DNA of 34,955 bases, taken from Candidatus Adlerbacteria bacterium (lineage in GTDB: Bacteria; Patescibacteriota; Minisyncoccia; Phycocordibacterales; SBAW01). The notes under the pieces were generated by a model. It saw only the letters and a list, made by a program, of their open reading frames with translations. It was not told the DNA's origin and made no database searches. A program made the translations under genes and the position numbers. The stretch lies in the NCBI GenBank assembly GCA_903819895.1, contig CAIJFH010000024.1, forward strand, positions 1-34,955, in the 5' to 3' direction. Below are positions 1 to 34,955 of this stretch, piece by piece (position 1 is the stretch's first letter; every line of letters starts with the position of its first letter).

Positions 1-92
1 CCTTTCTCAACGACCGTCCGCGTGAGTGCTTGGGGTTTCAGTTCCCGTCGGTGTATTATTCGAGTGTCCAGAGTGTCCTACTTGAGGGGTAG
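1..92 (+). CDS. IS30-family transposase, C-terminal tail (partial)
   Basis: An open frame enters from the left edge (first complete codon at base 3) and stops with TAG at 90-92, giving 29 residues. It begins FLNDRPRECLGF, which matches the conserved end of IS30-family transposases (usually L-N-x-R-P-R-K-C-L-G/N followed by T-P-x-E-V-F). The normal T-P of that motif reads F-P here, and the tail runs on after it, so this copy may be diverged. It is too short to judge activity. Its presence at the window edge suggests that an insertion sequence lies to the left. Family assignment rests on this one motif. Confidence 0.7.
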   Translation, partial: FLNDRPRECLGFQFPSVYYSSVQSVLLEG

Positions 93-96
93 CGGG

Positions 97-114
97 AGGG
101 CCATGTGCGGCCCT
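97..114. repeat. short inverted repeat after the transposase
   Basis: AGGGCC (97-102) and GGCCCT (109-114) form a 6-bp perfect stem with a 6-nt loop, 4 nt after the transposase stop. There is no T-run. It could be part of an IS end or a weak terminator. The rest of 115-162 is AT-rich with no recognisable gene. Confidence 0.4.
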
Positions 115-162
115 ACATTTATACACTAATACATAAATAAGTCAATCTGCTTGTGTATTTAA

Positions 163-168
163 TATAAT
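163..168 (+). promoter_or_regulatory. -10 box for the small gene at 254
   Basis: A perfect TATAAT lies in an AT-rich stretch about 85 nt before the start codon. I see no convincing -35 at 17 nt. Transcription from about 175 would give a leader of about 79 nt, unlike the leaderless genes in the rest of the window. Confidence 0.55.
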
Positions 169-201
169 GTGTTACATTGTATGTGTGCGATTTTCCTGCA
201 C

Positions 202-225
202 TTTCCAGAGCATTCGCGCTGGAAA
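202..225 (+). promoter_or_regulatory. 5' leader hairpin upstream of the small gene
   Basis: TTTCCAGAGC (202-211) pairs with GCGCTGGAAA (216-225) around an ATTC loop, with one A-G mismatch. It lies just before the ribosome binding site (GAAAGGA at 238-244). Confidence 0.55.
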
Positions 226-253
226 TACTCCGTTCAAGAAAGGACTTCGTCAG

Positions 254-472
254 ATGGCTTGGGAACGTATCGGAACCGTGAGCAAGAATGGCTACACGAG
301 GGATGTGGCCTACGACCCGGCGAGCGGCAAGGTCGACCGTCAGTTCGGCACGTCGCGTGACATGTCGTCCAGTACGCCAACGTCCCGGGTCGTTCCGGGA
401 CGGGCGAGGTCCGCAGACGAAGCTCGTGGCATGGCGCAACGCGACCTAGACAGCACCTTCCGTAAGAAGTAA
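254..472 (+). CDS. small hypothetical protein (72 aa)
   Basis: I do not recognise this protein. The start at 254 (MAWERIG...) is chosen because GAAAGGA sits 9 nt upstream; the longer reading from 167 begins at the promoter and has no RBS. The product is basic and hydrophilic, with a central Ser/Thr-rich stretch (about residues 33-44), a Y-D-P-A-S-G-K motif near residue 20, and Arg/Asp-rich ends. There is no signal peptide or membrane segment. It is a self-contained unit: -10 box, hairpin leader, Shine-Dalgarno, ORF and a strong terminator. It lies between an IS remnant and an ATP-grasp gene, so it may be mobile or accessory DNA. Confidence 0.65.
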   Translation: MAWERIGTVSKNGYTRDVAYDPASGKVDRQFGTSRDMSSSTPTSRVVPGRARSADEARGMAQRDLDSTFRKK

Positions 473-497
473 TCGCGGGTCGAACATTCGACTAACT

Positions 498-540
498 TAG
501 GCAATTCAGTCTTCGGACCGAGTTGCCTATTCTTTTTTGT
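498..540 (+). terminator. rho-independent terminator with UUCG loop
   Basis: A 14-bp stem (498-511 with 516-529; one mismatch and one G-T pair) is closed by a TTCG tetraloop and followed by TTCTTTTTT. This is a textbook terminator ending the small gene's transcript. Confidence 0.9.
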
Positions 541-542
541 AG

Positions 543-548
543 TACACT
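543..548 (+). promoter_or_regulatory. -10 box for the ATP-grasp gene
   Basis: TACACT ends 11 nt before the ATG at 560, immediately after the terminator. The predicted leader is only a few nucleotides and there is no Shine-Dalgarno. Confidence 0.5.
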
Positions 549-559
549 TTGATTGTTAT

Positions 560-1558
560 ATGTCTTTAGAAAAGAAATCCATTGGAATTTACATGCCGCG
601 GTGGCTCGCGCGACTGGAGAAGTCTGACAAACTCTTTGCAGATGATCTATATGCGACAATTGCCGCAGGTGAGCATTTTTTGCCGCTTTGGATAGATGTG
701 CCGAAATTGCGGCTAACTTCAGAAGAAGATGCTCGAGCGTATGTTGCAAAACATAATCTCGCGGCAATTATTCAACATGACTCGCATCATTTCTCATCCA
801 AAAAGTCGTACGCAGCGAATGTTAGCTTGTTGCAAAAATATGTACCGTTTTTGAATAGTGTTGAGTCTCATTATATCGGTCATGATAAGCTACTCACGAA
901 ACAAGTGTTGCGTAAGGCAGGTATCTCGGTACTAGACGATGCCGTTGTAACAACGTTAGATGGTCTGCATCACTATATTGATACGGGCAGGTTCTATGTG
1001 ATTAAACCGCCAGATAAAGGTGCGGGTGCGGGTGTGAAGCTGGTTAGGAAAGAAGGTGGTCGGCTACTTTCCTGGCATAACGGGGCATGGAGCGAGATGT
1101 GGGCACGTGAAAAACTTGCCAGTGGCGGTAATAGAGATATTACTGTTAGACAGCGATGGTCACTTCCATTTCTGTCTGAAACCGCGTATACGTATAATCG
1201 CATCATGGTAGAGCCTTTTTTTAATGATGGAACGGAATCGTTTGCGAGCATTCGGTGTACGGTTATTGGCAAACAAGTTGTTGAATCGGTGCGGCGAGTT
1301 AATAAGAAAAATATTACTTCAAACGTTTCCAGTGGTGGCATCGCTGAAAGAATAGAGCTCACCTCCAATCAAACAGAGATGGCGATTGCTGCTGCGCAGG
1401 CAATTGGTGCTGATTATGCAGGTGTTGATTTGTTGGTCTGCGGTGGGGCGAGTGTTATTGGTGAGATTAATATAGGCCCTTTTACCCTTTTTACGGATTA
1501 TACCGGAGTGCGCGCTGGGAAACTGTTTGGTAACTACGTGGTGCAAAAACTTGGATAG
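560..1558 (+). CDS. ATP-grasp domain ligase (RimK/glutathione synthase-like)
   Basis: A 332-aa cytoplasmic protein. The C-terminal two thirds look like an ATP-grasp fold: V-I-K-P with Lys149, a Gly-rich loop G-A-G-A-G (154-158), M-V-E-P (216-219), and the metal/ATP-binding end A-G-V-D (Asp290) followed by G-E-I-N (Glu302, Asn304), then a T-G-V segment as in RimK-type enzymes. Such enzymes join a carboxylate to an amine or thiol using ATP; the substrate here is unknown. It stands alone, with no partner biosynthesis genes. Base composition is more AT-rich than secA next to it, which hints at a different history. The N-terminal ~100 residues are not recognisable. RimK, glutathione synthase and peptide-modifying ATP-grasp enzymes are all possible. 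Confidence 0.75.
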   Translation: MSLEKKSIGIYMPRWLARLEKSDKLFADDLYATIAAGEHFLPLWIDVPKLRLTSEEDARAYVAKHNLAAIIQHDSHHFSSKKSYAANVSLLQKYVPFLNSVESHYIGHDKLLTKQVLRKAGISVLDDAVVTTLDGLHHYIDTGRFYVIKPPDKGAGAGVKLVRKEGGRLLSWHNGAWSEMWAREKLASGGNRDITVRQRWSLPFLSETAYTYNRIMVEPFFNDGTESFASIRCTVIGKQVVESVRRVNKKNITSNVSSGGIAERIELTSNQTEMAIAAAQAIGADYAGVDLLVCGGASVIGEINIGPFTLFTDYTGVRAGKLFGNYVVQKLG

Positions 1559-1593
1559 GTGGCGGCGCCAACCAAGCAAAAACGTGCCATTTG

Positions 1594-1602
1594 TGGTAGT
1601 AT
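1594..1602 (+). promoter_or_regulatory. extended -10 of secA, leaderless
   Basis: TGG plus TAGTAT ends 6 nt before the secA ATG, which places the predicted +1 at or next to the A of the start codon. No -35 or Shine-Dalgarno is seen. Confidence 0.6.
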
Positions 1603-1608
1603 GCGGCC

Positions 1609-4116
1609 ATGTTTTCACTGACGAAATTGTTTGGCGACCCGGTCGCAGCTCTGGTCAAAAAGAGCGCACCCATGGTCGCAGCAATCAACGCGCTCGAGGG
1701 CGAGTACGAGGCGCTGTCCGACGAGACATTGCGCGGCAAGACGCACGAGTTTCGCAATCGACTCATGGCGGGCGAGGATCTCGACGCGCTTCTGCCCGAG
1801 GCGTTTGCTGCAGTGCGCGAGAGCGCCAAGCGCACACTCAAGTTGCGCCCCTTTGATGTGCAGCTCATCGGCGGCATGGTGCTCAACGGTCGAGGCATCG
1901 CCGAGATGAAAACCGGCGAGGGCAAGACCTTGGTCGCGACGCTGCCCGCATATTTGAATGCGCTCATGGCAAAAGGGGTGCATGTGGTGACTGTCAACGA
2001 CTACCTCGCGCGCCGCGACGCCGTGTGGATGGGGCAGGTGTATGCCGCACTGGGCATGTCGGTTGGTATCATCAATCACGACCAGTCGTATTTGTATGAC
2101 CAGACACACAACGAGAACGACGCGATCCGCGACGAGGAGGGGAGCTTCCGCGTCTTTCACGAATTTTTGCGACCGTGTACGCGTGCGCAGGCGTACGAGG
2201 CCGATGTCACCTACGGCACCAACAGCGAGTTTGGGTTTGATTATTTGCGCGACAATATTTCCTATCGCGCAAACGAGCTGCGTCAGCGCGGGCACTACTT
2301 TGCCATTGTCGACGAGATTGACTCCATTTTGATTGACGAGGCGCGTACGCCGCTCATCATCTCGGCGCCGGCCGCAGAGTCGGAGGACTTGTATCGCCAG
2401 TTTGCCGCGCTCGCGCGCGAGCTCAAGGTCGACGTCGACTATACCGTGGACGAAAAACAAAAAGCAATCCAACTCACCGACGCGGGCATCGAACATGCCG
2501 AAAAAATATTGGGCGTCGATAATATTTATACCGAAAAGGGGATTAAACAAGTGCATCACTTGGAGACGGCGGTGCGTGCGCAGGCGCTCTTTCATCGCGA
2601 CAAGGAGTATGTTGTCAACAATGGCGAGGTGATTATCGTCGATGAGTTTACCGGCCGCATGCAGCCCGGCCGCCGTTGGAGCGAGGGGCTCCACCAAGCG
2701 GTCGAGGCAAAGGAGGGTGTTGCCGTGCAAAAGGAGTCGCGCACCTACGCGTCGATTACCTATCAAAACTATTTCCGCCTCTACGACAAACTCGCGGGCA
2801 TGACCGGCACCGCCAAGACATCTGCCGAAGAGTTTTACAAAGTGTACGGGCTCGAGACAGTCGAGATCCCAACCAACCGCGCAGTGGTGCGCATCGACCG
2901 CGATGATTGGATCTTCCAGACCGAGCAAGGCAAGTTTGCCGCGCTCGCGCGCAAGGTCAAAGAGTTGCATGCCAAAGGGCAGCCGGTGTTGGTGGGCACC
3001 GTGTCGATCGAAAAGAACGAACTGCTCTCGGCGTATCTCAAACGCGAGGGTGTGCCGCACGAGATTTTGAACGCGAAGAATCACGAGCGCGAGGGCGAGA
3101 TTGTCGCCGACGCAGGCCGCCAGGGCAAGGTGACTGTTGCGACCAACATGGCCGGGCGCGGTGTCGACATCAAACTCGGTGGCGCGGGTGCTACGCCCGA
3201 GGAGTCGGACGCGGTCAAGCGAATCGGCGGGCTCTTTGTGTTGGGTACCGAGCGACACGAGGCGCGCCGTATCGACAATCAGCTGCGCGGGCGCTCGGGC
3301 CGCCAAGGCGACCCCGGTGAGACACAATTTTTTGTTTCGCTTGAGGACACGCTGATGCGCGTCTTTGCGCCCGACTCAATCCGCACCCTGATGGGCCGCT
3401 TTGGTATCCCCGAGGATGAGCCGATCCAAAATTCGCTCGTGACACGTGCGCTCGAGAGTGCGCAGACAAAAATCGAAGGGTTCAACTTTGATGCGCGCAA
3501 GCATGTGCTCGAGTTCGACAACATTCTCGACCGGCAACGCCGCGCCGTGTACGAACGTCGTCGCAAGGCGCTCGTTGGCTCGCTCGATGATGTTGCCGAC
3601 GTGCTCGCCGAGATGTCGACGCCAAGCGAGGATGCGAAGCAGGTGTTGCTCCAAAAAGAAACCGAGTTTGGCCGCGAGGAGTTTCTCTCCACTGCGCGCA
3701 CCATCATCCTGCAAGTGCTCGATATGCTTTGGGTCGAGCATCTCGAGTCGATGGAGTATCTGCGCGGCTCGGTCAACCTGCGCGCCTATGGCCAGCGCGA
3801 CCCGCTCACCGAGTATCGTCGCGAGGGGACGCTGCTCTATAAAGAGATGGAGCAGACGCTCGCCGAGCGCGTGTTCGAGTTGTTGGCTGGCCTGACCAAG
3901 CAAGTTGCCGACCAGACAATCGCAGACGAAGTTAAAGAGATGCCCGCCAACACTATCACCTTTGCAGCAACACCTGCAGCGGCTGCAATCGCTCCCATCG
4001 ACCTGTCGGTGATTGGTCGCAACGACCCGTGCCCCTGCAACTCGGGCAAAAAATGGAAGAACTGCGGCCTTGCCAACACAGCCGAGCATCAGCTGCTTAT
4101 GAGTGGTGGGAAATAG
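1609..4116 (+). CDS. secA: preprotein translocase ATPase SecA
   Basis: The motor of the Sec pathway; it pushes unfolded precursors through SecYEG at the cytoplasmic membrane. At 835 aa it is close to full length. Visible landmarks are G-E-G-K-T (103-107, Walker A), V-N-D-Y-L-A-R-R-D, the DEAD-type V-D-E-I-D, I-D-E-A-R-T-P-L, and the helicase end A-T-N-M-A-G-R-G with L-R-G-R-S-G-R-Q-G-D. An extra segment of about 30 residues follows N-H-D-Q. The C-terminus carries a SEC-C motif, C-P-C (808-810) and Cys819, but the residue after Cys819 is Gly where Cys or His is usual. The start is fixed by the -10 box 6 nt upstream. Confidence 0.98.
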   Translation: MFSLTKLFGDPVAALVKKSAPMVAAINALEGEYEALSDETLRGKTHEFRNRLMAGEDLDALLPEAFAAVRESAKRTLKLRPFDVQLIGGMVLNGRGIAEMKTGEGKTLVATLPAYLNALMAKGVHVVTVNDYLARRDAVWMGQVYAALGMSVGIINHDQSYLYDQTHNENDAIRDEEGSFRVFHEFLRPCTRAQAYEADVTYGTNSEFGFDYLRDNISYRANELRQRGHYFAIVDEIDSILIDEARTPLIISAPAAESEDLYRQFAALARELKVDVDYTVDEKQKAIQLTDAGIEHAEKILGVDNIYTEKGIKQVHHLETAVRAQALFHRDKEYVVNNGEVIIVDEFTGRMQPGRRWSEGLHQAVEAKEGVAVQKESRTYASITYQNYFRLYDKLAGMTGTAKTSAEEFYKVYGLETVEIPTNRAVVRIDRDDWIFQTEQGKFAALARKVKELHAKGQPVLVGTVSIEKNELLSAYLKREGVPHEILNAKNHEREGEIVADAGRQGKVTVATNMAGRGVDIKLGGAGATPEESDAVKRIGGLFVLGTERHEARRIDNQLRGRSGRQGDPGETQFFVSLEDTLMRVFAPDSIRTLMGRFGIPEDEPIQNSLVTRALESAQTKIEGFNFDARKHVLEFDNILDRQRRAVYERRRKALVGSLDDVADVLAEMSTPSEDAKQVLLQKETEFGREEFLSTARTIILQVLDMLWVEHLESMEYLRGSVNLRAYGQRDPLTEYRREGTLLYKEMEQTLAERVFELLAGLTKQVADQTIADEVKEMPANTITFAATPAAAAIAPIDLSVIGRNDPCPCNSGKKWKNCGLANTAEHQLLMSGGK

Positions 4117-4172
4117 CGCAGGCGGAGTGCTTGTCGGGCGCTGGGGATAATCTGTCGCGCGGCCACTCGCGA

Positions 4173-4181
4173 TGGTATACT
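4173..4181 (+). promoter_or_regulatory. extended -10 (TGG-TATACT), leaderless
   Basis: TATACT at 4176-4181 ends 8 nt before ATG 4190. The in-frame ATG at 4172 overlaps this box, so it is rejected as the start. Confidence 0.65.
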
Positions 4182-4189
4182 GGCTGTAT

Positions 4190-4525
4190 ATGAAAGTGTT
4201 ACAAGATGTGGTGTTTAAAAGTATGTTTGTGCTCGCGCTCCAAATTTACCTCTTGTGGTCAATCGACGTGGTCTTTCTCCCGCTGGTGACCACCACCGAT
4301 GCACTTGCTTTTTTTGTGACACCTCTAAACGTGGTGTATATACTGTTGCAGGTTATTGCGTTTATCTACGCGGGATCACTCTTCTTGCGTATGCTGTCGC
4401 GCAATGCAAAGAGTCGACTCGCCACCTCGCGCCGTATCTCCTACGCGCTGCTCTATCTCTACGTTCTTATTTCGCTCGCTACCTCCATCTACCTCACCCT
4501 CCAAACCCCCCAGTGGTGGTCGTAA
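4190..4525 (+). CDS. small membrane protein, 3 predicted TM segments
   Basis: 111 aa, very hydrophobic, with likely membrane helices at about residues 8-30, 42-66 and 84-107. A short basic loop (R-N-A-K-S-R ... S-R-R) lies between helices 2 and 3. No family is recognised and no catalytic motif is visible. The start is placed at 4190 because the upstream ATG lies inside the promoter. It is transcribed alone and faces the convergent KAS III-like gene. Confidence 0.75.
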   Translation: MKVLQDVVFKSMFVLALQIYLLWSIDVVFLPLVTTTDALAFFVTPLNVVYILLQVIAFIYAGSLFLRMLSRNAKSRLATSRRISYALLYLYVLISLATSIYLTLQTPQWWS

Positions 4526-4556
4526 GGTTTAGTTGTTTCAATTAAATTTACACATA

Positions 4557-4593
4557 TAAAAAGACGGTGGCCGCTCCCTTTTGGGGAGCGGCC
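4557..4593 (-). terminator. terminator of the KAS III-like gene
   Basis: GGCCGCTCCC (4569-4578) and GGGAGCGGCC (4584-4593) form a 10-bp stem. On the minus strand it is followed, after 6 nt, by a five-T run. It sits only 3 nt beyond the stop codon. Confidence 0.75.
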
Positions 4594-4596
4594 GAG

Positions 4597-5628
4597 TTAG
4601 TACTCGAACTCTACGATACAGAAGACCATTCCTGCAGAGGCAACCATAGCGAGCACTTTGTTGCCGCGAACGAGTTTCCGGCTTCCCGGAGTTTCTCCTT
4701 GTAGACCGCAATCTATGGCTACAGGAATGCAAGCCGAGACCTGGTTGCCATACTTCGGATAGACGGAGACATACTGGTTACCAAGGTCGACTTCGACTGT
4801 AAAGTTGCGCCAATCTCGGTCACTTGACCCATGAGTGAACACGAAGTCAACGCCATCAGTGTTGACGTCGGGCATCAACGCGAGCATGTTTGCGTGCGCA
4901 TGATCATACAACCGGCTGGCGTATGACGTGAACGTCCCGGGCGCATCGTGCCCGATGGTCTCGATTGGTATGTCCAACAGTCCGTGCCAGGGTGCCGGGA
5001 TTGTGCACGCATCGCACTGGCTGTTGTCTGTTCGCCAGTGGAATTTCCAAGGTGGGCCAGCTGATTCCAGGATGGTTGCGGCAGCACATTCTCCGAGAGT
5101 GAATCCTGGCAGTCGGTGTTCGAGGTGTCGTACCTCGAGGCCAGTGAACACGTTCGGAAAGACACCGAATCCGGGAGTCATCGGGAACTCCGGATTTACT
5201 ATCATAATCCGACCGCAGTACCCTGTAGCGAAGTATTGCTGTGCAATTTCTACGGCTCTCATCCATCCGGCACAGGCGATTTTGATATCGAAAGTGTCCG
5301 CGTGCAGCAGTCCCAAGAGTTGTGCAAGCAAGCTCGCTGAGGATGGTTCCCGCACCAACTCAAAGACACTTGCGCAAATCAGCATGGTTGGACGGTCTCC
5401 TCCAAGCGTGTCCAACGCTTGTCGGCACGCGCGGAGCGTCAAGTCGAGCGGTGTCTCATCCGGTTTGCGCCAACGTCGGGTCTCCGCGCCAGTACGTTGT
5501 AATAATCTCCCAATCACTTCATGCAATCTTGGTTCGATGAGAGGGGAGTGAATTCCAAGCAAATCCAATACGCCTTGGTTGGGAACGCTGTTGCTGCCGT
5601 GTACAACGGCGAGAGCCGCAATTTGCAT
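4597..5628 (-). CDS. 3-oxoacyl-ACP synthase III (FabH/KAS III)-like protein
   Basis: A 343-aa thiolase-fold enzyme. The family condenses an acyl-CoA with malonyl-ACP, or performs related Claisen or acyl-transfer chemistry, in the cytoplasm. All three family catalytic residues can be placed: Cys119 in I-A-C-A-G-W, His266 in F-T-H-G-S-S, and Asn295 in K-Y-G-N-Q-V-S-A. F-T-L-G-E-C-A-A-A matches the usual F-G-D-G-A-A-A loop. No acyl carrier protein, malonyl transferase or other fatty-acid gene is nearby. The gene has its own promoter, leader hairpin, strong Shine-Dalgarno (GAGGAGA, 5 nt before ATG) and terminator. Codon use is more even than its neighbours. Horizontal acquisition is likely; the substrate is unknown. 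Confidence 0.85.
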   Translation of the reverse strand: MQIAALAVVHGSNSVPNQGVLDLLGIHSPLIEPRLHEVIGRLLQRTGAETRRWRKPDETPLDLTLRACRQALDTLGGDRPTMLICASVFELVREPSSASLLAQLLGLLHADTFDIKIACAGWMRAVEIAQQYFATGYCGRIMIVNPEFPMTPGFGVFPNVFTGLEVRHLEHRLPGFTLGECAAATILESAGPPWKFHWRTDNSQCDACTIPAPWHGLLDIPIETIGHDAPGTFTSYASRLYDHAHANMLALMPDVNTDGVDFVFTHGSSDRDWRNFTVEVDLGNQYVSVYPKYGNQVSACIPVAIDCGLQGETPGSRKLVRGNKVLAMVASAGMVFCIVEFEY

Positions 5629-5643
5629 CGGTATCTCCTCTTT

Positions 5644-5656
5644 GCGGCCTTGCCGC
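5644..5656 (-). promoter_or_regulatory. 5' leader hairpin of the KAS III-like gene
   Basis: GCGGC (5644-5648) and GCCGC (5652-5656) form a compact stem just upstream of the Shine-Dalgarno on the minus strand. A second small stem, CTTCC/GGAAG, lies near the predicted 5' end (about 5689-5702). Confidence 0.45.
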
Positions 5657-5701
5657 GTTCGGTTGCTGACATGAAAGGATGTGCGTGACCTTCCGTCAGG
5701 A

Positions 5702-5730
5702 AGTGTAACAACTTATAAGACATTTGTCGC
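5702..5730 (-). promoter_or_regulatory. promoter of the KAS III-like gene
   Basis: On the minus strand, GCGACA (5725-5730) and TACACT (5702-5707) are separated by 17 nt. The predicted leader is about 65-70 nt. Confidence 0.45.
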
Positions 5731-5752
5731 TACGTATCACGAGTTCATGCTA

Positions 5753-5758
5753 TATACT
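5753..5758 (+). promoter_or_regulatory. -10 box of the histidine kinase gene
   Basis: TATACT lies 19 nt before the ATG at 5778, so a short leader of about 12 nt is predicted. No Shine-Dalgarno is seen. Confidence 0.45.
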
Positions 5759-5777
5759 GTAACTATCTCATACGGAT

Positions 5778-7430
5778 ATGCTCAGCATTCCAAATAGTTT
5801 ACTTACCATGACCGCCCTATTTAATGCGGGTGTTATGTTGTTTTTAGTACGCGAAGAACGCTGGAAGAAACCAGTGAATCTCTTTTTTGGTATTTTTTTG
5901 TTTGCGCTTGCGATTTGGGCTCTTGTATTGATTGGTTTTCAGTCGGCAACATCTCCACTTGTTGCTATCTATTTTGGCAAGGCCGCGTACGCATCTGCGT
6001 TACTTATCGGAATGAGCTTCTATTTATTTTCCACAGTGTTCCCAGAAGGAGCGCGGCCAAGCATACGAACACTGCTCATAATTTGTACTTTGACGACGCT
6101 CTACATGCTAGCACTACTAGAACCATCTTTTTTAATTCGAGATATTACGTTTACAGATTCAGGAGATGTTGTCTCGTTGGGAGTGTTTGACTACGGTATT
6201 TTTGTCGCACTCTTTTGCTGTTTTTTTGTAGGAGGGCTGGTTCGTATTTGGTGGAAGTATGTGCGCTCAAAGGGGCTCTCTAGAACGCAACTTTTTGTGA
6301 TTGGTAGTAGTTTATCAATCGCAGGTGGTGGTGGTATGTACTACAATCTTATTTTGGCATCACCGTTTTCGCACGATTTTAACTATCTTTGGTCAGGCCC
6401 TCTGTTTACAACAGTGATTGCGATCATGGTGATGTATGCCGTATTTCGGCTGCATCTTTTTAATGCTCGAGTGGTAGCTACAGAGTTCCTTATTGCATTG
6501 ATGTCTATATTTACATTCCTTCGTACACTTCTGGCAGTCGAGCCGAGAGATCAGTTTTTTAATGCGATACTATTTGTGCTTACGGTTGTGCTTGGTACGT
6601 TGCTCATCCGAAGTGTGAATAAAGAAATCCGTTCACGCGAGCTCATTCAAAGCCAAGAGAAAGAGCTCGAAAAGATAAATAAGAATCTGGAGTTGGCGAA
6701 TCGCAATCAGGAGAATTTGATTCACTTTATCACCCACGAAGTGAAAGGATATTTCACCAAAAGCCAAATGGGGTTTGCTGCAGTTGCTAACGGCGACTAC
6801 GGCCACGTACCTGACGCGCTCAAGGAGATGGCCGCGCAGGAGCGCGATGATATCCACCAAGGGGTCGAGATGGTGAGCGACATTTTGGGTGCGGCAAACT
6901 TTAAAAAAGGTGTGGTCAACTATGTGATGGTGCCGTTTGATGTAGTCGAGGCGGCGCGCGCGGTGTTTAATGAGTTTGTTGATGATGCAAAAGAGCGCGG
7001 GTTGGTATACACGTTTATCCCGCCCAAAGAGGGGGTGTGTAAGGTGCAGGGCGACAAGACACAGCTGACCAAGCACGTGTTCCACAACCTTATCGACAAC
7101 GCAATCAAATATACGCACGAGGGGAGTGTCGAGGTGTCGGTGTTGGCGCAGGGCGACCGTGTACGGTTTATGGTGGTCGACACCGGGGTTGGCGTGACGC
7201 CCGAGGATCGCGCGCTGCTGTTTACCGAGGGTGGCCGCGGCAAGGACTCGCTCAAGGTTAATGTGCATTCCACGGGCTATGGGTTGTTTATCGCCAAGTC
7301 GATTGTGGTCGCGCATCATGGCTGTATCCGTGTCGACTCGGCTGGTGCGGGCCGGGGTGCGACATTTTCGGTCGAGTTGCCGCGCGTATCGGATGGTGTG
7401 GCCATTGCTGGTGTGGAGACGGGGAGCTAG
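5778..7430 (+). CDS. membrane sensor histidine kinase
   Basis: A 550-aa two-component sensor. About residues 5-280 form seven to nine membrane helices, like the multi-TM N-terminal sensor regions of many bacterial kinases. A short coiled coil (about 284-312) leads to the H-box I-T-H-E-V-K with His320. The HATPase domain follows: N-box H-N-L-I-D-N-A-I-K-Y-T (436-446), G1 D-T-G-V-G (468-472) and G2 G-Y-G-L (500-503). It should autophosphorylate His320 and pass phosphate to the response regulator encoded just downstream. The signal is unknown. Codon and base composition change near 6780: the sensor half is AT-rich and the kinase half is GC-rich like its neighbours. Confidence 0.93.
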   Translation: MLSIPNSLLTMTALFNAGVMLFLVREERWKKPVNLFFGIFLFALAIWALVLIGFQSATSPLVAIYFGKAAYASALLIGMSFYLFSTVFPEGARPSIRTLLIICTLTTLYMLALLEPSFLIRDITFTDSGDVVSLGVFDYGIFVALFCCFFVGGLVRIWWKYVRSKGLSRTQLFVIGSSLSIAGGGGMYYNLILASPFSHDFNYLWSGPLFTTVIAIMVMYAVFRLHLFNARVVATEFLIALMSIFTFLRTLLAVEPRDQFFNAILFVLTVVLGTLLIRSVNKEIRSRELIQSQEKELEKINKNLELANRNQENLIHFITHEVKGYFTKSQMGFAAVANGDYGHVPDALKEMAAQERDDIHQGVEMVSDILGAANFKKGVVNYVMVPFDVVEAARAVFNEFVDDAKERGLVYTFIPPKEGVCKVQGDKTQLTKHVFHNLIDNAIKYTHEGSVEVSVLAQGDRVRFMVVDTGVGVTPEDRALLFTEGGRGKDSLKVNVHSTGYGLFIAKSIVVAHHGCIRVDSAGAGRGATFSVELPRVSDGVAIAGVETGS

Positions 7431-7502
7431 ACAAGGGTGTCGCCGCATGCGATGCTGAGTACGCACTTTATTTATATTTACAGACATGGCACGCTACACA
7501 CT

Positions 7503-7886
7503 ATGACCGACAAACACGTAACGGTATTGATGATTGACGACGACAGTGTGTTTACCGATATTGTGGGGCATCGATTGCAGCAAGAGCACATCGAGTGTGT
7601 CTATGCGCCCAGTGGCGCGATTGCGCTCGACCTTTTGTCGCATCACCGCTCGATTGATTTAATTCTTCTCGACATCCGTATGCCCGACATGGATGGGTTT
7701 GCCGTGCTCCGCCAACTCAAAAAAGATGCGCATACGGCGGCGATTCCCGTCCTCCTTTTTTCCAACGATATGTCTGATGAAAATCTTGCCAAGGGCAAAG
7801 AGCTCGGTGCGGTGCAGCTGCTCGAGAAAGTTCGTGTGACTCCGGGTGAGGTTGCCGACGCGGTGCGTGCTATTGTTGGTCTATGA
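7503..7886 (+). CDS. CheY-like single-domain response regulator
   Basis: 127 aa, a receiver domain only. The acidic pocket I-D-D-D (11-14), phospho-acceptor Asp57 in L-L-D-I-R-M-P-D, the Ser/Thr position in F-S-N-D (Ser88) and Lys109 are all present. It has no output domain, so it must act through protein-protein contact or as a phosphorelay step. It follows the kinase by 72 nt and overlaps ccdA by 4 nt (ATGA). The start is taken at 7503 because the longer reading from 7437 adds residues that do not fit the fold. Confidence 0.92.
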   Translation: MTDKHVTVLMIDDDSVFTDIVGHRLQQEHIECVYAPSGAIALDLLSHHRSIDLILLDIRMPDMDGFAVLRQLKKDAHTAAIPVLLFSNDMSDENLAKGKELGAVQLLEKVRVTPGEVADAVRAIVGL

Positions 7887-8644
7887 GCCCAATCGACCCC
7901 ATACTGCTTGCGCCTGCGGCGTTTTGTGCAGGAGTGTTGATGTTTTTGGCACCCTGCACCTTGCCTATGGTGCCGGGCTACTTGGCGTTTATTGCTGGCG
8001 TCCCTGCGACGGGGCCAGCGCATGTTGGCCGCGCCGCGCGCCGCCGCGTATTGTGGAACGCGCTCGCGTTTGTGCTCGGATTCTCTCTCATCTTTATTGT
8101 GCTCGGAGTAAGTGCGAGTACACTCGGCGCGCTCTTGGGGCCATGGCGCCAGGGGCTTGGCCGTGCGGCCGGGGTGCTCATCATCCTCTTTGGGCTCACG
8201 ATGCTCGGCGTGGTGACGATCCCGGTTATCTCGTCCGAGCGGCGCAGCCGCATCCCAAACTTTCTCACCATTGGTCGCGTCGAGAGTTCATTCCTCATCG
8301 GCATTCTCTTTGCGCTTGGGTGGAGCCCGTGCGTGGGGCCCATTCTCGGCACGATACTGCTCTTTGCGGGCACTGCGGCGACCGCGCTCCAGGGCGCGCT
8401 TCTACTCGCGATATTTTCCTTGGGGCTTGGGTTACCTTTTTTAGCAACCGCATTGTTGCTGCGCGAGGCGGGGGAGTTGTTTACTCGCTGGAGCGGCCGC
8501 CTGCGCGTCCTGTCACTGTTTGGTGGTGTGCTATTGGTGCTCTTGGGGGTCGTGATGTTGCTCGGCGGCATGGGTGAGTTGGCAGATTTTGGCTATCGAC
8601 TGTTTGGTATGTTCGGCTACGACCGATTGCTCAACTACCTGTGA
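7883..8644 (+). CDS. ccdA: CcdA/DsbD-type thiol transmembrane transporter
   Basis: 253 aa with six predicted membrane helices. It has the two hallmark membrane cysteines, Cys25 in A-P-C-T-L-P and Cys150 in S-P-C-V-G-P. The family carries electrons from cytoplasmic thioredoxin to thiol proteins outside the membrane. The start codon overlaps the response regulator stop (ATGA), so the two are probably co-translated. No cytochrome c genes are present; a membrane-anchored thioredoxin-like protein (24471-25139) is a possible partner. Confidence 0.92.
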   Translation: MSPIDPILLAPAAFCAGVLMFLAPCTLPMVPGYLAFIAGVPATGPAHVGRAARRRVLWNALAFVLGFSLIFIVLGVSASTLGALLGPWRQGLGRAAGVLIILFGLTMLGVVTIPVISSERRSRIPNFLTIGRVESSFLIGILFALGWSPCVGPILGTILLFAGTAATALQGALLLAIFSLGLGLPFLATALLLREAGELFTRWSGRLRVLSLFGGVLLVLLGVVMLLGGMGELADFGYRLFGMFGYDRLLNYL

Positions 8645-8655
8645 TGTACTAAGAT
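8627..8655 (+). promoter_or_regulatory. promoter of the YvlD-like gene, leaderless
   Basis: TTGCTC (8627-8632) and TAAGAT (8650-8655) have a 17-nt spacer. The -10 ends 7 nt before ATG 8663. The -35 lies inside the end of ccdA. Confidence 0.6.
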
Positions 8656-8662
8656 AGAGGCG

Positions 8663-8998
8663 ATGCTCAAGATTCTCCTCCATATTCTGGTCATTGCAGG
8701 CACGCTGCTCCTTTTGCCGCGATTTATACCCGGCATCACGGTCGAGGGTTGGTACGCCGCGCTGGTGGTCGCGCTCTTGTGGGGTATCATTGGTGTGACG
8801 CTACGCCCGGTGCTCGGGATTTTGACCCTGCCGATTAACCTTATCACCCTGGGGCTCTTTTCGTTCGTACTCAACGCGCTCCTGTTTTGGCTCTTGGCAA
8901 CATTCGTCAAAGGGTTTGCGGTCGCGGGGTTTGTCCCGGCGCTCGAGGGCTCGGTCGTGCTCGCGGTGGTCTCGTGGGTGTTGAGTGCCGCCCTATAA
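8663..8998 (+). CDS. YvlD/phage-holin family IV-like membrane protein
   Basis: 111 aa with four membrane helices. The pattern of a P-G-I-T-V loop after helix 1, T-L-R-P-V-L after helix 2 and L-P-I-N-L-I-T-L-G-L before helix 3 is typical of the YvlD/holin-superfamily-IV family. These are small membrane proteins of poorly known function, some linked to envelope stress. The gene lies 18 nt after ccdA and 3 nt before obgE. Confidence 0.85.
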   Translation: MLKILLHILVIAGTLLLLPRFIPGITVEGWYAALVVALLWGIIGVTLRPVLGILTLPINLITLGLFSFVLNALLFWLLATFVKGFAVAGFVPALEGSVVLAVVSWVLSAAL

Positions 8999-9001
8999 CG
9001 T

Positions 9002-9970
9002 ATGGCATTTGTTGATGAACTCGTGATAGCTGCACACGCCGGCAATGGTGGTGATGGTGTGGTGCGCTGGCTGCATCTCAAGGGCAAGGAGTACTCGGGC
9101 CCCTCGGGTGGCAATGGTGGCGATGGTGGCGATATCTACCTGCGCGCGGTGGACGACGTGAACATTCTTGCGCGCTACCGTGGCGAGAAAAAATTTCAGG
9201 CCGAGCATGGCGACGCCGGAGGCAACCGCAATCGCGACGGTCGCAGTGGCGAGGATTTAATTATCGACGTGCCGGTTGGCTCCCTGGTGCGCAATATGGC
9301 AACAGGTGAGGAGTTCGACCTACTTACCTCGGGCGAGACACAGCTCGTGCTCAAAGGTGGTCGGGGTGGTGCGGGCAACGCGGTCTTTAAATCATCAGTC
9401 AATCGCACACCCACCGAGAGTACGCCAGGTGGCCGTGGCGAGCAGGCGCAGCTGCGCATCGAGTTGCGGCTCATCGCCTCGGGTGGGTTGATCGGCTTGC
9501 CCAACGCAGGCAAAAGTTCGCTCCTCAATGCGCTCACGGGTGCAGCGGCAAAGGTCGGGTCCTATGCGTTTACCACACTCGACCCAAATCTTGGCGCGCT
9601 CTATGGCCACGTGCTCGCGGACATTCCTGGTCTCATCGAGGGTGCATCGCAGGGCAAGGGGCTTGGTGCAAAATTTTTGCGGCACATCGCGCGAACGCGG
9701 CTCTTGCTCCACTGTGTGTCGCTCGAGTCCGAGCACCCACTTGCCGATTACGAGACCGTGCGCGCCGAGCTCGCCACGTTCGAAGATGGTGCCCTCGCCA
9801 AAAAACCCGAGTTACTTATTTTGACCAAGTCGGATACGAAAGATCAAAAAGATATCGAACAGGTTGCGCAACTCTTCGCTGCGCGAGGCCTCCGGACGGT
9901 TACCGTGTCGGTGCTCGATGATGCGGCGGTCAAATCCCTGCGGGATGCCATTTCCTCCGCGTTGGGGTAG
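9002..9970 (+). CDS. obgE: GTPase Obg
   Basis: A 322-aa ribosome-associated GTPase involved in late 50S assembly and stress control. The N-terminal Gly-rich Obg fold (1-158) includes G-N-G-G-D-G and S-G-G-N-G-G-D-G-G. The G domain follows, with G1 G-L-P-N-A-G-K-S (165-172), the F-T-T-L switch I, G3 D-I-P-G-L-I-E-G and G4 L-T-K-S-D. The protein ends with the G domain; the C-terminal OCT domain of some homologues is absent. It starts 3 nt after the previous stop without a Shine-Dalgarno, so it may depend on coupling. Confidence 0.96.
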   Translation: MAFVDELVIAAHAGNGGDGVVRWLHLKGKEYSGPSGGNGGDGGDIYLRAVDDVNILARYRGEKKFQAEHGDAGGNRNRDGRSGEDLIIDVPVGSLVRNMATGEEFDLLTSGETQLVLKGGRGGAGNAVFKSSVNRTPTESTPGGRGEQAQLRIELRLIASGGLIGLPNAGKSSLLNALTGAAAKVGSYAFTTLDPNLGALYGHVLADIPGLIEGASQGKGLGAKFLRHIARTRLLLHCVSLESEHPLADYETVRAELATFEDGALAKKPELLILTKSDTKDQKDIEQVAQLFAARGLRTVTVSVLDDAAVKSLRDAISSALG

Positions 9971-9973
9971 AAT
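9968..9973 (+). promoter_or_regulatory. -10 box of gatB, leaderless
   Basis: TAGAAT overlaps the obgE stop codon and ends 7 nt before ATG 9981. The in-frame ATG at 9972 overlaps the box, so 9981 is preferred. Confidence 0.55.
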
Positions 9974-9980
9974 GCAGAAC

Positions 9981-11423
9981 ATGAGCACGTACACGCCGAC
10001 CATTGGTTTGGAGATTCACGCCGAGTTGCAGACCGCAACCAAGATGTTCTGTGCCTGTCGCAACGACGCTGACGAAAAACGGCCTAACTACAACATTTGC
10101 CCCGTGTGTATGGCGCACCCAGGGACCCTCCCGGTCATCAATCGCGATGCAGTACACAAGGTGCTGCTGATGGGGAAGGCGCTCGGGGCGACCTTGGCCG
10201 ACTACACCGAGTTCGATCGCAAAAACTATTTTTACCCAGACATCCCAAAGAACTATCAGCTGAGCCAGTATGCCTACCCGCTGGTGTCGGGCGGGGCGCT
10301 GCGTGGTGTTGCGATTACACGCATTCATTTGGAGGAAGATACCGCGCGTTCGCAGCATGTGACTGCCACGGGCGAGAAAGCAGATGCAAGTTTGGTCGAC
10401 TACAACCGCGCGGGCGTGCCTTTGATGGAGTTGGTGACCGAGCCGGTGATCCACGATGCGCAGACCGCCGGAGCATTTGCACGCGAGCTTCAACTCTTGC
10501 TGCGCACGTTGGGTGCAGGCGAGGCAAATATGGAGAAGGGCGAGATGCGCGTCGAGGCAAATATCTCGGTGAGCAAGGATGCAACACTCGGCACCAAAGT
10601 GGAGGTAAAAAATCTCAACTCGTTTCGCAGTGTCGAGCGCGCGATTGCGTTTGAGGTTGCGCGACAAATCGAGCTGCTCGAGCAGGGTGGCACGGTTGTC
10701 CAAGAGACCCGCGGCTGGGATGAAAACAAGCAGTCCACGTTTTCGCAACGCAAAAAAGAGTCGTCGCACGACTACCGCTACTTCCCGGACCCGGACTTGC
10801 CCAAGTTAGTGCTGTCCGAGATCCCCGAGTTTGCCGCCGAGCGTCTCTTAAGCGAGCTCCCCGAGCTGCCGTGGGTGCGCCGCGAGCGGTATCTCGCGCT
10901 CGGACTTAAAGCAGATGATGCAGATATGTTTGTGCAGCAACGGCAGTTTGGTGATTTTTTTGATGCGGTGCGAGCTACTTCCAAACACAATCTGACAGAA
11001 CTCACGGCCAACTACATTGTCAGCGATATTGCAGGTAAGGTTGAGTCAGGCGAGGTGCCGGTTGAGTGGTTGCAGGTTGCAGCCAACGCTGCGCGTTTTG
11101 ATGTGTTGATGGGGATGGTGCAAAAAGGGTTGCTCTCTTCGCGTGGTGCAAAAGACACGCTCGCGCTTATGTTCACCGACCCTCGTGACCCAGAGCATAT
11201 TGCAAAAGAGAAGGGACTGATCCAACAGAGCGACACAGGGGCGCTGGCGGCGTTGGTGCAAAAAGTTGTTGATGCCAACCCGAGCGTTGCTGCCGACTAT
11301 CGCGCAGGCAAAGAGGCCGCGCTCCAGTTTTTGGTCGGGCAGGGGATGAAGGAGTCCAAGGGCTCGGCAAACCCAACCATTTTGCGTGAGCAGTTTATTG
11401 CTGTGCTCACCGCTACTGCGTAG
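9981..11423 (+). CDS. gatB: Asp-tRNA(Asn)/Glu-tRNA(Gln) amidotransferase subunit B
   Basis: 480 aa, full length. GatB binds mischarged Glu-tRNA(Gln) or Asp-tRNA(Asn), activates the side chain with ATP, and receives ammonia from GatA in the GatCAB complex. The start G-L-E-I-H-A-E-L, the zinc-type cysteines C-A-C and C-P-V-C, D-Y-N-R-A-G-V-P-L-M-E and the C-terminal YqeY-like tail domain are all visible. gatA and gatC are not in this window. The much longer reading from 9864 runs through the end of obgE and is rejected. Confidence 0.97.
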   Translation: MSTYTPTIGLEIHAELQTATKMFCACRNDADEKRPNYNICPVCMAHPGTLPVINRDAVHKVLLMGKALGATLADYTEFDRKNYFYPDIPKNYQLSQYAYPLVSGGALRGVAITRIHLEEDTARSQHVTATGEKADASLVDYNRAGVPLMELVTEPVIHDAQTAGAFARELQLLLRTLGAGEANMEKGEMRVEANISVSKDATLGTKVEVKNLNSFRSVERAIAFEVARQIELLEQGGTVVQETRGWDENKQSTFSQRKKESSHDYRYFPDPDLPKLVLSEIPEFAAERLLSELPELPWVRRERYLALGLKADDADMFVQQRQFGDFFDAVRATSKHNLTELTANYIVSDIAGKVESGEVPVEWLQVAANAARFDVLMGMVQKGLLSSRGAKDTLALMFTDPRDPEHIAKEKGLIQQSDTGALAALVQKVVDANPSVAADYRAGKEAALQFLVGQGMKESKGSANPTILREQFIAVLTATA

Positions 11424-11436
11424 ACAAGTATATCTC

Positions 11437-11445
11437 TGCTATACT
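11437..11445 (+). promoter_or_regulatory. extended -10 (TGC-TATACT), leaderless
   Basis: TATACT (11440-11445) ends 6 nt before ATG 11452, so the predicted first nucleotide is the A of ATG. No -35 is evident. Confidence 0.65.
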
Positions 11446-11451
11446 AGTGGC

Positions 11452-12093
11452 ATGGATGAGCTAGATATATCGGGCAAACGATATCTATCGTCGCGACGCG
11501 CTGCTCGCGAGCATCGCTACCACAGCGACTACATCGGCCAGCTGATCCGCGCGGGCAAGGTGGTCGGCACCAAGGTTGGGCGTGCGTGGTATGTTGAGGC
11601 CGATTCTCTCGCGGACTATTTGGGCGCAGAGAGCATCGAGCATGAGCCCATCGTTGCCCCGCACGAAGAGCCCATCGCATTGGAGGTCACGAGAGAGGAG
11701 GAGACGGTGGTGCCCATATCGCACCCCGCTCCGCCAGCGCCTCCGACGCCTGCTGCGCAGGTGTACAGACCCTTTTCCTCCGAGCGCCGAGGGCTTACGT
11801 ACATTGCCGACGACAGCCCTCTGTATCCCGAGATACGTGATGAGGTAAGTAGTTCTCGCCTGCACGTACATCCACTGCACCGAGAAATGCCCGAGCAAAG
11901 AGACGATGTGTTGCGCGACGTGGTTATCCGCGAGCGTGCGCCGCGCTCTGTGACAATTGCACAGGTTGGCGCGTTGGTGTTGGTTGGCATGCTCGCTGTT
12001 GCAGTGACGTTTGGTGGGTCGGTATTTGTGGCCTCGCGTATGCTGGTGTCGGATGGTGTGCTCGCGGCAGCTGGATACGTGTTTGGCCGATAG
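11452..12093 (+). CDS. membrane-anchored helix-turn-helix protein
   Basis: 213 aa. Residues about 8-60 look like an excisionase/MerR-type winged helix: Y-L-S-S-R-R-A-A-R-E, then Y-I-G-Q-L-I-R-A-G-K-V and K-V-G-R-A-W-Y-V. A long low-complexity, Pro/Glu-rich linker follows. A single membrane helix lies at about 166-190, near the C-terminus. Proteins with this layout are common in Parcubacteria, but their role is not established. It may be a membrane-tethered DNA-binding protein. The start is set by the -10 box 6 nt upstream. Confidence 0.75.
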   Translation: MDELDISGKRYLSSRRAAREHRYHSDYIGQLIRAGKVVGTKVGRAWYVEADSLADYLGAESIEHEPIVAPHEEPIALEVTREEETVVPISHPAPPAPPTPAAQVYRPFSSERRGLTYIADDSPLYPEIRDEVSSSRLHVHPLHREMPEQRDDVLRDVVIRERAPRSVTIAQVGALVLVGMLAVAVTFGGSVFVASRMLVSDGVLAAAGYVFGR

Positions 12094-12127
12094 CGTGTCC
12101 TGGTAATCGACCATGGAGCCGGTTCGA

Positions 12128-12136
12128 TGGTATACT
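12128..12136 (+). promoter_or_regulatory. extended -10 (TGG-TATACT) of gap, leaderless
   Basis: TATACT (12131-12136) ends 8 nt before ATG 12145. The in-frame ATG at 12127 overlaps the box and is not used. Confidence 0.65.
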
Positions 12137-12144
12137 TTTTGTAT

Positions 12145-13182
12145 ATGAAAACACGAATTGCAATCAACGGGTTTGGGCGCATTGGTCGAGCGTTTTTGCG
12201 CATCGCGCACGAGCGACCAGAGTTTGAGATAGTCGCCATTAACGACCTGGGCGACGCAGCGCAGTTGGCATACTTGCTCCAGTACGACAGCGTCTATGGC
12301 AAGCCGCCATTCTCGGTCGGTACCGCTGGCAACGCGCTCGTGGTGGATGGTGCAGAGATCAAACATTTTTCTGAGCCGGATCCACTCAAGTTGCCGTGGA
12401 AGGATCTCAATATCGACGTTGTGGTCGAGTCGACTGGTTTCTTTACGAGTTTCGAAAAAGCAAAAGTGCATCTCGATGCAGGCGCCAAGCGTGTGGTCAT
12501 CACTGCGCCCGTCAAAGACGAGGTACCCGCGGGTGTCAGTGGTGCAACCATCTTGGTGGGTATCAACGACGACCTGTTTGCCACGAGTACCATCACCTCA
12601 AACGCATCCTGCACCACCAACGCATCGAGCCCGCTGATGCAGATTCTCCATGATGCAATCGGGATTGAGAAAGCCGTGCTCTCGACCACGCACGGCTACA
12701 CCGCGTCACAAAACTTGGTCGACGGCCCCGTCAAAAAAGCAAAAGGCAAAGAGGACTACCGCGACGGTCGCGCGGGTGCACACAACATTGTCCCGTCCTC
12801 GACAGGTGCGGCAATCGCCGTCACCAAAGCGATCCCCGATTTGCTCGGGAAGTTCGACGGCATCAGTTTGCGCGTGCCCGTCATCGCGGGTTCGATTGCC
12901 GATGTGACCTTTATTGCCAAGCGTAACACCAGTGTCGAGGAGGTGAACGCAATTCTCACCAAGGCCGCTGGCGACGAGCGTTGGAGGCCCGTCTTTGGCG
13001 TGACCGACGAGCCATTGGTGTCGAGCGACATCTTGGGCTCGGCACAAGCATCGATTGCCGACCTCTCGCTCACGCGAGTCATCGACGGCAATTTGGTCAA
13101 GGTGATGGCGTGGTATGACAACGAAATGGGCTACACCCACGCCCTGGTCGAGCATGTCGCCCGCCTCGCCAAGCATATCTAA
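12145..13182 (+). CDS. gap: glyceraldehyde-3-phosphate dehydrogenase, type I
   Basis: 345 aa. It oxidises glyceraldehyde-3-P to 1,3-bisphosphoglycerate with NAD(P)+. The Rossmann start I-N-G-F-G-R-I-G-R is clear, the catalytic Cys156 is in S-N-A-S-C-T-T-N, and W-Y-D-N-E-M-G-Y is near the end. The second family cysteine (usually C-T-T-N-C) is Ala here. It heads the carbon block: rpiB starts 5 nt after its stop, so gap-rpiB-rpe are probably one transcript. Confidence 0.98.
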   Translation: MKTRIAINGFGRIGRAFLRIAHERPEFEIVAINDLGDAAQLAYLLQYDSVYGKPPFSVGTAGNALVVDGAEIKHFSEPDPLKLPWKDLNIDVVVESTGFFTSFEKAKVHLDAGAKRVVITAPVKDEVPAGVSGATILVGINDDLFATSTITSNASCTTNASSPLMQILHDAIGIEKAVLSTTHGYTASQNLVDGPVKKAKGKEDYRDGRAGAHNIVPSSTGAAIAVTKAIPDLLGKFDGISLRVPVIAGSIADVTFIAKRNTSVEEVNAILTKAAGDERWRPVFGVTDEPLVSSDILGSAQASIADLSLTRVIDGNLVKVMAWYDNEMGYTHALVEHVARLAKHI

Positions 13183-13187
13183 CGTGT

Positions 13188-13631
13188 ATGAAATTGTATC
13201 TCGCCTCCGATCATGCTGGGTTTGCGCTCAAGACAACACTCATTGCCTACCTGCGCGGGGTGGGGCACGAGGTCGAGAATGTCGGCCCATTTGAGTTTGC
13301 CGAGCACGACGACTACCCCGACTTTTGCATCCCGTGTGCACAAAAAGTAGTTGCTGATGTGGGCAGTAAGGGTGTCATCAGCGGGCTCTCGGGTCAGGGC
13401 GAGGCGATGGCAGCAAATCGTGTTGTTGGCGCGCGCGCTGCGGTCTACTACGGCGGCCCGGAGGAAATTCTCCAACTGTCGCGCCAACATAACGATGCCA
13501 ATATTCTGTCGCTTGGCGCGGGGTTTCTCTCGCCCGAGGATGCCGAGCGCGTGGTAGCAGAGTGGCTCTCGACGCCGTTTAGTGGCGAGGAGCGACATGT
13601 GCGCCGTATCCAAAAACTCGACCATGTTTGA
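13188..13631 (+). CDS. rpiB: ribose-5-phosphate isomerase B
   Basis: 147 aa, RpiB/LacAB family. It interconverts ribose-5-P and ribulose-5-P. A-S-D-H-A-G-F (6-12) and H-N-D-A-N are the family signatures. The active-site loop reads S-G-L-S-G-Q-G-E (65-72), which lacks the Cys of the E. coli type and resembles the Ser/Glu variant known from Mycobacterium RpiB, where a Glu is the base (Glu72 here). No Shine-Dalgarno is present; translation may be coupled to gap. Its 3' end overlaps rpe by 8 nt. Confidence 0.93.
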   Translation: MKLYLASDHAGFALKTTLIAYLRGVGHEVENVGPFEFAEHDDYPDFCIPCAQKVVADVGSKGVISGLSGQGEAMAANRVVGARAAVYYGGPEEILQLSRQHNDANILSLGAGFLSPEDAERVVAEWLSTPFSGEERHVRRIQKLDHV

Positions 13632-14355
13632 CCCATACAAACATTTTGCCGACCCGCTTGCCGCACCGGTCGAGATTATCCCGGCGATTCTTGCAAAGCG
13701 TTTTCGCGATGTAGAACGGCAGTTGTTGCTGGTGCATGAGCATGCGCCCCATGTGCAGATCGACGTGGTGGATGGCGAGTTTGCACACCCGGCGTCGTGG
13801 CCCTCTACCGACCGCGATGCGTTCGAGGCGATTGTTAAAGAGGAGCACGGCTTGCCGTTTTGGGGCGAGCTGGAGTTTGAGTTTGATCTGATGCTCCAGC
13901 GTCCGCACGACGAGGTGCGCCGTTTTGTGCGTGCGGGCGCGTCGCGCATCGTGCTCCATGTACGCAGCGAGCATGTGCTTGATGCGTTTCAAACTCTTAT
14001 TGATTTGCGCCAAGAGGGTGGTGATTTTGCCGTGGCGGTTGGGGTCGCGATGTTGCCGACCGACCAGCTCGACGTGCTCGAGCCGTTTGAGGCGCAGTTT
14101 GATTTTATCCAAGTGATGGGGATCGACGAGGTGGGCAAGCAGGGGCAGCCGTTTAATCCGCAGGCAATACACGTGGTCGAGCGTCTGCGGCATCGCTACC
14201 CGCGATTGCAGTTGCAGGTAGATGGCGGAGTCACCAAAGAACATGCTCGCGCGCTGGTTGAGGCGGGTGCCAATCGGCTCATTGTCGGCTCAGCAATTTT
14301 TGGTGCCAAAGACCCGCTTGCAGCGCTGGCCGAGCTACAAGGCGCGGTGCGCTAG
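13624..14355 (+). CDS. rpe: ribulose-phosphate 3-epimerase
   Basis: A 243-aa TIM barrel that interconverts ribulose-5-P and xylulose-5-P. Q-I-D-V-V-D-G-E-F (metal-binding Asp), V-M-G-I-D-E-V-G-K-Q-G-Q in place of the usual M-x-V-x-P-G-x-G-G-Q, Q-V-D-G-G-V and I-V-G-S-A-I-F mark the family. The changed phosphate loop makes it a divergent member. ATG 13624 gives an 8-nt overlap with rpiB; the longer reading from 13582 would lie deeper in rpiB. Confidence 0.88.
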   Translation: MFDPYKHFADPLAAPVEIIPAILAKRFRDVERQLLLVHEHAPHVQIDVVDGEFAHPASWPSTDRDAFEAIVKEEHGLPFWGELEFEFDLMLQRPHDEVRRFVRAGASRIVLHVRSEHVLDAFQTLIDLRQEGGDFAVAVGVAMLPTDQLDVLEPFEAQFDFIQVMGIDEVGKQGQPFNPQAIHVVERLRHRYPRLQLQVDGGVTKEHARALVEAGANRLIVGSAIFGAKDPLAALAELQGAVR

Positions 14356-14359
14356 GTCG

Positions 14360-14368
14360 TGCTACACT
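14360..14368 (+). promoter_or_regulatory. extended -10 (TGC-TACACT) of transketolase N, leaderless
   Basis: TACACT (14363-14368) ends 8 nt before ATG 14377. The box begins 8 nt after the rpe stop. Confidence 0.6.
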
Positions 14369-14376
14369 CATGTTGT

Positions 14377-15237
14377 ATGGCGTCACTGACTGATGATGAA
14401 ATCCGCGCGCTGGAAGACAAGGCGCAGCACATCCGCGAGACCGTTGTCGAGATGCTCCTTGCTGCAGGTAGTGGGCATATCGCCTCGCCACTTGGTATGG
14501 CGGATATGTTTGCTGCGTTTTATTTTCATATTCTCAATCATCGACCGGCGGAGCCGGCGTGGGCCGAGCGCGACCGATTCTTCCTTTCTAACGGGCACAC
14601 GACGCCGGTGCGCTACGCGGCGATGGCGCTTGTGGGGTACTTTCCCCGGGAAGAGTGTCTAACATTACGGAAGTTTGGATCTCGTCTCCAGGGCCACCCC
14701 GAGCGTCTGCGTTTGCCGGGGCTCGAGTCGACGTCGGGGCCACTCGGCGAGGGGTTGGGGCAGGCGGCAGGGTATGCGTACGCTGCGCGGTTGGATGGGA
14801 AATCGTTTCGCATTTTTTGCATGATGGGCGATGGCGAGCAGGACGAGGGCAGTGTGTGGGAGGCGGCGCTCTTTGCGGGCGCACACCGCTTGCACAACCT
14901 CACCGCGATTATCGATCGCAATAATATCCAGATCGATGGCCCGACCGAACAAGTGTTGCCGCTCGAGAACTTGCGTGCCAAGTACGAGGCGTTTAACTGG
15001 CATGTCATCGAGGTCGATGGCAACAATATTCGCGCATTTATCGATGCGGTCGACGAGGCGCGTGCTATTGTCGAGAAGCCGACGCTCATTTTGGCGCACA
15101 CAATCCCCGGCAAAGGAGTGAAGGAAATCGAGTACGACTACCACTACCACGGGTATCCAAAATCAAAAGAGGAGGCGCGACAGTTTTTGCACGAGCTGCG
15201 CACCCTGGGTGGTAAGATAACTAGTGAACATCAGTAA
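14377..15237 (+). CDS. transketolase, N-terminal (ThDP-binding) subunit
   Basis: 286 aa. This is the first half of a split transketolase, which moves two-carbon units between sugar phosphates in the non-oxidative pentose phosphate pathway. It has S-G-H-I-A-S-P-L-G (32-40), S-N-G-H (71-74) and the ThDP/Mg motif G-D-G-E-Q-D-E-G (151-158) with N-N at 182-183. The C-terminal half is the next gene, overlapping by 14 nt, so the subunits are made together. The promoter box overlaps the longer in-frame start at 14359. Confidence 0.95.
   Translation: MASLTDDEIRALEDKAQHIRETVVEMLLAAGSGHIASPLGMADMFAAFYFHILNHRPAEPAWAERDRFFLSNGHTTPVRYAAMALVGYFPREECLTLRKFGSRLQGHPERLRLPGLESTSGPLGEGLGQAAGYAYAARLDGKSFRIFCMMGDGEQDEGSVWEAALFAGAHRLHNLTAIIDRNNIQIDGPTEQVLPLENLRAKYEAFNWHVIEVDGNNIRAFIDAVDEARAIVEKPTLILAHTIPGKGVKEIEYDYHYHGYPKSKEEARQFLHELRTLGGKITSEHQ
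15213..15218 (+). promoter_or_regulatory. possible -10 box of transketolase C
   Basis: TAAGAT ends 5 nt before GTG 15224, inside the end of the upstream gene. It is weaker evidence than the other boxes because the gene may also be translated from the upstream mRNA. Confidence 0.35.
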
Positions 15238-16222
15238 TATGCTAGAAAACAACGCACACCTACGAGCGGACTGGTACGAGGGGAAGGAACAATCCCCGAC
15301 GCGTGACGGCTTTGGTCGCGCACTGTTGACGCTGGGCGAGCAAGACCCGCGTGTGGTGGTGCTCTGTGCCGACTTGGCTGAGTCGACGCGCGTGCTCCCG
15401 TTTGCCGAGAAGTATCCCGACCGATTTGTCGAGGTGGGTGTTGCCGAGCAAAATCTTGCAACACTGGGCTCGGGGTTTGCGGCGTATGGCAAGATCCCGT
15501 TCATTGCCTCCTACGCGGCGTTCTCCCCTGGGCGCAACTACGAACAAATCCGCACCACCATCGCGCTCAACCAGATGCCGGTTAAGGTGTGTGGCATGCA
15601 TGCGGGCGTGTCGGTCGGCCCCGATGGTGCGACGCACCAAGCGCTCGAGGATATTGCGCTCATGCGCGCGCTGCCTCATATGACCGTCATCTCGCCCTGC
15701 GATGCGGAGGAGGCGTACAAAGCAACACTCGCAGCGGTGGCGCACGATGGGCCGGTCTACCTGCGCTTTGGCCGAGAAAAAACGGCGCTCATGACTACGC
15801 CCAAGACCCCATTTGTATTCGGCAAAGCGACAACCGCATGGCTCGGTGATGCGCCACAGGTTGCAATTTTTGCAACGGGGCCGCTGCTCTATAATGCGCT
15901 CGCAGCAGCAAAAGAGTTAGAGAAAACCATTGCTGTTTCGGTTACGAATATGCATACCATCAAACCGCTCGACCGCGACGCGGTGGTTGCTGCGGCGCGC
16001 GCGGCAGGTGCAGTGGTCACGGTCGAGGAGCATCAAATCGCAGGTGGGTTTGGGAGCGCGGTCGCCGAGGTGTTGGCGCAGCTCCACCCGGTACCCATCG
16101 AGTTTGTTGGGGTGCGCGACCAGTTTGGCCAGTCGGGCGAGCCGAGTGAGCTCATCGAGCACTATGGCATGGGTATCTCGCACATTGTAGCTGCGGTCAA
16201 AAAAGTTGTTGGGCGCAAATAG
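15224..16222 (+). CDS. transketolase, C-terminal subunit
   Basis: 332 aa from GTG 15224; an in-frame ATG at 15239 is the alternative start. It carries the pyrimidine-binding half with the catalytic Glu in G-V-A-E-Q-N (Glu75), P-G-R-N-Y-E-Q-I-R and M-H-A-G-V-S-V-G-P-D-G-A-T-H-Q. A C-terminal transketolase domain ends G-Q-S-G-E-P. It should form the active site together with the preceding subunit. The stop of the N-half (15235-15237) lies inside this gene. Confidence 0.94.
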   Translation: MNISNMLENNAHLRADWYEGKEQSPTRDGFGRALLTLGEQDPRVVVLCADLAESTRVLPFAEKYPDRFVEVGVAEQNLATLGSGFAAYGKIPFIASYAAFSPGRNYEQIRTTIALNQMPVKVCGMHAGVSVGPDGATHQALEDIALMRALPHMTVISPCDAEEAYKATLAAVAHDGPVYLRFGREKTALMTTPKTPFVFGKATTAWLGDAPQVAIFATGPLLYNALAAAKELEKTIAVSVTNMHTIKPLDRDAVVAAARAAGAVVTVEEHQIAGGFGSAVAEVLAQLHPVPIEFVGVRDQFGQSGEPSELIEHYGMGISHIVAAVKKVVGRK

Positions 16223-16249
16223 CGATTTGTCACAATAATCATACGCACT

Positions 16250-16411
16250 ATGCCATCACCATCACAAGCGCGAATACTGCACGCAAGCGTCAACCCGCTC
16301 ATCGGCGCGCTCTTTCTATTTTCTATCGGTCTTGGGGCAACGTTGATTATTTTGCATGTCGCGTACAACGCCAACCCGCTCGCGGATGTATTTGCAGCGA
16401 CACTCTACTAA
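16250..16411 (+). CDS. short single-TM protein (53 aa)
   Basis: The frame runs from ATG 16250 to TAA 16409-16411. It has a basic, polar start (M-P-S-P-S-Q-A-R-I-L-H), one hydrophobic helix at about residues 16-37 and a short outer tail. It lies 27 nt after the transketolase stop, and its own stop overlaps the stop of the convergent kinase gene by 2 nt. No family is recognised. Support comes from the clean membrane-protein pattern and from filling the gap exactly, not from homology. Confidence 0.55.
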   Translation: MPSPSQARILHASVNPLIGALFLFSIGLGATLIILHVAYNANPLADVFAATLY

Positions 16412-17406
16412 CCAAGCGGCGAGAGTGTGTACTCAGCGGGTGCGTTTTTGAGATACTCGTCCAACTTCTCGCGGGTGAGCAGTCCTTTTTGTGCGCCCAC
16501 CTCCTGCACCACCGACATCGCGTTGACTGGCCCCCACAGCAGCGCCTCCTCGAGCGTTTTGCCAAGCGCGAGCGCGGCAGTGACACTGGAGGCAAACGCG
16601 TCGCCAGCGCCGGTGCGCTCGTAGGGTGGGCGATTGTCGGGATACATCGGCACGTGCCACGTGGCGCCGTCGTGGTTGAGCGCGTATGCGCCACGTCGGT
16701 CGTCGGTGATCACCACCACGTTGGGGCCCAGCGCTTGCAAACCAGTGAGGAGTTTTTTGATATCAGTCGTTGGCTCAATTGCCAAGATGCGCTCGGCCTC
16801 TTCTTTGTTACAAAAAAAGATATCGCTGCGCGTGTAGATATCTTTGAGCGTATCCACACCAAGTTTCATCTGGAAAGTGCCGGGCTGGAAGGCCAATTTG
16901 GTATCTGGCATGGTCTTCAGCCATTCGGCGAGCGCCACGTGGTAGGGGAGCGAGTTTGCCGCAAGCGACGAGAGGTAGATCCATTTTGGCGACTCGGCGA
17001 GCGTTGGCACGGCGTAGTCAAACTCTTCGTGTTTGACCAAAATTGTGCGCTCGGTTTCGTACCAGAGTACAAAGTGATGATTGGTCTTTTTGCCTTGCTC
17101 GGTCACCATGAGCGATGTATCAACTTTTTCTGCAACTAAGGTGTTGAGCGATTGCTTGCCCGGCTCATCGTCACCAAGATAGGCGCGCAGTGATGCGTTG
17201 AGTCCCAGCCGTGCCGCGGACACCGCTGCGTTGGCCGAGTTACCCACGGCGTAGATGGGTACTTCGTACTCGTAGGGAATCTTGTCGCCCCAGCGCATGC
17301 AAATTTCGCACTGCTCGTGGTTCATCTTGCAGTGCACCGCGGCCTCTTTCAATCGGATAAACGGCTCGGTCACAATGTCGCCGATGGCGAGAAAATCAAT
17401 TTGCAT
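16408..17406 (-). CDS. PfkB-family carbohydrate kinase
   Basis: 332 aa, ribokinase fold. The family phosphorylates sugars or nucleosides with ATP. V-G-N-S-A-N-A-A (54-61) matches the N-terminal signature region and the catalytic end R-T-G-A-G-D-A-F (264-271) carries base Asp269. An extra loop near residues 26-42 holds H-C, H and C-x-x-C, which could bind a metal. The substrate cannot be read from sequence; its place between transketolase and aldolase fits a sugar or sugar-phosphate kinase, and replacement of classic 6-phosphofructokinase is only a hypothesis. The start is set by a -10 box 6 nt upstream on the minus strand. Confidence 0.88.
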   Translation of the reverse strand: MQIDFLAIGDIVTEPFIRLKEAAVHCKMNHEQCEICMRWGDKIPYEYEVPIYAVGNSANAAVSAARLGLNASLRAYLGDDEPGKQSLNTLVAEKVDTSLMVTEQGKKTNHHFVLWYETERTILVKHEEFDYAVPTLAESPKWIYLSSLAANSLPYHVALAEWLKTMPDTKLAFQPGTFQMKLGVDTLKDIYTRSDIFFCNKEEAERILAIEPTTDIKKLLTGLQALGPNVVVITDDRRGAYALNHDGATWHVPMYPDNRPPYERTGAGDAFASSVTAALALGKTLEEALLWGPVNAMSVVQEVGAQKGLLTREKLDEYLKNAPAEYTLSPLG

Positions 17407-17412
17407 AGAAAT

Positions 17413-17422
17413 AGTATATACT
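17413..17422. promoter_or_regulatory. palindromic bidirectional -10 element
   Basis: AGTATATACT is a perfect 10-bp palindrome containing TATACT on both strands. On the plus strand the box ends 7 nt before the aldolase ATG (17430); on the minus strand it ends 6 nt before the kinase ATG (17406). Only 23 bp separate the two start codons, so both mRNAs should be leaderless and share one -10 region. Confidence 0.75.
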
Positions 17423-17429
17423 GAAGTGC

Positions 17430-18335
17430 ATGCAAACACTACGCGAAACCATTTGGGAATTTAAAAACAGTGGGCGGGGGTTGGGGCATTTTAATATTTC
17501 TGATTCCAACCAACTCCATGCGGTCGTGGGCGGCGCACGCGAGGTAGGGCTCCCGGTTGTTGTTGGGCTCTCCGAGGGTGAGCGCGACTTTTTCCCGCTC
17601 GCAGAAGTGCGTTTGCTCATCAACCTCTATCAGTCGCAGGGGGTGCGGGTGTATCTCAACGCCGACCACACCTACTCTATCGAGCGCGTGCGCGAGGCGA
17701 TCGACGCCGGTGTCGACTCTGTCGTTGTTGATGGTGCAAAGTTGTCGTTCGAGGACAATGTTGCGCTCCTCAAGGCGAGTGTCGAATATGCAAGGGAGAA
17801 ACGCGCGAGCTCCTCGACTGTGCTCGGAGTAAATCGCGAAGTGTTGGTCGAGGGCGAGATCGGCTACATCGGATCCTCGTCCAACGTGATAGACAAACTG
17901 CCCGAGGGCGCAGCTATCACCGAAGCGATGATGACCAAGCCGGAAGAGTTGCAAAAATTGATTGCAGAGTCGGGGATTGACCTTGCAGCCCCTGCAGTTG
18001 GCAACATCCACGGAATTGTCACCAGCGGCCAGCCAAAACTTTCTATCACGCGCATCGCTGAGTTGGCCAAAGCAACGTGCCCCGAGCCCGGTCGAGGGGT
18101 GCCTTTGGTGCTCCATGGTGGATCGGGCTCGTCAGACGAGGAGTTTGTCGAGGCAATCAAAGCGGGTATTGCGATGATCCACATCAACACCGACCTGCGT
18201 GTCACCTACAAAGACGAGCTCACCCACGCACTCGCAGGCGCTAAAGAGGTTGCGCCCTACAAGTTCATCACCCCAGCAGTCAACGCGATGCAATCCTACG
18301 TCGCCCAAAAGTTGCGATTGTTTGCGGGGCAGTAA
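17430..18335 (+). CDS. fba: class II fructose-bisphosphate aldolase
   Basis: A 301-aa zinc-dependent aldolase that splits or forms fructose-1,6-bisphosphate. Metal and active-site motifs are N-A-D-H (His80), E-G-E-I-G-Y, G-N-I-H-G (His194) and V-L-H-G-G-S-G (His229). It lacks long insertions and is close to the usual short length. It closes the carbon block and shares a palindromic promoter with the divergent PfkB kinase, which suggests tied expression. Confidence 0.97.
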   Translation: MQTLRETIWEFKNSGRGLGHFNISDSNQLHAVVGGAREVGLPVVVGLSEGERDFFPLAEVRLLINLYQSQGVRVYLNADHTYSIERVREAIDAGVDSVVVDGAKLSFEDNVALLKASVEYAREKRASSSTVLGVNREVLVEGEIGYIGSSSNVIDKLPEGAAITEAMMTKPEELQKLIAESGIDLAAPAVGNIHGIVTSGQPKLSITRIAELAKATCPEPGRGVPLVLHGGSGSSDEEFVEAIKAGIAMIHINTDLRVTYKDELTHALAGAKEVAPYKFITPAVNAMQSYVAQKLRLFAGQ

Positions 18336-18351
18336 TCATGCGGGGTACGAA
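18322..18351 (+). promoter_or_regulatory. possible promoter of the 158-aa gene
   Basis: TTGCGG (18322-18327) and TACGAA (18346-18351) are 18 nt apart, with the -10 ending 5 nt before ATG 18357. The match is modest. Confidence 0.35.
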
Positions 18352-18356
18352 TAGGT

Positions 18357-18833
18357 ATGGGACTGCTGGGGCGATACAAAAGAGAAAAGGCAAAAGCGGA
18401 CGCTTTCTATAAAAATATCGGGAAAGTTAGGTGTCCGTATTTTGGTCTAGACATCATATTTAACTCGGATGGTTTTCATCATCTGCAATTTTCTGCTGAG
18501 CGCGAACGCTCCAAGCAGGAGCAACTACTGAAATTTAGTTTGCTACCCGCGGTGCCTCATATTTTGCGTAACGCAGGTACAATCCAAGAGTATCGTCATA
18601 CGATGGAGCCAGTCGGTCAAAGAAGATTTTCTGATGGTGCAAGAGAAATGCGCGAGATTGAATATTGGGGAGTGATTGCTATTACCAAAGGACCAAAACC
18701 GATTCGCATCAAAATTATTTTACGGCGTGTAGGAAATGGGAATATCGTCTTTTGGAGCGTGATGCCGACGGTAAAGTTGAAGGATGGTGATTCATACCTG
18801 CATCTCGCCAGTACCGGTATAGCAGAGGAGTAA
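18357..18833 (+). CDS. hypothetical protein, possible RelE/barnase-like nuclease fold
   Basis: 158 aa. The layout recalls small RelE/phage-barnase-like domains seen in Parcubacteria genomes: F-N-S-D-G-F-H-H-L near the start, a basic K/R-E-Q-L-L-K-F helix, I-Q-E-Y-R, then Y-W-G-V-I-A-I and I-K-I-I-L-R-R-V-G-N-G-N-I-V-F-W-S-V-M-P. Conserved-looking His, Arg and Trp positions would suit RNA cleavage, but this is from memory of the pattern. No antitoxin gene is beside it, which argues against a simple toxin-antitoxin pair. It is more AT-rich than the aldolase before it, so it may be acquired. Confidence 0.5.
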   Translation: MGLLGRYKREKAKADAFYKNIGKVRCPYFGLDIIFNSDGFHHLQFSAERERSKQEQLLKFSLLPAVPHILRNAGTIQEYRHTMEPVGQRRFSDGAREMREIEYWGVIAITKGPKPIRIKIILRRVGNGNIVFWSVMPTVKLKDGDSYLHLASTGIAEE

Positions 18834-18846
18834 CGTTATACGACAA

Positions 18847-18873
18847 AACCCCTGCCGCAGCAGAGGTTCTTTC
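18847..18873 (+). terminator. terminator after the 158-aa gene
   Basis: AACCCCTGC (18847-18855) pairs with GCAGAGGTT (18860-18868) with one mismatch and a CGCA loop, then CTTTC. The T-run is short. Confidence 0.55.
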
Positions 18874-18876
18874 GTG

Positions 18877-18930
18877 GTGTCTGTCTTCAGCTTACAATGT
18901 TAGCTGAACGGGGCTTGCGCCCACAGACAC
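18877..18930. other. three-way-junction inverted-repeat element
   Basis: An outer 8-bp stem (GTGTCTGT 18877-18884 with ACAGACAC 18923-18930) encloses two hairpins. The first is TTCAGCTTAC/GTTAGCTGAA (18886-18908, one mismatch, AAT loop) and the second is GGGC-TTGC-GCCC (18911-18922). The joining segments are only 1, 2 and 0 nt, so the whole 54-nt block could fold into a compact three-way junction. It lies in the longest non-coding stretch of the window. I do not recognise it as a known RNA. Confidence 0.5.
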
Positions 18931-18970
18931 TGTCGCATTTTAACAGATAAACCTGAAATTCTCAAGAATC

Positions 18971-18979
18971 TGTGGATAA
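18971..18979 (-). promoter_or_regulatory. single DnaA-box match
   Basis: TGTGGATAA is the exact complement of the consensus TTATCCACA. It stands alone; no second perfect box is seen nearby. Confidence 0.35.
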
Positions 18980-19010
18980 TCAACATGTCCGCCCTTTTTG
19001 TGTGCCACGT

Positions 19011-19039
19011 TTGCGCTCTTTGGTCAGATAGGGTATAGT
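19011..19039 (+). promoter_or_regulatory. promoter of rplY, leaderless
   Basis: TTGCGC (19011-19016) and TATAGT (19034-19039) have a 17-nt spacer. The -10 ends 7 nt before ATG 19047. Confidence 0.7.
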
Positions 19040-19046
19040 ACGGCGC

Positions 19047-19682
19047 ATGCAAGTTACGGTAACCAAGCGCGACCTCGCGCAAAACACAGCCAATCTCCGC
19101 AAGGAGGGCATCATCCCTGCGGTCGTCTATGGCCGTTCTCAGGAGGCGACGCCGATCTCGGTCAATCGCAAGGAGTTCGAAAAGGTATTCCGCGACGCGG
19201 GTGAGTCCACCGTCATCACCCTCGTGGGGCTTGAGGCCGACAAAGAGGCGCTCATCCAAGAGGTGTCGGTGCATGCGGTCTCGGGTGCGCCGCTCCATGT
19301 CGACTTTTATGCAATCCAAAAGGGCCAGACCGTTACCGTGTCGGTGCCGCTCGAGTTTGAGGGCGTGGCACCCGCAGTCAAAGACCTCGGTGCGCTGCTT
19401 GTCAAAGTGATGCACGAGATCGAGATGGAGGTCCTGCCGAGCGAGTTGCCACAGGAGATTATCGTCGACGTGAGTTCGCTCAAGGCAATCGACGACAAGA
19501 TTTTTGTATCTGATCTCAAGCTCCCGCCAAGCGCCGTGATTACCGCCGACCCCGAGGAAGTGGTGGCAATGGCTGCAGCTCCGGAGGAGGAGAAAGAGGA
19601 CACCGGCCCGGTTGACCTCTCGGCAATTGGCTCGTCGGTGGAGCGCGGCAAGAAGGAGGAGGAAGCTGCCCCCGAGGAGTAG
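19047..19682 (+). CDS. rplY: 50S ribosomal protein bL25 (CTC/TL5 type)
   Basis: 211 aa. It binds 5S rRNA in the large subunit. The N-terminal L25 domain (1 to about 92) has L-R-K-E-G-I-I-P-A-V-V-Y-G and H-V-D-F-Y. The C-terminal TL5 domain (about 93-180) ends with D-L-K-L-P. A Glu/Lys-rich acidic tail follows. The start is set by the promoter, with no Shine-Dalgarno. It is a single-gene unit with its own terminator. Confidence 0.96.
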   Translation: MQVTVTKRDLAQNTANLRKEGIIPAVVYGRSQEATPISVNRKEFEKVFRDAGESTVITLVGLEADKEALIQEVSVHAVSGAPLHVDFYAIQKGQTVTVSVPLEFEGVAPAVKDLGALLVKVMHEIEMEVLPSELPQEIIVDVSSLKAIDDKIFVSDLKLPPSAVITADPEEVVAMAAAPEEEKEDTGPVDLSAIGSSVERGKKEEEAAPEE

Positions 19683-19705
19683 TATCATTTTGTATAGAAA
19701 TAAAA

Positions 19706-19735
19706 GAGACGGAGTACTTGCTCCGTCTTTTTTTG
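19706..19735 (+). terminator. rho-independent terminator of rplY
   Basis: AGACGGAG (19707-19714) and CTCCGTCT (19721-19728) form a perfect 8-bp stem with a 6-nt loop, followed by a run of T's to 19734. Confidence 0.93.
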
Positions 19736-19760
19736 TGTATGAACAGAGGGTGAGAATGTT

Positions 19761-19769
19761 TGCTATACT
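19761..19769 (+). promoter_or_regulatory. extended -10 (TGC-TATACT), leaderless
   Basis: TATACT (19764-19769) ends 7 nt before ATG 19777. No -35 is seen. Confidence 0.65.
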
Positions 19770-19776
19770 TGAGCGC

Positions 19777-21180
19777 ATGGGTACTCAACCAAGGCGCAGG
19801 GGCGTCTGTGTATATAGTGTTGCGCGCGCGCTCCTGCTCGTTGGCGTGTGTGGCGCGGCGCTCCTCGGGCCGTCGGTGTTTGCTCAGAGCACCAACACCG
19901 ACGCCTATCGCGCGCAGCTACAGTCGCAACTCAATCAGCTTGAGGCGCAGATTGCCTCGCAGCAAAAAATTCTCGATGTAGCGCAGAGCCAAGATGTATC
20001 GCTCTCACGTGATATCACCATCCTCAACGCGCAAATTGCGCAGGCCGAACTTTCTATCAAGGCGCGCAATTTGGCGATCCAAGAACTCACGAGCGGTATC
20101 CAAGACAAACAGAATACGATTTTTGGCCTCAATACAAAACTCAACAGCGAGCTGCAGTCACTGAGTGCGATGCTGCGCGCCGAGGATCAACTCGACGCGA
20201 CGCCGCTCATGGTGGTCGCGCTGTCGTCGCAAACGCTCTCCGACTTTTTTACAGATGCGCAGTCGTTTGATCAAATCAATACGCAAATCCAGTCGTCGTT
20301 TACGCAGATTACGGCGACACGCGCTGCGACACAGCAAGAGCAGGATGATCTGCAAAATCAACTCGAGGAGGAGACCCAGTTGCGCCAGGTGCAGCAACTC
20401 CAAGAGCAGCAGATCCAAAGTCAGCAGCAACAAAAGCAGCAGATTTTGGCCGAGACCAAAGGTCAGGAAAAATCGTACAAAGCAATCATTGCACAAAATC
20501 AAAAGTCCGCAGCGCAGATCCGCACCGCACTCTTCCAGCTCAACGGCTCGGCGGCGATCCCGTTTGCCAAGGCGCTCGACTACGCCACCGCGGCAGGCAA
20601 GCAGACCGGCATCCGCCCTGCGTTCCTCCTTGGCATCATCGCCGAGGAGAGCAACTTGGGCGAAAATGTCGGCACCGGCAGCTGGACAGTCGACATGAAG
20701 GCGCCGCGCGACACCGTGCCGTTTAAGGCGATCACGGCGAGCTTGGGGCTCAACCCCGACACCATGCCGGTGTCTAAAAAACAGTGGTATGGCTACGGCG
20801 GCGCGATGGGGCCAGCGCAGTTTATCCCCTCGACCTGGGTGGGGCTCGCGGGCTATGTACAGCAGCCGAGCGGCTCGGGCAACTGGGTATACGACGCCTC
20901 AAGCGATCGTGTGGGCAAGCGCACCGGCAACACGCCGCCCAACCCGTGGAACCCGCAAGATGCGTTTATGGCAGCGGCGCTGTACCTCACCGACAGCGGC
21001 GCTGGGTCGCAGACCTCCTCGGGCGAGTTTAAGGCGGCGATGTGCTACTTGGCGGGCTGTGGCAATGTGGGCAACAAGAGCTTGCAATTCTATGGCAATT
21101 CGGTCGCCGCACTCGCCAGGAAGTACCAATGCCAGATCGACATTGTGGGCGGCAACCCGGGTAGCACCAGCTGCAATTAG
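19777..21180 (+). CDS. secreted coiled-coil lytic transglycosylase
   Basis: 467 aa. A signal peptide (basic start, hydrophobic about 14-33, ending V-F-A-Q) is followed by a long Gln-rich coiled coil (about 37-260, PcsB/EnvC-like) and a C-terminal transglycosylase domain. In that domain, L-G-I-I-A-E-E-S-N-L-G holds the likely catalytic Glu, and G-Y-G-G-A-M-G-P-A-Q-F-I-P-S-T-W is the conserved MltB/SLT core. It should cleave peptidoglycan outside the membrane during growth or division. Readings starting upstream run through the rplY terminator and are rejected. Two Cys near the end (C-Y-L-A-G-C) could form a disulfide. Confidence 0.88.
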   Translation: MGTQPRRRGVCVYSVARALLLVGVCGAALLGPSVFAQSTNTDAYRAQLQSQLNQLEAQIASQQKILDVAQSQDVSLSRDITILNAQIAQAELSIKARNLAIQELTSGIQDKQNTIFGLNTKLNSELQSLSAMLRAEDQLDATPLMVVALSSQTLSDFFTDAQSFDQINTQIQSSFTQITATRAATQQEQDDLQNQLEEETQLRQVQQLQEQQIQSQQQQKQQILAETKGQEKSYKAIIAQNQKSAAQIRTALFQLNGSAAIPFAKALDYATAAGKQTGIRPAFLLGIIAEESNLGENVGTGSWTVDMKAPRDTVPFKAITASLGLNPDTMPVSKKQWYGYGGAMGPAQFIPSTWVGLAGYVQQPSGSGNWVYDASSDRVGKRTGNTPPNPWNPQDAFMAAALYLTDSGAGSQTSSGEFKAAMCYLAGCGNVGNKSLQFYGNSVAALARKYQCQIDIVGGNPGSTSCN

Positions 21181-21209
21181 TTGCCCTCCTTGGGGCTTTG
21201 TGCTACGAT
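21181..21209 (+). promoter_or_regulatory. promoter of rpmE, leaderless
   Basis: TTGCCC (21181-21186) directly follows the transglycosylase stop. It is 17 nt from TACGAT (21204-21209), which is preceded by TGC. The -10 ends 7 nt before ATG 21217. Confidence 0.65.
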
Positions 21210-21216
21210 GCGGGGC

Positions 21217-21426
21217 ATGAAGACAGACACCCATCCGACCTATTTCCCCGAGGCCGCGGTCACCTGCGCGTGCGGCAACGCATTTGCGGTGGGCTCGACT
21301 CACGAGAAGATCGAGGTAGAAATCTGCAGCGCGTGCCATCCGTTCTACACCGGCAACGAGAAGCTCCTCGACGCCGCGGGTCGCGTAGAGAAATTTAAAG
21401 CACGCAAGGCCGCCGCAAAAAAATAG
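21217..21426 (+). CDS. rpmE: 50S ribosomal protein bL31, zinc-binding form
   Basis: 69 aa. It bridges the large and small subunits. It keeps the four zinc cysteines of the C+ form: Cys17, Cys19, Cys37 and Cys40, in C-A-C-G and [11 protein letters not shown] basic Ala/Lys tail ends the protein. Its stop TAG is directly followed by the prfA ATG, so the two form an operon. Confidence 0.96.
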
Positions 21427-22398
21427 ATGCTCGACGCGGACCTCTCCCGCTATAAAGAAAATCCAAAGACCGCGTATTTCGCCGCGGAGCTTGAGCGCTT
21501 GCTCGCCGAGGAGCGCGAGGTAGAGGAACTTGCTGCGGGCGAGTTGGGCGATTTGGCGGGCGATGATTTGGCGCGCATCGCTGAGCAAAAAAAAGCCCTG
21601 CAGGATGAGATAGAAAAAATTTTGGAACGCGAGCGTGTCGAGGAAGAATTTCCCAACGAGGCAATTCTCGAAGTGCGTGCTGGTGTTGGTGGGGAAGAAG
21701 CCGCGCTCTTTGCCGAGGAGTTGTCGCACATGTATCGCGCGTATGCGCAGCTCCAGGGTTGGCAGGTGCGCGTGCTCTCTGAGTCGAAGACCGACCTTGG
21801 CGGCTACAAAGAGGTGGTGCTCGAGCTACACGGCTTAGGCGTCTATGAGCGTCTCAGATTCGAGACCGGTGTGCACCGTATCCAGCGCATCCCCGCAACC
21901 GAGAAGTCGGGGCGCATCCACACCTCGACCGCGTCGGTGGCGATTTTGCCGCTGCGTAAAAAACACACCATCGAAATCAACCCGGCCGATATCCAGATGG
22001 AATTTTCGCGCTCGGGTGGTGCGGGCGGACAAAACGTCAACAAGGTCGAGACGGCGGTGCGCTTGGTGCACCTGCCAACCGGCATCGAGGCGCGCTCGCA
22101 GTCGGAGCGCAACCAGCTCGGCAACCGCGAAAAGGCAATGGCAGTGCTCTTGGCAAAGATCGAGCAGTACGAGGAGGAGAAAGCGCGTGCAAAACTCTCG
22201 GCAGATCGCAAGGAGCAGATTGGCACGGGCGACCGCTCGGAGAAAATTCGTACCTACAACATCTTGCAAGATCGCGTGACCGACCATCGCATCAAAGAAA
22301 GCTGGCACAATGTCCCAGCGATCTTTGCGGGCGGTATTGAGCAGATTTTGGAGCAGCTCGCTGCCGCGCAGGACAACCTGGGCCAGGGCGAGGAGTAA
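21427..22398 (+). CDS. prfA: peptide chain release factor 1
   Basis: 323 aa. It reads UAA and UAG stops and releases the peptide. The catalytic G-G-Q is at 200-202 and the stop-codon recognition P-A-T at 156-158, so it is RF1, not RF2. It is about 35 residues shorter than typical RF1, mainly in the N-terminal domain. There is no space and no Shine-Dalgarno between rpmE and this gene (TAGATG), so translation must be coupled or re-initiated. Confidence 0.97.
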
Positions 22399-22411
22399 TC
22401 GGGTCGGCAGC

Positions 22412-22440
22412 TTGCGGCTCGGGGCTCACTATGCTATTGT
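22412..22440 (+). promoter_or_regulatory. promoter of rpsB
   Basis: TTGCGG (22412-22417) and TATTGT (22435-22440) have a 17-nt spacer. The -10 ends 17 nt before ATG 22458, giving a short leader of about 11 nt with no clear Shine-Dalgarno. Confidence 0.55.
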
Positions 22441-22457
22441 CTAGTCACAGAAATCAT

Positions 22458-23195
22458 ATGGAAAAAACCCAACAAACGCTTGTAGATGCACTCTTTTCCG
22501 TCGGGGCACATTTTGGCTATGCGCCGTCGCGCCGCCATCCGTCCGTTTCGTCCTACATTTTTGGTACCAAAGGCGGCACCGAGTTGTTTGACCTCGAGCA
22601 GACCGCTGCCTGTTTAGACCATGCCCTCGCCTATGTCAAAGCGCTTGCCTCAGAGCGCAAGACCATCCTCTTTGTGGGTGGCAAGCCCGAGGCGCGCGAG
22701 GCGCTTGTCCGTGCGGCAGAGCGTCTCAACCAGCCGTATGTCGCGTCTCGTTGGATCGGTGGCTCGCTCACCAACTTTTCCGAAATCAAAAAGCGCGTGC
22801 AGCGCCTCATCGACCTCTCCGACATGCGCGAGAAGGGCGAGTTGGCAAAGTTTACCAAGCGTGAGCGTTTGCTCATTGATCGCGACATTGTCGACCTCAC
22901 CTCGATGTTTGGCGGCTTGCGCGGTATGAACAAACTTCCGGACGCGCTCTTTGTTGTCGACCCACGTCTCGAAAGCGGCGCGGTCGAGGAGGCACGCCAG
23001 CTCAATATCCCCGTCATTGCAATTCTCAATACCGACTGCGACCGCACCGTCATCAAATATCCGATCCCTGCAAACGATGCGTCGCTCCAGAGTGTCGCGT
23101 ACATCCTCGGCGAGGTTGCCAAGACCTACGAGAGCAACCAGGGCACTGCAGCAAACCCCGAGTCGCTTGCGGCTGCTCCCACAGCCACGGCGTAG
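22458..23195 (+). CDS. rpsB: 30S ribosomal protein uS2
   Basis: 245 aa. Clear family marks are G-A-H-F-G-Y near the start, W-I-G-G-S-L-T-N, G-G-L-R-G-M and P-D-A-L-F-V-V-D-P, then I-P-V-I-A-I-L-N-T-D-C. The start at 22458 gives the normal N-terminus; the longer reading from 22431 overlaps the -10 box. tsf follows 64 nt later, the usual rpsB-tsf order. Confidence 0.97.
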   Translation: MEKTQQTLVDALFSVGAHFGYAPSRRHPSVSSYIFGTKGGTELFDLEQTAACLDHALAYVKALASERKTILFVGGKPEAREALVRAAERLNQPYVASRWIGGSLTNFSEIKKRVQRLIDLSDMREKGELAKFTKRERLLIDRDIVDLTSMFGGLRGMNKLPDALFVVDPRLESGAVEEARQLNIPVIAILNTDCDRTVIKYPIPANDASLQSVAYILGEVAKTYESNQGTAANPESLAAAPTATA

Positions 23196-23210
23196 CTTTT
23201 TTGGCTACGC
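23190..23210. repeat. hairpin at the rpsB stop, between rpsB and tsf
   Basis: GCGTAGC (23190-23196) and GCTACGC (23204-23210) form a perfect 7-bp stem with loop TTTTTTG. The T's are in the loop, not after the stem, so it is not a classic terminator. It spans the rpsB stop codon. Confidence 0.6.
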
Positions 23211-23259
23211 AGGATAGCACCAGTCGTCGTATCTATTAGCAGATCTTCATACATACATT

Positions 23260-23844
23260 ATGGCAATAACTGCAGAGACCGTTAAAGAACTTCGCGAGCG
23301 CACCGGTATCTCCGTGATGGAGTGCAAGAAGGCACTCGAGGAGGCGGGTGGTGATATCGAGAAGGCACTCGTTGTCCTTTCGCGCCGCAGTGCCGAGATC
23401 GCACGCAAAAAAGGCGAGCGCTCGCTTGGTGCCGGTGCCGTCGCCGCATACGTACACAACAATGCGCAGGTGGGCACGCTCGTGCTCCTATCCTGCGAGA
23501 CCGACTTCGTGTCCAAAAACGAGGAGTTTGTCAAACTGGCTTACGATATCGCGATGCATGCCGCGGCAACGCGCCCGCAGTATGTCCGCCGCGAGGAGGT
23601 TGGCGAGCAAAATCTTGCAGACCTCAAGGCGCTGTTTTTGCCGGATGTCAAAGACAAGCCAGAGAATTTGCAGGAGCAGATTCTCACCGGCAAGGTCAAT
23701 GCACGCCTTAAAGAGATTGTCCTGCTCGACCAATCGTTCATCAAAGATGACAGCAAGACCATCGCCGACCTGCTCTCTGCAGCAACACAGAAGTTTGGTG
23801 AGCGCGTCGATGTCAGCCGGCTCGCATGCTTCTCGGTTCACTAG
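23260..23844 (+). CDS. tsf: elongation factor Ts
   Basis: 194 aa. It recycles EF-Tu by releasing GDP. The UBA-like start has R-T-G-I-S-V-M-E-C-K-K-A-L, and the core motif C-E-T-D-F-V-S-K-N is intact. It is of the short form, lacking the second half of the dimerisation region seen in E. coli. No Shine-Dalgarno is visible before ATG 23260. Confidence 0.97.
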   Translation: MAITAETVKELRERTGISVMECKKALEEAGGDIEKALVVLSRRSAEIARKKGERSLGAGAVAAYVHNNAQVGTLVLLSCETDFVSKNEEFVKLAYDIAMHAAATRPQYVRREEVGEQNLADLKALFLPDVKDKPENLQEQILTGKVNARLKEIVLLDQSFIKDDSKTIADLLSAATQKFGERVDVSRLACFSVH

Positions 23845-23865
23845 TTCTCGCACTTCTACCATTCT

Positions 23866-24285
23866 ATGGCGCTCTTCTTCAGCATAACGCTCCTTGTTGC
23901 CATCCTGGGTATGGTGTCCTTGGTCGCGGTTAAACGATGGGAGATTAAGACCGGCTCGGTGGTGTTTGGTGGCGTGCGCCCCGCGGTTGGGCGTGTGTGT
24001 GCCACCACGCTCTTGTGGGTCGAGCGCATTATCCCGGCGTTGGTGCGCATCTATGGTCGCCGTGCGTGGCGCACCGCGCTTGCTTCGGCACATCGCGCCA
24101 TCGCGCATGCGGTGCTCTATGCCGAGCGATTACTCGAGCGCACGCTCGTGTATATTCGCCACGTGACCAGCAGCGCGCCGAGACGCTCCGGCGAAGTGTC
24201 GGCGTTCTTGCGCGAGGTGGGTGAGCACAAAAAGCGCCTGCTCAAAAGCAGTCAGGTACGTGTGCGCAAGGTGGTGCAGGAGTAG
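23866..24285 (+). CDS. membrane-anchored basic hypothetical protein
   Basis: 139 aa. One N-terminal membrane helix (about residues 2-22) is followed by a basic, Arg/Ala-rich, mostly helical cytoplasmic or external part. No motif is recognised. It lies 21 nt after tsf on the same strand and may be co-transcribed. The reading frame has the same codon bias as the neighbouring genes, which supports it being real. Confidence 0.6.
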   Translation: MALFFSITLLVAILGMVSLVAVKRWEIKTGSVVFGGVRPAVGRVCATTLLWVERIIPALVRIYGRRAWRTALASAHRAIAHAVLYAERLLERTLVYIRHVTSSAPRRSGEVSAFLREVGEHKKRLLKSSQVRVRKVVQE

Positions 24286-24288
24286 ATT

Positions 24289-24316
24289 TTGAAAAATAAC
24301 CCAAGACAGGTATAGT
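24289..24316 (+). promoter_or_regulatory. promoter of tRNA-Thr
   Basis: TTGAAA (24289-24294) and TATAGT (24311-24316) are 16 nt apart and about 30 nt before the mature tRNA 5' end. Confidence 0.6.
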
Positions 24317-24345
24317 GATTTGGTGCTGAAGTAATAGTACACATT

Positions 24346-24421
24346 GCCACCTTAGCTCAGTTGGTAGAGCAACGCTTTTGTAAAGCGAAGGTCCCCAGTT
24401 CAAGTCTGGGAGGTGGCTCCA
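24346..24421 (+). tRNA. tRNA-Thr (anticodon TGT)
   Basis: A full cloverleaf of 76 nt with encoded CCA. The acceptor stem is GCCACCT/AGGTGGC, the D arm GCTC/GAGC, the anticodon loop TTTGTAA with TGT, and the T arm CCCAG-TTCAAGT-CTGGG. The discriminator is T. The outermost anticodon-stem pair (27-43) is an A-A mismatch, the only flaw. Confidence 0.95.
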
Positions 24422-24423
24422 AG

Positions 24424-24440
24424 AAAAAAAAAGGGGGGGG
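24424..24440. repeat. homopolymer tract A9G8
   Basis: Nine A's (24424-24432) are followed directly by eight G's (24433-24440), 2 nt after the tRNA. It is intergenic. On the minus strand the T9 could help end the thioredoxin-like transcript, with CCAAG/CTTGG (24450-24454, 24460-24464) as a weak stem. Confidence 0.7.
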
Positions 24441-24470
24441 TGAGAAGAACCAAGCGGCTCTTGGAGGATG

Positions 24471-25139
24471 TTATTTCGCAGCACTCGTTGACGTTGCCAA
24501 GGTTTTTAACTCGGGGATAAGTGTCTCGAGTTGGTCGACCGATTTAAATCCGTAGACCGGCGCGCGATTGTTGATGACAAACGCGGGGAGTTGGCCCGAG
24601 AGTGATCGCAGCGAGGTGAGCGTGTGCAAGGCAGAGAGGTCGAGGTTGTAGTCGAAGGAGTAGACCCGCAGCGTTGGGTACTGCCCACGCAGGTAGGTGA
24701 GCACCTCGCCCGCGCGTGCGCAATCCTGGCAGCTGCCGTCGTTGGTGTAGAAGTAGAGGATGTAGACCGGTTTGAGATGGCACTTTTGTGCGACTTCTCG
24801 CATCAACACATAGTCCTTGATCTCCAACAGCGAGTACTGCTTTTTGAGTTGCACCACGTCGGAGTTGCTCGACCCAAGGTTGGACTCGGCGACCGACAGG
24901 CGGCTTGCCAGCGAGTTGAGCTCGCCCAAGAGGACGGGGCTGCTCGACACGGTGCTGCAGTCGAGGTTGCCCAAGAGCTCAAACTGCGTCTCGGAGGAGA
25001 GGATGTCGATCGAGATCTGGTTTTCGGTCGCGCGGATATCGGCGATGCGCTCGGCATCAAGACGTGCGGTGATATAAAATGCGGTGCCAAAAATCGCCGC
25101 AGTAATCCCAAACGCGAGAATGTATTTTTTCCAGGACAT
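24471..25139 (-). CDS. membrane-anchored thioredoxin-like protein
   Basis: 222 aa. An N-terminal anchor (about 6-25) is followed by a helical, coiled-coil-like stalk (about 26-118) and a thioredoxin-like domain. The redox motif C-Q-D-C (Cys137, Cys140) comes after I-L-Y-F-Y-T-N-D-G-S, and the cis-proline is Pro184 in Q-L-P-A-F-V-I-N. It should act outside the membrane on disulfides. CcdA, encoded at 7883-8644, could keep it reduced. A lone Cys61 and Cys120 are extra. No strong promoter match was found. Confidence 0.82.
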   Translation of the reverse strand: MSWKKYILAFGITAAIFGTAFYITARLDAERIADIRATENQISIDILSSETQFELLGNLDCSTVSSSPVLLGELNSLASRLSVAESNLGSSNSDVVQLKKQYSLLEIKDYVLMREVAQKCHLKPVYILYFYTNDGSCQDCARAGEVLTYLRGQYPTLRVYSFDYNLDLSALHTLTSLRSLSGQLPAFVINNRAPVYGFKSVDQLETLIPELKTLATSTSAAK

Positions 25140-25175
25140 GGTTACAAATTTTGTATAGTTAGATGCAACGAGTAA

Positions 25176-26405
25176 CTATCGCCACGAGCTTTCCTGCGCG
25201 CGCAGTGCCCCCCACGCCGCTCGCGCGAGCCACACGGGTGCAATAAATCCAAAGAGTAGGAAGTAGGAGAGGTACGACTTAAGTGTCAATTTATTTTTGA
25301 CAATCGTGTTGCCAACATACACCGCAAAGAACGTCATGCTAAGGGTGATCAGAATGAGAAAGGTCATCATGCTGGTGTTGAGGTAGAACCACTCCAAGTG
25401 TGGCGCGGTGAGGTGTGGCGGGATGCGTGTTGCCCACAGGTCGAGCGCGCGGTTGATGATTGATGATCCAAGGTGGAGCAGCACATAGCCACCGCAGTAC
25501 AGTGCCGAGGCAAACGCGATCAGACCAAACGGCAAGACCACCATGCCAAAATTGCCAAAGCGCGGATTGAGATACATAAAGGAATACTCCTGCGAGTTTT
25601 GTAGGAACCCTTGCGACCAGCGGGTGCGCTGTTTGACCAACTTCCACGTGGTCTTGGGGACGGTCGTGTATACATGCGCGGTGTGTGCGTTGGACAGCTT
25701 GAGCCCGTGCGCATGCATGCGAAAGGTCATCTCCATGTCCTCGGTGTTGTGCGCATGGCGGAAGAGCCCGATTTTCTCGAATACCTCGCGGCGGTAGATC
25801 GAGAATGGCCCCGGCAGCACGCTAATCGCGCTGAGGTTATCAAACATTTTTTTGTAAAAAACGCCGAACGTGTACTCGACCTGCTGCATGAGTTCGATCA
25901 TACGGCGCGGGCGAAACACCTTCATCGACGGCGCGAGCGCCATCATTTCGGGCTTTTCTTGAAACGTTTTCACCATCTCAATCAGCCCATCCTCGGCAAC
26001 AAACGAGTCCGCATCGAGAAAGCCAATGAGCTCGCCGCTCGAGTGCTCGATACCCCAGTTCATCGCGCTGTACTTGCCGCCGTTTTCTTTGCGATGCAGG
26101 ATGATGTGCGGGTGTTTGGCGTGGTAGGCGGTGACGATCTCGCCGGTCTTGTCGGTCGAGCCGTCGTCGATCACCAAAATCTCCAACTTGTCCTTGGGGT
26201 AGTCGAGCGCGAGCAGCGAGTCGAGCGTGCCTGCCACGGTTGTCTCCTCGTTCCAACACGGGACGACCATCGACACGCGAGGGAAGTGTGTCGGGCGCGC
26301 GGTGGTCTTCTTCGCGGGCTGGTGCTCGATAAACGAGATGAGCAAAAACACCTCGAAGTAGAGGCCAATAAACAGCGTGATATAGATGCCGAGCGACCAG
26401 TCCAT
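25176..26405 (-). CDS. membrane glycosyltransferase, family 2
   Basis: 409 aa, a processive-type GT2 similar in layout to NodC, hyaluronan and PgaC synthases. An N-terminal membrane helix (about 5-27) precedes the GT-A domain with V-P-C-W-N-E-E (48-54), D-D-G-S-T-D (80-85), D-A-D (131-133), T-E-D (221-223) and Q-R-T-R-W (259-263). About four C-terminal helices follow. It would make or extend a polysaccharide from a nucleotide sugar at the inner face of the membrane. The start is fixed by a TATACT box 10 nt upstream; the much longer open frame to 27041 is antisense to pheS. Confidence 0.93.
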   Translation of the reverse strand: MDWSLGIYITLFIGLYFEVFLLISFIEHQPAKKTTARPTHFPRVSMVVPCWNEETTVAGTLDSLLALDYPKDKLEILVIDDGSTDKTGEIVTAYHAKHPHIILHRKENGGKYSAMNWGIEHSSGELIGFLDADSFVAEDGLIEMVKTFQEKPEMMALAPSMKVFRPRRMIELMQQVEYTFGVFYKKMFDNLSAISVLPGPFSIYRREVFEKIGLFRHAHNTEDMEMTFRMHAHGLKLSNAHTAHVYTTVPKTTWKLVKQRTRWSQGFLQNSQEYSFMYLNPRFGNFGMVVLPFGLIAFASALYCGGYVLLHLGSSIINRALDLWATRIPPHLTAPHLEWFYLNTSMMTFLILITLSMTFFAVYVGNTIVKNKLTLKSYLSYFLLFGFIAPVWLARAAWGALRAQESSWR

Positions 26406-26415
26406 ACGTCGCGCC

Positions 26416-26424
26416 AGTATAGCA
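26416..26424 (-). promoter_or_regulatory. extended -10 (TGC-TATACT) of the GT2 gene
   Basis: On the minus strand TATACT (26416-26421), preceded by TGC, ends 10 nt before the ATG at 26405, giving a leader of about 3 nt. Confidence 0.6.
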
Positions 26425-26442
26425 TTTTTCGCCGTTTTGAGC

Positions 26443-26448
26443 CATACT
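26443..26448 (+). promoter_or_regulatory. -10 box of pheS, leaderless
   Basis: CATACT ends 8 nt before ATG 26457. It lies in the 51-bp gap between the divergent GT2 and pheS start codons. Confidence 0.5.
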
Positions 26449-26456
26449 GTGTGGAT

Positions 26457-27188
26457 ATGGAAGGACGGGGGCATTTGCATCCAATATCGCTGCTTATCCG
26501 CGAGGCAAATCGCATCTTCGGTGAGATGGGGTTTACGTTTGTAGATGGGCCACTGCTCGAGGACGAGTGGTACAACTTTGACGCACTCAATGTGCCGAAG
26601 GATCATCCTGCGCGTGATATGCAGGACACGTATTTTATTAAAGACGAGCCGGGCAAAGTTCTGCGCACACAGACCTCGGGTTTGCAGATTCGCTACATGA
26701 CCGAGCAGATGAAGAAAGGGATTTTGCCACCCTACCGAGTGATCGCTCCGGGCAAAGTGTTTCGCAACGAGGCGACCGACATGACGCACGAGGCAGAGTT
26801 CTTTCAAATTGAAGGGCTCGCGGTTGGCGAGGATATTACGATGGCACATCTTAAAGGCGCGTTTGCAACTTTCTTCGGCAAGATTTTCGGGAGCGATACG
26901 GAGGTGCGCTTTCGCCCGAGTTTCTTCCCATTTACCGAACCGTCTATCGAAGTGGATATGCGTCTCATTGGTGAGAATGCGCCGGAGAAGTTGCGCAACA
27001 AGTGGATTGAGATTGGTGGCGCGGGCATGATACATCCGCAAGTGCTTGAGAATTGCGGCATTGATTCAAAAAAATATCGCGGTTGGGCATTTGGTCCGGG
27101 GATTGATCGTATCGCCATGCTCAAGTGGGGTATCGACGACATTCGCTTGATGCACTCGGCAGACCTGCGGTTCATCAATCAATTTTAA
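26457..27188 (+). CDS. pheS: phenylalanyl-tRNA synthetase alpha subunit, short form
   Basis: 243 aa. It activates Phe and charges tRNA-Phe together with PheT. Class II motifs are present: Y-N-F-D-A-L-N-V-P-K-D-H-P-A-R-D-M, motif 2 F-R-N-E-A-T-D-M-T-H, and motif 3 G-W-A-F-G-P-G-I-D-R. The protein begins almost at G-H-L-H-P, so the N-terminal ~90-residue coiled-coil arm that binds tRNA in typical bacterial PheS is absent. The upstream in-frame extension is antisense to GT2 and does not look like a coiled coil. The start is supported by the -10 box. Confidence 0.95.
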   Translation: MEGRGHLHPISLLIREANRIFGEMGFTFVDGPLLEDEWYNFDALNVPKDHPARDMQDTYFIKDEPGKVLRTQTSGLQIRYMTEQMKKGILPPYRVIAPGKVFRNEATDMTHEAEFFQIEGLAVGEDITMAHLKGAFATFFGKIFGSDTEVRFRPSFFPFTEPSIEVDMRLIGENAPEKLRNKWIEIGGAGMIHPQVLENCGIDSKKYRGWAFGPGIDRIAMLKWGIDDIRLMHSADLRFINQF

Positions 27189-27211
27189 TTTTCGTCACGC
27201 ATGCACTCGAT

Positions 27212-29215
27212 ATGAAAATCTCACGCAACTGGCTACAAACATATTTTGACCAAGAACTCCCAAGCATGGAGGTGCTTTCGGATGCGTTGACCTTTCATGC
27301 GTTCGAGATAGATGGTGTCGACCCCGTGTATGCACATACTGCTCAAAGTGGAGAAAACGCCGAGCCAGTCGATTATGTGCTTGATGTAAAAATTACGCCA
27401 AACAGAGGGCATGATTGTTTGTCGCATCGCGGCGTTGCGAAAGAACTTTCTGCAATTCTCAAACTCCCCCTCGCGGGTGTTTCCTCGGACATTTCCACGC
27501 GCTCGCTTGAGCATAAACTCGGCGAGCTTGGGAAAGGATCCTCGGAAAGTGCTTCTGTTTCTGTAGTAATCAACACGCCGCTATGTCGCCGCTATGTTGC
27601 GGGGCACATGAAAAATATTACTGTTGCACCATCGCCGCAGTGGCTCGTCGACCGGCTCGCGGCGGTGGGGCAGCGCTCCATCAACAATATCGTTGACGCG
27701 ACCAATTATGTGATGTTTGACCTCGGGCAGCCGCTGCATGCGTTTGCTGCAGAAAAACTGTTGTTGGGAGGTGAAACCTCCCGACAGTATGCAATCGCGG
27801 TGCGAGCGGCAAAAGATGGCGAGTGCCTGCTCGCGCTCGATGATAAATCGTACACCTTGAGCGAGGCGAACGTGGTGATTGCTGACGACAACACAGGTGA
27901 GGCGATTGGTATCGCGGGTGTCAAAGGTGGCAAGCCGGCGGGCGTGTCGGAGATGACGAAAGAAATCATTCTTGAGTCGGCAAACTTCGACGGCGTGTCT
28001 GTTCGCAAGACAGCGCAGGCGCTGAAGTTGCGCACCGATGCGTCGCAGCGCTTCGAGCAGCAGCTCTCGCCCGAGCTCGCGGGCGCGGCGATGCAAGCGG
28101 TCGTCGACCTCATCCTTCAACTTTCGCCCGGGGCAGAAGTGGTCGGCTTTGTTGATGTCTACCCACACCCACAGGAAAAGAAAACGGTCGCGGCCACAGT
28201 CGCACAAGTTGCTGCAGTGCTCGGTAACACCTTTGGTGAAAGAGAAATTACTGATTCGTTTGATCGACTCGGGTTTGTCTATAAAAAAGAAACTACTTCT
28301 GCAACAGATGGAAAAAAAGCCGACACGGTATTCACCGTCTCTGTCCCACCCGAGCGGCTCGATATAACTATCGCAGAAGATTTGATTGAAGAAGTTGGGC
28401 GTATCCAAGGGTATGACAACGTGCCCGCAGTCGCGTTGCCCGCGTTTAGTAAATCAATCGAGATCAACAAAAACTTTTATTGGTCAGAAAAAATCCGCGA
28501 GTATTTGGTGTCGCAAGGATTTTCGGAAGTGTTCACGAGCGTCTTTGCCGACCATGGCGAGCGTGTGGTGCTCAACAAAGTTGACGGCGTGAAGCCGTAT
28601 TTACGGGATAAGTTAATCCCCGGTCTTGTAAATGCCCTTGAGAGTAATAAAAGAAATAAAGATCTTCTGAATCTGAAGCGAGTATCATTGTTTGAGATTG
28701 GCACAGTGTGGGTGGATGGTGATGAAAAATTGGCATTAGGATTGGCTGTTGAAAATCACAAGGGACAAAAAAATGCTATCGAAACACTAACCGATTTGGA
28801 GAACTTTCTTGGTGTCCCAGTATCAGAAAAAATAGGGGATACGAGTGTGAGACAACGGTACTTAGATGATTTGGTTTCCAATAGGGTGACTCCAACACAC
28901 TACGACGACGCTCCACTTTCTACTACCGAGCGCTACCAGGCGTTCTCAAAATATCCGTATATTGTGAGAGACGTAGCCGCATGGTTCCCAGCTGCTGTTG
29001 ATGAGAAAAAAATAGCGACACTAATACAAAACGAAGCAGGGGAGTTGTGTGTCAAAATCTCCCTATTCGACACCTTTACAAAAGGGGATAAGACCTCGCT
29101 CGCGTTTCGCCTCATCTTCCAATCCTTCGACCGCACACTCACTGATGACGACGCAAACGCTGCGATGGAAAAAGTGTATTCAAAATTGAAAGCGGAAGGG
29201 TTTGAGATTCGGTAA
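27212..29215 (+). CDS. pheT: phenylalanyl-tRNA synthetase beta subunit, short form
   Basis: 667 aa, compared with about 790-800 in most bacteria. The start M-K-I-S-R-N-W-L and the later V-L-D-V-K-I-T-P-N-R, then D-A-T-N-Y-V-M and R-T-D-A-S-Q-R-F-E, mark the family. Between residues about 37 and 60 the usual EMAP/tRNA-binding OB domain (about 110 residues) is missing. The B3/B4 editing region and the C-terminal FDX-ACB anticodon-binding domain (last ~90 residues, starting F-S-K-Y-P) remain. It lies 23 nt after pheS. Composition becomes more AT-rich from about 28640. Confidence 0.95.
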   Translation: MKISRNWLQTYFDQELPSMEVLSDALTFHAFEIDGVDPVYAHTAQSGENAEPVDYVLDVKITPNRGHDCLSHRGVAKELSAILKLPLAGVSSDISTRSLEHKLGELGKGSSESASVSVVINTPLCRRYVAGHMKNITVAPSPQWLVDRLAAVGQRSINNIVDATNYVMFDLGQPLHAFAAEKLLLGGETSRQYAIAVRAAKDGECLLALDDKSYTLSEANVVIADDNTGEAIGIAGVKGGKPAGVSEMTKEIILESANFDGVSVRKTAQALKLRTDASQRFEQQLSPELAGAAMQAVVDLILQLSPGAEVVGFVDVYPHPQEKKTVAATVAQVAAVLGNTFGEREITDSFDRLGFVYKKETTSATDGKKADTVFTVSVPPERLDITIAEDLIEEVGRIQGYDNVPAVALPAFSKSIEINKNFYWSEKIREYLVSQGFSEVFTSVFADHGERVVLNKVDGVKPYLRDKLIPGLVNALESNKRNKDLLNLKRVSLFEIGTVWVDGDEKLALGLAVENHKGQKNAIETLTDLENFLGVPVSEKIGDTSVRQRYLDDLVSNRVTPTHYDDAPLSTTERYQAFSKYPYIVRDVAAWFPAAVDEKKIATLIQNEAGELCVKISLFDTFTKGDKTSLAFRLIFQSFDRTLTDDDANAAMEKVYSKLKAEGFEIR

Positions 29216-29216
29216 A

Positions 29217-29245
29217 CAAAAAATACATAGGACGGACCTATGTAT
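29217..29245 (-). terminator. terminator of the unknown gene at 29313-29678
   Basis: ATACATAGG (29223-29231) and CCTATGTAT (29237-29245) form a perfect 9-bp stem. On the minus strand six T's follow directly. Another stable stem (GCGGGAGA/TCTCTCGC, about 29265-29284) lies in the same 3' region. Confidence 0.8.
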
Positions 29246-29312
29246 GAAAGACGAAATCTGGGGCGGCGGGAGATAATTCTCTCGCACGTCCCCGGACGGG
29301 TTGCGGCCATTG

Positions 29313-29678
29313 CTATGTGCTGCGCATCTTCACGACCGCGGCAGCAATCGCTTCGGCGATGTTGACGGTGGCGGTGCTGTGGTCGGGCTGTGCGACGGAT
29401 GTGAACATTCCTCCCAGTTTCGAAGTCTCAATGCGTACGGCCTGTAGGTCACACTCTGTAATTGTCGCTCCTGTAAGAAGATTTCCAGTCAAGGCGAGGC
29501 CAGGCGCGGCGCAATCATCAATGACGCTTCCTGGTCTTAGTGCGCAGTGAGTGATGGTGAATATGCCCCCGATATCGTGTATCGCGACAGCGGCGACTAC
29601 CCCACCCTCCGGCACGGGAACGTTGTGGACACTCCCGTCTAGAAATGTGATGCGGATGTGCGGCTGTTGGTCAACCAT
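29313..29678 (-). CDS. unknown protein, possible short pentapeptide-like repeat
   Basis: 121 aa, no known family. The start at 29678 is chosen because GGGAGAAG lies 4 nt upstream, while the longer frame to 29753 runs into the promoter. Residues about 62-90 show a hydrophobic residue every five positions (G-N-L-L, T-G-A-T-I, T-E-C-D-L, Q-A-V-R-I, E-T-S-K-L), as in pentapeptide-repeat helices. The N-terminal part begins H-I-R-I-T-F-L-D-G-S and looks like a small beta domain. No signal peptide is seen. It is a self-contained SD-led unit with its own promoter, hairpin and terminator. Composition is more even than gyrB beside it. Confidence 0.6.
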   Translation of the reverse strand: MVDQQPHIRITFLDGSVHNVPVPEGGVVAAVAIHDIGGIFTITHCALRPGSVIDDCAAPGLALTGNLLTGATITECDLQAVRIETSKLGGMFTSVAQPDHSTATVNIAEAIAAAVVKMRST

Positions 29679-29699
29679 CGGTCTTCTCCCAGAACTCAT

Positions 29700-29716
29700 C
29701 TCGGCACCATGCCGAG
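29700..29716 (-). promoter_or_regulatory. 5' leader hairpin of the unknown gene
   Basis: CTCGGCA (29700-29706) and TGCCGAG (29710-29716) form a perfect 7-bp stem with a 3-nt loop, about 8 nt before the Shine-Dalgarno on the minus strand. Confidence 0.55.
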
Positions 29717-29725
29717 GATGGCGAT

Positions 29726-29753
29726 ACGATACTATATTGGGTGTGGAAGTCAA
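29726..29753 (-). promoter_or_regulatory. promoter of the unknown gene
   Basis: On the minus strand TTGACT (29748-29753) and TATCGT (29726-29731) are 16 nt apart. The leader would be about 40 nt. Confidence 0.5.
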
Positions 29754-29771
29754 TAGCGCAGCGCGGGGTGA

Positions 29772-31952
<2,181 letters not shown>

Positions 31953-31966
31953 GCGAAAGCAAAAAC

Positions 31967-32034
31967 GGCAACAAAAAACACTCTGTTCTGGAGAGATAAA
32001 CAAGAAACTCCGCCGCAGAGTGTTTTTTGTTGCC
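31967..32034. terminator. bidirectional terminator between gyrB and the surface-protein gene
   Basis: A perfect 19-bp inverted repeat (31967-31985 and 32016-32034) encloses a 30-nt loop. The stem contains a run of A's on the left and T's on the right, so the inner AACACTCTG/CAGAGTGTT hairpin plus T-run works in both directions for the two convergent genes. Confidence 0.85.
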
Positions 32035-32039
32035 CCAGA

Positions 32040-33167
32040 TTACAGAGTGATACTTGCCGTGTTGTTGCCCTCCGACTGCTCGGAGATGTAGTGCTGCGGG
32101 TCGACCGTCACGCTAAAGACATGGTTGGTGTTTTGATACGCATTGTTGCTGTTGCTATACCAATTGTTGGTTGCAGGGCAGTCGTAATAATTTTGATGCG
32201 TATAGCTGTAGGTGCTGGTGTACGCGTATGCGTTGTTGACGCAGTTGGTGTTTTGCTGGTAGTACGCATTGTTGTATGCCGCAGTGTTTTGGATATCAAA
32301 CCCCAAGGTGAATACGATTTTGTCGCCCGGGCGCAGTGCCTGCTGCGCAGGCGATTGGTAGACATAGGATGGGTTGGTCGGCAAGGTGGCAGCAAAGGTC
32401 CAGCCCGCAGGTGCCACATTGGTGCCCGTGTTTTGCACCACAAACTGCATCGTGTAATGCGTCGATTGGTAGCTGCTGGCGCTGGGCGTTGCCGAGATAA
32501 TCGAGACACCAAGGTTGGGCAGGCCATAGAGCACGGGGCGTGCAGTCGTGGTGACATACGTTGTGCTCGGTGTTGTTGCTGCCACCGGTTGTGCTTGCGC
32601 TGCGGCGACGGCTGCTGGCTGTGTTGCCGCGACACTCGCGCTTGCCGTGGGGAGCACGGTGGTCGAGCCGCCGGCGGTCGCCAAGATCGCGCCGTTGGCG
32701 AGGTTGGCTGCCGCGACGATAAAGGTCACTGCCACCTGCTGGCGGCCGATGATGCTCGGTGTCAGCGTCATCGTCTGTGACGCGTTGGTAAAGTTAAAAG
32801 GTGTGTTGCAGGGGACTGCTTGCAGGGCGCCCGTGGGGAGCGGCGCCTTGACGGTGAGCCCGCTCGCGCACGAGTAGGAAACAGCGTAGCCATGCTGGCC
32901 GTTGTTGGCAGAGTCCTTCCACGACAGAGCAAACGGCTCGCCCGAGGTGACAATCGACGGGACGCTCACTACGAGCGAACTACGCCCTTGGGTGGTTGAG
33001 GTCGCGGTGCTTGAGTTGCCGCCTGGCAGCCCCAGGTTGGAGAGCACATCCGGCAGCGCAAAGGCGATCTGGATAATGCCCCATGCACCAAGCAAAAGAA
33101 TCGCAATCAAACCGATAACGGCGATGGCTCGCAGCACCATATCGCGAAAGCTCGTCTGTGTTTCCAT
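32040..33167 (-). CDS. membrane-anchored surface protein with Asn/Tyr-rich insert
   Basis: 375 aa. One N-terminal membrane helix (about 12-37) anchors an external part. Two beta-rich, Ig/CARDB-like regions seem present: one around 65-165 and one around 225-375 that contains F-V-V-Q-N-T-G-T-N and ends G-N-N-T-A-S-I. An Ala/Thr/Pro linker separates them. Inside the second region, residues about 300-350 are very rich in Asn, Tyr, Gln and Thr with two Cys, so the domain carries a low-complexity insert. There is no LPxTG-type sorting signal. It is divergent from the sortase gene and their promoters are back to back. Confidence 0.78.
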   Translation of the reverse strand: METQTSFRDMVLRAIAVIGLIAILLLGAWGIIQIAFALPDVLSNLGLPGGNSSTATSTTQGRSSLVVSVPSIVTSGEPFALSWKDSANNGQHGYAVSYSCASGLTVKAPLPTGALQAVPCNTPFNFTNASQTMTLTPSIIGRQQVAVTFIVAAANLANGAILATAGGSTTVLPTASASVAATQPAAVAAAQAQPVAATTPSTTYVTTTARPVLYGLPNLGVSIISATPSASSYQSTHYTMQFVVQNTGTNVAPAGWTFAATLPTNPSYVYQSPAQQALRPGDKIVFTLGFDIQNTAAYNNAYYQQNTNCVNNAYAYTSTYSYTHQNYYDCPATNNWYSNSNNAYQNTNHVFSVTVDPQHYISEQSEGNNTASITL

Positions 33168-33175
33168 ATATCGGC

Positions 33176-33204
33176 ATGTTACTATGCAATATGTGTATTG
33201 TCAA
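33176..33204 (-). promoter_or_regulatory. promoter of the surface-protein gene, leaderless
   Basis: On the minus strand a perfect TTGACA (33199-33204) and TAACAT (33176-33181) are 17 nt apart. The -10 ends 8 nt before the ATG at 33167. Confidence 0.7.
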
Positions 33205-33214
33205 GCAAGCAGGA

Positions 33215-33244
33215 TTGACAAACAGGCATAAAATAGGGTATAGT
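33215..33244 (+). promoter_or_regulatory. promoter of the sortase gene, leaderless
   Basis: A perfect TTGACA (33215-33220) and TATAGT (33239-33244) are 18 nt apart. The -10 ends 9 nt before ATG 33254. The -35 boxes of this promoter and the divergent one are only 10 bp apart. Confidence 0.75.
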
Positions 33245-33253
33245 TTTGACGCT

Positions 33254-33910
33254 ATGCAGGCCACTCATCGCGGCATTGTCGGGGAGATAGAGCAGCGCCG
33301 CGGCATGTTCGCGCTGGCGTTTGTTGCTTTTTTTGTTGTGTCCTACGCGTTCCTCTTTGCGGTGGGCGCGACACCCGACCCCGCGGGCACCACCGCTGGC
33401 ACGGGCGACACCTCGGCCGCTGCGCCACAAGATGCGGCATACACCGTGCCCGCGCAGCCGACAACACCCGAGCAGCCAACGCGCATCGTTGCTAAAAGTA
33501 TCAACCTCGATGTGTCGGTCGCCAACCCAGCGTCGACCGACATCGACGCGCTCGACCAAACACTGCTCACCGGCGCGGCGCGCTACCCGACCTCGGCACT
33601 GCTTGGGGTCGACGGCACCGTGCTGCTCTTTGGGCACTCTAGCTACCTGCCCATCGTGCACAACCAGGCATACAAAACATTTGATGGTATCCAAAATCTC
33701 AAAACAGGCGACATCATCAGCGTCTACTCTGCCGCGCACGAGTACCAATACCAAGTGACCAGCGTGCGCATCGCCGACGCGACCCAGGATGTAATCGACC
33801 TCTCGCAGAGTGGCCGCCATCTCACCTTGGTCACCTGCGACTCGTTCGCCTCCAAGCAACACCGCTTTGTCGTCACCGCGGACCTCGCCGCCACGTTTGG
33901 GGCTAATTAG
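33254..33910 (+). CDS. sortase family transpeptidase
   Basis: 218 aa. An N-terminal membrane helix (about 17-38) and a Pro/Thr/Ala-rich linker lead to a sortase domain. The catalytic triad is visible: His128 in F-G-H-S-S, Cys195 in T-L-V-T-C-D and Arg204 in Q-H-R-F-V-V. Sortases cut a sorting signal and join the protein to an amino group on the envelope. No sorting-signal protein is seen in this window, so the substrate lies elsewhere or is unusual. The start is set by the promoter; the longer frame from 33158 runs through it. Confidence 0.92.
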   Translation: MQATHRGIVGEIEQRRGMFALAFVAFFVVSYAFLFAVGATPDPAGTTAGTGDTSAAAPQDAAYTVPAQPTTPEQPTRIVAKSINLDVSVANPASTDIDALDQTLLTGAARYPTSALLGVDGTVLLFGHSSYLPIVHNQAYKTFDGIQNLKTGDIISVYSAAHEYQYQVTSVRIADATQDVIDLSQSGRHLTLVTCDSFASKQHRFVVTADLAATFGAN

Positions 33911-33930
33911 GTAAGCGCAACAAAGCGCAT

Positions 33931-33958
33931 TTGACAAATCGCACTTTTACTATATACT
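33931..33958 (+). promoter_or_regulatory. strong promoter of the two-gene unit at 34062
   Basis: TTGACA (33931-33936) and TATACT (33953-33958) are 16 nt apart. It is among the best consensus promoters in the window. The leader would be about 97 nt. Confidence 0.75.
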
Positions 33959-33969
33959 GCGCCGCAGCA

Positions 33970-34015
33970 ATTTGTGCGTGTATTGTCCAATTCAACTTGG
34001 TTGACACGCACAAAT
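33970..34015 (+). promoter_or_regulatory. large 5' leader hairpin
   Basis: ATTTGTGCGTGT (33970-33981) and ACACGCACAAAT (34004-34015) form a perfect 12-bp stem with a 22-nt loop that holds a smaller CCAA/TTGG stem. It starts about 5 nt after the predicted +1 and ends 33 nt before the Shine-Dalgarno. It could be a regulatory leader, an mRNA stabiliser or an operator. Confidence 0.6.
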
Positions 34016-34061
34016 GCACATTCAAACAGAGGTCAGTGGCCTCAAGAGAAGGGATAGAGAA

Positions 34062-34415
34062 ATGAGTAGCGGACATGGCGGACATGATGCGCATGGCGGA
34101 GGCGATGGAGTTCCTGGATGGGTAAAAGTCCCTGCGGGGATTCTCCTGTTTGTCTTTGTTATTTTCTACCTAATCCCCGCGACTATTGCATCGGTAACGA
34201 CCAGTATGATTCGTGGAAATCTTGGCTTGCCGCCCATTGGATATGTTGCCCCCGCAGCGCCACAGCAAAGATATGTTCCACCTCAACAACCTGTGGCAAC
34301 AAATGCGGGACAGGGTGGGGTGGCGGTGGAGTCGGCAACCGCATCGGCGGCGTGCAAGTATCACTTACCGGCCGGTTCCAATGGCACTCTGTATGTTGGA
34401 GGAAGAAAATGCTGA
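34062..34415 (+). CDS. small membrane protein with Gly/His N-terminus and Pro-rich tail
   Basis: 117 aa, no known family. The start at 34062 follows AAGGG by 8 nt; the earlier in-frame ATG at 34014 lies inside the leader hairpin. A Gly/His-rich N-terminus (H-G-G-H-D-A-H-G-G-G) precedes one membrane helix (about 23-46), and a Pro/Gln/Ala-rich part ends with two Cys (A-C-K-Y-H and the final C). The stop overlaps the next gene's start by 7 nt, so the two are translated together. Composition is more AT-rich than the core genes. Confidence 0.65.
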   Translation: MSSGHGGHDAHGGGDGVPGWVKVPAGILLFVFVIFYLIPATIASVTTSMIRGNLGLPPIGYVAPAAPQQRYVPPQQPVATNAGQGGVAVESATASAACKYHLPAGSNGTLYVGGRKC

Positions 34416-34732
34416 GAATTCTGCTGGCGCTGCCTTTTTTGCTCGCACTGTCTGCGTGCGGGATGTCTGGAGGGGTGTGCTTGCTTTGTGGGTATGGGGC
34501 ACGAACGGTCACTACAACCGTGGCTGTACAATATGCCCACCCAGCACCTCCCGTGTCCGAAGAAAGAATGCGTGAGGATGTAGATTCGTATTATGGTGGT
34601 CACACTCCTGATAATGTTCTTGTGTCCACCGGACATCAGGGGCTAGGTTCACTTCTCCCTGATGGTTGCCATTGGACGACCGAGCCGTTTGGCATGCCAA
34701 ATGGAGAGGCGAGGAAATTTGAGTGTCCGTAG
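34409..34732 (+). CDS. small lipoprotein
   Basis: 107 aa. A short signal peptide ends with the lipobox L-S-A-C (Cys17 or so), so the mature protein would be lipid-anchored. The rest includes C-L-L-C, a Pro-rich patch and two further Cys near the end. No family is recognised. A strong Shine-Dalgarno (GGAGGA, 34398-34403) lies 5 nt before the ATG. It shares a transcript with the preceding membrane protein and may work with it at the cell surface. Confidence 0.7.
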   Translation: MLRILLALPFLLALSACGMSGGVCLLCGYGARTVTTTVAVQYAHPAPPVSEERMREDVDSYYGGHTPDNVLVSTGHQGLGSLLPDGCHWTTEPFGMPNGEARKFECP

Positions 34733-34747
34733 TATTTCGTTCTAAAC

Positions 34748-34796
34748 TGGCGCAGGAAAGTCGGTCCAAACCCGACACCTGCGCCACAATTGTTTA
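34748..34796 (+). terminator. stem-loop terminator after the lipoprotein gene
   Basis: TGGCGCAGG (34748-34756) and CCTGCGCCA (34778-34786) form a 9-bp stem; inside it GTCGG (34760-34764) pairs with CCGAC (34772-34776). It is followed by CAATTGTTTAT, a weak T-rich tail. Confidence 0.65.
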
Positions 34797-34824
34797 TATG
34801 CAGCGAAACCGCGCCGTTTTGTAA

Positions 34825-34955
34825 TCAAGAGCTTCGCACCACTTCCGAAGGAGTTTTGAGATTAATGCCCAGATGTAATCGTTCGTCGTTGTAGTACGCA
34901 AGGTATTTCTTCAGTGCTCGATTGATCGTGCGCACATTGGGCGGCAGTCGATCAA
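34825..34955 (-). CDS. integrase-core (DDE) transposase, C-terminal tail (partial)
   Basis: The minus-strand frame enters from the right edge and stops at 34825-34827 (first complete codon at 34953), giving 42 residues. It reads R-A-L-K-K-Y-L-A-Y-Y-N-D-E-R-L-H-L-G and then L-K-T-P-S-E-V-V, the typical end of IS3/IS481-type integrase-core transposases (Y-N-x-x-R-x-H, then K-T-P-x-E). The catalytic part is outside the window, so family and activity cannot be decided. The flank at 34797-34824 may hold the IS end. Confidence 0.75.
   Translation of the reverse strand, partial: DRLPPNVRTINRALKKYLAYYNDERLHLGINLKTPSEVVRSS

Follow-up and report, generated by a model that had tools for sequence, protein, structure and literature searches.

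The gap between a PfkB-family sugar kinase gene and a divergently oriented class II fructose-bisphosphate aldolase family gene contains a perfect palindrome, AGTATATACT, which is very probably a bidirectional core promoter composed of two leaderless TATACT elements, one on each strand, that overlap by 2 bp. Comparable shared elements stand between many other gene pairs of the same genus. The two genes lie in a window of 34,955 nucleotides, i.e., the whole stretch of DNA that was analysed, which is contig C24 of a genome (G000) of 837,506 bp (0.84 Mb) in 38 contigs; the named organisms closest to it are Candidatus Adlerbacteria (Patescibacteria).

Two opposed -10 boxes in a 23-bp gap

The positions in Table 1 were read directly from the sequence, and the palindrome, the 7-nt and 6-nt spacings and the 23-bp separation of the start codons reported in the initial annotation were all correct. 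The 10-mer is its own reverse complement and lies mid-gap, and the opposed -10 elements have positions 17417-17418 in common, an overlap of the kind that defines bidirectional promoters. The distance between the predicted divergent start sites, computed from the -10 positions, is 23-24 bp. Homology backs both start codons, with alignments to relatives beginning at residue 1. An in-frame GTG at 17439 was rejected as the kinase start; it lies inside the aldolase gene, and homology does not begin there. The assignment of both enzymes to the same metabolic block is only partly justified: it is clear for the aldolase and less so for the kinase, whose best NCBIfam match, ribokinase, is far under the cut-off (84 versus 300 bits).

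Table 1. Features of the kinase/aldolase region, in window coordinates.
Feature	Position	Strand	Basis
PfkB-family sugar kinase gene, 332 aa, ATG at 17406	16408..17406	-	PF00294, E 2.3e-35; ribokinase-like matches only below cut-offs
Predicted kinase transcription start, A of the ATG	17406..17406	-	Inferred: 7 nt past the -10 box
Kinase -10 box TATACT (read 17418-17413), ATG 6 nt away	17413..17418	-	Fits the genome-wide leaderless TATACT-N6..8-ATG motif; commonest spacing
Perfect palindrome AGTATATACT formed by two opposed -10 boxes with a 2-bp overlap	17413..17422		Direct reading; genus conservation
Aldolase -10 box TATACT, ATG 7 nt away	17417..17422	+	Fits the genome-wide leaderless TATACT-N6..8-ATG motif
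Predicted aldolase transcription start, leaderless or 1-nt leader	17429..17430	+	Inferred: 7-8 nt past the -10 box; a pyrimidine followed by A, the usual pattern at these starts
Class II fructose-bisphosphate aldolase family gene, 301 aa, ATG at 17430	17430..18335	+	PF01116, E 1.8e-60; nearest solved structure 4to8, E 3.9e-36

Matches to the palindrome with at most one mismatch number three in the window versus 0.14 expected, and the exact 10-mer has six copies in the genome; copies on contigs C3, C6 and C13 are not between divergent starts. Flanked by CAT and ATG, it is present in 19 of 118 relatives, and the reversed control pattern was found zero times in the genus and once overall. One further G000 match to the CAT..ATG pattern (C22:1842) was discarded as a chance hit, its minus-strand ORF having two codons.

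Leaderless signals and the registers of overlap

In bacteria, leaderless genes can be recognised by a TA-like signal positioned about 12 bp ahead of the start codon (Zheng et al. 2011, PMC3160421). A TANNNT signal approximately 10-12 bp before the start codon is enriched throughout G000 and, judged by this published signal, the genome appears to use leaderless genes widely. Relative to near-start ATGs, in gene starts that were called by a home-made codon-score script and are approximate, TATACT stands exactly 6 nt upstream in 46 cases versus 0.3 in the control from internal ATGs, at 7 nt in 16 cases and at 8 nt in 14 (controls 0 and 0). Among the TATANT promoters spaced 6-8 nt from the ATG, 106 in total, 76 have TATACT, 24 TATAGT and three TATAAT; a pyrimidine is favoured at -1, just before the ATG, and TGG-like bases (extended -10) are favoured ahead of the hexamer. 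TTGACA is not enriched at these 106 promoters at spacers of 15-19, and an explanation based on a -35 element was therefore rejected. The main sigma factor of G000 is a sigma-70 with all regions, 1.1 to 4. It should be noted that the -10 preference of the leaderless starts at position -8 is unusual, the E. coli consensus TATAAT being almost absent. The window also contains a leadered, -35-bearing promoter (33931-34065): TTGACA at 33931-33936 and TATACT at 33953-33958 are separated by a 16-bp spacer, and the roughly 100 nt between TATACT and ATG 34063 include an inverted repeat (TTTGTGCGTGT ... ACACGCACAAA) and a purine-rich stretch.

The kinase and aldolase boxes resemble those of the leaderless genes of Zheng et al. 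2011, in that the ATG stands 12 nt (kinase) or 13 nt (aldolase) after the first T of the -10 element; they differ in that the consensus is TATACT and one element serves two genes. For back-to-back, opposed TATANT hexamers, only two registers of overlap are possible, since any other would need A and T at one position. Offset 4 produces ANTATATANT and offset 2 produces ANTATANT; with the preferred TATACT, these become the palindromes AGTATATACT (10 bp) and AGTATACT (8 bp), respectively. Therefore, the palindromic symmetry is a consequence of sharing, not added information. Because the boxes overlap, the extended -10 bases are excluded, which may weaken transcription in one direction or in both.

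The palindrome could also be read as the operator of a dimeric repressor, with promoters located elsewhere or overlapping it by accident. Outside the genus, AGTATATACT precedes, on one side only, small RelB/DinJ-like antitoxin-type genes (L176, L177 and L178 in genomes G085, G102 and G051; identified by eye), where operator use is expected, and it may be an operator there. At the kinase/aldolase gap, however, the core is the exact -10 consensus of the genome at the exact leaderless spacing on both sides, and the pair alternates among 10-bp, 8-bp and split forms, changes that no operator would survive. Palindrome length and offset vary among orthologs, with a -10-to-ATG spacing of mostly 6-8 nt, so that the element is not conserved as an operator unit would be, and half-sites in its flanks show no conservation. 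We regard the operator reading as extremely improbable.

Recurrence in the genus and history of the kinase/aldolase pair

The initial annotation took the arrangement for an extreme case, and the genus comparison did not bear this out: 72 comparable sites were found in 35 genus genomes (three with the reversed-pattern controls), the two types together being present in 32 genomes. The pattern CAT-N6..8-ANTATATANT-N6..8-ATG matched 32 sites in 20 of the 35 genomes (reversed control 1), and CAT-N6..8-AGTATACT-N6..8-ATG matched 40 sites in 24 (control 2). When one of the two spacings must be 6 nt, 29 sites have offset 2, 29 have offset 4, and 35 have offsets 6-31 taken together; the binomial P of this enrichment, about 1e-42, ignores shared ancestry, and it is safer to argue from the class counts and the large number of unrelated pairs. 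For G000, two overlapping pairs were seen versus 0.007 expected under random placement. The offset-4 pattern occurs 0.91 times per genome in the genus versus 0.14 outside it (27 sites among 193 relatives from the order, with 11 control hits), and a phylum-wide sample is similar to the order outside the genus (29 of 192 genomes).

ORFs of at least 60 aa lie on both sides at 65 of the 77 examined sites, which include a few with looser spacing (4-10 nt) and the known kinase/aldolase loci; these form at least 14 distinct gene pairs. Pairs conserved across species are kinase/aldolase, DUF4446/cysteine desulfurase, RecJ/HIT, peptide deformylase/uncharacterised, a weakly VTT-like protein/PAP2, and two uncharacterised exported-looking proteins. 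Single cases involve elongation factor P, RNase HII/PHP-domain protein, and an RNA polymerase sigma factor/peptide methionine sulfoxide reductase; in the last (L187, genome G032), the gene of a small sigma-70-family factor and the divergent reductase gene have a common -10 palindrome at offset 2. In four species (L206, L208, L166 and L230), a DivIC-like gene (weak match) is paired across a shared -10 with an ORF of 34-38 aa, which is conserved, is predicted to encode a membrane micro-protein and is probably unannotated. A given gene pair can differ between species in having offset 2 or offset 4. The palindrome as a mobile repeat was rejected, since the flanks are different at every site. Our coverage of the literature on leaderless transcription in Patescibacteria, which is incomplete, yielded no account of the shared-box arrangement.

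The divergent kinase/aldolase order is old: it is present in most of the order-level relatives found, often with a gap of 30-65 bp and two separate boxes, and separate boxes are the majority state among the relatives more distant than the genus. Within the genus, -10 bases are shared at 22 of 30 loci and the boxes are separate at eight, in a classification that leans towards finding boxes, because the start codon was picked among homology-supported candidates guided by the -10 score. The sharing loci include 16 with offset 4 (10-bp form), four with offset 2 (8-bp form) and two with offset -9, the latter (L025 and L029) being interleaved, with each box extending to the start codon of the opposite gene. 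At two of the 16 loci (L023 and L027), the palindrome is kept and a hairpin-rich insert ahead of the aldolase ATG leaves that gene leadered. At L023, L027 and L031, inserts able to form hairpins, with GCGAAGC-type arms, were observed in the part of the gap from the kinase-side -10 box to the aldolase ATG.

The proposal of the initial annotation that one element serves two predicted leaderless genes is supported both by the many leaderless TATACT genes of G000 at the same spacing and by the occurrence of the palindrome in most genus relatives. For balanced expression as a function, the refuting condition set by the annotation was that related genomes keep the pair and lose the palindrome. Such genomes exist: at L008/L009, the adjacent pair is kept, the palindrome is gone and two separate TATAAT boxes are present, and the gap is wider at L006, L010, L030 and L031. 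What follows is that sharing is dispensable. A protein tree of the genus (a quick tree with several weak branches) implies at least seven shared/split changes and 13 among the four classes. For example, in the closest relative (G027, locus L032; aldolase 83% identical), a 2.6-kb insertion with an 816-aa ORF parts the two genes, and each retains its own TATACT exactly 6 nt from its ATG. The inserted gene (L181/L032) has a peptidoglycan-binding-like start and right-handed beta helix-like repeats, as judged by eye. Each -10 box is conserved, whereas the sharing between boxes is not.

The G027 boxes also bear on the reading that only one strand carries a working promoter, the other gene being transcribed from elsewhere or its box being a by-product of -10 symmetry. 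Such symmetry yields antisense starts in many bacteria (PMC10268837); however, TATACT is perfect and at leaderless spacing on both strands, and the insertion left each gene with a box of its own. A single-strand promoter is thus very unlikely in our assessment, and the bidirectional promoter is the reading that we retain.

The proposed shared promoters and what they may mean

Experimental work on bidirectional promoters has mostly concerned E. coli and Salmonella. The E. coli examples of Warman, Grainger and colleagues (PMC12825309, PMC10268837) have favoured start-site distances of 18, 10 and 23 bp (PMC12825309) and, like the element described here, consist of opposed -10 elements with bases in common. 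Offset 4 corresponds to the 23-bp class, and offset -9 to the 10-bp class (PMC12825309). The palindrome therefore looks like a known kind of element, a bacterial bidirectional promoter of the 23-bp class, with predicted leaderless genes on both sides and as part of a habit widespread in the genus. Unlike the E. coli promoters, both transcripts are predicted to be leaderless, and one element is the entire intergenic region. In addition, the 8-bp AGTATACT form, whose start sites would be spaced by about 21 bp, matches the 10-bp form in frequency here, and the amplification is lineage-wide, at protein-coding pairs and without a -35 signal.

Under the proposed mechanism, the 23-bp gap would start both mRNAs at or beside their start codons, and RNA polymerase holoenzyme containing the housekeeping sigma factor would bind in one orientation or the other, never in both simultaneously for steric reasons. 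The initial annotation expected mutually exclusive but balanced expression: exclusion is a fair steric expectation, whereas balance should not be assumed, because at five bidirectional promoters of E. coli, whose start sites are separated by 10-23 bp, polymerases were found not to compete at basal activity (PMC12825309). Separate promoters standing back to back appear to have merged repeatedly into overlapping ones and at times to have re-split, most simply because a single hexamer at a distance of about 6 nt from the ATG suffices for each gene.

Conversely, the sharing itself might be selected, as the initial annotation suggested, with exclusive polymerase binding coupling or de-noising both genes; the overlapping -10 elements of the genus would then be a heritable coupling device, i.e., one-polymerase-at-a-time divergons for several gene pairs. 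Sharing is kept in relatives whose aldolases are only 48-69% identical, several ortholog pairs each retain a shared -10 in many species, and interference in E. coli can constrain noise once one side is activated (PMC12825309). Against this stand the repeated shared/split changes of the kinase/aldolase pair, the intact separate boxes of the closest relative, the lack of basal competition in E. coli, and the heterogeneous functions of the pairs (RecJ/HIT, RNase HII/PHP-domain protein and deformylase/uncharacterised). We consider selected coupling unlikely; if true, very small genomes would have a means of coupling genes or controlling noise that needs no regulator. Because the functions of the other pairs are heterogeneous and the shared and split states have switched repeatedly, we favour economy of sequence as the probable driver, which is a simpler explanation than a balancing role.

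These results suggest a lineage in which the bidirectional promoter takes a minimal form, one common element of 8-10 bp with a start codon about 6-8 nt off each side, at many protein-coding pairs. The shared promoters of this lineage switch between few discrete overlap classes, and sister species with shared and split versions make both the effect of polymerase exclusion and the evolution of shared promoters testable.
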